Shown: one piece after another, positions 1 to 64,000 of the stretch
How the letters are laid out: each line of letters starts with the position of its first letter
Position numbering within the stretch: the first letter of the stretch is position 1
Source: an uncultured Bacteroidales bacterium
GTDB taxonomy: Bacteria; Bacteroidota; Bacteroidia; Bacteroidales; Muribaculaceae
DNA length: 64,000 nt
Reading direction: 5' to 3'
Assembly: GCA_947175575.1 (NCBI GenBank)
Contig: CAMWNG010000002.1
Location: 62,001 to 126,000 of the forward strand
The notes under the pieces: generated by a model
Databases searched by the model: none
Told to the model about the DNA's origin: nothing
Seen by the model: only the letters and a program-made list of their open reading frames with translations
Translations under genes and position numbers: made by a program

Positions 1-656
1 GGACGATGATACAAACAGTGTCGCAGTCGGTACTCTACAACAGCCGTCCGGATAACAGAGTTTTCCTGGGAGAGCTGGATATGCTTCGTGCAGTTGCCAA
101 GGTGCGCGTAGTCGACAATATAGACAACAAGAACGCGGATGGATACCCGAAAATCGTAAATGCCGCCCTGATCGGCTCACAATCCTATCTTTGTCCCGTA
201 CCGAACGGAGCTTTAACCTACCAAAACGGAACACAGGTTCATACTCCTCGCCTTGCTAATCCGGAGTATGAAAGTAATGATATTAACAAGTTTACATATC
301 GGCTTGGAGTTATGCCGGCAGCATGGACGGATCTTCCGCCGACAGCATACCGCGGTGAAATCTTCGCCGGATATATCCCTGAGATGGGTATATTTCATAT
401 CAATAATGACGTCAATCAGGGCCTACCTCTTTTCCGCATATCGGTGGCTATATCTAAAGATTCAGACGGAAAAGAGATTATTAAGCTGTACGAGGTGCCT
501 ATGACCGCCTACAGTGGCGAGAATTTCGAGTTTGGCAATGCTATCCTCCGCAACCATATATATACACTGTCTGTCAAACATGTGAATAATTCTGATCTTA
601 TTTTGAACGTGGCAGTGAAAGACTGGAGGACCATCTCTTACCAATATGAATATTAA
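1..656 (+). CDS. Fimbrillin-like (Mfa1/FimA-type) major fimbrial subunit, 5'-truncated by the window
   Basis: ORF to 656; C-terminal pattern AILRNHIYTLSVKHVN...LNVAVKDW typical of Bacteroidales fimbrillins; likely begins upstream of the window. Confidence 0.7.
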   Translation, partial: TMIQTVSQSVLYNSRPDNRVFLGELDMLRAVAKVRVVDNIDNKNADGYPKIVNAALIGSQSYLCPVPNGALTYQNGTQVHTPRLANPEYESNDINKFTYRLGVMPAAWTDLPPTAYRGEIFAGYIPEMGIFHINNDVNQGLPLFRISVAISKDSDGKEIIKLYEVPMTAYSGENFEFGNAILRNHIYTLSVKHVNNSDLILNVAVKDWRTISYQYEY

Positions 657-3483
657 AATAAGTCATATAATATCACTTCTGTGTTTCCTGCTGACATTCA
701 CAGGCTGTTCCGATGATATCGGTGTAAAACTTCCGCAAAATGAGACGGAAGCCCTCACTATATATGTACCTGTTGCAGGAAGATTCGATTCTCGTGATGC
801 GGACGCCATCCCGGATGAATTGAAATATACATCTCTGACCTTTTTCGCTTTCCCGTCGGCAGGCGATCCTGTAATCGTTCCATTGCCTGTCGATGATTCT
901 TCGCTCACGCTTACGGACATATATCGCCCTTATCAGATTGATCTTCCTGTCGGGTACTATCATTTCTATCTTGTAGCGAACGTGTTTGACGATGAGACCT
1001 CTATCCCTCAGGATGAGGAGACTCTGGCACGTGCGATATGGGAGTTGGCGGATGATTTCAATTGCTCGCTTCCTGCTTCTGGACTCCCGATGAGTGCTTC
1101 TCATACGGATTTCACGGCAGTCACGGCAGCCGGTACCCATGCGCTTACGTCAGATCCTTTCTATTACGACGGAAACGGCGGCACACTCTATGCCATCATG
1201 ACTTTCCTATATGCCAAAGTGACTGTCGAGGCACGCGATGCCGCAGGAAACCCCGTTAACGTCTTGTCGCCAGAGTTTGACAATCTGTCATCCGCCGAAC
1301 CCGTGTTCTTCAACGATTCATTTTCTTCATACGGAGCGCTGGCCCCAGTTAGTCCGGCCATGCCGGAGGGCGATGACATCCCGGAAGTGCTTACATTTTA
1401 TATCCCCGAGCGTTATGTTACGGCTACCGCGGCAGCCTCTCAGTCTACGCTCTCGTTCACTATCGGTGACAAGGCCATAACCCTTCCGCTTGGTGAGACA
1501 GCGACTGATAATGCTGATGATGTCAATGTGATCCCCGCTCCCGACGCCCGGCGCAGCATCGTTCGCGGCACGCATTACAGGTATCTGTTGAATACCGTTG
1601 ACCGTATCACGCTCGAAGTGGATGATTGGACTCCCGAGGGCGTCTCGGCGGCTTTACGCGGTCCTGTCTATCTGCATGTCGAAAAACAGGAATATGAGAT
1701 TCAGGCGGGTGAAGAGACATCCATATGGTTTGAATCAGACGTGCCGAATGTTTATGTCAAGTCGCCAAAGTTCAACGAGACAGACCTTTACAGCTATTCG
1801 GTCGACCCCACAGCAGACACTATCCGGGTCTGGGTCAATCAGGACATCAAATCATCCGATTATGACCTGATTAAACAAAGCATTCAGGCCGGGGAGGGTA
1901 AATATGACTATTTCCACATCGTTGCAGGACCTATTCATAAGCGGATTTCGGTTACACCTCTCGTTCTTGACTATTTTCTGCGTGTCAATCCCCCCACGAT
2001 TCCGATTGATGTAAAACTTCGTGTCGCCTCGGGTGAATACCACGGTACTATTCCCGTGTCGGTGCGCACCAATTATCCCGAACTGAAAGTAACGCTTGGC
2101 GAAGGATGGGATCTCATTCCGACAGATGAGACCGACGCACTTACCCTCAATGACGCCGATGGAGCTCCCGTGACATTGTCATCTGAAGCCCATGCCTCGG
2201 CGGGGTTGGTTTATTATTACCTGAATTTCAAAGGGCTTAATTCCGGCTATAAGTTCTGGAAAGACAACCATACGCTCATAATCAATGTCACGGGTATAGA
2301 CAGCGACGGTACCGAACGTGAGACCGTTCCGGTCACGGTCAATGTCATTCCATCGATGCTGAATTATAAGATTCATTTCCGTGCTGTCGACGAAAATTGG
2401 GTATTGCCTCATATCTATGTATATCAATGTCTGGAGTTTCCCGGCAACTATAATCAGGTATGGAACGGATTTTCTCTTGCTTCCCAGCCTATCGGCTACC
2501 AAGAAGGACAGAATCGCTTTGCCGCTTTGGAGTATTCGTTTACCGGCGCTGTGGCTTTCCGCGGTTGGGATTATCTGATCAATCATGAACTCCTTTACAA
2601 CGACAACGGCACCATGAAGCCTTTCGTTGGAAAGAGAGAAGAAGGCTTCTTTATGTTCGATGATGCCGGTTACGATGAATGGAGTCCAAAGGAAGCGACG
2701 TCCGAACGCTATAATTTTAGTATGGACTTTTGTAAAGATCATCGCGAATATATCTGCGAGGATCATGCAGATTTCCCCGGGAAATTCTGTCCTTATTGCG
2801 CATGGAGTAACCCGAGTATGAACCGTATTTGGGCTGGAATCATGATGAAGCCCGAAGGAAACGGCTGGTATGAGTTCGAACTTTCCGGAGTAGCTACCCC
2901 CGGCAAGGCTCTTATAATGTTCTCTGACAATCACGGCATCGATGCTGCGCCGGTGAACAATCAGTTCCCGAAGGGCAACACCGTCGGAATTCCGCTGTTT
3001 GACTATCCCTCGCGAGAAGGCTGGTTCGAATATAACGGTGATGTGGAAGATCGTGTCAATAATCAGTTCACTTCCGAGAAGCCTGCTTCGTATGATCCGG
3101 AGCCGATAAAGCCCGGTACCTACGCATTCCGTCTCTACTGGCCCGCAAACACGGGTATGGATATTATACATCTATGGCTTACCGGTGACTCGGATTACGG
3201 AGATGTATCAGGTAATTGGGGAGCTGCCAAGGATAAAGTTACCAAAGTCGGAGATTATTACTGTTACGATTTTACATGGAATATCTCGGTATCACAGGTA
3301 TTGATGTTACATGCGATTATATTCAAAAACCAGGGTCAGGGGCAGGATAGATTCGATTACAGGACCTCTTGGCCGTTGTCGACGTTTTCACTCGCTTCTA
3401 ACGGAAAATATTGTGCATATATCAAATCCACAAACGATTTTCGCTCGCCGCTGATTCCAGGAATCCCCGACGGAGCAAATTGA
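646..3483 (+). CDS. Lipoprotein, fimbrial tip/anchor-like protein with C-terminal CBM26-like starch-binding region
   Basis: Lipobox LTFTGC; fimbrillin-like N-terminus; C-terminal WAGIMMKPEGNGWYEFELSGV...ALIMFSDN pattern; overlaps the upstream fimbrillin gene. Confidence 0.6.
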   Translation: MNIKISHIISLLCFLLTFTGCSDDIGVKLPQNETEALTIYVPVAGRFDSRDADAIPDELKYTSLTFFAFPSAGDPVIVPLPVDDSSLTLTDIYRPYQIDLPVGYYHFYLVANVFDDETSIPQDEETLARAIWELADDFNCSLPASGLPMSASHTDFTAVTAAGTHALTSDPFYYDGNGGTLYAIMTFLYAKVTVEARDAAGNPVNVLSPEFDNLSSAEPVFFNDSFSSYGALAPVSPAMPEGDDIPEVLTFYIPERYVTATAAASQSTLSFTIGDKAITLPLGETATDNADDVNVIPAPDARRSIVRGTHYRYLLNTVDRITLEVDDWTPEGVSAALRGPVYLHVEKQEYEIQAGEETSIWFESDVPNVYVKSPKFNETDLYSYSVDPTADTIRVWVNQDIKSSDYDLIKQSIQAGEGKYDYFHIVAGPIHKRISVTPLVLDYFLRVNPPTIPIDVKLRVASGEYHGTIPVSVRTNYPELKVTLGEGWDLIPTDETDALTLNDADGAPVTLSSEAHASAGLVYYYLNFKGLNSGYKFWKDNHTLIINVTGIDSDGTERETVPVTVNVIPSMLNYKIHFRAVDENWVLPHIYVYQCLEFPGNYNQVWNGFSLASQPIGYQEGQNRFAALEYSFTGAVAFRGWDYLINHELLYNDNGTMKPFVGKREEGFFMFDDAGYDEWSPKEATSERYNFSMDFCKDHREYICEDHADFPGKFCPYCAWSNPSMNRIWAGIMMKPEGNGWYEFELSGVATPGKALIMFSDNHGIDAAPVNNQFPKGNTVGIPLFDYPSREGWFEYNGDVEDRVNNQFTSEKPASYDPEPIKPGTYAFRLYWPANTGMDIIHLWLTGDSDYGDVSGNWGAAKDKVTKVGDYYCYDFTWNISVSQVLMLHAIIFKNQGQGQDRFDYRTSWPLSTFSLASNGKYCAYIKSTNDFRSPLIPGIPDGAN

Positions 3484-3488
3484 TAGTT

Positions 3489-6400
3489 ATGATTAACAGA
3501 TTCCTGACATATTTTATTGCGGTCATAGCTGTGCTTTTTGTCGGCTGTTCCGATCCGTTCGATGTCCCTCCGGTAAGCGAAATAGGTTCCGATGGCACCG
3601 TGACGCTTACCTTCGACATTCCTGCTGTAACGAAACATTTGTCGCGTGCCACAGAAGTCGATCCCGAGTTTGAGGTCTCCGATGTCTCGCTTCTCGTTTA
3701 TAACGGATCTTCCGAAAACGTATCGGCATCGCAGTCGGCGTTGATAACTGTCGACGGCCCGAATTCAGGCTCTGACAAACTCGAATATATAGGAAACAAT
3801 CAGTATCGCCTTTCATTCAAACTGAAACAATCCCTGAGGCAGGAGTCTGATCTGAGATTCGTTTTCATAGCCAATAGCCCTGTCACAATCCCGTCCGATG
3901 CCACTTACACACAACTGAAAGAGATAACACCGACCACTGTCGGCGTATCGGGAGCATATGTGATGTGCGGCGAAGCATCCATGCCGGATATTCTCGGCGG
4001 AAACACAGTCACGCTGAGGCGCAACGCCGCAAAGGTGTCTGTTGCATCCGCAGATGAAACGCCCCTTAGTTATCCCTTCGCGCTTTTCGGCGACGCCACA
4101 TCAAGTTCGGTTCTCGCGGCCGTGAACGGAAGTACAGGCGAATCGGTTGCTCCGTCTTCTTATCCCGACGATGTTACGGATTCCGCCGCACGAGTCTTTC
4201 ATCCTACAGCTAACGGCGAGAGTGCCGGTCTTATCGGCGGCCAGTGTTTCTTGATCATAAAGGCGCCCTTCCAAGGCACGGAGTATTTCTATCGTCTTGA
4301 TTTCGTACGGAATGATGATGACGGTAATCCTCAGTATATCTCGCCTCTTTCCAACCATTGGTATCAGTTCTTGATTACTGAGATTACAGCTCCCGGATCT
4401 TCCTCACCGGCTGAGGCTGTGCTGCATCCTGCGAACGGAGTAGAATATGAGATTCACGACCACTCGCCTGTGTCATTCAATATGACCAGCGACGGCTTTC
4501 GCGAGCTTGGAGTGAGTCATACACTTGAATACACCGGAAATGTCACACCAGACGGATCCTGGAGCGATATGGAGCTGTATATCAAGCTCTTCTCTAAAAA
4601 TGCAACCGAACTGCCCCCTGTTACCGGTGTAGCCGCTCTTGTCGCTGTTGCAGATCCATCATGGCTCGAATTATCCGCGCCTGAGGTTGTCAACGATCCT
4701 GACATTGTAGGGGCGGACAGAGACTCGGGTGACCACAACGACCCCGGTGTTGTCTATCGATTGAAACTTCGTTTCAATCAGAGCAGCATGATAGGCACTC
4801 TGTATAATAAGATAACGGTTAAGTGGCTCGGGTTGGAGCGAGAGATCCCTGTGGTGTGGATCCGCGAGTTCGACGGTTCGGCCGTTACATCCGCAGCGCT
4901 TGAAATCAAATACGGTGGCACGGATAATATCTCCGATTACTGGGCATTTCTCAGAAGTACCGATGATCCGGAGAATCTTGAATATCCGGCCGGTAATCTT
5001 TGGGGAATTCAGCCCGCGGCGAACAACGGTAAGGTTCGCAATCAGGGATTCCATTTTCCGGTCATGTATGGTTCGGGCACATCATACGCCCAATACAAAT
5101 ACACGCTTACTTTCGATAAGGGTAAGTTTGAAAATCTTACAGGATACACTTCCGAGGTCACGGTCTCCGGTGATGTGGCGGGCGTGACACATTCGGAGTC
5201 ATCGGGTTATCCGCTGACTGTCACTTTGGAACGTCCGGGTCGGATCGGTATGTCTGATTATGGTTACACTACGGGGAGCCTGAACGTAAAGATTTCGTTC
5301 TCCGACGGTACATCCGAGACATACTCGTTTGACCTTTATCACACCGGGTTCTTCCACCGGGACAATCAGACACATCGAATGGATGAACAGGATAGACTAA
5401 ATTATTATTACTATGAGGTCGTGCCGGTGCTTATCGACGGACGGCGCAGATATATTCTCGATCGAAATCTCGCCGCCAAATCAGCCGAGATGTACGTACG
5501 CGACTCTGACGGCTCCACTGCCATGGGGAATCCGGCGGCTGCCGGCGGCTATTTCATCGTGGCTTATCAGCAGCGCGAGAACAACGGTGCAAACAGTTAT
5601 AAAGACCCGGTGATGTTCGACGATACGACAGATCGGGTATCACCACCAGGATACATGGTTCCGCAAAAAAGCGCTTGGGACGGTCTGCGCATTTCGACAT
5701 CGTTCCACACCGAAGCCGTTGGAAGGTATTTTCCTGCATACTATGATACCGGGGTACCGACAATCGGGAATGTATATTTCCCGAAATCAATGATGATGGT
5801 CAACGGAGCCATGACAGGCGAATCACGTTCCGGATATTATTGGACCTCGACCGCTGCGACCGGTACGGAAAAAGAAGAAATCGGAAAGTGGCTGGATATG
5901 TTTGTCCTCACGGGCAGTTCCACATCATTCTCCAACGGATGTGTGTGGCTCGACAATAACCCGGTGGCTGCCTATGGAGCCTCTGTCAGGTGTATAAACA
6001 TTGCATCGGATCAATCCGAAGTGAAGCGCACCTCTTTCAATGTGTCCGGAGCGACCAATATTTTCCTTTATACCGAGACGGACGGTCAGCGGACATCGAC
6101 CACCACATGGCCCGGTCATGCCATCGGTAATTATGCCACGATGTCCGAAGGCCGTTGGTTCGGATTCTCATACGAATCAGCCCAGTTCTATCCCGAAGAT
6201 CTCTACGTTATATTTAATTTCGTGGATAAGGATGGCACAATTTACACATACAGTCAAGACGAGACCGGAGCTACTCAATACACCAAAGATATAGCTCCTT
6301 CACAATGCTATGGCTGGAAAGTCGTCGGCGACACCAATCCGGCAATTGTACCTTCGCAGGGCTACACGACTGTTGACGGTGTAGGCTTGCTTCCGGCAGA

Positions 6401-7076
6401 GGTGACCGAGCTTCAAAATTGGTGGCGTTGCGGCGAGGACGCCTCAGGAAAAGGTTTTGTATACGATTATAAGGATGGTCTGAAATTCAGAATTTTCTGG
6501 CCGGAGTGGAAAACTCAGACATTCTACGTCAATTTTAATGGCAAGAATATCTACAAGGCATCGGGAGGCAATACCGGCCATGTGTTCGGATGGAACTCAT
6601 ATACCATGTCGGCAGGAGAATTCTCACTGATCTATCAAGCCGGTTACGACGGTTTTAGTCCTATAGCTAATGGAGCGTTGAATACAATCTTTACCACTAC
6701 AGATCTGATAAATTCTGCGTATATCAATAATAATAATGTGCTTGTACCTCATACTGAGCCGGAAGACCTTCGGGTGGTCAATGACCGTATAAATCCAATT
6801 CCATCAGGATACCGCCGTATTTATATGGTTAATAACTCCAAGTGGAACAATCCTCATCTTTGGTATTGGAGACGCCAGAATGGCAGTGATTATTCCTATG
6901 GAAACACTTGGCCGGGACCAGCGATGATTGGCGTCACCGATTGCGATAACTGGTTGTGGTATTACGATATTCCTGATGATGCCAATTGGATAATTTACCA
7001 TAATCAAGGTGGAACCGGTAATTCCGGAGATACCCAATTGACCGAAGGCTTGCTTTCGGAAACTTTCTATAACTGA
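3489..7076 (+). CDS. Lipoprotein fimbrial tip-like protein with Fib_succ_major-like domain and CBM26-like starch-binding modules
   Basis: ATG at 3489 gives MINRFLTYFIAVIAVLFVGCSD lipoprotein signal; YYWTSTA...ASVRCINIASD (Fib_succ_major-like); TTTWPGHAIG and RIYMVNNSKWNNPHLWYW...TWPGPAMIGV...IIYHNQGGTGNSGDTQL (CBM26-like). Confidence 0.65.
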   Translation: MINRFLTYFIAVIAVLFVGCSDPFDVPPVSEIGSDGTVTLTFDIPAVTKHLSRATEVDPEFEVSDVSLLVYNGSSENVSASQSALITVDGPNSGSDKLEYIGNNQYRLSFKLKQSLRQESDLRFVFIANSPVTIPSDATYTQLKEITPTTVGVSGAYVMCGEASMPDILGGNTVTLRRNAAKVSVASADETPLSYPFALFGDATSSSVLAAVNGSTGESVAPSSYPDDVTDSAARVFHPTANGESAGLIGGQCFLIIKAPFQGTEYFYRLDFVRNDDDGNPQYISPLSNHWYQFLITEITAPGSSSPAEAVLHPANGVEYEIHDHSPVSFNMTSDGFRELGVSHTLEYTGNVTPDGSWSDMELYIKLFSKNATELPPVTGVAALVAVADPSWLELSAPEVVNDPDIVGADRDSGDHNDPGVVYRLKLRFNQSSMIGTLYNKITVKWLGLEREIPVVWIREFDGSAVTSAALEIKYGGTDNISDYWAFLRSTDDPENLEYPAGNLWGIQPAANNGKVRNQGFHFPVMYGSGTSYAQYKYTLTFDKGKFENLTGYTSEVTVSGDVAGVTHSESSGYPLTVTLERPGRIGMSDYGYTTGSLNVKISFSDGTSETYSFDLYHTGFFHRDNQTHRMDEQDRLNYYYYEVVPVLIDGRRRYILDRNLAAKSAEMYVRDSDGSTAMGNPAAAGGYFIVAYQQRENNGANSYKDPVMFDDTTDRVSPPGYMVPQKSAWDGLRISTSFHTEAVGRYFPAYYDTGVPTIGNVYFPKSMMMVNGAMTGESRSGYYWTSTAATGTEKEEIGKWLDMFVLTGSSTSFSNGCVWLDNNPVAAYGASVRCINIASDQSEVKRTSFNVSGATNIFLYTETDGQRTSTTTWPGHAIGNYATMSEGRWFGFSYESAQFYPEDLYVIFNFVDKDGTIYTYSQDETGATQYTKDIAPSQCYGWKVVGDTNPAIVPSQGYTTVDGVGLLPAEVTELQNWWRCGEDASGKGFVYDYKDGLKFRIFWPEWKTQTFYVNFNGKNIYKASGGNTGHVFGWNSYTMSAGEFSLIYQAGYDGFSPIANGALNTIFTTTDLINSAYINNNNVLVPHTEPEDLRVVNDRINPIPSGYRRIYMVNNSKWNNPHLWYWRRQNGSDYSYGNTWPGPAMIGVTDCDNWLWYYDIPDDANWIIYHNQGGTGNSGDTQLTEGLLSETFYN

Positions 7077-7095
7077 TATTGGATCATAGAGACAT

Positions 7096-7145
7096 AGAAC
7101 AGCCGCGCGTTCCACTCCGGACGCGCGGCTGTTCTAATTTTTTTC
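7096..7145. terminator. Intrinsic terminator between convergent genes
   Basis: Perfect 15-bp stem AGAACAGCCGCGCGT/ACGCGCGGCTGTTCT, 10-nt loop, followed by AATTTTTTT. Confidence 0.85.
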
Positions 7146-7153
7146 AGTGTAGA

Positions 7154-9157
7154 TTATCGCATGAGAATCAGTGCCGAAACGGGAGCTACGGTCATCTTGC
7201 CGCCTTGAGCCTTGCTAAGGCCCTCGGCCTTGATGGTGCCGTCTTCCGCCACAACAGTCCAGTCTCCTTTGGGAACTTTTACCTCACGTGCTTCGTCTGC
7301 GCCGTTGAAAATCACCTTGATTTCTTTTGCGGAATCGCCGTTGGCGTTATTCTTGATGGAGTAGGAGAGGAGGTTCGGGGTGTCCTTGGTGTCGTCGAAG
7401 ACAAGGTTTTTTGCTATGTCTTCGGCAGAAGTCATGCGGAAGGCGGGATGTGCCTTGCGGAGCGCGATCAGTTCGCGGTAATAGTTGAACTGGTCGGCAT
7501 TGGCGTGCTTGAGGTTCCAGTCGATGGCGTTGATGGAGTCGGGCGACTTGTATGAGTTGTGTACGCCTTTCTTGTTGCGGAAGATTTCTTCGCCGGTCCA
7601 CATGAACGGAGTGCCCTGCGACGTAAACACTATAGTCTGAGCCAGACGTGCTGCGCGCTGACGTGCAGCCTCGTCGGCCTCGGGCATCGAGTGTGCGAGT
7701 TTGTCGGTGAGCATCAGGTCGTCGTGGCAGCTCACATAGTTTATGATCATCTCAGGCGAGGTGGCATAGGGGAATTTGGAGTTGTTACCCTTGGAGTAGT
7801 CCACCTGAGGGTGAGCTGTCGCTGCTACGATACCGATCTTTACGGTCTCTTCGTTGCCGGGCTTTCCGGTGGCGAAGCCACGGTCGGCAGCGTTGGAGTA
7901 GTGGCCCTTGACAGCGTCTCGGATGTCGTCCGAGAAGACCGCGATGCCTTCCATCTTGCTCACATTTTCCTTCAGCGCGCGGCGTTCGGGAGCCAGTGGC
8001 GAATCACCGGCTGTCCATCCTTCGCCGTACACAAATATCGAGGGGTTGATCTTTTTCAGTTCGGCAGCCACACGGTTCATTGTCTCTGTGTCATGAATGG
8101 CCATGAGATCGAAACGGAAGCCGTCGATGTGATATTCATCGGCCCAGTATTTCACAGAGTTGACTATGTAGTCGGACATCTGCTGACGGTCCGAGGCGGT
8201 CTCGTTGCCGCAACCGGAAGCGTCAGAGTATGTTCCGTCGGGGCGGTGACGATAGTAGTAGCCGGGAGCGGTGAGCGAGAAGTTCGAGTCGTCATTGTTG
8301 GCTGTATGGTTGTACACCACGTCCATCACTACGCCTATACCTGCGTCATGCAGCGCTTTCACCATCTGCTTCATCTCGGTGATGCGTGCGGCGGGATCAG
8401 CCGGGTCGGTGGAGTAGGAACCTTCCGGTGCGTTATAGTTGTAAGGATCATAGCCCCAGTTGTACTGGTTGGCGGGCAGGTTGGCTTCATCCACTGAATT
8501 ATAGTCATACGAGGGAAGGATGTGTACGTGGGTCACACCCAGCTCCTTGAGGTGGTCGATGCCTGTGGCCTGGCCGTAATCGTTGGTGGTGCCCGGTTCG
8601 GTCAGTGCAAGGAATTTTCCCTTATGCACGATGCCCGATGAGGGGTGTATGCTGAAATCGCGGTGATGCATTTCGTACAGTACGGCGTCGGTGATATGGT
8701 CAAGCACCGGACCGCGGTCTTCGGCCCAACCGTCGGGGTCGGTAGCATCGAAATCTATGATGGCGGCGCGCTGTCCGTTGGTTCCCACAGCTTTTGCCCA
8801 CACACCTGGTGTTTCGGCAAGCCATTTCCCGTTATGTTTTATCGAGAAAGTGTAGAATTTGCCGTAGAGGGGTTCAGCCACTCCGGCCCGCCATGTTCCG
8901 CGGTCGCCGCGATGCATTTCGAGAGTATCGATTGCAGCCGTGTTGCGGTCGGTGGGATAGATGAAAACACGGGCAGCCTGTGCTTCGGGCGACCAGAGGG
9001 TGAAACGTGTGCCTTCGGGGCCGACAGTCATTTCCAGATCGGTGCCGTCGTAAGCGGGCCATGAATCGAATTTAGCATCGGGGTTCTGCGCTGCGGCGCA
9101 CAAGGATGAACCGCCCAGCAGGGCAGCTGCCAGAATTGTGGTTATGTTTTTTGTCAT
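7154..9157 (-). CDS. pulA: Type I pullulanase (GH13), secreted
   Basis: Signal peptide; YNWGYDPYNYNAPEGSYSTDP pullulanase signature; GFRFDLMAIHD and N-terminal early-set/CBM48-like region. Confidence 0.93.
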   Translation of the reverse strand: MTKNITTILAAALLGGSSLCAAAQNPDAKFDSWPAYDGTDLEMTVGPEGTRFTLWSPEAQAARVFIYPTDRNTAAIDTLEMHRGDRGTWRAGVAEPLYGKFYTFSIKHNGKWLAETPGVWAKAVGTNGQRAAIIDFDATDPDGWAEDRGPVLDHITDAVLYEMHHRDFSIHPSSGIVHKGKFLALTEPGTTNDYGQATGIDHLKELGVTHVHILPSYDYNSVDEANLPANQYNWGYDPYNYNAPEGSYSTDPADPAARITEMKQMVKALHDAGIGVVMDVVYNHTANNDDSNFSLTAPGYYYRHRPDGTYSDASGCGNETASDRQQMSDYIVNSVKYWADEYHIDGFRFDLMAIHDTETMNRVAAELKKINPSIFVYGEGWTAGDSPLAPERRALKENVSKMEGIAVFSDDIRDAVKGHYSNAADRGFATGKPGNEETVKIGIVAATAHPQVDYSKGNNSKFPYATSPEMIINYVSCHDDLMLTDKLAHSMPEADEAARQRAARLAQTIVFTSQGTPFMWTGEEIFRNKKGVHNSYKSPDSINAIDWNLKHANADQFNYYRELIALRKAHPAFRMTSAEDIAKNLVFDDTKDTPNLLSYSIKNNANGDSAKEIKVIFNGADEAREVKVPKGDWTVVAEDGTIKAEGLSKAQGGKMTVAPVSALILMR

Positions 9158-9379
9158 AATCTTTAGGAAGTGTGTTTTGTCAGTTCGGTATGATATAAGT
9201 AAACATTATGTTTACATTTAAAAACGAATCACCATCGGATTGTTTTTACAAAGTTACAATAAAATCTCCGTAAAACCAAATATGGAATCTGTGGATTAAA
9301 ATTATGACATGGCATTTATTCCAAATTTATATTCTTTTCGGGATATTTCACGTACTTTCACCAATTTTTTTGGAAAATG

Positions 9380-9411
9380 TTTGTGCTACTCTGCACAATT
9401 GCGTACTTTTG
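9380..9411 (+). promoter_or_regulatory. Bacteroidales sigma-ABfr-type promoter (TTTG-N20-TACTTTTG)
   Basis: TTTG at 9380 and TACTTTTG at 9404; same arrangement upstream of the next two paralogues. Confidence 0.75.
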
Positions 9412-9472
9412 TCGCACAAAAGATCTTTCGTAAAGATCAATAAACAATCTAATCATTTCATTTCCATATTCA

Positions 9473-10813
9473 ATGAAGAAATTCTACCTTTTGGCTCTGG
9501 CAGCCGTTGTGACATTCGGTGCCTCCGCCCGCTTCGCCCAGACAGAAAATTTCTCTGTCAATGGTAAAAAGCACTTCAAGTCGACCCTCACCGAACTTTC
9601 AGTGACCGAAACATTGGCCAAGCCAGCCAAAGCTCCTACAGCCGGTGCAACCCTCGCCGACTATGAAGGTATATACACCTACCAATGTGAGTGGGGGCTC
9701 TCACAGGGGTACGCCCCTGAAACTCTCGAACTCACCGTCACCGATGCCACCACCGGTGAGGTTGAAATCGCCGGTTTCCCTCAGGACTATGTGGTAAAGG
9801 GTACTCTCGATCTCAAGGCCGGGACGCTTTCGCTGCCTAATATGCAGAATCTTGGCACTGACTCCAACGGTGATGTCAACTACTTCTATCTCAAAGCATT
9901 CAAGCCGGACTATTCAGACATCATTGCCGGCGCAACATCGGCTAAAGCCGCTGTGGGCACCATCAACGGCAAAACCATCACATTCCCCGAAGATGAGATA
10001 TGGGCCATCGGTGATCCCCGGCAGGAAGATCTCGGCTACTGGTTCCTCACCCTCGCAAACGTGATGATCTACGGCGTTCCCGATCCCAACGAAGGTTGGG
10101 AAGACTGGGGCGAAGCTACCTTCCAGGACGGATGGGTGCTTCCCGCATTCGGCATCGACCAGACTAAGACAGAGAATCACTATAAAGTCGCCATTCAGAA
10201 GAGCACTGTCTACGAAGGCACTTTCCGTCTCGTAAATCCCTACTACGGACATTGCCCCGCAGCTCAGTACAACACTTCCAAAAAGGCGGGTTACATTGAA
10301 TTCGATGTTTCTGATCCCGACCACGTTTACTTCATTCCCCAGGGAGCCGGGTTCGCCAATGCCGAAATAGGTCTGAGCGAAATATACTGCTTCAACACGC
10401 TTACTTACTATTGTATATATTACCAGATGGAACCTGCCAATGTTGTGGCCGCGCTCGGTGACAAGCTGAAATACTCAACTTATAAGAACAATGTGCTCAC
10501 CGTGCCATATTATTATGATCCTTCTACCAATCAGAACGGCGAAGTATTGGGTTGGGTCAACGACGCATGCTTCGGTGATCAGGAAGATCCCGTAGGCGGA
10601 TATTGGTGGACTGATGAAAATGATGAAACCGTCAGCATGGAGACCAAAATCTTCTTTGACGCCACCAAGGCAGGTGTTGAGGATATCGCAGCTGATGCTC
10701 CCGCCGGTGCCAAGGAATATTTCAATCTGCAGGGCGTGCGCGTGGCAAATCCCTCCGATGGTGTCTACATTGTGCGTCAGAACGGTAAAGCAACCAAAGA
10801 GTATATTCGTTAA
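9473..10813 (+). CDS. Secreted protein of unknown function, paralogue 1 of 3, short T9SS-like C-terminal tail
   Basis: Signal peptide MKKFYLLALAAVVTFGASA; tail EYFNLQGVRVANPSDGVYIVRQNGKATKEYIR. Confidence 0.85.
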   Translation: MKKFYLLALAAVVTFGASARFAQTENFSVNGKKHFKSTLTELSVTETLAKPAKAPTAGATLADYEGIYTYQCEWGLSQGYAPETLELTVTDATTGEVEIAGFPQDYVVKGTLDLKAGTLSLPNMQNLGTDSNGDVNYFYLKAFKPDYSDIIAGATSAKAAVGTINGKTITFPEDEIWAIGDPRQEDLGYWFLTLANVMIYGVPDPNEGWEDWGEATFQDGWVLPAFGIDQTKTENHYKVAIQKSTVYEGTFRLVNPYYGHCPAAQYNTSKKAGYIEFDVSDPDHVYFIPQGAGFANAEIGLSEIYCFNTLTYYCIYYQMEPANVVAALGDKLKYSTYKNNVLTVPYYYDPSTNQNGEVLGWVNDACFGDQEDPVGGYWWTDENDETVSMETKIFFDATKAGVEDIAADAPAGAKEYFNLQGVRVANPSDGVYIVRQNGKATKEYIR

Positions 10814-10840
10814 ATAGTTACTCAAGAATATCAGCATAGG

Positions 10841-10880
10841 GGCTCCGGGTTCGGTTGAATCCGGAGTTCTTTGTTTTTCT
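10841..10880 (+). terminator. Intrinsic terminator
   Basis: CTCCGGGTTC-GGTT-GAATCCGGAG stem-loop (one G-T wobble) followed by TTCTTTGTTTTTCT. Confidence 0.8.
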
Positions 10881-10950
10881 ATACAAAACAGCTAATATTT
10901 TGGTTATAATGTCCTATTTAGGAAATATCGGTCATTTTGTTGGCAAAATG

Positions 10951-10982
10951 TTTTGGAGGATGGGGTTTATTGTGTACTTTTG
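10951..10982 (+). promoter_or_regulatory. Promoter of paralogue 2 (TTTTG / TACTTTTG)
   Basis: TACTTTTG at 10975 with TTTTG ~23-24 nt upstream, preceded by TTGGCAAAATG. Confidence 0.75.
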
Positions 10983-11042
10983 CCACTGAAAACGGGATAC
11001 AGAAAAACCAACGCTAACAAACTACCTCAATAATCAATTTCT

Positions 11043-12404
11043 ATGAAGAAATTCTACATCTTAACTCTGGCCGCTCTTATGACTCTCGGAGCCGGAGCAG
11101 CCACCACCGGACTCAAGACCCTTTCCGGCAAGTCGTTGCGCAACGAAATGCGTTCAGCACTTTCTGAAAAGATCTGTCACAAAACCGTGGATCTTGAAAA
11201 AACTGTCGCACCTCTTCTTAAATCGAATTCACGTGCTGAAGCAAAATATACGATTGAAGGTGATTATAATCTTTCAATCGGTGACTATTATTTTCAGAAC
11301 AGTGTAGGTCCGATGGACGTTGACGCAACCATTACTAACAACGGAGATGAAACAGTCGCTATGTACTCTGACGTGTTCATGAGCGTCGTAATAGCTGATT
11401 ATAACGCTGCTACGGGAAAACTGTCCTTCATGCCTGAGGATCTCGGTCCTGTCGAGCTTAACGACGGAACAATTCTCTATGCCCGCTTCGAACCGGGCTA
11501 TTACGATGCTGCGGCCAAAGCGGTGGTAAGTGCTCCTTTCTCCGCCACTTTTGACTCTTCGACCGGGGTGATCTCTTTCCCGGAAGACCATAACTTCGGC
11601 TGGGCAGCTTACACAGATAAAGGCTGCACAGTCCTGGCCGGCTATCTTGAGATTTTCGACATGATCGAAATGACCAGCATCGAAAATGTTGATTCCAATG
11701 AAGGTTGGGAAGATTGGGGCGAGGCTACTCTCCAGGATGGCTGGGTACTCCCTGCATTTGACGTAGACCAGTTTGATGAAACCAACTGGTATAAGGTTCC
11801 CATTCAGAAAAGCACGGAGTTCGAAGGTATGTTCCGCCTTGTAAATCCTTATCTCGGACATTGCCCCGTGGCAAAGTATAACAGCAATACCAAAGGCGGC
11901 TATATCGTTTTCGACATTTCCGATCCTGATCATGTTTTCTTCGATGTCGTAAAAGCCGGTTTCACTAACGCAGAACTCGGAGTCGGCGACATCTATTGTT
12001 ATAATACACTTACTTGGGCTGCAATATATTATGGCGTGACACCGGTGCAGGTGGTTGAGGAAGTAGGCGATGAGATTCCTTATTCGACCTATAGCGCCAC
12101 AGAAAAGGTACTCACACTTCCGTGCGTTAAAACCGCTACAGGTATTGAATCGGATGCATGTTTCGGTATAACCGGTGCAACCGACGCCGGATACGGATGG
12201 CAAGATGCTAACAAGAAACCCCAGAATATGGAAACAAAAATATTCTTTGATGCTTCCAAAGCAAGCGTTTCCGACGTTATCACAGAAGCCACCGAAGGTG
12301 TCAAGGAATATTTCAACCTTCAGGGTGTTCGCGTAGCCAATCCCTCAACCGGTGTATATATTGTGCGCCAGAGCGGAAAAGCGACTAAAGAATTCGTCCG
12401 CTGA
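11043..12404 (+). CDS. Secreted protein of unknown function, paralogue 2 of 3, short T9SS-like C-terminal tail
   Basis: Signal peptide MKKFYILTLAALMTLGAGA; tail EYFNLQGVRVANPSTGVYIVRQSGKATKEFVR. Confidence 0.85.
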   Translation: MKKFYILTLAALMTLGAGAATTGLKTLSGKSLRNEMRSALSEKICHKTVDLEKTVAPLLKSNSRAEAKYTIEGDYNLSIGDYYFQNSVGPMDVDATITNNGDETVAMYSDVFMSVVIADYNAATGKLSFMPEDLGPVELNDGTILYARFEPGYYDAAAKAVVSAPFSATFDSSTGVISFPEDHNFGWAAYTDKGCTVLAGYLEIFDMIEMTSIENVDSNEGWEDWGEATLQDGWVLPAFDVDQFDETNWYKVPIQKSTEFEGMFRLVNPYLGHCPVAKYNSNTKGGYIVFDISDPDHVFFDVVKAGFTNAELGVGDIYCYNTLTWAAIYYGVTPVQVVEEVGDEIPYSTYSATEKVLTLPCVKTATGIESDACFGITGATDAGYGWQDANKKPQNMETKIFFDASKASVSDVITEATEGVKEYFNLQGVRVANPSTGVYIVRQSGKATKEFVR

Positions 12405-12426
12405 TTAATCACGGCTATTGAAATAC

Positions 12427-12457
12427 ACGGCCTCGGATTTCATGAATCCGAGGCCGT
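12427..12457. terminator. Stem-loop terminator
   Basis: Perfect 13-bp stem ACGGCCTCGGATT/AATCCGAGGCCGT with 5-nt loop. Confidence 0.7.
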
Positions 12458-12555
12458 AATACGTAATTTAAGATCTGAATATGTTAGTCAAAACAGCGAA
12501 TAAATTGGATTGAAAAGATTATTTAACGACACGAATGTATTTTATTGGCAAAATG

Positions 12556-12587
12556 TTTGGGAATATCTGTAATTATGTGTACTTTTG
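12556..12587 (+). promoter_or_regulatory. Promoter of paralogue 3 (TTTG-N20-TACTTTTG)
   Basis: TTTG at 12556 and TACTTTTG at 12580, preceded by TTGGCAAAATG. Confidence 0.75.
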
Positions 12588-12651
12588 CCATCTAAAATCC
12601 GAGATAAGTAAACTCAGAAAACAAATTCAAATCCACCAATAAATTATTTCT

Positions 12652-13986
12652 ATGAAGAAACTTTACACTTTGGCTCTTGCCGCAGTTGTGGCACTCGGTG
12701 TAAACGCAGCGGCTCCGCAGCAGCTTAAGCACACCGACGGACGTGTGAAGCAACCCGCAAAGAAGACCATGGTTGCTGAAAATGCCAAGTCCGACGCACT
12801 CAAAGTTCAGTCTCGAGCAGAAGCTACATCCACTGAAGGAATCAGCGGCGACTATGTAATCACAATTTATGACTGCTACTTCGGTCAGGAGAGCGTCGGA
12901 TTGTATGATTGCCGAGGCTCAATCGTTGAAAACAATGACGGGACAATCACTCTCGACTCTGAGGATTTCCCCTCAGCAATCAAGGCCGATTATAATGCTT
13001 CCACCGGAGAAGTCACTTTTAAGAACATCGATCTTGGTAAGGTTACTGTAGAGGGCGCGACATATTATCTGCGCTTCGAGCCGGGTATATATGTAGAAGA
13101 TGCAACCGGCAAAGGCACAATAAAGAATGAAAGCTATTCTGTAAAATACGATGCAACAGGTCGCTTTATCTCTTTCCCCGATGACCATAACTTCGCATGG
13201 GTAGCTTACAAAGAGTCGACCTATACAACTGCTGTGGGCTATTTTGATCTCTTCGATGTAATCGAGATTATGGCTGCCGCCTCTGAAGAACCCATCGATG
13301 AAGAACAGGATGGTCAGTGGAAATATGTCGGTGAGGCAACTTTTATTGACGCCTGGGTTATGCCTTGCTACACTATTGAAGATAAATCGATCGATCCCAA
13401 CGACTATCCATACAAGGTAGAATTGCAGCGGAACATCGCTAATCCTGACCTGTATCGTCTCTGGAAGCCTTATACCACAGAGAATTGTCCTATGCTTGCT
13501 TTCAATAACTCCAAATTTAATGGTCAGATAGTATTCGATATTTCAGATCCGAATCATGTTATCGTAAAACCCGGTTTTCCTGCCGGTTTCAATGATGGCT
13601 CCGGTGAAATGTATAACTTCAACCTCCTCGGATGGCAGATCTGGATGTTCGGAGACAGCTATGATCCCTCATACCTTCCCGGTATTATAGATTTTATGGC
13701 AGATAAAGGTCAGCCCTTCGCTACCGCCAAAGATGGTGTTGTAACGGTTAACCGCTCTGTATTCGATGTCAATGCTTCATGCAGCAAGGCTTACACATGG
13801 CAGAACCCCAGCACATACGTGTCAAAAATCATCTTCCCCGAAGGTGGTGTTGAAAGCTCGCTTGTAGATGCCGAAGGCTCTGTTAAGGAATACTTCAATC
13901 TTCAGGGCGTTCGCGTTGCCAATCCTTCCAACGGCGTATATATCGTGCGCCAGAACGGCAAGGCCACAAAGGAATACGTTCGCTGA
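12652..13986 (+). CDS. Secreted protein of unknown function, paralogue 3 of 3, short T9SS-like C-terminal tail
   Basis: Signal peptide MKKLYTLALAAVVALGVNA; tail EYFNLQGVRVANPSNGVYIVRQNGKATKEYVR. Confidence 0.85.
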   Translation: MKKLYTLALAAVVALGVNAAAPQQLKHTDGRVKQPAKKTMVAENAKSDALKVQSRAEATSTEGISGDYVITIYDCYFGQESVGLYDCRGSIVENNDGTITLDSEDFPSAIKADYNASTGEVTFKNIDLGKVTVEGATYYLRFEPGIYVEDATGKGTIKNESYSVKYDATGRFISFPDDHNFAWVAYKESTYTTAVGYFDLFDVIEIMAAASEEPIDEEQDGQWKYVGEATFIDAWVMPCYTIEDKSIDPNDYPYKVELQRNIANPDLYRLWKPYTTENCPMLAFNNSKFNGQIVFDISDPNHVIVKPGFPAGFNDGSGEMYNFNLLGWQIWMFGDSYDPSYLPGIIDFMADKGQPFATAKDGVVTVNRSVFDVNASCSKAYTWQNPSTYVSKIIFPEGGVESSLVDAEGSVKEYFNLQGVRVANPSNGVYIVRQNGKATKEYVR

Positions 13987-14030
13987 TAACAGCGAATTCT
14001 ACCCGATTCACAAAGTAGAATAAAAACAAT

Positions 14031-14072
14031 ACCGGCGAAGCGGAACGATTTAGTTCGGCTTCGCCGGTCCTG
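14031..14072. terminator. Bidirectional stem-loop terminator between convergent genes
   Basis: ACCGGCGAAGC...GCTTCGCCGGT stem, with AATAAAAACAAT on one side and CCTGTTT on the other. Confidence 0.75.
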
Positions 14073-14087
14073 TTTCGAGACAGTGGC

Positions 14088-15398
14088 TTACCCTTGTCCT
14101 TGTGAGTTGGGACGAACAATCCCCGGAGCTGTGTTAAGGCGGCGGACAAAGACGTGGTGCCCATCGTTCAGCTCAATAGCCCCGTCTGTCAGACGTATAT
14201 TAGTGGAGTTGATGTCGAGGCCGGCCGGTAGAACGATAATTCCGCGCACTCGCCCGTTCTGGTCAAGAATCTGCAGACCGGCAGATGTTACGATCCATAG
14301 ATTGCCGCCACTGTCGAATGTCATTCCACCCTTGGCCAGCACACGTCCGTCGATCGAGTGCAGCCAGTAGAAAGGTTGGGTGTACTTTTCCGATCCATCA
14401 ACGTCAATGATGCTCTGGAGCAAAACATTCGATTCAGGTTCGACAGTGACACGCAACCCTCCGCCCGGATAGTCGGCAGTTGCTTTGACCTCATCCGCAC
14501 GGTCTGTCAAAGTTTTTTCATTCCAACTCTGACCGCTCACTAACAGCGGTGCGAGGAAATCATTCCCGGTAGGATTCGGTGCTACGGGCGCACTGTAAAG
14601 CCACTTGACGGTCTCCGGAAATATCTCCGTTGCCCTGCGAACGCTGTGGCCTCCTTCGGCCCAGTCGAAGGAGCAGTCGTATCCGGCGAATTCGAGTGCC
14701 GAGGCCAGCATGCGGTTAGCCTCATACCAGGAACCGAAGAGCGGATTCCATGTGTCGGAGAATCCGTCCTGAAGGAAAATTTTCAAAGGCTTGGGTTCTG
14801 TCTTGCGCACAAGAACCTGAAGCTGCTCACCGCCACGCATCGGCACGAACGTACCGCAGCCGATGAACACCTTGCCCCACATATCAGGGCGATGCCAGGC
14901 GGCGTTGAACGCGGCGATACCGCCGCTTGATAGGCCGAAGATCAGATGGTCGGCGGCATCATCAGTCCAATTCACTTCGGTGCCGTCGGCGAATCCATGC
15001 TTTCTGACAGCAGGGAGTACCTCTCGATCAAGGAATTCGGCGAAACGATCAGTGATCGCGTCGAATTCGTTCGAGCGGTTATATCGGAGCACACTGCCGC
15101 TGACCGAGTCACGAATAATGCCGGGTTGCAGATAGACCCCGACAACCGGACGCAATTCTCCCGCAGCGGCGAGCGAGTCGAACACTTGTGGAGCGCGGCA
15201 CAAAATTCCGTCCAGTCCTACATAAAGCAGAGCCGTGGAGTCGGGACGGTAACCGTCAGAGAGTGTCAGAATGACTTCATGTGTCGTGCCGGGATATATT
15301 TCCGAATTGGCGAGAGTGAAGGTTTCGGTGCGGTAAGCCGTAATAGCACCTGTAACCGAAAGTGCTGTGACAGCGGCCAGAATGCGAGTATTTTTCAT
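14088..15398 (-). CDS. Esterase (Fes/CE1-like alpha/beta hydrolase) with C-terminal SMP-30/propeller-like segment
   Basis: HLIFGLSSGGIAAFNAAWHRPDMWGKVFIGCG nucleophile-elbow region, EGGHSVRRATEIFPETVKWL catalytic His region; C-terminal GGMTFDSGGNLWIVTSAGLQILDQNGRV propeller-like. Confidence 0.75.
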   Translation of the reverse strand: MKNTRILAAVTALSVTGAITAYRTETFTLANSEIYPGTTHEVILTLSDGYRPDSTALLYVGLDGILCRAPQVFDSLAAAGELRPVVGVYLQPGIIRDSVSGSVLRYNRSNEFDAITDRFAEFLDREVLPAVRKHGFADGTEVNWTDDAADHLIFGLSSGGIAAFNAAWHRPDMWGKVFIGCGTFVPMRGGEQLQVLVRKTEPKPLKIFLQDGFSDTWNPLFGSWYEANRMLASALEFAGYDCSFDWAEGGHSVRRATEIFPETVKWLYSAPVAPNPTGNDFLAPLLVSGQSWNEKTLTDRADEVKATADYPGGGLRVTVEPESNVLLQSIIDVDGSEKYTQPFYWLHSIDGRVLAKGGMTFDSGGNLWIVTSAGLQILDQNGRVRGIIVLPAGLDINSTNIRLTDGAIELNDGHHVFVRRLNTAPGIVRPNSQGQG

Positions 15399-18300
15399 GA
15401 AGGTGGAAGATTGAGCATATCGTCAAGCACCTGTACTGCCGTTCCGATTTCCTTGACATTAAGAATCGAGAACGAGTTGCGAACCGATTCGGTGCGGATC
15501 TTGACACGGCGCGGATGCAGACTGAGATATGAGAGTACGCGTCCGAACATCGGCGACTTATAATAAGCCTCGTTCGACTGGTCAACAAAGTAAATATACA
15601 TCACGCCGCCTTTTAGATTAACTTTCTCGATTCCGAGTCGGCGTGCGAGGCGCCGCAGACGCGGAACCAGCAGCAGAGCTTCGGTTTCGGGGGGAATCGG
15701 GCCGAAGCGGTCGCGCAGGCGTTCAGCGAAGGCTTTCACAGCGTCTTCACGTTCAAGCGAGTCAAGCTCCTGATAAAGCGAGATTCGTTCAGAAGCCTGG
15801 GGTACATATGTGGCGGGGAGCAGAAGTTCCATGTCGGTCTCGACTACACAATCGGCCGCGAAGTCGTCGGAGGACGTGACGTCGTTTTGCGCCGCGGGCA
15901 TGTCGGCGAATTCTTCGGCCCGCAGTTCCGTAACGGCCTCTTTCAGAATTTTCTGATATGTTTCGTAACCGAGGTCGGCAATGAATCCCGATTGCTCGGC
16001 ACCCAAGAGATTACCGGCTCCCCGGATATCGAGGTCCTGCATGGCGATGTGAATTCCGGAGCCGAGGTCGCTGAACGATTCGATGGCCTGCAAGCGCCGA
16101 CGGGCTACCGGTGTGAGCGGTCGGCCGGGGGGAACCATAAGATAACAGAACGCTTTGCGCGAGCTACGACCGACACGACCTCGCAGTTGGTGGAGTTCGC
16201 TCAGACCGAAGTTCTGTGCATTATTGACGATGATGGTATTCACGCGCGGCATGTCAATACCGCTCTCGATGATGGTGGTGGACAGTAGCACGTCGTAGTC
16301 GTGTGCGGCGAAGTCCACGATGGTCTTCTCAAGCTGTTCGGGAGGCATCTGTCCGTGTCCCACGGCTATGCGTGCGTCGGGAACGAGACGGCGTATCATC
16401 GATTCGAGTTCATAGAGTCCCTCGATGCGGTGATTCACGAAGAACACCTGTCCTCCGCGTGCCATTTCGAAATTTATGGCCTCGCGGACGGTGTCGTCAT
16501 CAAGGGCAGCCACCGTGGTCACGATAGGATAACGGTTTGGCGGCGGAGTGTTGATCGAACTGAGATCGCGCGCACCCATAAGCGAGAACTGGAGTGTTCG
16601 CGGAATCGGTGTAGCACTCATCGTCAGTGTATCCACATTCACTTTGAGCTGTTTGAGTTTCTCTTTGACAGCCACACCGAATTTTTGCTCCTCATCGACG
16701 ATCAGCAGTCCGAGATCCTTGAACTTCACAGTCTTGCCGATGAGTTTATGAGTGCCGATGATTATGTCGATCTTTCCTGCCTCGAGGTCGGCGAGAATTT
16801 CTTTGGTTTGCTTGGGCGAACGTGCACGAGAAAGATAATCTACTCTCACGGGAAAATCTTTCAGACGGTCGCGGAATGTGTTGAAGTGCTGATAAGCCAG
16901 CACGGTGGTGGGCACGAGTACGGCTACTTGTTTGCCGTCGACTGCGGCCTTGAAAGCCGCGCGGATAGCCACTTCCGTCTTGCCGAACCCTACATCGCCA
17001 CACACCAGTCGGTCCATCGGGCGGTCGCTCTCCATGTCGGCTTTTACGGCTTGAGTGGCCGTGAGCTGGTCAGGAGTGTCCTCATAGATGAACGAGGCCT
17101 CGAGCTCTTCCTGCATATAGGAGTCGGGCGAGAACGCGAATCCTTTCTGTTCGCGGCGTGCGGCGTAGAGACGTATGAGGTCGCGGGCGATGTCCTTGAG
17201 TTTACTTTTGGTGCGTTCCTTGATCTTGTTCCACTGACCTGAACCGATACGGTTGAGCTTGGGAGGCACACCTTCTTTTCCGCGATATTTCGCAAGTTTG
17301 TGCAGGGCGTGGATGCTCACCATGATGATGTCGTTGTTCTGATAGACGAGCTTTATCATCTCCTGAGTGCGTCCGCCGACGTCTGTGCGCAGCAGTCCTG
17401 CGAATTTTCCCACCCCGTGGTCAACGTGCACCACATAGTCTCCGACTTCCAGCGCGTTGAGCTCTTTGAGAGACAAGGCCACACGGCCACTACGTGCGCG
17501 GTCGCTTCTGAGGGTGTATTTGTGAAAGCGGTCGAATATCTGATGATCCGTGAAGACGCAGACGCGTCCCGGATGGTCAACGAATCCTTCATGGAGAGTT
17601 CCGTCAACCGGAGTGAATGCAATATTGTCACCGCGATCCTCGAAAATGACACGCAGACGCTCGAACTGGTGTGGATTGTCGCTGAGTATGCAGATGCGAT
17701 ACCCGTCGGCCGTCAGCTTGGTGAATGTCTCGGAAATCAGATTGAAATTCTTGTGGTACAATCCTTGTGGCGAACAGTCGAAATCAATCGATGCTTTTGC
17801 GTCCGGAGCATCCGGTGCAGCCGTAAAAGTCAGGCGTGGAAAAGTCATGTAAAGCCGTTCGAATTCGTCAGGATTCACCACACGCTCCATGGCGTTGGTG
17901 TCCACTTCGGCTGTTTCGGCGGTGATGGTCGCGCTGACCGACAGTTTTTCTCCGGCAATCGCGCGAATACGATCCACCACAGAGTCGGGACGGCGTACTA
18001 TCATGAGGGTGTCGGGAGCGATGAATTCCAATAACGAGACTCCCCCGGGGCGCTGTTCGACATTTGCGGTAATGGTTACGCTGTCGAGCCGCTGCGCGCT
18101 GAGCTGGGTCTCGGTGTCGAAGGTCCGGATGGAGTCTATCTCATCGTCGAAGAAGTCGATTCGATACGGCAATTCGTTGGAATATCCGAAAATGTCGACG
18201 ATGGAGCCCCGGACGGCGAACTGTCCAGGCTCATAGACATAATCGACTTCCGAGAACCCGAGTTCACGGAGTTTTACCTCAAGTTGCGACAGACTATGCG

Positions 18301-18757
18301 ACGATCCGTTTTTAAGCGATATTGTTCCGGCCGACATTTCCTCGCGTGACGCGACCTGTTCAGCCATAGCCTCAGGATATGTGATGACGAAGCGCAGGTC
18401 CGGATCATTTTCAAGACGGGCCATAGCCTCTGTGCGCAAAATCACAGCCGGAGGATCCGGTTGTCCGTACCGGATGTCGCGTTTGTAACCCGAGGGCAGC
18501 ACGGCAAGCGCCTCCTCACCCAAAAGACGGGACAGATCGTGATACAGATATCCTGCGTCATCGGCATCCGCTCCGATGATTATGGCCGGCGACTTCCCTC
18601 GAGGCAGCCCGGCGATGGCCATGGCGGCCGACGAACCGGCCAGACCGCATAATGCAACCGGAGCCTTGGCACAGTCCTTAACCAGTTTCTTTAACGCTTT
18701 GGAACGTGCCGGCGAATTGAAGTCCGCCAACAGAGTGGCAAGAGTTATCCCGCTCAT
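15395..18757 (-). CDS. mfd: Transcription-repair coupling factor
   Basis: 1120 aa; GDVGFGKTEVAIRAAFKA, LIVDEEQKFGVAVKEKLK, TLTMSATPIPRTL, HQLRGRVGRS motifs. Confidence 0.98.
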   Translation of the reverse strand: MSGITLATLLADFNSPARSKALKKLVKDCAKAPVALCGLAGSSAAMAIAGLPRGKSPAIIIGADADDAGYLYHDLSRLLGEEALAVLPSGYKRDIRYGQPDPPAVILRTEAMARLENDPDLRFVITYPEAMAEQVASREEMSAGTISLKNGSSHSLSQLEVKLRELGFSEVDYVYEPGQFAVRGSIVDIFGYSNELPYRIDFFDDEIDSIRTFDTETQLSAQRLDSVTITANVEQRPGGVSLLEFIAPDTLMIVRRPDSVVDRIRAIAGEKLSVSATITAETAEVDTNAMERVVNPDEFERLYMTFPRLTFTAAPDAPDAKASIDFDCSPQGLYHKNFNLISETFTKLTADGYRICILSDNPHQFERLRVIFEDRGDNIAFTPVDGTLHEGFVDHPGRVCVFTDHQIFDRFHKYTLRSDRARSGRVALSLKELNALEVGDYVVHVDHGVGKFAGLLRTDVGGRTQEMIKLVYQNNDIIMVSIHALHKLAKYRGKEGVPPKLNRIGSGQWNKIKERTKSKLKDIARDLIRLYAARREQKGFAFSPDSYMQEELEASFIYEDTPDQLTATQAVKADMESDRPMDRLVCGDVGFGKTEVAIRAAFKAAVDGKQVAVLVPTTVLAYQHFNTFRDRLKDFPVRVDYLSRARSPKQTKEILADLEAGKIDIIIGTHKLIGKTVKFKDLGLLIVDEEQKFGVAVKEKLKQLKVNVDTLTMSATPIPRTLQFSLMGARDLSSINTPPPNRYPIVTTVAALDDDTVREAINFEMARGGQVFFVNHRIEGLYELESMIRRLVPDARIAVGHGQMPPEQLEKTIVDFAAHDYDVLLSTTIIESGIDMPRVNTIIVNNAQNFGLSELHQLRGRVGRSSRKAFCYLMVPPGRPLTPVARRRLQAIESFSDLGSGIHIAMQDLDIRGAGNLLGAEQSGFIADLGYETYQKILKEAVTELRAEEFADMPAAQNDVTSSDDFAADCVVETDMELLLPATYVPQASERISLYQELDSLEREDAVKAFAERLRDRFGPIPPETEALLLVPRLRRLARRLGIEKVNLKGGVMYIYFVDQSNEAYYKSPMFGRVLSYLSLHPRRVKIRTESVRNSFSILNVKEIGTAVQVLDDMLNLPPS

Positions 18758-20421
18758 TTCTTAGATGAATTGAGTATCCCTTCGACGCGTCCGGGTGTGA
18801 GGAGCACAGCGCGGGCAGAATCGACATCGGCATCATATCGCAGGCTTCGGCGAATGAGGTCTGCTTCGGGGTAGTAACGCTGGCTTATCTCAGCGTCAAG
18901 CAGCCTTAAAATATCCGTGCGATTGAATTCGAGGTCGTTGTCTATATTGTGTTGCAGGAGTTCGCCGAGGCGGTCGAGCAGGGCGGTGACGGAGTCGGAT
19001 TCCATACCTTCAGCCCGGGAGGCTTCACGAAGATATTTGATACCGCGCTCGGTCATTTTGTCATATATGAGGTTTTTGGGCTTTACGAAAGTCTTGAAAT
19101 CGTTGAACACCGAGTCGGTAACTTCCCAAGCATCCGCATCTGCGATCGAAGGATTTGTCTGGCGGAAACGGTTGGCATAGTCATACACCACGTTCTGCTC
19201 CTCAAGGGCATATTCGAGCATTGAGAAAGTGGTGTCGGAGACAGTGACGTCGGGAGTGATACCTCCACCGTCGCGCACTTCGCGCCCTTTAGATGTGGCG
19301 AACACGTTCGTGAGGCTGTCCGGTGTGCGTGTCGGGCGTCCGTCAGCATCGCGGTGCGAATAATCAAGTGCCTGGATCAAACGTCCCGAGGGGATGTAAT
19401 AGCGTGCCATGGTAAGTTTCAGCAGGGCGCCGTCGGGCAGCTGACGCGATGTCTGTACCAATCCTTTTCCGAAAGAGCGTTCGCCTACGATAACCGCGCG
19501 ATCAAGGTCCTGAAGACTGCCGGCTACAATTTCGGATGCCGAGGCTGTGTTACGGTTGGTGAGAATAACCAATGGAAGATCAGGTGCTATGGGTTTGGCG
19601 GCAGTGCGGTAGACCTTCAGAACACGTCCGTCCGTACCACGGGTGCGCACCACTTCCGTACCTTTCGGCACGAAGAGTCCCGCGATATCCACAGCACCGT
19701 CGATTACCCCGCCGCCGTTGTTGCGCAGGTCGAGCACAAGTCCGCGAAGATCCGGATTCTTCATCATGTCGAGCACTGCGTCGCGCACCAGATTCGCACT
19801 GTTTTCATTAAAAGTTTTCAGACATATATACCCCATTCCGGTGGAGTCGACACCATAGTAGGGGAGGGGATTCTGATGGATTGTGCGACGCACCACATCA
19901 ATGTGTTTAATGGAGTCGGGGTCAAACGGGCGACGGATCTCAACATGAACCGTTGTGCCGGGAGTGCCTCGCAGGTTGCGGCTAACTTCGTCGGTGCCTT
20001 TCATGGATGACACATCCTTGCCGTCTATCTTAAGGATTATGTCGCCGTGTCGCAGGCCTGACTGCCATGCAGGCTCCCCGAAGACGGGTTGGTATATGAT
20101 CGCTCCACCCTCCCGACGCTGCTGAATTACGGCACCGATACCACCATATTGCCCGGTGGAAATGGACGTAAGGGCCTCCCGGTTATTAGCGGGGTAGTAT
20201 TCGGTGTAAGGGTCGACCCGGCTGAGCATCGCGTCGATAGCGAATTCTATTAGTTCCTCCGAGTCGAGAGTATCCACATATCCGCTATGGAGTTCCTTTA
20301 CTACAGAGTTAAATAAATTTAAATTGCGGAGAATCTCTGTCTTATTGTACTTGGCCGCAGATGCACAGATTAATAATCCGGCCGCACAAATCGCGAGAAC
20401 CGTATATAAAAGTTTTTTCAT
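18754..20421 (-). CDS. S41 family C-terminal processing peptidase
   Basis: PDZ then GLVLDLRNNGGGVIDGAVDIAGLFVP, NRNTASASEIVAGSLQDLDRAVIVGERSFGKGLVQ; start at MKKLLYTVLAIC. Confidence 0.95.
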   Translation of the reverse strand: MKKLLYTVLAICAAGLLICASAAKYNKTEILRNLNLFNSVVKELHSGYVDTLDSEELIEFAIDAMLSRVDPYTEYYPANNREALTSISTGQYGGIGAVIQQRREGGAIIYQPVFGEPAWQSGLRHGDIILKIDGKDVSSMKGTDEVSRNLRGTPGTTVHVEIRRPFDPDSIKHIDVVRRTIHQNPLPYYGVDSTGMGYICLKTFNENSANLVRDAVLDMMKNPDLRGLVLDLRNNGGGVIDGAVDIAGLFVPKGTEVVRTRGTDGRVLKVYRTAAKPIAPDLPLVILTNRNTASASEIVAGSLQDLDRAVIVGERSFGKGLVQTSRQLPDGALLKLTMARYYIPSGRLIQALDYSHRDADGRPTRTPDSLTNVFATSKGREVRDGGGITPDVTVSDTTFSMLEYALEEQNVVYDYANRFRQTNPSIADADAWEVTDSVFNDFKTFVKPKNLIYDKMTERGIKYLREASRAEGMESDSVTALLDRLGELLQHNIDNDLEFNRTDILRLLDAEISQRYYPEADLIRRSLRYDADVDSARAVLLTPGRVEGILNSSKK

Positions 20422-20534
20422 GTTGTTGAACATCAAATGATTATAGGCCTCGGCCGAAGATTTTACGACCGAAGCTCAACTCGTTTTATAATATGATACA
20501 AAAGTAATGAAAAAATCCGAAACGGCAACTCGCC

Positions 20535-21239
20535 TCACAGCAATGCGGCCACTTCCTTGAACCAATAAGTGCGGTCGCCGAGCACGATGCGGCCGTCAGG
20601 CAAGATATCGGTGACAGCTGCATTGAAAATCTCTCCGGTCGCTGTGTCACGCCAAGGGTGAACGCCCGTTCCGCGCCACAGAAGCGAACGATACTCAGAG
20701 TCGAGTTCAGGACGGTGCATCATCGCCACGCTTGACAAAATCTCACGGCATACGGCATCAAGCACTTCGTCGAGGTCGAACTCGCGGCCTGTAGCGCTGC
20801 GGAGCGAAACAGGGTTAGGCGCATCGGACAAAAATTCAGTCTGATTCACATTTATACCGATACCCACCACAGACCGACTCACATATTCGCCGCGAAGAGA
20901 ATTCTCGATAAGTATCCCGCACAGTTTCATGTCCCCGACATATACGTCGTTCGGCCATTTGAGCGACACAGGGCATCCCGTAAATTCCGACAGTGCGTGC
21001 ACAATGCCGACCGAAACAGCCATAGACATCCGCCAGGCGTCCCTTGCGAGCAGGTCGGGTGGCATGAGCAGCATCGAGAACGTGAGATTCATCCCCGGAG
21101 CGCTTTCCCACGAATTGCCCCTCTGTCCCCGGCCGGCTGTCTGACTATAAGTGATCACGACATCGCCGTGCCTGAGGTCGCCTTCCATGCGCGCCATCTG
21201 AGAGCTTGTGGAGTCGAGCGAATTGAAGCGGTAAATCAT
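20535..21239 (-). CDS. birA: Biotin--[acetyl-CoA-carboxylase] ligase
   Basis: SQTAGRGQRGNSWESAPGMNLTFS; KWPNDVYVGDMKLCGILIE. Confidence 0.95.
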   Translation of the reverse strand: MIYRFNSLDSTSSQMARMEGDLRHGDVVITYSQTAGRGQRGNSWESAPGMNLTFSMLLMPPDLLARDAWRMSMAVSVGIVHALSEFTGCPVSLKWPNDVYVGDMKLCGILIENSLRGEYVSRSVVGIGINVNQTEFLSDAPNPVSLRSATGREFDLDEVLDAVCREILSSVAMMHRPELDSEYRSLLWRGTGVHPWRDTATGEIFNAAVTDILPDGRIVLGDRTYWFKEVAALL

Positions 21240-21673
21240 TCGGGAAGGGTGACGGTAAGAGTGCGTGAATTATCGTCGTTCAAACGTACATCGACAGCGA
21301 CGGTGTCATCCGGAAGGATATCGGCTACCACACCGGGCCATTCCACCAGGCATAGCGCACCCGAATCAAGATAATCCTCGAAACCTATGTCCATCGCTTC
21401 TTCAAGCGATTCAAGACGGTAGAGGTCGAAATGATATATGAGCTCGGCTGTGGTGTCGGAGCGATATTCGTTTACGATTGCGAATGATGGTGAGTTCGCT
21501 TCTTCGGGATCGACTCCGAGCGCTGCGGAAAGAGCTGAGATGAATGTGGTTTTCCCGGCTCCCATGTCGCCGTTGAAGGTGAAAACGGTGTAATCCCCCA
21601 TCATCGACATGAATTTCCGTGCCGCTTCGGGAAGTGCTTCAAGCGAAGGTATATGTATTGTTTCCTGTCTCAT
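21236..21673 (-). CDS. tsaE: tRNA threonylcarbamoyladenosine biosynthesis ATPase
   Basis: FNGDMGAGKTTFISALSAALG; NSPSFAIVNEY; YHFDLYRL. Confidence 0.96.
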   Translation of the reverse strand: MRQETIHIPSLEALPEAARKFMSMMGDYTVFTFNGDMGAGKTTFISALSAALGVDPEEANSPSFAIVNEYRSDTTAELIYHFDLYRLESLEEAMDIGFEDYLDSGALCLVEWPGVVADILPDDTVAVDVRLNDDNSRTLTVTLPE

Positions 21674-21690
21674 AATCTTTTAACGGTTAC

Positions 21691-23250
21691 TTATTTGGCT
21701 GAAAGCGTGATAAGAGGGACGAGCATTTCTTCCATCGAGATGCCTCCGTGCTGGAAGGTGCCGTCGTAATACTGCACGTAATGATTGTAATTGTTTGGAT
21801 AAGCGAAAAAGTCGCTGCCGCCGGCGAAAATGTATGTGCTGGAAACATTCGGAGAGGGTAACCCGAACGCTTCGGGACGCTTGATCTCATACACCTGTCT
21901 GGAGTTGTAGGAAAGATTCTTTCCCACCTTGTAGCGCAGATTGGTGTTGGTGTTCTTGTCGCCCACGACCTTGACGGGATTATCGACACGGATGGTGCCG
22001 TGGTCGGTGGTCAGCACAATACGGGCTCCCGTGTCGGCTATACGGCGGAAAAGTTCGAGGGTGGACGAATGGCGGAACCACGACTCTGTTAGCGAGCGAT
22101 AGGCCGCATTGGTTGAGGCGAGTTCGCGTATCATCTTTGACTCCGTGCGGGCATGCGAAAGCATGTCTATGAAGTTCAGGACAATGACATTGAGATCGTT
22201 GTCACGCAGCGAATTGAAGTCGCGGAGGAGCCGTTCGCCGGCTACGGAATCGTTTATCTTGTGGTAGGAAAAACGGTATTTCTTTCGGTAGCGTTCGATT
22301 TGAGTGGCTATCAGTGGAGCTTCGTTGAGATTCTTGCCCTCTTCGGAGTCTTCATCGACCCAAAGCTGCGGAAACATCTTGGAGATCTGCAGGGGCATGA
22401 GACCCGAGAAGATGGCGTTGCGGGCATATTGGGTGGCAGTGGGCAGAATAGCCGTGTAAATTTCCTCCTCTACATTGAACTGGTCAGTAAGAAGCGGGCG
22501 AATTGTGCGCCACTGGTCGAGGCGGAAATTGTCAATCAATATGAAGAATACTTTCTCGCCGCGATCGAGCATCGGGAAGACACGGTCCGGGAAAATCCTC
22601 GGACTCATAAGCGGTACGGTACCGTCCGGAGCTCCGGGCATCCAGTGTTCATAATTGCGACGCACCCATTTGAAGAATTCCGAATTTGCCTCGGTTTTCT
22701 GCTGCAATAACATCTCGTCGAGATTGGTGTCCGTATCGGCGAGTTCCATTTCGCGGTGTACGAGTTTGGAGTATAGGCTGTACCAGTCGTCGATGGTCGA
22801 TGCAGTGTTGATCATATCGGCGAGCTGGATAAATTCGCGGCGATAGTCGCGTGTGGCCTGTTCGGCCACGAGCGAGCCGCTATGGAGCAGACGTTTGAGC
22901 GACAGAAGGATCTGGTTAGGATTAACGGGCTTGATCAGATAGTCGGCGATCTTGTTACCGATGGCCTGATTCATGATGTTCTCTTCCTCACTCTTGGTTA
23001 TCATTATGACCGGCACGTGGGGCAGGCGCTCCTTGACGCGCGAAAGAGTCTCCAGACCACTTAGGCCGGGCATGTTTTCGTCAAGTATGATGAGATCGAA
23101 ATTCTGTCGTTCGATGAGGTCGAGGGCGTCATGGCCGTCAGCTGCAGTAGTTACTTCATAACCACGGGAGCGCAGGAACATGATGTGGGGCTTGAGAAGA
23201 TCGATTTCATCATCGGCCCATAGTATCTGAGGGGTGTTGTTGGCTGGCAT
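21691..23250 (-). CDS. porX: PorX-type response regulator with PglZ domain (T9SS regulator)
   Basis: N-terminal receiver domain ILWADDEIDLLKPHI...LDENMPG...KPVNPNQILLSLKRLL; C-terminal PglZ/alkaline phosphatase-like region. Confidence 0.93.
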   Translation of the reverse strand: MPANNTPQILWADDEIDLLKPHIMFLRSRGYEVTTAADGHDALDLIERQNFDLIILDENMPGLSGLETLSRVKERLPHVPVIMITKSEEENIMNQAIGNKIADYLIKPVNPNQILLSLKRLLHSGSLVAEQATRDYRREFIQLADMINTASTIDDWYSLYSKLVHREMELADTDTNLDEMLLQQKTEANSEFFKWVRRNYEHWMPGAPDGTVPLMSPRIFPDRVFPMLDRGEKVFFILIDNFRLDQWRTIRPLLTDQFNVEEEIYTAILPTATQYARNAIFSGLMPLQISKMFPQLWVDEDSEEGKNLNEAPLIATQIERYRKKYRFSYHKINDSVAGERLLRDFNSLRDNDLNVIVLNFIDMLSHARTESKMIRELASTNAAYRSLTESWFRHSSTLELFRRIADTGARIVLTTDHGTIRVDNPVKVVGDKNTNTNLRYKVGKNLSYNSRQVYEIKRPEAFGLPSPNVSSTYIFAGGSDFFAYPNNYNHYVQYYDGTFQHGGISMEEMLVPLITLSAK

Positions 23251-23262
23251 AGCGAAATATTT

Positions 23263-26200
23263 TCAATCGAAAAGCGGATCATCTCCTTCGCTGCCCGGAG
23301 CATAAGCGGGCAATCGGGAGGGTAAGGTGGATGGAACGGGCACGGGAACGATGACTGTCGGTTCGGGTTTGGCCGCAGTTTTTTCAGCAGCCCGCACCGG
23401 TTCGGGAGAGACCGTGGGGGTCGGAACTTCAGGCGTTTCAGATTTCACAGGGATATCCTGAGAGGTATTATCCACGGACTCGCCGGGCGCAACTGAAAAT
23501 TCAACAGTTTCAACGGTTTCAATATCTTCCGCAGGGTCGGATTCAACTTCCGTTTCGATGACGGTAACCTGATCGACGGACTCAGCCCGGGTTGCTGAGG
23601 CCTCCGTTTCCTCCGCATTTTCAGGCAGGTCAGCCTCGGCAGCCTCTTCGGGCTCTTCCGGTTCTCCGGGGGCTATGGTCTCCTCACCCCACCAGAGATC
23701 ATGGAGATCCGTTGCTGACTGTTGTAGGAAATTGAAGTATTCATCGAACGAACGGTGCTCGTCCATCAGTATCTTGAAGTTTTTGTCGGAAATTATTACC
23801 GGGCGTACTCCGCGCGGCAGTTTGAAATCGGGCGAGTCAAGCAGCGTGCGGTGATAGTAGTTCAGTTCATCGAGATTTTCGAAGTCGCGTATCACGATCA
23901 TTCCGAGACGACCGAAATTGATGGGTTCGAGATCGAAATCCTTCACCTGGAACGATCTGAAATTGTGTCGCGCCAGTTCGTACAACAACGCATTGACAGG
24001 CACTTCCGCCGCATCGAAGGTCATTACAAGCAGCTGACGGTCGTCAGGCGACAGGGTGAACGCTGCCTCGCCTTCGGCTACAGCCGTGGAGTCATTGCCA
24101 AGACGCATGTCCCAGATCATACCGCGAAGATTGCCTCCTTCGCCGGTTCCGGCCATCAGTTCGCGACCTTGTGCCATACCTTTCAGCCATGCGGACGCTA
24201 TGGGGGTGATGTCTGTGTCAGGATATCGTTCGAGTAACGATTTCAGGGTTTCGTTGAATTTTTCGGGCTGACGTTCGGTGACATAGGCGAGCGCGTCGAG
24301 GAACATGAATTTCGGCATTATCTTGCTCAGGGGGAAGTCGCGCTGCATCTCTTCATAGTTGGCGTGTACCCGGCTGTTGCGGTTGTTGATGTATGCGTCG
24401 TAGGTGTCGTCATACAATTCCTGCTGCCGCTGATCCATCCTCCGCAGATTCTCCAGATAGTTTGGATCCTTCATCGCAATACCGTATGGCGAATCCGGGA
24501 ATTCCTCAAGAATCAGTCGACGGTAGTGTTCGGCGAGAGTGAGGTCATTCATGCGCGCGTACATCAAATATAGATTGTAATAGACCTCCAGACGGTAGAC
24601 ATTGTCAGGGTAGTCTTTGAGCAGACGGTCGAATTCGGCACGTGCGGCAGGGAAATCCTCGAGTTTGTCCTTGAGGATCACGCCCATGTTGTAGAGACCC
24701 TCCTGGATGATTTCGTGAGCGGTGTTTTTCTGTTCCTCGGTCTCGGGGATTTGTGCGAGGTAATATTCCGGAAAGTGCGGGTCGGTGGCGTGTTCTGCTT
24801 CCTCCGACGGCTTTTCGGCTACAGAATCAGTCGATTCGGTCTCCTGCTCTTCCGAGTCCGAAGGTGAGGCCCAGTCGTCAGTGTTGAATTGACTCTTGTT
24901 GCGACGTCTCCAGTTGTCCTCGAGCTTACGCGCACCCCAGCGGCGCTGGAATTCCGCTTTACCGGCGTTTTTGGTCGCAGTGTTGTAAAAATACCAGGAA
25001 TTGTCAGAGTTGATAGTGAACGAGTTGGTATTGTTGTCCTGAAGCTGATTGCCCTGCGCGGCGGCGTTGGCAAGGAATTCCTCGCGTGCGGCGGCTTCCG
25101 CTTCCTCTTTTTCCTTTTTCTTGAGGTCTTCGATTATTTTTTCGATCACCTTCATGCGTTGCTCGGGCGACATGGCAGCCAGACGCAAAAGCGAGTCCTG
25201 AAGGTTTACGTTCTGGGCGTATGTCGCCAGTTCGTCGAGCACATCGCTTCTGAGCTGCAATTTTTTGATGTCCGGATAGTCTTTGGGAAGAAGCGGCACG
25301 GCCTCCGCGTAGCATGGCTGGGCTTTTTCGTACTCGCGCCGGTCGAAATAAAGTCCTCCGAGGGTGAGTTGCGAAATAGCTTTTTCGATGCCGTTGCGGG
25401 TGGATTTCTCTGCCGCGAGCACATAATTCTCTATAGCGCGGGTAGTGTCACGCCGGCTAAGATAAAGATTGCCGATGGCATAATATATCTGGTCGAGATA
25501 GTCCTTGTTGCGGTCGTATCGCACCATGCGACGGAGTGCTTTCACTTCCGGTTCGATGTCCGAACCGTCGTACACTTCGCTCTGTTTGATGCGGGCGTTG
25601 AACTTTGTGCGGTAGCTTGCCGACGGCGAGCTGCCGGCTGCCTTGAATGCGTCATAGGCCAGTTGACGCTGCCCGGTTCGTGTGTAAAGCTGTCCGAGCA
25701 GAAACCTCAGACGAGTTTTTTGCGGACCTGATGCCGCGGCAATGGCTTCCTTGAGCGGTTGGATAGCCTCGGCATACTTTTCGGAATGGATGAGATAGTC
25801 GGCCTGCGTGAAGGCGTACAGCCCGCGCAGATTCTTATCGGTGAGACTCTCGGGTTTTATACGTTTCAGAATCACCTCGGCTTCAAAAAGCCAATCCATG
25901 GACACATAGCTGCGGGCCTGCCATATCTCGGCCTCGGTGACAGTGGCCGGGAGCCACCAGAAGTGTTTCGACACATAGAAAAAGGTGGATGCAGCGCCCA
26001 GAAAGTCACCGTTGAAATACTGCCCCCGACCCATCATCAGCCATGCGTTGTGCAGGAACGGATTGTATTCCTCGCGTTTGAGCCACGCCTTCTGTGCGTC
26101 GGACAGTTTTCCACCCTTTCGGGCCGGACGTTTTTTTATGGAGCGCAATTGCACGGCTTTCTGACCTTTTTCGATGCTGCGGTCGAAATTCCCCGTTGGT

Positions 26201-26463
26201 TGCGGTGCCTGAGGGTCGTTTTTCGCTTCGACCGGATGCATGAGCACCAGGGATGTGTAGTCATCCTCATACTTTTCCTCCATGTCCTGGAGAGTCTCGA
26301 TGTAGTGGCGGTCGCCGTTATAATATATATTGTACCGCGTGATGAATGCCTGATAGTTGCGTGTGGCTGCGTTGTTCTTGCGTGTGGAGCATGACACACC
26401 TATCAGCCCGAGAATGAGGGCCGACAATAGCCAGAGGGTCGGTTTTCCGGAGGGTATGCGCAT
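23263..26463 (-). CDS. porW: PorW/SprE-type T9SS TPR lipoprotein
   Basis: Lipobox LIGVSC; TRKNNAATRNYQAFITRYNIYYNGDRHY; TPR-like repeats; adjacent to porX. Confidence 0.9.
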   Translation of the reverse strand: MRIPSGKPTLWLLSALILGLIGVSCSTRKNNAATRNYQAFITRYNIYYNGDRHYIETLQDMEEKYEDDYTSLVLMHPVEAKNDPQAPQPTGNFDRSIEKGQKAVQLRSIKKRPARKGGKLSDAQKAWLKREEYNPFLHNAWLMMGRGQYFNGDFLGAASTFFYVSKHFWWLPATVTEAEIWQARSYVSMDWLFEAEVILKRIKPESLTDKNLRGLYAFTQADYLIHSEKYAEAIQPLKEAIAAASGPQKTRLRFLLGQLYTRTGQRQLAYDAFKAAGSSPSASYRTKFNARIKQSEVYDGSDIEPEVKALRRMVRYDRNKDYLDQIYYAIGNLYLSRRDTTRAIENYVLAAEKSTRNGIEKAISQLTLGGLYFDRREYEKAQPCYAEAVPLLPKDYPDIKKLQLRSDVLDELATYAQNVNLQDSLLRLAAMSPEQRMKVIEKIIEDLKKKEKEEAEAAAREEFLANAAAQGNQLQDNNTNSFTINSDNSWYFYNTATKNAGKAEFQRRWGARKLEDNWRRRNKSQFNTDDWASPSDSEEQETESTDSVAEKPSEEAEHATDPHFPEYYLAQIPETEEQKNTAHEIIQEGLYNMGVILKDKLEDFPAARAEFDRLLKDYPDNVYRLEVYYNLYLMYARMNDLTLAEHYRRLILEEFPDSPYGIAMKDPNYLENLRRMDQRQQELYDDTYDAYINNRNSRVHANYEEMQRDFPLSKIMPKFMFLDALAYVTERQPEKFNETLKSLLERYPDTDITPIASAWLKGMAQGRELMAGTGEGGNLRGMIWDMRLGNDSTAVAEGEAAFTLSPDDRQLLVMTFDAAEVPVNALLYELARHNFRSFQVKDFDLEPINFGRLGMIVIRDFENLDELNYYHRTLLDSPDFKLPRGVRPVIISDKNFKILMDEHRSFDEYFNFLQQSATDLHDLWWGEETIAPGEPEEPEEAAEADLPENAEETEASATRAESVDQVTVIETEVESDPAEDIETVETVEFSVAPGESVDNTSQDIPVKSETPEVPTPTVSPEPVRAAEKTAAKPEPTVIVPVPVPSTLPSRLPAYAPGSEGDDPLFD

Positions 26464-26544
26464 ATATCCAATAACGCATTCGGATGTGAAATATTGTTCA
26501 CTATTGTGTGTGCGACTCGAGCGTCGTTATTTGTTAAAATAAAA

Positions 26545-26576
26545 TTTTGTGATGTGGCGAAAAGATATTACCTTTG
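26545..26576 (+). promoter_or_regulatory. Promoter (TTTTG / TACCTTTG)
   Basis: TACCTTTG at 26569 with TTTTG ~24 nt upstream, 16 nt before nfo start. Confidence 0.65.
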
Positions 26577-26591
26577 CGAGTTGATTGAATA

Positions 26592-27443
26592 ATGCGTATG
26601 AAATATATCGGTGCACATGTATCATCAGAGCCAACGCTGGCCACGGCTCCGCGTCAGGCGGCAATGCTCGGGGCCACGGCTTTCGCTCTGAATCTGGTGG
26701 ACCCGTCGAAATGGCGGTCGCCGGAACTGTCCGATACAGAGGCTGATGAATTCAAGGCCGAGTGCGCTCTCTACGGTTTCACCGCTGCCCAGATTCTGCC
26801 GCATGCAGGGTTTGTGATCAATCCTGCCTCGCCCGATGCGCGCAAACTAAAACTGTCGGAACTTGCGCTTGCCGACGAAATGCGTCGCGCGGCCCGTCTG
26901 GGACTTTCGATGGTGAATTTTCATCCCGGCGCATCATTGAAAAAAATCACTGAAGATGAGGCTATTGCGCTGATATCTCAAACGATCAACAAGGTCCTCG
27001 CCTCCACAGACGGAGTCAAGGCCGTGATAGAGAACACCGCGGGCCAAGGGAGTAATCTCGGTTACACATTCGAGCAGATAGGGCGTATGATCGAAGGAAT
27101 CGAGGACCGGTCGCGCGTAGGAGTATGCATCGACACCGCACATGCGCACGCCGCCGGCTATGACCTCTCCCATTCGGACGGTTATGATGCCATGTGGGCC
27201 GATTTCGAGAAACATATCGGGCTGAAATACCTCTCCGGCATGCACATCAACGACTCGGCCCGGGAAGCCTCGTCACGAATCGACCGTCACGCTCCGATAG
27301 GTGCAGGCACCATAGGCGAGGAGGTGTTCAGACGTCTGGTCGCAGACCCGCGCACCGACGGTATCCCATTGATTCTCGAGACTCCCGATCCGGCGCTATG
27401 GCAGGCGGAAGTCGCCGCTCTTAAAAGCTGGAGCGGAATCTGA
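26592..27443 (+). CDS. nfo: Deoxyribonuclease IV (endonuclease IV)
   Basis: YIGAHVSSEP; VNFHPGASL; VCIDTAHAHAAGYD; GMHINDSAREASSRIDRHAPIGAGTIG. Confidence 0.96.
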   Translation: MRMKYIGAHVSSEPTLATAPRQAAMLGATAFALNLVDPSKWRSPELSDTEADEFKAECALYGFTAAQILPHAGFVINPASPDARKLKLSELALADEMRRAARLGLSMVNFHPGASLKKITEDEAIALISQTINKVLASTDGVKAVIENTAGQGSNLGYTFEQIGRMIEGIEDRSRVGVCIDTAHAHAAGYDLSHSDGYDAMWADFEKHIGLKYLSGMHINDSAREASSRIDRHAPIGAGTIGEEVFRRLVADPRTDGIPLILETPDPALWQAEVAALKSWSGI

Positions 27444-27478
27444 AAAACGAATTAAATCAAAAAACAAATTAATACCTG

Positions 27479-29335
27479 ATGAAAAACAAACCTGACCTAA
27501 GTTTTTGGAAGCTGTGGAATCTGTCGTTCGGATTCTTCGGCGTTCAGATCGCCTATGCGTTGCAAAGCTCGCAGGTGAGCCGAATTTTCTCGACCATTGG
27601 GGCCGATCCTCATGACCTGAGCTATTTCTGGATTCTGCCTCCTCTGATGGGGCTTGTCGTGCAGCCCATAGTGGGTGCCGCGTCGGATAAGACCTGGAAC
27701 CGCTTCGGACGCCGTCTCCCTTACCTGCTGTTAGGTGCGCTTGTGGCCATCGTGGTCATGTGCTTCCTCCCCAATTCCGGTTCGCTGGGTCTGGGTGTGT
27801 CGCAGGCCATCATCTTCGGCCTGGTGATGCTGATGTTCCTTGATACATCAATCAATATGGCCATGCAGCCTTTCAAGATGCTTGTGGGCGATTTCGTGAA
27901 CGAGCGTCAGAAAGGACTCGCATATTCCATACAGTCGTTCCTGTGTAACGCCGGCTCGGTGGTGGGTTACATCGCACCGATAGTGCTCGCTCTTTTCCTG
28001 AGCAATACAGCCCCCGCAGGGCAGGTGCCTCCCACAGTGACATGGGCATTTTATCTCGGAGCCTTAATCATGGCCGTGTGTGTGTTCTACACGTTCGCCA
28101 AGGTTAAGGAGATGCCTCCTCATGAATATGCCGAATATCACGGCATCGCTCCGGTTGAGGATGGCAAGAAGGAAAAGACAAATATGGTGAAACTGCTGGT
28201 CAAGGCTCCCAAGGTGTTCTGGACCGTGGGTCTGGTGCAGTTCTTCTGCTGGGCTGCCTTCCTGTACATGTGGACATACTCTACTGACGCCATCGCCGGC
28301 CATGCTTACAACGCTCCGTCGGTGACAGTGGCAACCGGTGTTACGGTCGACGGCAAGAAATATAACGATAAATATATCTTCAACGGACAGCGCCCCGTGA
28401 TTGTAGACGGTCACCTGGCTCTCGGTGGAATCACGGTAGACGGTACTTTCTACGAACCGGACTCCGTAACTGTCAACGGTGTGAAAGTGGTATCTGACGG
28501 TCAGGTGGTTTACGACCTCGGCGTTGCCGCAATAGGTCTTGACCCCTCGGCACCTGTTGAATTTGCGCATGCCGGCCAGACAGTGTCGATAAACGACGGA
28601 CAGCCTTTTGAGGTGCTTGAAGGCGCCACTGCCGTCACCGAACTCTCCCTCGTGCAGCCGGGAACAACGCTTACTATGGCCCATATCGCTGTCGAACAGG
28701 CCGACGGCAGCTGGACGCTCGACGAGACCACCCAACTTCCCGCCGCATCGGGTGCCGAAATTTCGGTAAACTATTCAACAGTGCTTAACGCCGCATCGAA
28801 AGAATATCAGAGCGCAGGCGACTGGAACGGTGTCCTTCTGGCTATCCAGGCCATCGCTGCCGTAATATGGGCCGCCGTGCTGTCGCGTTTCAAGAAACGC
28901 AAACCAGCCTACTCGCTGTCGCTCCTTATCGGTGCAGTGGGCTTCATCTCGGTTTATTTCATTACCAATCCTTATGTGCTTGGTGTAAGCTACGCGCTGA
29001 TGGGATGTGCATGGGCCGCTATCCTGGCTATGCCGTTCACCATTCTCACCAACGCGCTTTCCGGATCGCATATCGGTACATATCTGGGTCTGTTCAACTG
29101 CACAATCTGCATACCTCAGATTATCGCGGCTCTCTGCGGCGGCGCTATCCTCCACTGCTTCGCTCCCGCTGAAAACGGTGCTCCCGCCACAGTGTGGATG
29201 CTCGTAGTGAGCGGTGTACTCCTTGTAATCGGCGCATGTGCCGTCTGGAATATCAAGGAGACGTTCGGCAACCAGCGCACCGATGCTCTCGAGGCAATGG
29301 CCGAATCGCAGATGGTGGCCGACGAGGATATCTGA
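27479..29335 (+). CDS. MFS (SLC45/GPH-like) sugar transporter with a large periplasmic insertion
   Basis: FGVQIAYALQSSQVSRIFSTIGADPHDLSYFWILPPLMGLVVQPIVGAASDKTWNRFGRRLPYLL; ~155-aa hydrophilic beta-rich insert between predicted TM7 and TM8. Confidence 0.85.
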   Translation: MKNKPDLSFWKLWNLSFGFFGVQIAYALQSSQVSRIFSTIGADPHDLSYFWILPPLMGLVVQPIVGAASDKTWNRFGRRLPYLLLGALVAIVVMCFLPNSGSLGLGVSQAIIFGLVMLMFLDTSINMAMQPFKMLVGDFVNERQKGLAYSIQSFLCNAGSVVGYIAPIVLALFLSNTAPAGQVPPTVTWAFYLGALIMAVCVFYTFAKVKEMPPHEYAEYHGIAPVEDGKKEKTNMVKLLVKAPKVFWTVGLVQFFCWAAFLYMWTYSTDAIAGHAYNAPSVTVATGVTVDGKKYNDKYIFNGQRPVIVDGHLALGGITVDGTFYEPDSVTVNGVKVVSDGQVVYDLGVAAIGLDPSAPVEFAHAGQTVSINDGQPFEVLEGATAVTELSLVQPGTTLTMAHIAVEQADGSWTLDETTQLPAASGAEISVNYSTVLNAASKEYQSAGDWNGVLLAIQAIAAVIWAAVLSRFKKRKPAYSLSLLIGAVGFISVYFITNPYVLGVSYALMGCAWAAILAMPFTILTNALSGSHIGTYLGLFNCTICIPQIIAALCGGAILHCFAPAENGAPATVWMLVVSGVLLVIGACAVWNIKETFGNQRTDALEAMAESQMVADEDI

Positions 29336-29342
29336 TATTTTT

Positions 29343-30542
29343 ATGGAATCGATACGCTCTCTCTTCAAGATAGGTCACGGCCCCTCGTCGTCGCACACGA
29401 TGGGGCCGCGCAAGGCTGCCCAGATGTTCATGGCCGAGGCACCCGACTCGACGGCCGGGTGCCGGGTGACCCTCTACGGGTCGCTCGCGGCCACGGGCAA
29501 GGGGCACCTGACCGATAAGGCCGTGCTGGATGTCCTGGAGGCCAAATGGCCCACTGAAATAGTCTGGAAGCCCGAGACGGTGTTGCCATTTCATACTAAC
29601 GGCCTGATGTTTCAGGCGCTGGATGCAAACGGAAATGTGCTCAAGGAATCTACCTTCTATTCCGTTGGCGGTGGCGATGTGGTGCGCGAAGGCGAATCAC
29701 GTGTGCCGGAAGTGTCGATTTATTCAATGACCAGATTAAAGGACATTCAGGCGTGGTGTGAACGCACCGGCAAGACCTACTGGGAGTATGTGGGTGAGAC
29801 TGAAGGCGACGAGATCTGGGACTATCTTGCCGAGGTGTGGAAAGTGATGAAAGAGGCCGTGGAACGAGGCATAGACTCGGAAGGTGTCCTGCCCGGAGAC
29901 CTCGGGGTGCGCCGTAAGGCCGTCAGCTATTACATGCACGCCTCCGGTCACAATTCATCTCTGAAGTCGCGCGGACTGGTGTATGCCTATGCGCTGGCCG
30001 TTAGCGAGGAGAACGCCGCCGGCGGAAAGATTGTCACAGCACCCACATGTGGCTCGTCGGGAGTGCTGCCCGCCGTGCTTTATCATCTTTATACCTCGAA
30101 AGGATTCAGCGAAAAGCGCATCCTGCGTGCGCTGGCCACCGCGGGTCTTTTCGGAAATGTGGTGAAATACAACGCTTCGGTATCCGGAGCCGAAGTAGGT
30201 TGCCAGGGCGAGGTCGGTGTCGCATGCGCGATGGCTGCTGCGGCGGCCTCGCAGCTGTTCGGCGGTACTCCGGCTCAGATAGAGTATTCCGCCGAGATGG
30301 GGCTTGAGCATCACCTCGGACTTACCTGCGACCCGGTTTGCGGCCTTGTACAGATTCCTTGTATTGAACGTAATGCCTATGCTGCGGCCCGTGCCCTTGA
30401 TGCCAATCTGTATTCAGCTTTCAGTGACGGAAAACATAGCGTTGACTTCGACCGCATAGTCGAGGTTATGAAGCAGACAGGCCATGATTTGCCATCGCTT
30501 TACAAAGAAACAGCGCAGGGCGGTCTGGCCGTGATAAAATGA
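29343..30542 (+). CDS. sdaA: L-serine ammonia-lyase
   Basis: MESIRSLFKIGHGPSSSHTMGPRKAAQMF; TAPTCGSSGVLPAVLYH; GLTCDPVCGLVQIPCIERNA. Confidence 0.95.
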   Translation: MESIRSLFKIGHGPSSSHTMGPRKAAQMFMAEAPDSTAGCRVTLYGSLAATGKGHLTDKAVLDVLEAKWPTEIVWKPETVLPFHTNGLMFQALDANGNVLKESTFYSVGGGDVVREGESRVPEVSIYSMTRLKDIQAWCERTGKTYWEYVGETEGDEIWDYLAEVWKVMKEAVERGIDSEGVLPGDLGVRRKAVSYYMHASGHNSSLKSRGLVYAYALAVSEENAAGGKIVTAPTCGSSGVLPAVLYHLYTSKGFSEKRILRALATAGLFGNVVKYNASVSGAEVGCQGEVGVACAMAAAAASQLFGGTPAQIEYSAEMGLEHHLGLTCDPVCGLVQIPCIERNAYAAARALDANLYSAFSDGKHSVDFDRIVEVMKQTGHDLPSLYKETAQGGLAVIK

Positions 30543-30545
30543 GAA

Positions 30546-30601
30546 TATACGCATAAATAAAAGGCGCGACCGGCCGGTCGCGCCTTTTATTTATGCGTAT
30601 A
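30546..30601. terminator. 56-bp perfect palindrome, bidirectional terminator between sdaA and hup
   Basis: TATACGCATAAATAAAAGGCGCGACCGG/CCGGTCGCGCCTTTTATTTATGCGTATA, 28 bp per arm with no spacer, checked base by base. Confidence 0.85.
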
Positions 30602-30609
30602 AGCCTTGA

Positions 30610-30882
30610 TTATTTGATTTTTTCGGCCAGTTCGCTGCCCTGTTTGAATTTAACTGATTTGCGGGCTGCGATGGTGATGGATTCCTTAGTGCGGGGGTTG
30701 ATACCTGTGCGTTCGGGTTTTTCGTTAACTGCGAAAGTACCGAAACCGAGGAGAGCAACTTTGTCGTTGTTTGCCAGAGCGCCTGCGATAGCTTCGAGAG
30801 CGGCGTCGACAGCTGCGCGAGCCTGAGCTTTGGTGAGCTGAGATTTCTCAGCCACGGCATTGATGAGTTCAGTTTTGTTCAT
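30610..30882 (-). CDS. hup: HU family DNA-binding protein
   Basis: MNKTELINAVAEKSQLTKAQARAAVDAALEAI...GFGTFAVNEKPERTGINPRT; start at 30882 rather than the longer ORF start. Confidence 0.97.
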   Translation of the reverse strand: MNKTELINAVAEKSQLTKAQARAAVDAALEAIAGALANNDKVALLGFGTFAVNEKPERTGINPRTKESITIAARKSVKFKQGSELAEKIK

Positions 30883-31013
30883 GATAAAAGGGTTAGAAAT
30901 TTTTATGATTCTTAATTTTTGGCAAATATAGTGTAAAGATTTGAGAAACACAATATTTTTTGATATTTTTTTAGAACCAAGGCCAAAATATTGAATATGG
31001 GAACCCTGAAAGA

Positions 31014-31934
31014 TTATTTTTGGGGCGAAAAAAGCCTGTATATGCGCCCGATTCCACGTCCGCCATGTCTTCCGTAAAAATATAACATACGGAATATCAG
31101 GCGACGCGCTCTCGGCTGTCGGGAGATTATTTCGGCTATTTTCCGGGGCGCATCCGGATCATCCGCGGCCCACCCGCACGCTGCACATATGTATTGCAGG
31201 TCAATCAGATGTTGCTTGGCGGGAAGAAGATTTACGCGGATATTTTCAAGTGCCGGTTCCAGACGGTCGAGACGGCCGCCGCCGTCTCGCATAAGTGAGA
31301 GCGGTTCGGGCACGACTGTCACTGTTTCTCCATGGCCGGGCATGCGCACACATACGGGATGAAGCATCAGAAGGCGATGCCCGAGTTCGACATCCTCTCC
31401 TACGCGTGCAACCTCGTCCCAGCCTCCTGCAAGTCTGAAAAGTTCTGTACGCGCCATATAGTGCAGTGTGGAGAACAGTGATTCGAATATATTGGCTCTC
31501 ACCATATCACGTGTCGTGAACGGGCGGAAGCGTTTAATTCCGCCCGGACCGGGCAGCCAGAGGTCCCAGCCTACGATCTGCGCTTCGGGCGTGGCGGTGG
31601 CCGCAGCCATGGCGCGGGTGCAGTGGTCCGGTGCCATCAGGTCATCCGAATCGAAGAACATTGTCCAGGGGGTGTTCACCACCCCGAGACCGGCATTCCG
31701 GGCCGCTCCGGGTCCGGGGGTATTTTCACCTATCACCCGCACATGGAACTCATCGTCGGAGTGAGCCGTGGCCCATGCGTCAAGCACAGCCCGGGTCGAA
31801 TCCGTAGAGTTGTTGTCCACGAGGATGAGATGTAACGGTCGGTAAGTTTGCGCGGCGATACTCTCCAAAGTGGGAGTCACCACCTCGGCACGGTTATACA
31901 CCGGAATCACTATGCTCAATTGCGCCTCGGACAT
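31014..31934 (-). CDS. Glycosyltransferase family 2
   Basis: LSIVIPVYNRAEVVTPTLESIAAQTYRPLHLILVDNNSTD; FFDSDDLM. Confidence 0.93.
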   Translation of the reverse strand: MSEAQLSIVIPVYNRAEVVTPTLESIAAQTYRPLHLILVDNNSTDSTRAVLDAWATAHSDDEFHVRVIGENTPGPGAARNAGLGVVNTPWTMFFDSDDLMAPDHCTRAMAAATATPEAQIVGWDLWLPGPGGIKRFRPFTTRDMVRANIFESLFSTLHYMARTELFRLAGGWDEVARVGEDVELGHRLLMLHPVCVRMPGHGETVTVVPEPLSLMRDGGGRLDRLEPALENIRVNLLPAKQHLIDLQYICAACGWAADDPDAPRKIAEIISRQPRARRLIFRMLYFYGRHGGRGIGRIYRLFSPQK

Positions 31935-31935
31935 G

Positions 31936-33462
31936 TCAGAACTGGAAATATAAGAAGGGTTCGTCGGTGTCGGCCGCGGCCGTGATTATTATAAGGTATA
32001 GGGCTAAATATGCGGCTAACCGCACGTAACGGTTGCGAGGCATGGATTCGAGGGCGAAAGAGTTGTGACGCCCGCGCCATTCAACCATGAACATGAGTAT
32101 TGCCGCGAACATGCCGCGACGCATGAATACGGCGGTTATGCCGGGATCCGGTCGATAGATTACCCAACCCACTGCAGCTACCGTAAGCAACGCAAAAATA
32201 ATCGTGAAGTTGAATTTCCGGGGCAGCCGTGTGATGAGCCAGCCCACACCGATACACAATGCCGCCATTATAACGGATTCCGGTCCTAAAAGTGCGAACG
32301 CGCGCATGGCATAGTGAAGATCCGGCGCACGGAAGAACACCCAGGAGAGTGCTAACAGGAGAAATGTCACTATCATGCCGACCATATCCTTGCGATCTGC
32401 CGGAGGAGTGTCGGCCGGACGATAGCGTCTCGCACCGCCGGCAAGAGCAGCAATATAAAGGAGTCCGCACAAAAGTCCCCATATTACGAATGTGAGGTTT
32501 GCGCCGTGCCAAAGACCGGAGAGCAGAAATACGACCAGTACATTCAGATAACGGTTGCCGCGGCGCGAACCTCCGATGGGTATATAAACATACTTCGTGA
32601 ACCAATTCATCAGCGATATGTGCCAGCGGTGCCAGAATTCGATGATGTTGCGTGAGAAGTAAGGATATTGGAAATTAACGGATAACTTGAATCCGAGTAA
32701 TGCCGCGGCTCCGCGTGCTATATCGCAATAGCCCGAGAAATCGGCGTAAATCTGAATGGCGAAGCATATCGCAGACCGGAAATAAATGCGTGAACTCATG
32801 TCATCGCTCCAATCGTTCCATAACAGGTTTACGAGTTCAATGAGTCCGTCGGCTACCGCGCATTTCTTGAACAATCCCCAGAGAATCAGACGCATGCCGC
32901 GTACGGCGCGCGCATAATCCCATGTGCGCCGCTCCAAAAACTGGGGCAATAGCTGTGTGGAACGCTCTATCGGGCCTGCCACAAGCTGCGGAAAGAATGA
33001 GATGAATCCGGCGAACGCCACGAAATTGCGTGTCGGAAGAGTTTCGCCTCGGTACACATCCACTGAATAACTGATGGCCTGGAAGGTGAAAAACGAGATG
33101 CCGACGGGGAGGAGAATGTCTATCGTGAACCAGTCGGGCATCCAGCCGAAAACCTCAAACAGGCGCCGCAGTCCGTTCCCGAAGAAGTGGAAATATTTGA
33201 AGAATACGAGATTGGCGAGATTTGCGCATACAGCCACAGTGGTCCAGAGTTTTCGGTGTGTGGCTGGTAACGCGCAAGCGAATGTGACTATGGTCGCACC
33301 TGAGAGCAGGAAGCAGAAGCGCCAGTCCCACCAACCATAGAAAAGATATGACATCACGAGAATCCAGACATTCTGTGCGCGCCATGAACGTCCGAGCACA
33401 AGCCAGTAGACCGCAAACACCAGCGGCATAAACCATGCGAAGTCAAGGGAATTGAAGTTCAT
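31936..33462 (-). CDS. MBOAT family O-acyltransferase (AlgI/DltB-like)
   Basis: VGISFFTFQAISYSVDVYRGE; FWHRWHISLMNWFTKYVYIPIGGSRRG; LSGLWHGANLTFVIWG. Confidence 0.95.
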   Translation of the reverse strand: MNFNSLDFAWFMPLVFAVYWLVLGRSWRAQNVWILVMSYLFYGWWDWRFCFLLSGATIVTFACALPATHRKLWTTVAVCANLANLVFFKYFHFFGNGLRRLFEVFGWMPDWFTIDILLPVGISFFTFQAISYSVDVYRGETLPTRNFVAFAGFISFFPQLVAGPIERSTQLLPQFLERRTWDYARAVRGMRLILWGLFKKCAVADGLIELVNLLWNDWSDDMSSRIYFRSAICFAIQIYADFSGYCDIARGAAALLGFKLSVNFQYPYFSRNIIEFWHRWHISLMNWFTKYVYIPIGGSRRGNRYLNVLVVFLLSGLWHGANLTFVIWGLLCGLLYIAALAGGARRYRPADTPPADRKDMVGMIVTFLLLALSWVFFRAPDLHYAMRAFALLGPESVIMAALCIGVGWLITRLPRKFNFTIIFALLTVAAVGWVIYRPDPGITAVFMRRGMFAAILMFMVEWRGRHNSFALESMPRNRYVRLAAYLALYLIIITAAADTDEPFLYFQF

Positions 33463-34523
33463 AGGCGTCCTGGATGTGATTGTCGGAGTGAATCATTATA
33501 CACGAACTCAAGCAGTCGGAGGGCTTCAGGAGATGTGAAATGATAGCCGTCGTAGGTGGCATGTGGTTTGAAACTCCATTCAAGAGTAGCCCATTGGGCT
33601 GAGACGAAGTGATCTCCGAATATTTCACGCATAGCAGCAGAATCTGCAGGATTCAGCAGTGGGGGACGATCCTTTTCACGTTTTGGAGATGTTATGAGCG
33701 CAAATCGGTAGTTACACCCGGCGGAATCGAGAATCTCGGCGATGCGCCTCAAGTCACCTTTCTTGTCGTCATTGATGGAGGACTCTGCATAATATGGTGG
33801 ATACATCTTAAGACTATCTTTTGCCGAACCGCACCATCGAGTCGCAATATCCTCATATTCAGGAGTATGGTTGACGTTAATTTCTGTATTTGTGTCGGGA
33901 AGATATAGGCGAATATCTGTAGATGCACAGGGATTAATATTTGCAGGATCCATTCTATTCCTAAAAATTGCTATCGGCACATTATTAAGCAGGAATGATG
34001 CTGATATTGCTCTCTGCCATACCGAGAAGTATGTATTAAAATTGTATAACAGATCATTTTTCACAACCGGTGATGTGTAGAAAAGGCTACGCTGATATCC
34101 TTTTGTGATTCCGATCACGTCTAAGTCAATAATGATATACACGTTGCGTAATGGGGCGCGTGCTGCCAAATATTCCATATATTCACGCATCTGCTTGATT
34201 GACATTGCCGATGCGTCGAAATGGTATGGAACTGAACTTTCGGGGAGGTAGGAATTCCAAGCTGATAGATCTGTTGAAATCGTGAGAGATGAACCGAAGA
34301 TAAATGAGTCGAAACATTTTTCAGGCATGAGCCGTTCGAAATTTCGGACCGTCACTGTACCCTTATTGCCAAAATATGGGTATTCGATCTCCTTGTCGAC
34401 TGGCCTGATGATGTGCAATGGGTCAGTGGCATAGAACACGGCCCACAACACAGCGAGGGGGACGAGCGTCAAAAGAGCCGTGAGTCCGATGAACTTGAAT
34501 TGTGACTTCATGATTGGATTCAT
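33459..34523 (-). CDS. AlgJ/AlgX-like or SGNH-type partner of the MBOAT acyltransferase
   Basis: Signal anchor; FDSFIFGSSLTISTDL near N-terminus, ATYDGYHFTSPEALRLLEFV near C-terminus; overlaps the MBOAT gene; start chosen at MNPIMKSQFKF. Confidence 0.65.
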   Translation of the reverse strand: MNPIMKSQFKFIGLTALLTLVPLAVLWAVFYATDPLHIIRPVDKEIEYPYFGNKGTVTVRNFERLMPEKCFDSFIFGSSLTISTDLSAWNSYLPESSVPYHFDASAMSIKQMREYMEYLAARAPLRNVYIIIDLDVIGITKGYQRSLFYTSPVVKNDLLYNFNTYFSVWQRAISASFLLNNVPIAIFRNRMDPANINPCASTDIRLYLPDTNTEINVNHTPEYEDIATRWCGSAKDSLKMYPPYYAESSINDDKKGDLRRIAEILDSAGCNYRFALITSPKREKDRPPLLNPADSAAMREIFGDHFVSAQWATLEWSFKPHATYDGYHFTSPEALRLLEFVYNDSLRQSHPGRL

Positions 34524-34600
34524 AACCACAAAGTTAGTAAATTCCCTAAACACGGACATCGTATTATCAAATATTTTTTGTAACTTTGCACTCAACACAT

Positions 34601-34672
34601 GCCTTTGTAGTTCAATGGATAGAACAAGCCTCTCCTAAAGGTTAGATAGGGGTTCGATTCCCCTCGGAGGTA
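34601..34672 (+). tRNA. tRNA-Arg(CCT)
   Basis: Cloverleaf: GCCTTTG/CGGAGGT acceptor, GTTC/GAAC D-stem, anticodon loop CTCCTAA (CCT), GGGGTTCGATTCCCC T-arm; CCA not encoded; TAACTTTG box just upstream. Confidence 0.95.
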
Positions 34673-34727
34673 CAATCAGCCGGTCCGGACTCTGACTTGT
34701 CGGGGTCGGTAAATTTGTTTTTAAGAC

Positions 34728-37010
34728 ATGAAACACGCACTTCTCTCACTCCTCGGGGCAGCCGCGTTTGCCGCTCCCCTTTCAGCGCAGATTGTGTCGA
34801 CCCCGGCCTACAAATGGCAGGGCGACAGTATAATACAAGGAAAGTATAAGGCTTATAGTCCTGACGGTATTAGCCTGATTTCTGACTATTCAGCCCAACC
34901 CGGCTACTTCATGCCCATTGAAAAGGAATGGCATCTTAGCCGCGACCTCGCGGGGTTGCCAAGACTCCATACTCCCAACAAACTCCACGAGGCGGTCTAT
35001 AACCTCGGTCTGGAGGAAATGCTGAACGCGGTGGAGCCGGACACGACCTTGCGGACAGGCAAGGAATGGGCCGGAGTCTGGACCCGCGATGTTTCTTACT
35101 CGATCATTCTCTCGATGGCATGGCTACAGCCTGAAGCTTCTGAAATTTCGCTGAGGCGTAAGGTCTCGCCCACCGGCCGCATCATTCAGGATACTGGAAG
35201 CGGAGGCGCCTGGCCTGTCAGCTCCGACCGTATGATTTGGGCTATAGCCGCCTATGAGCTTTATAAGGTGACCGGCAGCCGCGAATGGCTCGAATACATT
35301 TATCCTATCATTGCGAATTCGATGGAGGATGATCTCAAGGTGCTCTATACCGATGGCGGAATGGTGCGCGGCGAAACATCGTTTATCGACTGGCGCGAGC
35401 AGAGCTATCCGCGCTGGATGCAGACAGCCGATATATTCCGGAGTCAATCGCTCAGTACATCTGTGGTGCATTCGCAGGCTCTTCAGGTGCTCAGCGACAT
35501 AGCCGCCGAACTTGGCTACAAGGAAGCTTCCTCACGCTACGGGACGCTGCGTGACTCTCTTGTCGGACAGATCAACGCGCAGCTGTGGATGCCCTCTAAA
35601 GGCTATTACGCCATGTATGATTATGGCCGCAATTTCCCGATTCTGAATCCGCGTGCGGAATGTCTCGGCGAATCACTCGCGATATTATATAATGTGGCGA
35701 CGCCGGAGCAAGCCGCTTCGATCACAGAGAATTATCCGACAACACCTTTCGGCGCTCCGGTATTCTTCCCCCAGATAGCAGATATGCCTCCGTATCACAA
35801 CAATGCTTTATGGCCCTGGGTGGCCTCCTATTGGGCTCTTGCCAACGCTAAGACCGGTAATGAACTGGGACTGATTGAGGCAATCGGTTCCGTATTCCGT
35901 CCGGCCGCTTTGTTCACCACCAACAAGGAAAACCTGGTCATTGACAATGGTGACATCGCCACCGAACTCAATTCGTCGAATATGCTGTGGTGTCTGGCGG
36001 GCAATCTTGCCATAACACAACGGATACTTTTCGGCATAACATTCACGCCGGACGCCCTCGAATTCCATCCTTTCGTTCCGCAGACCATGGCTGCCGATCG
36101 CAGTCTCACGGATTTCCGCTACCGCGGCGCAACCCTTGATATCCATGTTAGCGGCTACGGTAATGTCATCAAGGAATTCAAACTCGACGGACGCTCCCGG
36201 AGTGCTGAACTTCCCGGAGATATCAAGGGGCATCACAAGGTGGAGATCGTGCTTGCCGACAATACGCCCGAGCCGATGAAAGTGAATCATACAGCGAACG
36301 TGAAAGCGCCGCTCACACCCATAGCACGTCTTAGCCATTCTCCGGAACTGGCAGGAGAAGGTGTGCCCGCGAACAACCTGCTTCAATGGAATCCCATAGA
36401 ATATATACACCATTATGTGGTGCTTCGGAACGGTGAGCGTGTCGGCACCACGCGGCGCACCTCCTGGGATGCGACTATGCCTGGCGAATGGCAGGTTATC
36501 GGTGTGAGTGATGCCGGTGTGGAATCATTCGCCTCCGAGCCACTTGACAATTTCGAAACCATCGTGTTGGAAATGCCCGCTGAGAATGCGTCCATGCTTT
36601 CGCCGGAGGTCAGCTATCAGCCCTCCGAGCCGATTGAGGGATTCCATGGAGCCGGATTTGTCGAACTTGATCACACGTCTGTCCCTGTCGTGACAGATGT
36701 GGATATCCAAACCCCGGGAACATATTCCATATCGCTCGTGTATGCAAACGGCAACGGACCGGTTAACACTGAAAACAAGTGTGCTATCCGTACCATTGAG
36801 GTTGACGGTGTGCCCGCAGGCACAGTGGTAATGCCTCACCGTGGTGTAGCAAACTGGAACGACTGGGGCATGACCAACAGTGTGGCGGTTCCTCTCGCCC
36901 CAGGCACACACCGTATCGGTATCACCTTCCGTCCCGAGAACGAAAACATGAACCTTAATACCAACCACGCGCTCGTTGATCGCGTGATAATCAAAAAAAT
37001 AGGAAAATGA
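34728..37010 (+). CDS. Secreted six-hairpin glycosidase (MGH1/GH63- or debranching-like)
   Basis: Signal peptide; GVWTRDVSYSIILSMAWLQPE; DNGDIATELNSSNMLWCLAGNLA; C-terminal beta-sandwich region. Confidence 0.75.
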   Translation: MKHALLSLLGAAAFAAPLSAQIVSTPAYKWQGDSIIQGKYKAYSPDGISLISDYSAQPGYFMPIEKEWHLSRDLAGLPRLHTPNKLHEAVYNLGLEEMLNAVEPDTTLRTGKEWAGVWTRDVSYSIILSMAWLQPEASEISLRRKVSPTGRIIQDTGSGGAWPVSSDRMIWAIAAYELYKVTGSREWLEYIYPIIANSMEDDLKVLYTDGGMVRGETSFIDWREQSYPRWMQTADIFRSQSLSTSVVHSQALQVLSDIAAELGYKEASSRYGTLRDSLVGQINAQLWMPSKGYYAMYDYGRNFPILNPRAECLGESLAILYNVATPEQAASITENYPTTPFGAPVFFPQIADMPPYHNNALWPWVASYWALANAKTGNELGLIEAIGSVFRPAALFTTNKENLVIDNGDIATELNSSNMLWCLAGNLAITQRILFGITFTPDALEFHPFVPQTMAADRSLTDFRYRGATLDIHVSGYGNVIKEFKLDGRSRSAELPGDIKGHHKVEIVLADNTPEPMKVNHTANVKAPLTPIARLSHSPELAGEGVPANNLLQWNPIEYIHHYVVLRNGERVGTTRRTSWDATMPGEWQVIGVSDAGVESFASEPLDNFETIVLEMPAENASMLSPEVSYQPSEPIEGFHGAGFVELDHTSVPVVTDVDIQTPGTYSISLVYANGNGPVNTENKCAIRTIEVDGVPAGTVVMPHRGVANWNDWGMTNSVAVPLAPGTHRIGITFRPENENMNLNTNHALVDRVIIKKIGK

Positions 37011-37495
37011 AAACTGTATTATCCATTATCGCCGCCATAGCGGTGAGCCTTGCAGCATCCGCGCAGGTGAATATCAGTAAAGTTGACAAAGTATCGCCCA
37101 ACGATGAAATATTCATGGACATGGCCGTAAGCGCGGCACAAAATGCTGTTGAATCCGGACAGAAAGCTAATGGTGCCGTTCTCGTGCTCAACGGGGCATG
37201 GAAAGCTACAGGTCTGCCGGGTGCGAACAATACTCCGGAGGCCGAAGCAATCGCCAAAACCAAACGCACCACCATCCCCGGAGCTGTGATTTTCACTGTA
37301 AACCAACCTACTCCCGCCGCTGTCAACGCTGCCGGAGACGCCGGCATCGAGGCCATTTATTTCGTGAATTCGGCCGATGCCGCAGTGGCCGCAGGAATAT
37401 ATTCCAAATCGGATTACGCCGGCGAGGTGAATCCTGATGTCACCGTGGCCGTGTTGCAGATGACCTACGCTCCTGCCGCCGCACTGCTCAAGTGA
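37007..37495 (+). CDS. Secreted deaminase-fold protein with degenerate zinc site (pseudoenzyme candidate)
   Basis: Signal peptide; IFMDMAVSAAQNAVESGQKANGAVLVLNG...PEAEAIAKTKRTTIPGAVIFTVNQPTPAAVNAAGDAGIEAIYFVNS aligns by eye to tRNA/guanine deaminase motifs with HAE changed to EAE and PCxxC changed to PTPAA; overlaps upstream GH gene by ATGA. Confidence 0.65.
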   Translation: MKTVLSIIAAIAVSLAASAQVNISKVDKVSPNDEIFMDMAVSAAQNAVESGQKANGAVLVLNGAWKATGLPGANNTPEAEAIAKTKRTTIPGAVIFTVNQPTPAAVNAAGDAGIEAIYFVNSADAAVAAGIYSKSDYAGEVNPDVTVAVLQMTYAPAAALLK

Positions 37496-37574
37496 ACTTT
37501 CGGGGGCTCGAGCGGGTTTATCTCTTGAACACTTAGAAAAAATCCGCGCGTACACCGCGTGTACATGAATAATT

Positions 37575-38804
37575 ATGAAAGATTTGATCATCAGACAGGA
37601 AACTTCAGAGCGTGCCGTACTTGTCGGTCTTATCAACGACAGGCAGGACGAGACCAAGGTAAACGAATATCTTGACGAACTGGCGTTTCTTGCAGACACT
37701 GCAGGTGCGGAAACCGTAGCACGCTTCACACAACGTCTCGATTATCCGAATCCCAGAACCTTTGTCGGAAAGGGCAAACTTGAGGAAATCAAGAAGTTCG
37801 TTGAAGAAAACGAGGTGGGTATGGTGATATTCGACGATGACCTCACCACCAAGCAGGTGTCGAACATCGAACGCGAACTGCAGATAAAGATTCTCGACCG
37901 TACCAGTCTAATTCTCGATATATTCGCCAATCGGGCACAGACCGCACACGCAAAAACTCAGGTGGAACTGGCGCAGTATCAATATCTTCTGCCACGCCTG
38001 ACGCGTCTGTGGACTCACCTTGAACGTCAGCGAGGCGGTATAGGCATGCGTGGCCCGGGTGAAACCCAGATAGAGACAGACCGTCGTATTATCCTTGATA
38101 AAATCGCCCGACTCAAAGAGGAATTACGGGCCATTGACAAGCAGAAGTCTATTCAGCGGAAAAATCGCGGCAAGCTGACTCGTGTCGCCCTCGTGGGATA
38201 TACGAATGTCGGAAAATCGACTCTGATGAATCTTCTGAGCAAAAGCGATGTGTTCGCGGAGAACAAGTTGTTCGCCACTCTTGATACGACAGTGCGCAAA
38301 GTTGTGATCGACAATCTTCCGTTTTTGCTCACTGATACGGTCGGATTCATACGTAAGCTTCCCACCGGGTTGATCGAATCGTTCAAGTCCACGCTCGATG
38401 AGGTGCGCGAAGCCGATATTCTCGTGCATGTGGTTGATATATCCCATCCGAATTTCGAAGAACAGATCGAGGTGGTGAATCAGACCCTGCGCGACGTGTG
38501 CGGAGGCGAGGAAAAACCGACGATTCTTGTATTCAATAAGGTTGACGCCTTCACCTATACCCCTAAGGATGCCGATGACCTTACTCCGGTTCGGCGTGAG
38601 AATATCTCTCTTGACGAACTCAAGGCATCCTGGATGGCCAAACTGAACGACAACTGTGTGTTCATTTCGGCGCGTACCGGCAAGAATATCGACGAACTGA
38701 AACGGCGCCTCTACGAGATGGCTAAGGAAATCCATCTGGCACGATTCCCGTACAACGACCTGCTTTATCAGCAGTATGACGACATAGATTCCGGCATCGA
38801 ATGA
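37575..38804 (+). CDS. hflX: GTPase HflX
   Basis: RGGIGMRGPGETQIETDRR; VALVGYTNVGKSTLMNLL; DTVGFIRKLPTGLIESFKSTLDEV. Confidence 0.97.
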   Translation: MKDLIIRQETSERAVLVGLINDRQDETKVNEYLDELAFLADTAGAETVARFTQRLDYPNPRTFVGKGKLEEIKKFVEENEVGMVIFDDDLTTKQVSNIERELQIKILDRTSLILDIFANRAQTAHAKTQVELAQYQYLLPRLTRLWTHLERQRGGIGMRGPGETQIETDRRIILDKIARLKEELRAIDKQKSIQRKNRGKLTRVALVGYTNVGKSTLMNLLSKSDVFAENKLFATLDTTVRKVVIDNLPFLLTDTVGFIRKLPTGLIESFKSTLDEVREADILVHVVDISHPNFEEQIEVVNQTLRDVCGGEEKPTILVFNKVDAFTYTPKDADDLTPVRRENISLDELKASWMAKLNDNCVFISARTGKNIDELKRRLYEMAKEIHLARFPYNDLLYQQYDDIDSGIE

Positions 38805-38826
38805 CAGTAGTCATAACAGACTCTTT

Positions 38827-40353
38827 ATGCAGATGAGGCAAGATAAGGTCCTATATTATCTTGCCCCTGCTGTTTTCGGCGCGATGCTCGCCCTGTTTTA
38901 CGGCGTACATGACTACTGGCTCGATGATTATGAATTCAGTCGTTTTCTAAACATAGGCACCGGTAGCGAAAACCTGCTGTCGCTTGTGGCCGAGCGATGG
39001 CGTACGGACAGCTTCAGATTGTGCAACTTCTCCGTGCCCCCTCTGTTGCTCCTGCCGAGATGGTTTACGGCCTTGCTTATGGGCGCTGGGTGGAGTGCGT
39101 TTCTGCTTCTGTCATTGCGACTGTTCCGTCTGTCAGACTGGCGTTCCGCATGGTTTGCTGTCGGTCTGTTGTCTGTTTTTCCTGCATGGTGGTCCTATCT
39201 TCCCACACTCAGCTCAAATGTGAATTACATTCCGTCACTGCTTATAGGAGTCGTGTTGCTTCGGATTTTCATTAATGGGAACAGATTGCCATGCTTTGTC
39301 TGTCTTATTGCCGGATTTTTTGCCGGTTGGTGGCATGAGGGTCTGTCAGGACCATTGATAGTCTCGTTTCTCTCGGTTATGATCCTGCATAAAGATTTGC
39401 GCACCGGGAGCAACATGAGCCTGACCGCCGGCCTGATAGCCGGATTTTTGGTATTGAACCTTAATCCCGGTTTGATTTATCGCATGAACATGGCAAACGA
39501 ATATGGCGAATTGTATTCAACAGGAGCCGTGCGCATGGTTAATCTCATGATTAACTGTTCATTGCCGCTGATTGTCGTGCTCATGGCATGGATATGCGTA
39601 CCTCGGCTCCGGCGTAGAGCATTGTGGCAAATGGTCGTAATCATGATGGCTGCGAGTCTCGCATTGGAAGCCGTCACCGGCATAGTGCGTGCGTCATTCA
39701 TGAGTCAGTATATTAGCTGTATCGCAGTGGTATGGGTTGCCGCTAAGGCCTTCCGGAGCCGGGCTGTTTTGACAAAGAATCTTCTGGCAGTTATATCCGG
39801 GTTAACATGTGTGGCGACATTCAGTTGCGCTGTGTATGGCGGAATAAAGGTCAACGGCTTCAACCGCGCCTTTATCGAAGCATCTGTTACGAATCCCGGC
39901 TCTACCAAATTTGTTTTTGCGATTATGCCGGGAGAGGCTCCGACGTTGGCTCTCGGCAAGTCGCCTTCAATGATTTATCAGCTTCCTGCATTCAATTATG
40001 TCTGTCCGGTCGAGTTCGATGATATTCTTGACACGAAAGTTATACCTGATGAATTCGCAGACTTCATGCCCGGATTTAACGGATGGCAGCAGACAGAATC
40101 CGGCAACTGGAGACGCGGACGCGCGCTCGTGATGCCATATGCCGGAGAATCCACCGATATTTGGCGCAGACTCGGTGCCGAAGTCAGCTATCCGGTGTTG
40201 GGGCGCATAGTGACTGTGGTGAACGCATTGCCATTCAGAGGCTGCGACGGAAACATCTACCGCGCCATCGTGCTGAATGAACAGCCGCCATTTATGCCCG
40301 AGCCTGCTGATATACGCATCACACGCGAGCACGGAGTATTCAGTTTCCGCTGA
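38827..40353 (+). CDS. Polytopic membrane protein (DUF6056-like)
   Basis: Multiple predicted TM segments; HDYWLDDYEFSRFLNIG N-terminus; GWWHEGLSGPLIVSFL. Confidence 0.6.
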   Translation: MQMRQDKVLYYLAPAVFGAMLALFYGVHDYWLDDYEFSRFLNIGTGSENLLSLVAERWRTDSFRLCNFSVPPLLLLPRWFTALLMGAGWSAFLLLSLRLFRLSDWRSAWFAVGLLSVFPAWWSYLPTLSSNVNYIPSLLIGVVLLRIFINGNRLPCFVCLIAGFFAGWWHEGLSGPLIVSFLSVMILHKDLRTGSNMSLTAGLIAGFLVLNLNPGLIYRMNMANEYGELYSTGAVRMVNLMINCSLPLIVVLMAWICVPRLRRRALWQMVVIMMAASLALEAVTGIVRASFMSQYISCIAVVWVAAKAFRSRAVLTKNLLAVISGLTCVATFSCAVYGGIKVNGFNRAFIEASVTNPGSTKFVFAIMPGEAPTLALGKSPSMIYQLPAFNYVCPVEFDDILDTKVIPDEFADFMPGFNGWQQTESGNWRRGRALVMPYAGESTDIWRRLGAEVSYPVLGRIVTVVNALPFRGCDGNIYRAIVLNEQPPFMPEPADIRITREHGVFSFR

Positions 40354-40355
40354 TC

Positions 40356-41420
40356 TTATAATTTCGGCGATAGGAGCGAATCGAGTATTACGAGTCGTGC
40401 CATGGCCTGTACTACAGGGACTGCCCGGGGTAGGGCGCATACGTCGTGACGGCCCCGCGGTTCGAGAATGGCGATCGAGCCGTCGCGTGCTACAGTCGAT
40501 TGGCTGCGTCCGAGTGTAGGGATAGGTTTGAATCCCACACGGAAGGTGATCGGGGCGCCGTTCGAAATTCCGCCCTGAATACCCCCGGAATGGTTAGTGC
40601 GCAGGGAAATGCCGCCGTGTCCGTCCGGATCGAAAACATCGTTAAGTTCGCTTCCGAGACCGCAACATCCGTCAAACCCCATTCCGTAGTCGAATCCGTG
40701 AGCCGCATTTATGCTCATCATGGCGGCTGCAAGACGTGCGTGCAGTTTCCCATAGATAGGTTCACCGATGCCGGCTGGGAGGCCGGTGATGCGTCCGCCT
40801 ACGATGCCCCCGACCGTATCGCCTTGTGAGGCTACGGAGTGAAGGCAAGCCTCTATGGAATCGGATGTAGGCTTATGAGGACAATACACCGGACTTGACC
40901 ATATATCATCCTGAGAGAAATCGACGAATTCAGACGGTATAGCCTCCGAACCGACTCTCATGGTGAAGGCCGCGCAATCAATTCCGCGCGGGGCGAGTGC
41001 CCATTGGGCTATGGCGCCGGCGGCCACTCGGAGTGAGGTTTCACGAGCTGAGGCGCGTCCACCGCCACGTGGATCAGTGTGACCGTATCGTGCCTGATAG
41101 GTATAATCGGCGTGCGATGGACGGTAAACTGTGGATATGGACTCATAATCCTCGCTCCGGACATCTCTGTTGCGTATTAAGAATGCAATCGGAGCGCCTG
41201 TGGTGATGCCGCGGTAAAGCCCCGACAGAATATCGACTTTGTCCGGTTCTCGTCTTGGAGAGCCGAATTTACCTCCGGGGGCGCGGCGGCGCATCGCTTC
41301 TTCAAGTGTGTCGAAGTCGGCATGGATCCCGGCGGGCATCCCGTCAAGAATGGCGCACATGGCCGGTCCGTGGCTTTCTCCGGCCGTGGTGAGTCGCAAG
41401 TTGATGCCGAAGGTGTTCAT
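40356..41420 (-). CDS. aroC: Chorismate synthase
   Basis: TTAGESHGPAMCAILDGMPAG; YRPSHADYTYQARYGHTDPRGGGRASARET; RGRHDVCALPRAVPVVQAM. Confidence 0.97.
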   Translation of the reverse strand: MNTFGINLRLTTAGESHGPAMCAILDGMPAGIHADFDTLEEAMRRRAPGGKFGSPRREPDKVDILSGLYRGITTGAPIAFLIRNRDVRSEDYESISTVYRPSHADYTYQARYGHTDPRGGGRASARETSLRVAAGAIAQWALAPRGIDCAAFTMRVGSEAIPSEFVDFSQDDIWSSPVYCPHKPTSDSIEACLHSVASQGDTVGGIVGGRITGLPAGIGEPIYGKLHARLAAAMMSINAAHGFDYGMGFDGCCGLGSELNDVFDPDGHGGISLRTNHSGGIQGGISNGAPITFRVGFKPIPTLGRSQSTVARDGSIAILEPRGRHDVCALPRAVPVVQAMARLVILDSLLSPKL

Positions 41421-41920
41421 TCGGGGTCGACGGTAAGGTCAGCCAGCGTACCATGTGTGTATTCGATGAGCTTATCGGGTGCGATGCGCAACTGAAGTCC
41501 ACGCTGACCTGCGCTCACATATATTACATCGAAATCGGTAGCTGTATGATGATAGAACGTAGGAAATGCTTTTTTCATGCCGATCGGCGAGCATCCCCCG
41601 CGGATATATCCTGTCAGCCCAAGCAGGTCTTTCATGTGGAGAAGCTCCACTTTTTTGTACCCCGCCGTGCGGGCGGCTTTCTTGAGGTCGATCTCGCAGT
41701 TGCCCGGTACCACGCACACGAAAAAGTCATGCGGGCCGGCTGTCAGTACGATGGTCTTGAATACCTGTTCGATCGGTTCGCCGAGCTGTTCGGCCACATG
41801 CTCGGCTGCAAGATTATTCTCGTCCACCTCATATGGCACGAGATCGTATGCTATGCGGGCTCGGTCAAGCAGGCGCGCGGCATTTGTCTTGGCAGGACCT
41901 TCGGGCTGTCGGCGGCTCAT
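41417..41920 (-). CDS. ybaK: Cys-tRNA(Pro)/Cys-tRNA(Cys) deacylase YbaK/EbsC
   Basis: TNAARLLDRARIAYDLVPYEV; VFKTIVLTAGPHDFFVCVVPGNCEIDLKKAA; GCSPIGMKKAFPTF. Confidence 0.93.
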   Translation of the reverse strand: MSRRQPEGPAKTNAARLLDRARIAYDLVPYEVDENNLAAEHVAEQLGEPIEQVFKTIVLTAGPHDFFVCVVPGNCEIDLKKAARTAGYKKVELLHMKDLLGLTGYIRGGCSPIGMKKAFPTFYHHTATDFDVIYVSAGQRGLQLRIAPDKLIEYTHGTLADLTVDPE

Positions 41921-42693
41921 TGAGGGTCGTAGATAGAGTTGAGTACATGAGCCAGGCGCAGACCTGCACGAAGCAACTGCTGTTCGATGACCGGAGTCCA
42001 TCGCGCGATGTGATTATAGCTTACCCGCATCCCTGGCTGGAAATAAACATACACCTGTTTGGCGATGCCGTATGTCTCCTTGCCCCACGATTCTGGGTTG
42101 CCTTCGGTTATCACCACGATTTCTTCGGGAGTGGCACGGTCAATCTGTTGCTGCCATTCGGTGTAGCTCCATTTGTGACCCGATTCGAGGATGTTCGAGT
42201 CCCAGATGTGGTGAAGATTGGTTTCGTTGTTGAAGAATTTGAGTTTTACCTTGTTGCCACCGAGGTCGCTCAGTCGGCCCATATGCATGGGCTGATGCAG
42301 GTCGCCCATGCAGTGCGCGAGAATCTTCATCGCCAGAGCCGACTGTTCCGGCGTCAGCGTGGAATCGCGCAACAGCGAAATCTGTTCGGCCACAGCGCGT
42401 GTCACATCTCCTTTCTCGTTGCGGGGCATGCTTTCGTATGTCTCCATCGCGTCGATATTGCGGTAATGCCAGGTCTTGGTGTATGCGTAATCGCTGTTGT
42501 GCGAGGCATTGTCAAGCCAGTTGGCCCAGTAAACCATCGATTTGCCATCCAGAATCGAGTCGACGGCGGCGCGCGTACGTTCTGTCAGGTGTTGTTCGGC
42601 TATATATGCTGTGACATCATGGCCCTTCTGGCTCCAAGCCGAGGCCGAGAGTGTTGCTGCGAGTGCTATTGCGGAAAGAAAGAGATGCTTCAT
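41917..42693 (-). CDS. S1/P1 nuclease, secreted
   Basis: SAWSQKGHDVTAYIAEQHL; LAHCMGDLHQPMHMGRLSDLGGNKVKLKFFNNETNLHHIWDS. Confidence 0.95.
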   Translation of the reverse strand: MKHLFLSAIALAATLSASAWSQKGHDVTAYIAEQHLTERTRAAVDSILDGKSMVYWANWLDNASHNSDYAYTKTWHYRNIDAMETYESMPRNEKGDVTRAVAEQISLLRDSTLTPEQSALAMKILAHCMGDLHQPMHMGRLSDLGGNKVKLKFFNNETNLHHIWDSNILESGHKWSYTEWQQQIDRATPEEIVVITEGNPESWGKETYGIAKQVYVYFQPGMRVSYNHIARWTPVIEQQLLRAGLRLAHVLNSIYDPQ

Positions 42694-42802
42694 TACAGGT
42701 AGGAATTGATTATTTTGAGCAAAGGTAATGGTTTTTGATCAGTAATCCAAAAAAAATGGGTACATTTGCAGTATCAAAACAAATCTACCGATTGTAGCCG
42801 TT

Positions 42803-44002
42803 ATGTTAGACATAAGTGAAATTTTCAATGCAGCCGCCGTACTGAAAGGAGTGGCACGCAAGACCGACATAATTCCTGCCAACCGTCTCGATACAGACTG
42901 TCAGCTCTACCTCAAGACAGAGAATCTGCAACTGACAGGGTCATTCAAGCTGCGTGGCGCGTATTATAAGATATCGCAACTCACAGAGGAAGAGAAGGCG
43001 CGGGGTGTTATAGCCTGCTCGGCCGGCAACCATGCCCAGGGGGTTGCGCTCGGTGCTACTCACAACGGAATAAAATCGCTGATATGTCTGCCGGATGGCG
43101 CGCCGATTTCCAAGGTGGAAGCCACCAAAGGCTATGGGGCTGAAGTGTGTCTTGTACCCGGCGTATATGACGACGCATACGCTAAAGCTCTTGAGCTCAA
43201 GGACCAGTTCGGCTATACGTTCGTGCATCCTTTTGATGACGAAAAAGTTATAGCCGGACAGGGTACCATCGGCCTTGAAATACTCGAACAGTTGCCTGAT
43301 GTCGAGGCAGTTGTGGTGCCGATAGGCGGCGGTGGATTGATTTCAGGCGTCGCATTCGCCATCAAGACCCTGCGGCCGGATGTCAAGGTCTACGGTGTGC
43401 AGGCGGCAGGCGCGCCTTCGATGGAACAATCGCTCAAAAAAGGCGAGAGCATCCATCTTGATTCAGTCTCGACTATCGCTGACGGTATAGCCGTCAAACA
43501 GCCGGGGGTGAACACGCTTGAACTTTGCCGCAAATATGTGGACGAGGTGGTAACCGTTACCGATGACGAGACCGCAGCTGCCATTCTCGCGCTGATGGAA
43601 CGCCAGAAAGTTGTGGCCGAGGGGGCCGGTGCCGTGGGCGTAGCGGCTGTGATGTTCAGGAAACTGCCTGTCGAAGGAAAGAAGGTGGTATGCATCGTTT
43701 CGGGAGGTAATATCGATGTAAATATGCTTAATCGAGTGGTGGCGCGAGGTCTCAGCAAGAGCGGCCGTCATTATACATTTATCATTGACCTGTTCGACAA
43801 ACCGGGTCAGCTGAGCAGCGTACTTCAGACGATAGCCGGTGAGGGTGCGAATGTAATTTCTGTGACGCACGAACGCGCCAATTCCAATTCGGCGGATATC
43901 AACGGGTGTACAATACGCCTCGAACTCGAGACTCGTGACCGCGATCATATCGATTCTCTGCGCGACACCATGACCCAAGCCGGATTTACTGTGCTTAACT
44001 GA
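42803..44002 (+). CDS. ilvA: Threonine ammonia-lyase
   Basis: ENLQLTGSFKLRGAYYKI; ACSAGNHAQGVALGA; VPIGGGGLISGVA; C-terminal ACT-like domain. Confidence 0.95.
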   Translation: MLDISEIFNAAAVLKGVARKTDIIPANRLDTDCQLYLKTENLQLTGSFKLRGAYYKISQLTEEEKARGVIACSAGNHAQGVALGATHNGIKSLICLPDGAPISKVEATKGYGAEVCLVPGVYDDAYAKALELKDQFGYTFVHPFDDEKVIAGQGTIGLEILEQLPDVEAVVVPIGGGGLISGVAFAIKTLRPDVKVYGVQAAGAPSMEQSLKKGESIHLDSVSTIADGIAVKQPGVNTLELCRKYVDEVVTVTDDETAAAILALMERQKVVAEGAGAVGVAAVMFRKLPVEGKKVVCIVSGGNIDVNMLNRVVARGLSKSGRHYTFIIDLFDKPGQLSSVLQTIAGEGANVISVTHERANSNSADINGCTIRLELETRDRDHIDSLRDTMTQAGFTVLN

Positions 44003-44124
44003 TCGGATCAGAAATAAGTGATTTTTGCGGATAGGGTCTTGCATGATACTGTCCGCATTTTTTGTCTTACCAATTTTTTTGCCGTATGGTGTAATTATTC
44101 GGTCTTGTGTGCGTCATATAGAAT

Positions 44125-44790
44125 ATGATTACTCTGAAGGATATAAATAAAACGTATCCGGGAGCCGTGCCGCTGCATGTGCTCAAGGATATAAATTTAC
44201 ATATAGACAAGGGTGAGCTCGTCGCTATTATGGGAGCTTCGGGTTCCGGTAAATCCACACTGCTCAACATTCTGGGCATCCTTGACACATACGACACCGG
44301 AGAATACTTTCTTGACGGGAAATTGATACGCGACCTCAGCGAGAACCGCGCCGCCGACCTTCGCAACCGCCTCATAGGCTTTGTGTTCCAGTCGTTCAAC
44401 CTGATAAATTATAAGTCAGCTTTGGAGAATGTGGCACTTCCGCTTATGTATCAAGGAGTCGGACGCCGCCGTCGAAACGCGCTTGCGATGGAGCAGCTTG
44501 AACGTATGGGTCTGGCCGACCGCGCTTCTCATCTCCCAGGCGAGATGTCAGGCGGCCAGAGGCAACGCGTGGCCATAGCACGTGCGCTTGTCACCCGCCC
44601 CGCAATCATTCTTGCCGATGAACCCACCGGTGCACTCGATTCAAAGACATCGAAAGAAGTGATGCAGGTGTTCCGCGACCTCAACGCCGAGGGAATGACC
44701 ATCGCTATCGTGACACATGATCCCGGAGTCGGAGCTGCCACCAACCGTATAATCAAAATCGTAGACGGACGTATCTCGGAAGATGTTTGA
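44125..44790 (+). CDS. ABC transporter ATP-binding protein (MacB/LolD type)
   Basis: MGASGSGKSTLLNILG; MSGGQRQRVAIARALVTRPAIILADEPTGALD. Confidence 0.95.
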   Translation: MITLKDINKTYPGAVPLHVLKDINLHIDKGELVAIMGASGSGKSTLLNILGILDTYDTGEYFLDGKLIRDLSENRAADLRNRLIGFVFQSFNLINYKSALENVALPLMYQGVGRRRRNALAMEQLERMGLADRASHLPGEMSGGQRQRVAIARALVTRPAIILADEPTGALDSKTSKEVMQVFRDLNAEGMTIAIVTHDPGVGAATNRIIKIVDGRISEDV

Positions 44791-46003
44791 CCTTATAAGC
44801 GAAATATCACAGAGTCTGCGCACCAACCGCACGCGCACGCTGCTGACCGGACTGGCTGTGGCTTGGGGCATCTTTATGCTCATAGTGCTGTTGGGGGTGG
44901 CCCGCGGAGTGGTGAACACGTTCAACACAAACATGGGCGGAGGACAGTCGAACGAGATGTCCGTATGGGGTGGCCGCACTTCAGTGCCTTATAAGGGATA
45001 TAAGGACGGGCGCCGGGTGGTTCTGAAAGATAATGACGGTCCTATGTTGGTGGAACAGGTAGAAGGAATAGCCGAGGTGGTGCCGACTGCTTCTGCTTCG
45101 GTCACTGTATCCACCCTGAAGGATTACTCGTCGGGGATCGAAGCCGTGTATCCCTCAGCGGGAAAAGAATTCGACAACTTGGTGGCCGGGCGTTTTATAA
45201 ATGAACGCGACATTCAGGAGCGCCGTCGTGTTATGGTAATCCGTGATCTCACGGCACGCCGTCTTTTCGATTGTGCGCCGGAAGAAGTCGAAGGCAAGAC
45301 CGTGAATTGCATGGGGCTTTCATGGACAATCGTAGGCGTTTATCATCACCGTTGGCGTGGTGGAAATTTCGTACCGTATACCACATATAAGGCGCTCACA
45401 GGTTTCAGCGAAGACGCCAGCGAGCTCAAGGTGCTTGTGGAAGGTCTTGCCACTCAGGAGGACGGTGACCGTGTGGAACGCGAACTGACCGAAGCGCTTG
45501 CAGCCTCACATGAATTCAATCCCACTGATAAGAACGCCGTCTGGATATGGAACCGATTCAGCAATTTCGTGCAGAGTGCGTCAGCCCTCAAAATATTGAC
45601 TCTGAGTGTATGGATAATAGGCATTTTCACCTTGTTAAGCGGTATTGTGGGTGTGAGCAACATAATGTTCGTGTCCGTGCGCGAACGCACCCATGAGATC
45701 GGTGTGCGCAGAGCGATCGGTGCCCGTCCGCGCAACATCCTTACTCAGGTGGTGACTGAAAGCATCGTCATAACCACCATGTTCGGATATATCGGCATCG
45801 TGCTCGGAATGATAGTTTTGCAGATTATCGACTATTTTATGAAGAATTCTCCCGGCGAAAAGCCGCTGGAGAACCCCACAGTCGATCTCTCGCTGGCCAT
45901 TCAGGTCACTGTGGTGCTGATAATTGCCGGAGCGGCAGCCGGCTTGTTCCCGGCACTAAAAGCTCTTAAAGTAAAACCTGTTGAAGCCCTGAGAGACGAA
46001 TGA
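44783..46003 (+). CDS. MacB-type ABC transporter permease
   Basis: SLRTNRTRTLLTGLAVAWGIFML; GVSNIMFVSVRERTHEIGVRRAIGARPRNIL. Confidence 0.94.
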   Translation: MFDLISEISQSLRTNRTRTLLTGLAVAWGIFMLIVLLGVARGVVNTFNTNMGGGQSNEMSVWGGRTSVPYKGYKDGRRVVLKDNDGPMLVEQVEGIAEVVPTASASVTVSTLKDYSSGIEAVYPSAGKEFDNLVAGRFINERDIQERRRVMVIRDLTARRLFDCAPEEVEGKTVNCMGLSWTIVGVYHHRWRGGNFVPYTTYKALTGFSEDASELKVLVEGLATQEDGDRVERELTEALAASHEFNPTDKNAVWIWNRFSNFVQSASALKILTLSVWIIGIFTLLSGIVGVSNIMFVSVRERTHEIGVRRAIGARPRNILTQVVTESIVITTMFGYIGIVLGMIVLQIIDYFMKNSPGEKPLENPTVDLSLAIQVTVVLIIAGAAAGLFPALKALKVKPVEALRDE

Positions 46004-47247
46004 GATTTACATTTTTCGATCCTGAAAACTGGCGTGAGATCACAGCCACATTGGCGCGCAACAAAACCCGCACGCTGCTCACGGCCTTCGGTATTTTCTG
46101 GGGGACGGCGATGCTTGCCATGCTCTACGGAGGTTCGCATGGACTTGCCGGAATGATGAACCGTCACTTCGCCGGAATGTCTACCAACAGCGGTTTTTTC
46201 ATGTCCGGCACACGTTCCATCTCACATCGCGGGTTCAATAAGGGGTCTTCCTGGCAACTGACGCTCAACGATGTGCGTATGATCCGCAAACATGCACCCG
46301 CGGTCGATGCGGTGTCTGCCGTTGCCACCGCGAGGGGTTCCGGTGTTAACGGCAATCGCAGCAAGACAGCTACAGTGATTGGCGTCGATGAGGACTACAG
46401 TTCGCTGCTCATTCCCGTCGTTCTCGACGGTCGATTCATCAATTCGTCCGATATCGCGTCCGCGGCTAAAGTCGTGGTGCTTGGCAAGAATGTCGCCACG
46501 GAGTTATTCGGCGGTGAATCGCCCGTGGGCAGATATGTTGCTGTCAACAATGTATATTATAAAGTGGTGGGAGTGGCTGACCAGATGTCCGATGTGAGTA
46601 TAGCCGGCAGGATTGGCGATTCATTTCTGATGCCCCTTACCACGCTCCAGAAGACTTTCAATATGGCCGAAAACATCCATTTCGTCGTATTTTCGGCTCC
46701 GGAAGGCAAATCTCCGGCTGACAATGAGGAGTTCCTTCGCCGATACCTCGGAAGTGTTCATTCTTTCCGCCCTGACGATACCCGAGCTCTTGAATTCGAG
46801 GATATAGCCGAGCAGTTCGAGCAGATAGGCATGCTATTTACCGGAATCTCTATCCTTGCATTGTTTGTCGGTGCGGGGTCGCTTCTGGCCGGTGTGATAG
46901 GCGTCGGAAACATCATGTGGATCATAGTCAAGGAACGCACGCGTGAGATCGGTATACGTCGAGCCATCGGCGCTCGGCCGGCAGACATCATGACACAGGT
47001 GCTTTGTGAGGCTGTAGCTCTCACACTCGTGGCCGGAACGGCAGGAGTATGTTTCGCCGCTTTAGTGCTCGGACTCGTCGACCATTTCACCTCTGATCCG
47101 CTTCTCGGCAAAGCCGGATTTGAGATATCTTTCAATGCTGCCGTCGCCATTGTGCTCGCTTTCTTTGTCCTCGGTTCGGCAGCAGGTACTATACCGGCCC
47201 TCAGAACATTGAAAATCAAACCCATCGAAGCTCTTAACGATAAATAA
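46000..47247 (+). CDS. MacB-type ABC transporter permease
   Basis: TLARNKTRTLLTAFGIFWGTAML; GVGNIMWIIVKERTREIGIRRAIGARPADI. Confidence 0.94.
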   Translation: MRFTFFDPENWREITATLARNKTRTLLTAFGIFWGTAMLAMLYGGSHGLAGMMNRHFAGMSTNSGFFMSGTRSISHRGFNKGSSWQLTLNDVRMIRKHAPAVDAVSAVATARGSGVNGNRSKTATVIGVDEDYSSLLIPVVLDGRFINSSDIASAAKVVVLGKNVATELFGGESPVGRYVAVNNVYYKVVGVADQMSDVSIAGRIGDSFLMPLTTLQKTFNMAENIHFVVFSAPEGKSPADNEEFLRRYLGSVHSFRPDDTRALEFEDIAEQFEQIGMLFTGISILALFVGAGSLLAGVIGVGNIMWIIVKERTREIGIRRAIGARPADIMTQVLCEAVALTLVAGTAGVCFAALVLGLVDHFTSDPLLGKAGFEISFNAAVAIVLAFFVLGSAAGTIPALRTLKIKPIEALNDK

Positions 47248-47259
47248 AACACACCGTAT

Positions 47260-48351
47260 ATGAAAAAATTCTTTCGCATTTTGCTTTGGCTGATCCTTGC
47301 CGCCGTCATAGTCGGCACATTTTACTTCCTTTATCAGAATTCGCGGCCGGTGGAGGAACGGTTCGACACTATAACTCCCTCGACCGGATCCATCAGCCGT
47401 ACTACGGTGCTCGCGGGCAAGATTGAGCCTCGCGACGAGATTGAGATAAAACCACAGATATCAGGTATTATCTCCGAAATTACGGTTGAAGCCGGTGATT
47501 TCGTCCACGAAGGCGACGTCATCGCCCGCATCAAGGTGATTCCCGACGCTTCGTCGCTTTCGTCGGCGCAGTCGCGCATCAATGCGGCTCAGATTGAACT
47601 TTCCGACGCTGCAGTGAAATGGCGTCGCGACAGCACTCTTTATGCCCGCAAGGTCATAGCCCGTGAGGAGCTTGAAAACTCCCGCAAGACCTATGATAAG
47701 GCTCGGGAGGAACTCGAAGCCGCACGTGACGTCTACCGAATCGTTCGCGAAGGCGTGTCACAATACAATGCGTCAGAGAGCAATACTATGGTTCGTGCCA
47801 CCATCACCGGCTTGATTCTCGATGTGCCTGTGAAGGTCGGATCGTCAGTAATTCAGGCTAACACGATGAACGACGGTACGACGATAGCCACGATAGCCGA
47901 TATGAATAATCTGATTTTCAAGGGAAATGTTGATGAGACTGAAGTCGGTATGCTGCGTGTCGGCATGCCCATGAACATCTCCATCGGTGCCCTTCCCGAC
48001 ATGCGTCCGGCCGGTTCGATTGAATATATCGCACCCAAGGGTAAGGAAGAAAACGGAGCTAACAGTTTTGAGATAAAGGCTGCGCTTACATTCGATTCGA
48101 TCGCCGGGCTGCGCGCCGGCTACAGCGCCAATGCCACCGTTATTCTCGCGGAAGCCAAGGATGTGCTGACTGTACCTGAAAGCACAGTGGAATTCATGGG
48201 CGACTCGGCTTTCGTGTATGTCCGTACGGATACGGTTCCCAAACCTGTATTTGAACGCCGGGCCGTGACCACCGGACTCAGCGACGGTATAAACGTGGAA
48301 ATCAAAGAAGGAATAGACTCACTGGCCGTGCTTCGCGGTGCAAAACTCTGA
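47260..48351 (+). CDS. HlyD/MacA-type periplasmic adaptor
   Basis: AGKIEPRDEIEIKPQISGIISEITVEAGDFVHEGDVIARIKV; coiled-coil hairpin and barrel. Confidence 0.93.
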   Translation: MKKFFRILLWLILAAVIVGTFYFLYQNSRPVEERFDTITPSTGSISRTTVLAGKIEPRDEIEIKPQISGIISEITVEAGDFVHEGDVIARIKVIPDASSLSSAQSRINAAQIELSDAAVKWRRDSTLYARKVIAREELENSRKTYDKAREELEAARDVYRIVREGVSQYNASESNTMVRATITGLILDVPVKVGSSVIQANTMNDGTTIATIADMNNLIFKGNVDETEVGMLRVGMPMNISIGALPDMRPAGSIEYIAPKGKEENGANSFEIKAALTFDSIAGLRAGYSANATVILAEAKDVLTVPESTVEFMGDSAFVYVRTDTVPKPVFERRAVTTGLSDGINVEIKEGIDSLAVLRGAKL

Positions 48352-48357
48352 TGTGAC

Positions 48358-49662
48358 ATGAAAAATTTTCTCAGACTTGCAGTAGCTGCGGGCATATCGC
48401 TCTCAACGATGTACGCCTCTGCTCAGACATGGACATTGGACAGTTGTGTGGCGTATGCCGTAGAGCATAACATTGATGTGCGCCGGGCTGTCCTTGAGGC
48501 ACGTCAGGGACAGGAGGATGTGACTTCCGCCAAAGATGCGTTCCTGCCGCAAGTGCAGGGTTATGCATCGCAGAATTTCAGCTTCGGCCGCGCGCTAACA
48601 GCCGATAATACATATGCCAACCGTAACACCACGAGTTTCGCGGCCGGTGCACAGTTGTCAATGCCGATATTCAGCGGCCTCAGAAATCTGCGTACCAAAC
48701 GCCGGGCCGAAACATCGCTGCTCGCGCTGCTCGAACGCACGGAGGCTGCCAAGGATAACGTGACCCTTAACGTGATGGCTCTTTATCTTCAGGCTTTATA
48801 TACGTCAGAGATGCTGGAGATCGAACGTCTCAATCTTCAGATATCCCGCGATGAACTCTTGCGGCGTCAGCAGCTTCTTGAAGCAGGTAAGATTCCCGAA
48901 CTTGATGTCTATGAGGCGCGGTCGCAGGTTAGCCGCGACGAGCTGTCAGTGGTAAACGCAGCCAATGACAGCATCCTCGCGGTGCTTGATCTGCGGCAGT
49001 TGCTCAATCTTCCTGAAGACAGCGAAATGGTTCCGGCCGAAGTGGATCAGGAATACGGTCCGCTCATCCCGGCTGAAGAAATCTACACACGAGCCTTACA
49101 GATAAATCATACCGTTCGTGCCGGACATCTCGAGGCGCGCGCGGCGGAGCAGGGCGTTTCTCTTGCAAAATCCGGTTGGCTGCCCACACTCTCTTTCAAC
49201 GCCGGGTTGTCCTCCAATTATTACCGTACCACCGGCTTTCAGAATGAATCGTTCGGCGCTCAGATGCGGCATAATTTCGGTAAATCGCTCGGTTTCTCGC
49301 TTTCCGTACCTCTGTTCGACGCTTTTGGCACACGGAACAATGTGCGTCGTGCTCGCCTGCAGCAGGAATCGGCCGACCTCGCGCTTGAAAACAGCCGCCT
49401 CAATCTCCGCAAGGCCATAGTTCAGAGCCACGCTCAGGCTGTGGCAGCCGCAAAAAAACAGATGGCAGCCTCTACAGCCGCCGAATCTGCGGCGAAGGCT
49501 TTCGAGGCCATGCAGGTCAAGTATGACAACGGCCGTGCCACACCCACTGAATACGCCAAGGCCAAGACCGACTATATGAGCGCGCTGGCGCAGCAGGTGC
49601 AGGCCAAATATGAAACTATCCTGCGCACACGGATTCTTGATTTCTACTACACCGGCCAATGA
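48358..49662 (+). CDS. TolC family outer-membrane efflux protein
   Basis: Signal peptide; WTLDSCVAYAVEHNIDVRRAVLEARQGQEDV; duplicated OEP architecture. Confidence 0.94.
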   Translation: MKNFLRLAVAAGISLSTMYASAQTWTLDSCVAYAVEHNIDVRRAVLEARQGQEDVTSAKDAFLPQVQGYASQNFSFGRALTADNTYANRNTTSFAAGAQLSMPIFSGLRNLRTKRRAETSLLALLERTEAAKDNVTLNVMALYLQALYTSEMLEIERLNLQISRDELLRRQQLLEAGKIPELDVYEARSQVSRDELSVVNAANDSILAVLDLRQLLNLPEDSEMVPAEVDQEYGPLIPAEEIYTRALQINHTVRAGHLEARAAEQGVSLAKSGWLPTLSFNAGLSSNYYRTTGFQNESFGAQMRHNFGKSLGFSLSVPLFDAFGTRNNVRRARLQQESADLALENSRLNLRKAIVQSHAQAVAAAKKQMAASTAAESAAKAFEAMQVKYDNGRATPTEYAKAKTDYMSALAQQVQAKYETILRTRILDFYYTGQ

Positions 49663-50429
49663 CGGACAGCCAACAATCCGGAGTTAAGATATGCAAGAAC
49701 TGCGGGGCGCAATGCTCATCACGCTTCTGTCCTGACTGCGGCCAGGCTGTGTCTGAAGAACGTCTTAAAAACAAGACATTTTTCTTAGGCCTCCTGTCCG
49801 GCTTCACGAGGATAAACCGTGGACTGTTGTACACATCGTGGCATCTGTGGGTTCACCCCTGGCGTGTCATCAGGGATTACATCCAATGCCGCAGAGTGTC
49901 TTATACTCCTCCGGTCAACATGTTCGTGCTTCTTTGTTTTCTTGGGTCGGTGGTCGCCGGGCTTGTGACCGTGGATGTGATGATCACGGCCGAGGATGTC
50001 GATCTTTCCTCGTTGCCTGTTGGCTACAAGATCGGGTACTACATAGGGCAATTCTTCAAGAACAGCGTTATCGCACAGAATCTCACAATTTATCTGCCGG
50101 CGCTTCTCGCGTTGCCGATAGTCTACTGTCGCAAGGGGGCCGGCAAATACAATCTTGCGGAATATTTCACCGCGCTGCTCTATCTCATCAACGCGTTCAT
50201 TGTCTTCGGCATTGTCACCCTTCCTTTGAAGTTTCTTGTTACGGACGCGGTATATTCCGGCATTGAACTATGCTATACTGTGGCGATCGTTGCCATAAGT
50301 CTTATCAAAGCGTTCCCGATGGCCACGCTAAGTGCCGCCATAAAATATTTCGTTTTGTTCCTCATCGTGTCGATGCTGATCTATATGCTGATTTTCGTCG
50401 GAATAGGTCTGCTTATTATGCCTACGTAG
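49659..50429 (+). CDS. DUF3667-type membrane protein with N-terminal zinc ribbon
   Basis: CKNCGAQCSSRFCPDCGQ; RGLLYTSWHLWVHPWRVIRDYI; TM helices. Confidence 0.8.
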   Translation: MTDSQQSGVKICKNCGAQCSSRFCPDCGQAVSEERLKNKTFFLGLLSGFTRINRGLLYTSWHLWVHPWRVIRDYIQCRRVSYTPPVNMFVLLCFLGSVVAGLVTVDVMITAEDVDLSSLPVGYKIGYYIGQFFKNSVIAQNLTIYLPALLALPIVYCRKGAGKYNLAEYFTALLYLINAFIVFGIVTLPLKFLVTDAVYSGIELCYTVAIVAISLIKAFPMATLSAAIKYFVLFLIVSMLIYMLIFVGIGLLIMPT

Positions 50430-50445
50430 CCCCTCTTGATAATTT

Positions 50446-50478
50446 GAGGCTGCCTGATATTAATTGTCAGACAGCCTC
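50446..50478. terminator. Stem-loop between convergent genes
   Basis: GAGGCTGCCTGA...TCAGACAGCCTC with one internal mismatch. Confidence 0.55.
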
Positions 50479-50486
50479 ATTACGAT

Positions 50487-51473
50487 TTACTTCTTTATGA
50501 CCTTTTCGATTTTAGAGCCGGCTCGCCGGATATAGATTCCTACAGCCGTGGGAGGTTCAACTTTTCGTCCGTCGAGTGTGAACCAGATCTCATCTTCGGA
50601 CGCCGGCGCTATCTGAACATCTTCTGTTCCGGCCGGATCGTATTCCCAGAGCTTGAATCCGCCTTTCCCTTCAAAGAGGATATTGTTATCCTCGTCGGTG
50701 ACATAGCAGAGTCGGGGTTGCATTTGGTGGGGATAATTGTCATACGGATTTACTCCCAAGGGCGCGAAGAATAGTTCGGAAAGATATTCTCCCGAGTCCG
50801 TGTAGCCGAATTCCGGAACGGAGTACACGGTAGCGTTTTGCAAATGCCGGCAGTCTTCATTGTATCCTTTGACGTTCAGAATATACCGCTGATAATCAAA
50901 TCCGGAATTCGTTATTGCTTCATGCTTGTCAAATGCAAATTTTACGAATTCATTATCATCCGGGTCATATCCGCATGAACCGTCACAGGTGGAAGTATAA
51001 ACAAATTCTCGTCCTTCTTCTCCGAAAAGTTCGAAGTCTATTATTCTATTTTCCCCCTGTTCTCGTGTCAAATGGTAAAGCGGTCCGAATAATTGAATGA
51101 ATAGAGGATGTTCCTTCAGCTCTTCTCCGGCAGAATAACGGGTGAAAACCTTGCTTCCCTCCTGGCGGATATGGCAGATAGTAATTACTTCATCAGAAAG
51201 AACGGGTTCTTCGTTCGGTGAAGTGACCAGATACCTGATCTGTTGTACAGGATACCATGTTTCGCCGTCTATATCGACCGGAGCTGCAATTCTGAAACCG
51301 AAATCCTGATCGTTCAATCCTGCTACCGGTGCATTATACCACCACGTACGCCCCTCGACTACCATCTGAACGGGTTTGTTTGAGGATTCAGCCCCGTCCA
51401 TGCGACTTATTTGCGCGGCCATGTAGTTTGCGATACTAAACAACATGGCGAAAATCAGAATTAACTTTTTCAT
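50487..51473 (-). CDS. Secreted protein of unknown function, tandem paralogue A, T9SS-like short tail
   Basis: MKKLILIFAMLFSIANYMAAQ signal peptide; tail WFTLDGRKVEPPTAVGIYIRRAGSKIEKVIKK. Confidence 0.8.
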   Translation of the reverse strand: MKKLILIFAMLFSIANYMAAQISRMDGAESSNKPVQMVVEGRTWWYNAPVAGLNDQDFGFRIAAPVDIDGETWYPVQQIRYLVTSPNEEPVLSDEVITICHIRQEGSKVFTRYSAGEELKEHPLFIQLFGPLYHLTREQGENRIIDFELFGEEGREFVYTSTCDGSCGYDPDDNEFVKFAFDKHEAITNSGFDYQRYILNVKGYNEDCRHLQNATVYSVPEFGYTDSGEYLSELFFAPLGVNPYDNYPHQMQPRLCYVTDEDNNILFEGKGGFKLWEYDPAGTEDVQIAPASEDEIWFTLDGRKVEPPTAVGIYIRRAGSKIEKVIKK

Positions 51474-51536
51474 AGCTTTGTAGTATGGTTTGGCAAAGAT
51501 ATATACGATTTTAGATTTTGTCGGACTCAAGGAAAT

Positions 51537-52517
51537 TTACTTCTTTACAACCTTTTCGATTTTAGAGCCGGCTCGCCGGATATAGATTCCTCCTGCCGCC
51601 GGTGATCCAACTTTTCGTCCGTCAAGTGTGAACCAAGTCTCATCTTCGGATTCCGGCGCTATCTGAACATCTTCTGTTCCGGCCGGATCGTATTCCCAGA
51701 GCTTGAACCCGCCTTTCCCTTCAAAGAGGATATTGTTATCCGCGTCGGTGACATAGCGGAGGCGTGGATTTACCTGATATGGGTACGAAGCAAAGAAATA
51801 TACACCCATGGGCGCGAAAAATAGTTCTGAATAGAATTCGGACGAGTCTGTATAGCCAAATTCTGGGACGGAATAGATAGTCGTTTCCCACATATCATAA
51901 AATGCACACCGTCTTTCCGTATTGGTCAGTTCAAACTGCATGTATTCGTTTCCCGAGTTAGAAATTAAATTAGAGTTTCCGAACGTAAGCTCCATAAAGT
52001 CTTTATCAGGATTGGTATCATCGGAAGAATAGATAAATTTTTCACCGCTCTCACCATACAACTGAATTTCCAATGTCGTTGCACTTTCAGTAATATCTGG
52101 CGAATAGACCAAATTCTGACATGGTCCAAAGAATTGATGAAATAATGGATGATTTTTGATCGCGTCGTTATTGTATGATATCCGAGTATATATCTTGCTG
52201 CCCACTTGTCGAATATGGCATAAGGTGATTGCTTCATCGGATAACTCAGGCTTCCCATTATAAGGCTCGACAAGATACCTGATCTGTTGTACAGGATACC
52301 ATGCTTCGCCGTCTATCTCGACCGGAGCAGCGATCCGGAAACCGAAATCCTGATTGTTCAATCCTGCAACCGGTGCATCATACCACCACGTACGTCCCTC
52401 TACTACCATCTGACCGGGTTTGTTTGAAGATTCAACCCCGTCCGTGCGGCTTATTTGTGCGGCCATGTAGTTTGCGATACTAAACAACGTGGCGAAAATC
52501 AGAATTAACTTTTTCAT
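51537..52517 (-). CDS. Secreted protein of unknown function, tandem paralogue B, T9SS-like short tail
   Basis: MKKLILIFATLFSIANYMAAQ signal peptide; tail WFTLDGRKVGSPAAGGIYIRRAGSKIEKVVKK. Confidence 0.8.
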   Translation of the reverse strand: MKKLILIFATLFSIANYMAAQISRTDGVESSNKPGQMVVEGRTWWYDAPVAGLNNQDFGFRIAAPVEIDGEAWYPVQQIRYLVEPYNGKPELSDEAITLCHIRQVGSKIYTRISYNNDAIKNHPLFHQFFGPCQNLVYSPDITESATTLEIQLYGESGEKFIYSSDDTNPDKDFMELTFGNSNLISNSGNEYMQFELTNTERRCAFYDMWETTIYSVPEFGYTDSSEFYSELFFAPMGVYFFASYPYQVNPRLRYVTDADNNILFEGKGGFKLWEYDPAGTEDVQIAPESEDETWFTLDGRKVGSPAAGGIYIRRAGSKIEKVVKK

Positions 52518-52744
52518 AGATCTGTAATTTGGTTTCGTTTTGCAAAGATAATTACGGTTATAATTAAAATCAAGTGTGTTAATAAATATTTAGTTTTTTT
52601 AACAACATAAATTTGAGATTAGGTATTGTTTTTGTTTTAAAAAGGCTGTTCCCCACAATCTTATGAGATGATAAGTAATTTTGACTTTCGTAAGCTTTGG
52701 TGCTCGAAATTATAATTACTATAGATGTCTCCCTTTTCACGCTC

Positions 52745-52810
52745 AAAACTTGAGAAAAGATACAGAATCGCCAAAATAAAACTTGAGAAAACATACAACT
52801 TCTCCGAAAT
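52745..52810. repeat. 33-nt tandem direct repeat, two copies plus a partial third
   Basis: AAAACTTGAGAAAAGATACAGAATCGCCAAAAT then AAAACTTGAGAAAACATACAACTTCTCCGAAAT then AAATTTTGAGA. Confidence 0.75.
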
Positions 52811-52865
52811 AAATTTTGAGATTCCGACATGATGTTATGGCAATATTTTGATTGTTAGACAATTA

Positions 52866-52919
52866 GACAAAACACAGGGTCGCTGCACGGATTTCCGTGC
52901 AGCGACCCTGTGTTTTGTC
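52866..52919 (-). terminator. Intrinsic terminator with 25-bp perfect stem
   Basis: GACAAAACACAGGGTCGCTGCACGG-ATTT-CCGTGCAGCGACCCTGTGTTTTGTC. Confidence 0.85.
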
Positions 52920-52929
52920 GGTTATATTG

Positions 52930-53484
52930 TTATTTCTTTTGTTCTACGGGACGGATGTCGTATGCGCCGATTGCGAGGGTGAAGCCCCAGTAGATGAAGG
53001 CGATTGAGGTGAGGAACGATACCATCATCATGTCGCTTACCCAGCCTGCTTCAAGGAAGAAGAATCCGATGAGAAGCATGAGGATACCGTTGATAATGCC
53101 TAACCACCAGTATTTGGTGCCACGGTAGCAAGCGTTGATCAAGGCTTCGATGCCCCAGAATACGAATACGAATGCGAGGAAGTAGGGGAATACGGCTTCT
53201 GAGAGAACGATGCTGCGCACGAGCATGAAACCGATGAACATGTTGATCACACCGCCGGCGAGCCACCAGCCCCAGGCGCGGGCGTGGTTAGGTCCGCTTG
53301 CCACACAGAGCTGTACGATACCTGCGAGGATGAGCAGCCAGCCGAAGATCTGAGATGCGATAGCGTATCCGGCTTCGGGCCAGAACCAATAAGCGAAACC
53401 TGAGAGAACCATCAGGATGCCGACTACGAGGACAACCCACCATGCGCGGGTCGTGCCGAGATAATTGAGATTAAAGGCTTTCAT
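52930..53484 (-). CDS. HdeD/DUF308 family membrane protein
   Basis: MKAFNLNYLGTTRAWWVVLVVGILMVLSGFAYWFWPEAGY; six short TM segments. Confidence 0.85.
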   Translation of the reverse strand: MKAFNLNYLGTTRAWWVVLVVGILMVLSGFAYWFWPEAGYAIASQIFGWLLILAGIVQLCVASGPNHARAWGWWLAGGVINMFIGFMLVRSIVLSEAVFPYFLAFVFVFWGIEALINACYRGTKYWWLGIINGILMLLIGFFFLEAGWVSDMMMVSFLTSIAFIYWGFTLAIGAYDIRPVEQKK

Positions 53485-53584
53485 AATGCGTTTTATTTTG
53501 TTAGTTGAATTTATCGGATGAGTATGCGGAAAATTCCGCTTTTTTCGTTCTTGTATTTTAATAACATCCGCGCCCCTCGGTTGG

Positions 53585-53616
53585 TTTGATTGGTATTGAG
53601 TTTTTTTGTAACTTTG
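53585..53616 (+). promoter_or_regulatory. Promoter of mutS2 (TTTG-N20-TAACTTTG)
   Basis: TTTG at 53585, TAACTTTG at 53609, ATG at 53633. Confidence 0.7.
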
Positions 53617-53632
53617 CGCTGTTAATTTAAAT

Positions 53633-56095
53633 ATGATATATCCTGAAAATTTCGAAATAAAGATCGGTTTTGACGCCGTGCGTCGCATGGTGGCTGAGAA
53701 GTGCGAGAGCGATCTTGGGCGTAGACGTGTCGATGCAATGGAGTTCTCCGACGATTATGCCCTTGTGAGCGAGCGCGTCGGACGCGTCGCCGAGTTCAAG
53801 ACTATCATCGGCAGCGGAGACGATTTTCCTTCGGGGGGAATACGCGACCTTACGGTTCGCCTCAAGGCTATACGTCCCGAGGGCACCTACCTTACAGCCT
53901 CGGAACTTCTTGACCTGAGCGTGTCCCTTCAGACAATGGCGGCCATCAGTAATTTTTTCAGCAGCCGTTTCACAGATGAAGGCACTACACCTTATCCGCT
54001 TCTGAGTGATGCAGCTTCGCGTCTGGGTGTGTTTCCGGCGCTCTGCACGCTCATAGGCCGTGTGGTCGACCGCTGGGGCGGGGTGAAGGATAATGCGTCT
54101 CCCGAACTTGCTGATATCCGCAGTCGGCTGAGCCGCATGTCAGGCACCATCGCGTCGGTTATGCGGAGGGTGATAGCGAATGCTGTCCGCGACGGATATC
54201 TCGAACCCGACACCACTCCCGGCATGCGCGACGGACGTCTCGTTATCCCGGTCGCACCCATGAACAAACGCCGTATTTCAGGCATCGTGCATGATGAGAG
54301 TGCTTCAGGAAAGACTGTGTTTATCGAGCCGGCCGAAGTGGTGGAGGTCAACAACCGCCTGCGCGAACTCCAGATCGAGGAGCAGCGCGAGGTGACACGC
54401 ATACTCATTTCTGTAGCTTCAGACCTCCGCCCGCATCTCGATGATATGCTGTCGAGTTTCGACATACTCGGCTTGTTTGACTTTATCCGCGCCAAGGCCT
54501 TGTGGGCGGTGGACGCCGGCGGCAATCTTCCGCATCTGTCGCGTGAGCCCGAGATGGAATGGTATCACGCCTGCCATCCGGTGCTTCAGCGTAGCCTCGC
54601 GCGCCATGGCAAGGAGATAGTGCCGCTTGACATCCGTCTCACTCCGAAGGAGCGGATTCTGGTGATTTCCGGTCCCAATGCCGGTGGTAAATCGGTCACC
54701 TTGAAGACTGTCGGCATCGTACAATATATGTTGCAGTGCGGACTCCTCCCTCCGGTTTACGAAAACTCTCACATGGGTGTTTTCCGAAGCATCTTCATTG
54801 ACATTGGCGACGATCAGAGTCTCGAGGACGATCTGTCCACATATTCATCGCATCTCCGTAACATGAAACGCCTCCTCGCCTCCGGAGACAGCCGCACTCT
54901 CATGCTTATTGATGAATTCGGGTCAGGCACCGAGCCGCAGATCGGCGGTGCCATTGCTCAGGCATTGCTTGCCGAATTCAACGCCAAGGGAATGTGGGGC
55001 GTGGTCACCACCCACTTCCAGAATCTGAAGAAATTTGCTGAAGAGACTGCCGGACTCGTTAACGGCTCGATGCTTTACGACCGCAGGGAAATGCGCCCTA
55101 TGTTCGCCCTCGCCATAGGTAATCCCGGCAGTTCGTTCGCCATAGAGATCGCCCGGAAAATCGGACTTCCGGAAAGTATCATCTCCGCAGCGGGAGAGAT
55201 CGTGGGCAGCGATTATGTCAACCTTGACAAATATCTGCTCGACATCGCCCGCGACCGTCGCTACTGGGAAAACAAACGTCAGCAGATCCGTCAGAAAGAA
55301 AAGCGTATAGATGACGCGCTCGAGCGTTACGAGGATGCCGCCGAGACGCTCAGGCGTCAGCGGCGCGAAATTATCGAGGATGCCCGGCGCGAAGCCTCAA
55401 AGATACTGGACGGCAGCAATGCGGCCATCGAGCGCACCATTCATGACATCCGCCAGGCTCAGGCCGAACGCGAGCAGACTCTTGAAGCGCGCCGCAGACT
55501 GCGCGAGCAGAAAGAAGCCTTGGCCTCCGGAACCGCCGACATTAGCGAGCCGGCGGCACTCGCGCGCGCGCCGAAGTCGAAAAAGCACCGTCAGTCTCTT
55601 CCGGACAAGCAAAAGGATGCCGACACCCGCCCTATCGCAGCTGGCGATTACGTTCTGCTCGACGGTGCAGGCACGCCGGGTGTGGTCGAGGAGATCAGAC
55701 AGAAAGATGCTGTCGTGATTTTCGGACATCTCCGCACCTCTGTGAAGCTTTCGCGGCTCAGCCGTACGATGAAACGGCCCTCAAGCGGTGCCGCGAAATC
55801 GCCGGCATTGGTCACGGCAGCCACATCGGAAGCCTCGCGCGAGCGTCAGTTGAATTTCAAACAGGAAATCGACGTGCGCGGCATGCGTGTCGATGAAGCT
55901 ATACAGGCGGTCACCTATTTCATCGATGACGCCATCCAGTTCAACGCATCGCGGGTGCGTATTCTCCACGGAACAGGCACCGGCGCGTTGCGGCAGTATA
56001 TCAGACAGTATCTTGACACCGTAGGACCTGTGCGCCGCTATGCCGACGAGGATGTGCGTTTCGGCGGCGCAGGCATAACAGTAGTTGAATTATGA
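53633..56095 (+). CDS. mutS2: Endonuclease MutS2
   Basis: ISGPNAGGKSVTLKTVGIVQYM; LMLIDEFGSGTEPQIGGAIAQALL; C-terminal Smr domain IDVRGMRVDEAIQAV...ILHGTGTGALRQYIRQYL. Confidence 0.96.
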   Translation: MIYPENFEIKIGFDAVRRMVAEKCESDLGRRRVDAMEFSDDYALVSERVGRVAEFKTIIGSGDDFPSGGIRDLTVRLKAIRPEGTYLTASELLDLSVSLQTMAAISNFFSSRFTDEGTTPYPLLSDAASRLGVFPALCTLIGRVVDRWGGVKDNASPELADIRSRLSRMSGTIASVMRRVIANAVRDGYLEPDTTPGMRDGRLVIPVAPMNKRRISGIVHDESASGKTVFIEPAEVVEVNNRLRELQIEEQREVTRILISVASDLRPHLDDMLSSFDILGLFDFIRAKALWAVDAGGNLPHLSREPEMEWYHACHPVLQRSLARHGKEIVPLDIRLTPKERILVISGPNAGGKSVTLKTVGIVQYMLQCGLLPPVYENSHMGVFRSIFIDIGDDQSLEDDLSTYSSHLRNMKRLLASGDSRTLMLIDEFGSGTEPQIGGAIAQALLAEFNAKGMWGVVTTHFQNLKKFAEETAGLVNGSMLYDRREMRPMFALAIGNPGSSFAIEIARKIGLPESIISAAGEIVGSDYVNLDKYLLDIARDRRYWENKRQQIRQKEKRIDDALERYEDAAETLRRQRREIIEDARREASKILDGSNAAIERTIHDIRQAQAEREQTLEARRRLREQKEALASGTADISEPAALARAPKSKKHRQSLPDKQKDADTRPIAAGDYVLLDGAGTPGVVEEIRQKDAVVIFGHLRTSVKLSRLSRTMKRPSSGAAKSPALVTAATSEASRERQLNFKQEIDVRGMRVDEAIQAVTYFIDDAIQFNASRVRILHGTGTGALRQYIRQYLDTVGPVRRYADEDVRFGGAGITVVEL

Positions 56096-56700
56096 CAGAC
56101 ACAGAAAAGAAAGACATTGCGCCGGCCACGGAGCGGCATCTGTTGTGGAGGTTGTTTTTCACCTTCATGAAGATAGGCGCGTTCACCTTCGGAGGCGGAT
56201 GGGCCATGATTTCGATTATCCAGCGCGAGGTGGTCGACAAACACCGCTGGATCGACAAAGCCGAATTTCTCGACTTGCTCGCTGTAGCACAGTCGCTTCC
56301 GGGCATCCTGGCCGTCAATATCTCGGTTAGCGTCGGCGACCGCCTGCGTGGTTTCCGCGGGAGCGCCGTTGCCGCCCTCGGCACCATTTTGCCTTGTTTT
56401 CTCATCATTCTTTGTATCGCCATCTTCCTCACCCCGGACATCATAACCCATAATCCCGTGATTTCCGCCATATTCAAGGGCATCCGTCCCGCGGTCGTGG
56501 CGCTCATCGTCGCTCCGGTGATCACTTCGGCCAAAGCGGCCAATATCGGACTGAAAACCGCATGGATTCCGGCCGTTGTGGCTCTGCTGATATGGTCGAA
56601 ATGGCCGGTGGTGTCGAATCCCATCCTGTTCATTGTCTTGGGCGGACTGATCGGATGGTGGCAGTTGCGTAACGCCCGGAAAGGAGGTGCGGCGCAATGA
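56092..56700 (+). CDS. Chromate transporter (ChrA-type), half 1
   Basis: FMKIGAFTFGGGWAMISIIQREVVDKHRWI; AQSLPGILAVNISVSVG. Confidence 0.93.
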   Translation: MTDTEKKDIAPATERHLLWRLFFTFMKIGAFTFGGGWAMISIIQREVVDKHRWIDKAEFLDLLAVAQSLPGILAVNISVSVGDRLRGFRGSAVAALGTILPCFLIILCIAIFLTPDIITHNPVISAIFKGIRPAVVALIVAPVITSAKAANIGLKTAWIPAVVALLIWSKWPVVSNPILFIVLGGLIGWWQLRNARKGGAAQ

Positions 56701-57266
56701 GCATTTATCTGAAACTTATATGGAGCTACCTCAAGATTGGCTTCTTCGGCTTCGGTGGCGGTTACGCCATGCTCGCACTGATCGAGAACGAGATAGTCAC
56801 TCCGGGATGGATCACGGAAAAGATGTTTACCGACATCGTGGCCATCTCGCAGATGACTCCGGGGCCCATCGGCATTAATTCGGCCACATACATCGGATAT
56901 GTCGCTCCGCTGAAAGCCATGCCTGACGCCTCACCGCTGCTCGGTGTGCTCGGGTCGATAATCTGCACGCTTGTGGTGGTGCTTCCCTCTTTCCTCTTGG
57001 TAATATATGCAGGACACATTATTCACCGTCATAGGCAGAGCACGGTGGTCGAAGGCATTTTCCGCGGCCTCAGGCCTGTTGTCATAGGCCTGATCGCATC
57101 CGCAGCGCTGATTCTGATGAATGGTGAGAACTTCGGCTACACCACACGCGACGTGCTGATAAGTTGCGGCATCGCTGTGGCTGCCCTCGCCGTCAATCTC
57201 TTTACGAAGATTCATCCCATACTGATAATCTGTGCGGCCGGCCTGTTGGGCTATGTCATTTATTGA
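56697..57266 (+). CDS. Chromate transporter (ChrA-type), half 2
   Basis: YLKIGFFGFGGGYAMLALIENEIV; ISQMTPGPIGINSATYIGY. Confidence 0.93.
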   Translation: MSIYLKLIWSYLKIGFFGFGGGYAMLALIENEIVTPGWITEKMFTDIVAISQMTPGPIGINSATYIGYVAPLKAMPDASPLLGVLGSIICTLVVVLPSFLLVIYAGHIIHRHRQSTVVEGIFRGLRPVVIGLIASAALILMNGENFGYTTRDVLISCGIAVAALAVNLFTKIHPILIICAAGLLGYVIY

Positions 57267-57270
57267 TTCT

Positions 57271-58569
57271 ATGCAAAGTCAAAATATAGAAACCCGATAT
57301 CAGGAGGCGCTGGACTGGCTCTTTTCACAGATCCCTGCGTTCCACCGCGAGGGTGCCGGAGCCTACAAACCCGGTCTTGAGACCATATCGACACTCTGCC
57401 GTGCGCTCGGCAATCCGCAGATGCAATATAAGACCGTGCACGTCGGAGGTACGAACGGAAAGGGCTCCGTGTCGTCGCTGATAGCATCGGTGCTCACTGA
57501 GGCCGGGCACACTGTCGGACTTTTCACGTCGCCGCATCTCGTTGATTTCCGCGAGCGGATCCGCGTCAATGGCGAAATGATCACACGTGAGGGTGTGCTT
57601 GATTTTCTCGATCGGTATAAAGCGCTGAATCTCGACATCGAACCGTCGTTTTTCGAGCTCACTACAGCTATGGCGTTCGACTGGTTCGCGCGTCGGGGAG
57701 TAGACTGGGCCGTGATAGAGGTAGGACTTGGCGGTCGGCTCGATTCCACTAATATCATCGTTCCGCAGTTGAGCGTGATTACTAATATTTCACTTGACCA
57801 CACTTCCCTGCTCGGCGACACTCCGGAACTGATCGCGGCGGAGAAAGCCGGTATCATCAAAGAGAATGTTCCTGTGGTTATCGGTCGAGCCGAGGGCGAA
57901 GTGATGCGGGTTTTCAATCGCGCGGCCTCGGAGCGTTTCGCGTTGGCGCGGTTCGCGCACATGATCCCCGCTTACACAGAGGCTGTAAACTGCGGTACAC
58001 ATATATTATATAAAGGTACACCCTGGGGCGATATCAGTTGTCCGCTCACGGGCGATTGTCAGCCGGAGAATGCCAACACTGTGCTCTATGCCCTCGCGTT
58101 CCTTCCAGGGATGACACGCGAGGCGGTGACACGGGGATTCACGCGCGTATTGGAGAATTCCGGACTTGCCGGCCGGTGGATGACAGTCAGTACCTCCCCT
58201 CTCACCGTCTGCGACACAGCGCATAACCCCGGCGGATGGGAAATCCTCGGGCCGCAGCTTGAACGGCTCGCCCGGGAGCGTCCGTTGCATATCGTTATTG
58301 GTTTCGTGGCCGACAAGGACCTCTCCACCATCACCGGCTATCTGCCCCGTGGCGCAAGCTACTACTTCACTCAACCGTCCACTCCTCGCGCACGCGACGC
58401 CGAGGACACGGCGCGTGTCTGCCGGGATGCGGGGCTCGAGGGGGGAGTTTACGCCTCTGTGAAAGAGGCACTCCGTGCTGCCCGGAAGTCTGCCGGCGAT
58501 GCTGGAGCGGTATTCGTGGGCGGGTCTACATTCGTAGTGGCTGATTTTCTGGAACTTTTCAGCGCCTGA
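57271..58569 (+). CDS. folC: Bifunctional folylpolyglutamate/dihydrofolate synthase
   Basis: VHVGGTNGKGSVSSLIASVL; FTSPHLVDFRERIRVNG; VEVGLGGRLDSTNII; start at MQSQNIE. Confidence 0.95.
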   Translation: MQSQNIETRYQEALDWLFSQIPAFHREGAGAYKPGLETISTLCRALGNPQMQYKTVHVGGTNGKGSVSSLIASVLTEAGHTVGLFTSPHLVDFRERIRVNGEMITREGVLDFLDRYKALNLDIEPSFFELTTAMAFDWFARRGVDWAVIEVGLGGRLDSTNIIVPQLSVITNISLDHTSLLGDTPELIAAEKAGIIKENVPVVIGRAEGEVMRVFNRAASERFALARFAHMIPAYTEAVNCGTHILYKGTPWGDISCPLTGDCQPENANTVLYALAFLPGMTREAVTRGFTRVLENSGLAGRWMTVSTSPLTVCDTAHNPGGWEILGPQLERLARERPLHIVIGFVADKDLSTITGYLPRGASYYFTQPSTPRARDAEDTARVCRDAGLEGGVYASVKEALRAARKSAGDAGAVFVGGSTFVVADFLELFSA

Positions 58570-58611
58570 TACGTTCTATTGACAGATTACTAACCCTCAA
58601 TAAAATTCAAG

Positions 58612-59610
58612 ATGGAATACTTATCCAATGACAAACTGGTGATAGTGGGCGCCGCCGGCATGATCGGCTCGAACATGGCCCAGACCGCCCTGATGATGAA
58701 ACTCACTCCCAACATCTGCCTTTACGACACCTATGCTCCGGGTCTCGAAGGCGTGGCCGAAGAACTGCGTCAGTGTGCGTTCGAAGGCGCGAACATCACC
58801 GCCACTTCCGATGTGGCCGAAGCTTTCAAGGATGCCAAATACATCGTTACCTCCGGCGGTGCGGCGCGTAAGGCCGGTATGACCCGCGAAGACCTCCTTA
58901 AAGGCAACGCGCAGATCGCCGAACAGTTAGGCAAAGACATCAAGCAGTATGCTCCCGATGTGAAGCATGTTGTCGTAATCTTTAATCCTGCCGACATCAC
59001 CGGCCTGATCACCCTGCTTTATTCGGGTCTTAAGCCCAATCAGGTGTCGACACTCGCCGCGCTCGACTCCACACGCCTGCGCAACGAGCTCGCCAAGTAT
59101 TTCAAAGTTCCGGCCGACGAAATCCAGATGCCGCGCACATACGGCGGACACGGCGAACAGATGGCCGTATTCGCCAGCACTTGCACCGTAGCCGGACAGC
59201 CCCTCTCGCAGATCATCGGCACAAAGGCTCTCCCCGAACAGGAGTGGACCGCAATGAAACAGCGCGTGATCCAGGGCGGCAAGAATATCATCGACCTTCG
59301 CGGACGTTCGTCGTTCCAGAGCCCGGCATATCTCTCCATAGAGATGATCGCGGCCGCAATGGGTGGCAAACCCTTCACATGGCCCGTCGGCACTTATGTC
59401 AACAACGGTGAATACAACCACATCATGATGGCTATGGAAACCACCGTCGACGCCAACGGCGTTACAGTCAAACCCGTGCAGGGCACACCTCTCGAGCACA
59501 AGGAACTCGACCAGAGCTATCACCATCTCTGCACTCTGCGCGACGAGGTGATCTCTCTCGGCATCATGCCTCCTATCCACGACTGGAGCAAGATCAACCC
59601 CAATCTCTGA
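58612..59610 (+). CDS. mdh: Malate dehydrogenase
   Basis: KLVIVGAAGMIGSNMAQTALMM; VVIFNPADITGLITLLYSGLKPNQVSTLAALDSTRLRNELAKYF; YGGHGEQM. Confidence 0.88.
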   Translation: MEYLSNDKLVIVGAAGMIGSNMAQTALMMKLTPNICLYDTYAPGLEGVAEELRQCAFEGANITATSDVAEAFKDAKYIVTSGGAARKAGMTREDLLKGNAQIAEQLGKDIKQYAPDVKHVVVIFNPADITGLITLLYSGLKPNQVSTLAALDSTRLRNELAKYFKVPADEIQMPRTYGGHGEQMAVFASTCTVAGQPLSQIIGTKALPEQEWTAMKQRVIQGGKNIIDLRGRSSFQSPAYLSIEMIAAAMGGKPFTWPVGTYVNNGEYNHIMMAMETTVDANGVTVKPVQGTPLEHKELDQSYHHLCTLRDEVISLGIMPPIHDWSKINPNL

Positions 59611-59627
59611 TTAGAGAAAAATAGCTG

Positions 59628-59681
59628 AATAAATATGTTATGTAACATATTCTGTGTGATATGTTACATAACATATTTATT
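59628..59681. promoter_or_regulatory. Paired dyads TATGTTAnnTAACATA forming a 23-bp-armed inverted repeat upstream of the EF-G2 gene
   Basis: TATGTTATGTAACATA (59634-59649) and TATGTTACATAACATA (59660-59675), centres 26 bp apart; arms pair perfectly over 23 bp. Confidence 0.6.
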
Positions 59682-59798
59682 TTTATGCAAGGTTTCGGAT
59701 TTTATTTGTAAATTGCGGCTGAAAAAGTCCGTTGCATTGCACGCGATGGACCTTTCAGCAGTAACCAATAATCTTAAACCTAACCTAAAACTGAACTG

Positions 59799-61958
59799 AT
59801 GAAAGTATATAAAACCCACGAAATCAAAAACATAGCCTTGCTCGGAAGCAAGGGCTCCGGTAAGACCACACTCGCTGAGTCGATGCTCTTCGAGTGTGGC
59901 GTTATAAAACGTCGCGGTACTGTTGAAGCCAACAATACCGTCTGCGACTATTTCCCCGTGGAAAAAGAATATGGATCATCGGTATTCTCTACTGTATTCT
60001 ATGCCGAATTCAACGGCAAGAAGCTCAATGTGATCGACTGCCCGGGTGCCGATGACTTCGTCGGCAACGCCATCACAGCCCTCAACGTCACCGATACCGG
60101 CGTAATCGTTATCAACGGACAGTACGGCGTGGAAGTCGGCACTCAGAACATCTTCCGCACCGCATCTTCTATCAAGAAACCCATCATCTTCGCCATCAAC
60201 CAGCTCGACGGCGAAAAGGCCGATTACGACAATGTGATCGAGCAGATGCGCGAAATCTTCGGCCCGAAAGTTACCCCCATCCAGTACCCCATTGCATGCG
60301 GTGCCGGCTTCAACAGCTTCATCGACGTCCTCATCATGAAGAAACTCACTTGGGGTCCCGAAGGCGGAACACCCAAAGTGGAAGACATCCCCGCTGATCA
60401 GCACGACCGCGCCCAGGAGCTGCATAAGGCTCTCGTGGAAGCTGCCGCCGAAAACGACGAATCTCTCATGGAGAAATTCTTCGAGACCGAACACCTCACC
60501 GAGGACGAACTCCGTCTGGGCGTGCGCAAGGGCCTCATCGACCGTTCCATCTATCCCGTATTCTGCGTCAGCGCCGTAAAAGACATGGGCGTGCGCCGCA
60601 TGATGGAATTCCTCGGCAACGTGGTTCCCTTCGTTGACGATATGCCCGCTCCCGAGAATACAGCAGGTCAGGAAGTGAAACCCGATCCCGCCGGTCCCCT
60701 CAGCCTTTATGTGTTCAAGACCACAATCGAACCCCACATCGGCGAAGTCAGCTACTTCAAGGTGATGAGCGGCACACTCCGCGCCGGCGACGACCTCGAG
60801 AACGTCACCCGCGGCTCCAAGGAACGCCTCGCTCAGATCTACTGCGTATGCGGCCAGATCAAGACCCCCATCGACGCCATCGAGGCCGGTGATATCGGCG
60901 CGACCGTCAAGATGAAAGACGTGCGCACCGGCAACACACTCGACGCCAAAGGCGTGGACTGGGAATTCGACTTCATCAAATATCCCGCTCCCAAATATCA
61001 GCGTGCCGTACGCCCCGTCAACGAGGCCGATGCCGAGAAACTTAACCAGATTCTCACCCGCATGCACGAGGAAGATCCCACATGGACAGTCGAACAGTCC
61101 AAGGAACTCAAGCAGACCATCCTCTCCGGCATGGGCGAATTCCACCTCCGCACCCTCAAATGGCGTGTCGAGAACAACGATAAACTCAACATCGTGTTCG
61201 ACGAACCCAAGATTCCCTATCGTGAAACCATCACCAAGGCATCCCGTGCCGACTATCGCCACAAGAAACAGTCGGGTGGCGCAGGCCAGTTCGGCGAAGT
61301 CCATCTGATCGTTGAGCCCTACACCGAAGGCATGCCCGCTCCCGACACCTACAAGTTCGGCAACCAGGAATTCAAGATGAACGTGCGCGACACACAGGAA
61401 ATTCCTTTGGCATGGGGTGGCAAGCTCGTGGTTTGCAACTGCATCGTGGGCGGCGCTATTGACACACGCTTCATCCCCGCCATCGTCAAGGGTCTCATGG
61501 ACCGCATGGAGCAGGGTCCCCTCACCGGTTCCTATGCCCGCGACGTGCGCGTCTGCATCTACGACGGCAAGATGCACCCCGTTGACTCCAACGAAATCTC
61601 CTTCCGTCTGGCCGGACGTAACGCATTCTCTGAAGCCTTCCGTAACGCCAATCCCAAGGTGCTCGAACCCATCTACGAAGTCGAGGTATTCGTACCCTCC
61701 GATGTCATGGGCGACGTTATGAGCGACCTGCAGGGACGCCGTGCCATCATCATGGGCATGAACAGCGAGAACGGCTTCGAGAAGATCACAGCCCGTGTGC
61801 CTCTCAAAGAAATGTCGAGCTACTCCACCGCTCTAAGCTCCATCACCGGCGGACGTTCATCCTTCACGATGAAATTCGTAGGCTACGAACTCGTGCCCGG
61901 CGACGTTCAGGATAAACTCCTCAAAGAATACGCCGAAAAGTCTCAGAATGAAGACTGA
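59799..61958 (+). CDS. fusA2: Elongation factor G-like protein (EF-G2 / FusA2 type)
   Basis: Full EF-G architecture with altered G motifs: GSKGSGKTTL, DCPGADDF, AINQLDGEK. Confidence 0.9.
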   Translation: MKVYKTHEIKNIALLGSKGSGKTTLAESMLFECGVIKRRGTVEANNTVCDYFPVEKEYGSSVFSTVFYAEFNGKKLNVIDCPGADDFVGNAITALNVTDTGVIVINGQYGVEVGTQNIFRTASSIKKPIIFAINQLDGEKADYDNVIEQMREIFGPKVTPIQYPIACGAGFNSFIDVLIMKKLTWGPEGGTPKVEDIPADQHDRAQELHKALVEAAAENDESLMEKFFETEHLTEDELRLGVRKGLIDRSIYPVFCVSAVKDMGVRRMMEFLGNVVPFVDDMPAPENTAGQEVKPDPAGPLSLYVFKTTIEPHIGEVSYFKVMSGTLRAGDDLENVTRGSKERLAQIYCVCGQIKTPIDAIEAGDIGATVKMKDVRTGNTLDAKGVDWEFDFIKYPAPKYQRAVRPVNEADAEKLNQILTRMHEEDPTWTVEQSKELKQTILSGMGEFHLRTLKWRVENNDKLNIVFDEPKIPYRETITKASRADYRHKKQSGGAGQFGEVHLIVEPYTEGMPAPDTYKFGNQEFKMNVRDTQEIPLAWGGKLVVCNCIVGGAIDTRFIPAIVKGLMDRMEQGPLTGSYARDVRVCIYDGKMHPVDSNEISFRLAGRNAFSEAFRNANPKVLEPIYEVEVFVPSDVMGDVMSDLQGRRAIIMGMNSENGFEKITARVPLKEMSSYSTALSSITGGRSSFTMKFVGYELVPGDVQDKLLKEYAEKSQNED

Positions 61959-61980
61959 TTTCCTTATCCCTTTATATCCG

Positions 61981-62017
61981 ACTCTCCGACCGGCCCCGCC
62001 GCTCGGAGAGTTTTTTA
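61981..62017 (+). terminator. Intrinsic terminator of the EF-G2 gene
   Basis: ACTCTCCGA...TCGGAGAGT followed by TTTTTA. Confidence 0.85.
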
Positions 62018-62119
62018 TTTAAGTATGAAATTGCCAAATATCTTTTGATGTTTAGAAATATGGGTTATCATTTCAAGATGGAGATTCTTAAACGAAGTAA
62101 TAAAAAAACTGTCTGAGGA

Positions 62120-62151
62120 TTTGTAATAAAGAATATTTAGTATTAATTTTG
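62120..62151 (+). promoter_or_regulatory. Promoter (TTTG-N20-TAATTTTG)
   Basis: TTTG at 62120, TAATTTTG at 62144, same spacing as the other promoters in this window; ~350 nt before next start codon. Confidence 0.7.
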
Positions 62152-62154
62152 CAA

Positions 62155-62486
62155 TGCAAATCGTAGCCGAAGCCTGTATGGGTTAGGAGGCGGGTGCAAA
62201 CATAGTATTAAAAGATGCGTTTACTTGACGCTCTTTCTTGACACTTGGAAACTTCGCAACTTTCTTATGTTCAGTCAAGAATGAGGCAACGGTGAATGTC
62301 TATGTGGATATGTATCCATGCGTTTTCGTATCTGAAAATATACGAAAGACAGTGTGCATATTTGCGTGAGGCTTCGGCGTTGTCCGTTCTACTGAACAAG
62401 GCAATGCGAAGGCCTCCAAGTGTGGAATGGGCAACAGTACAGCTCTCGCGCATTTTCTTTTAAAAGGCTGTCAGGGGAGCGACAGC
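62155..62486 (+). ncRNA. Candidate structured ncRNA or long 5' leader upstream of the TerB-like gene
   Basis: At least four hairpins: 62235-62281, 62305-62318, 62324-62347, 62368-62416, plus an RBS-proximal hairpin 62467-62486; no convincing + strand ORF. Confidence 0.5.
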
Positions 62487-62499
62487 GGAAAAATGTGAA

Positions 62500-62886
62500 A
62501 TGGATGAGAAATTAAAATCTCATTTTCTCAGTCTCTATTGCATGATTGTTGCCGATGGAGATGTGGCGATCTCTGAGTTGGACGAACTCTATAGAATCGC
62601 AAGAGAAAATTATGGACTGACGCAGGAAGAAATTAATGAGGCTGTGCTTACAGGAGGTTCGGCATTTTATATTCCTGATTCTGATGAAGAAAAGATCCGA
62701 TATCTTTATGACTTGGCTTTGATTGCCGCAGCTGACGGCATCCAAGATTCCGAAATAACCTTATTGAAAAACTATGCTGTTAAGTTTGGTTTTCTTGACC
62801 AGAACATATCAGATTTAGTTGATCTGCTTTTGAAATTTGCTAAGAAGAAAACCCCTATTCAGGACATATTAAGCCTAATAAAATGA
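62500..62886 (+). CDS. TerB-like (tellurite-resistance TerB/DjlA-fold) protein
   Basis: LYCMIVADGDVAISELDELYRIARENYGLTQEE...LALIAAADGIQDSEITLLKNYAVKFGFLDQNI, two acidic helical repeats typical of TerB family. Confidence 0.75.
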   Translation: MDEKLKSHFLSLYCMIVADGDVAISELDELYRIARENYGLTQEEINEAVLTGGSAFYIPDSDEEKIRYLYDLALIAAADGIQDSEITLLKNYAVKFGFLDQNISDLVDLLLKFAKKKTPIQDILSLIK

Positions 62887-64000
62887 ATACGCAAGGACAA
62901 ACACAAGGGTCATTCACAAATAGTTTAAGCGGTGCAATGAAAGCGTTGTTTCAAACGAAAGGAACATCATCTACGCCCGTGTCATCACAAACAAGCATTT
63001 CTCAATCCACTGCGAAGGATTCAAAGGAAACTTATCATGCTTGGGGCGTACGCTGGAGTGGTAACGCAGGTGCCAATCAAACGGCATTATCACCGGCTTT
63101 ACAATCTTGTTATACCCAGAATGTGAATGAACAGAATAATAACCAAGCTAAACAACAACAGAATCAACAAAATATTAACTCGCAGATACAAACTAAAAAA
63201 GGCGAGCGTGCTGGTGAGGTGATCAAGCTCGATAGTAAAAATCGAGAAAAGAATAGACTTCAAGAGGACGTAAAAACGAATCACGATAAGATTGATGATA
63301 TTAAAAGTGGTGACGGTAAGAATATAATGGCGAAGGTGCAATTTGGAATTGGCGCCATAATTACCGTGCTTTTGGCCGTTTATCTTTTCGTGTTTTATAG
63401 TTCTGCCTCATTTTCTGCATTCTTTGGTAATGATGATATCTCGGGTGCCGGAGATGCTATATTGGATTCGCATTGTTATGCCGAAGCACTGGCTAATGGC
63501 TTAGGACAGTTATTGTTTATTCTCCTTATGCCGGTTATTTTTTTGGGTCTGGGCTTCCTTATTCATCAGTTTGGCGAATCCGAAAATGGCTTTGGCAAGT
63601 ATGTAAAAATCTTAAGTCTGTATATAGTAACCTTTATTTTTGATTCCCTTTTAGCATTTGAAATATCCCAAAAAGTTTATGAATATACATTACTCACAGA
63701 GGAACAATATACAGTGTCAATGGCTTTTAACTCGCCTAATTTCTGGGTCGTAATATTTGCCGGATTCGTGGCCTATGTAATATGGGGACTGGTGTTTGAT
63801 GCTACTTTACAACATTTTGACAGTATGAATGCTCATACAAAAGAAATTAAAGTGTTGGAGGGTAAAATTAAAATTGCGAATCAAAAAATTGATGAAATAG
63901 ATACTGAAATTAGTAAGATACAGCAAAAAATTAATTCTTTAGATACGGATATCGCGACCTTAAATACTCAGCTCCAGAGCAGAACTCTTATTGACACAAA
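62883..64000 (+). CDS. Membrane protein with Q/N-rich N-terminus, several TM helices and a C-terminal coiled coil; open at the window end
   Basis: Manual translation from ATG 62883 (ATGA overlap with TerB-like gene): MNTQGQTQGSFTNSLSGAMKALFQ...VQFGIGAIITVLLAVYLFVFY...LLFILLMPVIFLGLGFLIHQF...KEIKVLEGKIKIANQKIDEIDTEISKIQQKINSLDTDIATLNTQLQS; no stop before 64000, so absent from the ORF track. Confidence 0.8.
   Translation, partial: MNTQGQTQGSFTNSLSGAMKALFQTKGTSSTPVSSQTSISQSTAKDSKETYHAWGVRWSGNAGANQTALSPALQSCYTQNVNEQNNNQAKQQQNQQNINSQIQTKKGERAGEVIKLDSKNREKNRLQEDVKTNHDKIDDIKSGDGKNIMAKVQFGIGAIITVLLAVYLFVFYSSASFSAFFGNDDISGAGDAILDSHCYAEALANGLGQLLFILLMPVIFLGLGFLIHQFGESENGFGKYVKILSLYIVTFIFDSLLAFEISQKVYEYTLLTEEQYTVSMAFNSPNFWVVIFAGFVAYVIWGLVFDATLQHFDSMNAHTKEIKVLEGKIKIANQKIDEIDTEISKIQQKINSLDTDIATLNTQLQSRTLIDT

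Follow-up and report, generated by a model that had tools for sequence, protein, structure and literature searches.

Which role can be left to a small protein that resembles a deaminase and begins like an exported one, and does the glycosidase-like protein encoded directly upstream have a part in it? This question is raised by a gene in the window, i.e. the whole stretch of 64,000 nucleotides of a Muribaculaceae genome (107 contigs, 91.8% complete) that was analysed here.

Export-type N-terminus and deaminase fold

The N-terminus of the protein, MKTVLSIIAAIAVSLAASA followed by Q, consists of a charged and a hydrophobic part and ends in AASA before this Q, and the signal peptide proposed in an earlier note on this DNA was therefore recovered as a signal-peptide-like segment, judged from composition (charge, hydropathy and end motif). 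By the same composition rules, such an N-terminus is found in all 29 aligned homologues, in which the N-terminal 10-residue hydropathy maximum lies between 2.1 and 3.3, as opposed to −1.0 to 1.5 in canonical guanine deaminases (GuaD), so that the family does not fit the cytosolic location of GuaD. We dropped a reading as lipoprotein, since a conserved Cys at position +1 is absent. The overlap of the start codon with the glycosidase stop codon, which had likewise been pointed out before, is present (Table 1).

Table 1 Features of the pseudoenzyme locus in the window.
Feature	Position	Strand	Basis or remarks
Glycosidase-like exported protein with (alpha/alpha)6 fold of the GH78/GH94 type and a CBM6-like C-terminus	34728..37010	+	Pfam, AF2, Foldseek
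Secreted deaminase-fold pseudoenzyme, GuaD relative	37007..37495	+	162 aa, intact ORF
ATGA overlap, glycosidase stop/pseudoenzyme start	37007..37010	+	sequence
Signal-peptide-like segment, aa 1-20	37007..37066	+	charged start, hydrophobic core, A-x-A end followed by Q, no lipobox Cys
TPEAE (aa 76-80), what is left of the HAE zinc/catalytic segment	37232..37246	+	no His; a shorter loop ahead of it and a short helix
Former PCxxC loop, aa 96-106 FTVNQPTPAAV	37292..37324	+	family consensus YTVNEPTTEAY; both Cys lost, new form strongly conserved

Although the Pfam family dCMP_cyt_deam_1 matches the window pseudoenzyme alone with an E-value of only 0.0056, it matches 24 of the 29 homologues, the best of them at 5e-9. 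A profile built from the 29 homologues and compared with the PDB found the guanine deaminase of Bacillus subtilis (1wkq) as best match (E 5e-11), with the tRNA adenosine deaminases ranking below it, and the alignment runs nearly end to end (profile positions 32-159 of 167). The AF2 model predicted from the alignment (pLDDT 88, pTM 0.81) has helices and strands alternating as expected; a Foldseek search with this model returned 131 PDB chains at E<0.001, of which the best 50 are all deaminase-fold, with guanosine deaminase of Arabidopsis at the top (E 4.5e-9), and 1wkq_B superposes on the model with 1.6 Å over 113 columns. The homology to deaminases thus exceeds chance, and the deaminase-like pattern described in the earlier note is borne out by Pfam on the homologues, the family profile, AF2 and Foldseek.

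Loss of the active site and probable descent from GuaD

In enzymes of the guanosine deaminase (GSDA) type, zinc is bound by His80, Cys110 and Cys113, Glu82 acts as general base and the C-terminal Tyr185 caps the site (PMC9739398). The window pseudoenzyme contains neither a His nor a Cys over its whole length, and all three zinc ligands are consequently gone, as had been proposed. At the PCxxC site, which reads PTPAA in the window, the first Cys is replaced by T, Q or S and the second by A, V, D, S or T in 31 of 31 aligned homologues, while a His at the HAE site is found in 0 of 29. The L-INS-i alignment is gapped at this latter site, and we fixed the register from the downstream A-I match and the helix start, which places HAEVNAI on T76-P77-E78-A79-E80-A81-I82. 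From this we conclude that the previously suggested change of HAE to EAE was right about the loss of His but not about the register, since an exchange of H for T (TPEAE), not of H for E, fits better; for the window pseudoenzyme this ambiguity is immaterial, because there is no His or Cys anywhere in the protein.

The claim that the position of the catalytic Glu remains did not hold as a property of the family. Glu occupies the catalytic column in 16 of the 29 homologues, the rest having V, A or I, and the alternative column of the earlier note in three of 29; the Glu of the window pseudoenzyme is therefore not to be taken as a retained active site, and we dropped the idea of a meaningful retention. 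The losses extend to substrate binding: the equivalents of GuaD Asn42, Trp92 and Asp114 as well as the C-terminal capping Tyr are missing in all 31 aligned homologues, that of Phe26 is kept in a single one of the 31 (GuaD residue numbers were counted by us on the B. subtilis sequence), and the loop plus helix that bears Asn42 and HAE in GuaD is shorter by about 10 residues. Ligand loss and signal-peptide-like N-terminus are thus common to all aligned homologues.

Our family search covered 198 Muribaculaceae genomes, with 30 genera sampled, and yielded 30 full-length secreted homologues in six of these genera (g1, g5, g10, g12, g14 and g29); the weaker matches that we examined are canonical GuaDs. 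In an order-wide search of 393 genomes, matches outside Muribaculaceae reached at most 72 bits and the best 28 of them all retain HAE and PCxxC, so the pseudoenzyme is confined to Muribaculaceae so far. The 31 pseudoenzyme sequences form one clade (SH-aLRT 98-99) on a stem as long as 2.6 changes per column, and its exact sister group among the GuaDs is uncertain; a tree joining them with the GuaDs of Muribaculaceae lies 7.7 log units above the free search and is not rejected (p-AU 0.68).

Twelve of the 30 genomes, all from genera g5 and g14, have the start of the pseudoenzyme gene only about 1-30 bp past the stop codon of an intact guaD, which suggests a tandem duplication. The simplest history would therefore be that guaD was copied in tandem and that the copy was then exported and ceased to be catalytic. 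Many loci further share a downstream block of a radical SAM gene, aroC and ybaK; in the window, aroC and ybaK-like genes, recognised by inspection of their translations, lie 3 kb downstream (40356-42001).

A GuaD with intact HAE and PCPMC in another Bacteroidales family (f28; G431:C67:38943-39494, minus strand; L101/L149) has a signal-peptide-like start, MKRFAIIFALLAVVRICTA followed by Q, and the same genome encodes a second GuaD without such an N-terminus. Judged from these sequences, this is apparently a separate export of a still intact GuaD.

Gene neighbours, selection and alternative readings

A descent from GuaD and the 12 loci in which guaD lies close by could point to a periplasmic binding protein for purines (guanine or a nucleoside), which would feed or sense the substrate of cytosolic GuaD. 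However, the purine-contacting residues, i.e. the equivalents of Asn42, Phe26, Trp92 and Asp114 and the capping Tyr (for the role of the Tyr see PMC9739398), have all been replaced, and no guaD was found in about half of the carriers of the pseudoenzyme, including the source genome, though incomplete genomes could hide some guaD or glycosidase genes. Only four of the 13 carriers in the genus of the window have a match of GuaD grade, and a PF00383 search of the source genome returned TadA, dCMP deaminase, a match in a 361-residue frame read as RibD and a cytidine deaminase of the tetrameric type, but no GuaD. We consider a purine binder of this kind unlikely. With guaD not found in so many carriers, we rejected an obligate accessory of GuaD.

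The strongest constraint on the pseudoenzyme is on the remodelled former zinc loop, YTVNEPT, together with the alpha1/beta1 region. Among 134 eight-residue stretches of the mature protein, aa 96-103 of this loop (consensus YTVNEPTT) rank second in conservation, and the stretch that was once HAE belongs to the least conserved ones. The conservation of the loop could be purely structural, for example by helix capping, which is a reservation about our preferred reading below. It might also indicate that the protein is an active enzyme after export, whose remodelled site works by a new mechanism without metal. FdhD and AICAR transformylase, in which the deaminase fold carries out other chemistries although the HAE/PCxxC zinc site is missing, would serve as precedents. 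Nevertheless, the pocket region offers no invariant acid, base or nucleophile, the only invariant residues of the family being A19, M39, A40, G56, P101 and Y137. Moreover, 12 of the 29 homologues (e.g. L043, L046 and L051) have one Cys at residue 55 and another at residue 110 (numbering of the window pseudoenzyme), usually the sole two of the mature protein, in the columns of GuaD Phe26 and Tyr91; going by their placement, we regard a periplasmic disulfide across the dead site as likely in this subgroup, which also argues against the metal-free enzyme. This reading is accordingly rather improbable.

The earlier note had interpreted the protein as a partner of the glycosidase. The glycosidase-like protein has only weak matches in Pfam, to Bac_rhamnosid6H (2.4e-8) and MGH1-like, with CBM_6 below the cut-off, and no sequence relative at E<0.001 was found in the PDB; Foldseek matches are to GH94 and GH78, but since the AF2 model is poor (pLDDT 65), we assign the family only as GH78/GH94-like (alpha/alpha)6. 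Across the genus of the window, this protein is 56-71% identical. A dedicated partner, i.e. a ligand-binding subunit or chaperone of the glycosidase produced by translational coupling, would be consistent with the ATGA overlap and with the glycosidase gene directly upstream in seven of the 13 carriers of the genus (G000, the source genome, G593 (= L001), G088, G115, G601, G195 and G596), five of them close-packed. However, only some members of a single genus show this adjacency. Among the 49 genomes of this genus, the pseudoenzyme occurs in 13 and the glycosidase in 34; the glycosidase is also present in 23 of the 36 genomes that lack the pseudoenzyme, and the co-occurrence of the two is not significant (Fisher p 0.29). 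In G615, G613 and G598, tilS (Pfam-confirmed in G615 and G613) replaces the glycosidase gene directly upstream, with no glycosidase gene between, and in G615 the tilS-pseudoenzyme junction is an ATGA overlap as well; in G601, G088 and G115 the order is tilS-glycosidase-pseudoenzyme. In the homologues of other genera, no glycosidase gene was seen directly upstream, and the upstream gene in 12 of those loci is guaD. Because tilS takes the same upstream place and the co-occurrence is not significant, we conclude that the ATGA overlap is a consequence of how compact the locus is, not of an evolved partnership, and we give the coupled glycosidase partner very little credence, slightly less than a metal-free enzyme.

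As a further observation at this locus, a tRNA-Arg(CCT) gene flanks the glycosidase-pseudoenzyme block in the window (34601-34673, plus strand) and in L037 (7946-8018, minus strand). Its 3' end faces the block in both, from opposite sides, as if block or tRNA gene had been inverted; it was not seen beside the block in the other scanned loci of the genus.

A decaying guaD pseudogene, which the loss of the entire active site might bring to mind, is ruled out for practical purposes by frames intact in about 30 genomes of six genera and by a pairwise omega of 0.02-0.08 (0.024-0.079) for the mature part between close orthologues (YN00, pairs with estimable dS), with the new motif and the signal peptide conserved in addition. 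This range of omega means that a function is retained. With the ligand loss shared and the selection strongly purifying, neither of the objections that the earlier note had anticipated, a fold unlike that of deaminases or homologues that keep HAE and PCxxC, therefore applies.

Probable role and comparison with known systems

An export signal, the loss of the metal and catalytic site and a gene that is nevertheless kept intact together indicate a probable non-enzymatic job outside the cytoplasm. We thus favour, as a quite probable reading of these sequences, an exported non-catalytic relative of GuaD that arose by tandem duplication and would work by binding or as a structural dimer, independently of both the glycosidase and guaD. 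From the earlier interpretation, the repurposed, secreted and zinc-less deaminase-fold pseudoenzyme stands, given the shared loss and the purifying selection, but the glycosidase as its partner does not. In the proposed course of events, guaD would have been duplicated in tandem and the downstream copy would have gained a Sec signal peptide; the fold of the exported copy would then have been kept, whereas its zinc ligands and substrate residues, a part of the HAE loop and helix and the C-terminal capping tail would have disappeared. The present protein is probably dimeric and may act in the periplasm or outside the cell, either structurally or by binding a small ligand or another protein, presumably without hydrolytic deamination, and the former zinc loop and the alpha1/beta1 surface would be the first candidate sites for a partner or ligand. 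More tentatively, and with somewhat less than even chances in our view, the dead guanine deaminase site would have been rebuilt into a binding site around the YTVNEPT loop, which would make the family a new, Muribaculaceae-specific class of small periplasmic binding proteins.

If our preferred reading is correct, the family represents a clean natural case of a cytosolic enzyme that was copied in tandem, exported, deprived of catalysis and kept under selection, with apparent intermediates still visible, namely guaD beside the pseudoenzyme gene, carriers without guaD and an exported intact GuaD in another Bacteroidales family. It would also give the deaminase superfamily an exported zinc-less group, and it singles out a conserved, uncharacterised secreted protein in Muribaculaceae, a dominant family of the mouse gut. 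We found nothing relevant on a secreted or inactive bacterial deaminase family in the open-licence literature.

Among known systems, FdhD, AICAR transformylase and TM1506/DUF1893 share a deaminase-like fold without zinc site; these are cytosolic and represent ancient separate lineages. The pseudoenzyme family has no Pfam match to any of them, whereas GuaD still matches by sequence. With GuaD of B. subtilis (1wkq/1tiy), it has in common the fold, the near end-to-end sequence match, the linkage to intact guaD in 12 loci, a conserved Glu-Pro that precedes the position of the first Cys, the FIY segment's Tyr and the GAV strand. It differs in the absence of HAE, PCxxC, Asn42, Phe26, Trp92, Asp114 and the C-terminal K-I-E-Y tail, in the shortened loop and helix, and in the presence of a signal peptide and of an extended N-terminus with the conserved sequence ITKVDKVxPxDE. 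ADAT3, of the ADAT2/ADAT3 tRNA deaminase, is likewise a non-catalytic TadA-type deaminase paralogue retained by selection, but it keeps its zinc and forms a heterodimer with the active subunit in the same compartment, whereas the pseudoenzyme has no zinc site and carries an export signal that GuaD lacks. Arabidopsis GSDA (7dbf/7dc9), finally, is the top structural match of the pseudoenzyme and differs from it in that the zinc ligands His80, Cys110 and Cys113 as well as Glu82 and Tyr185 (PMC9739398) are all missing in the pseudoenzyme.
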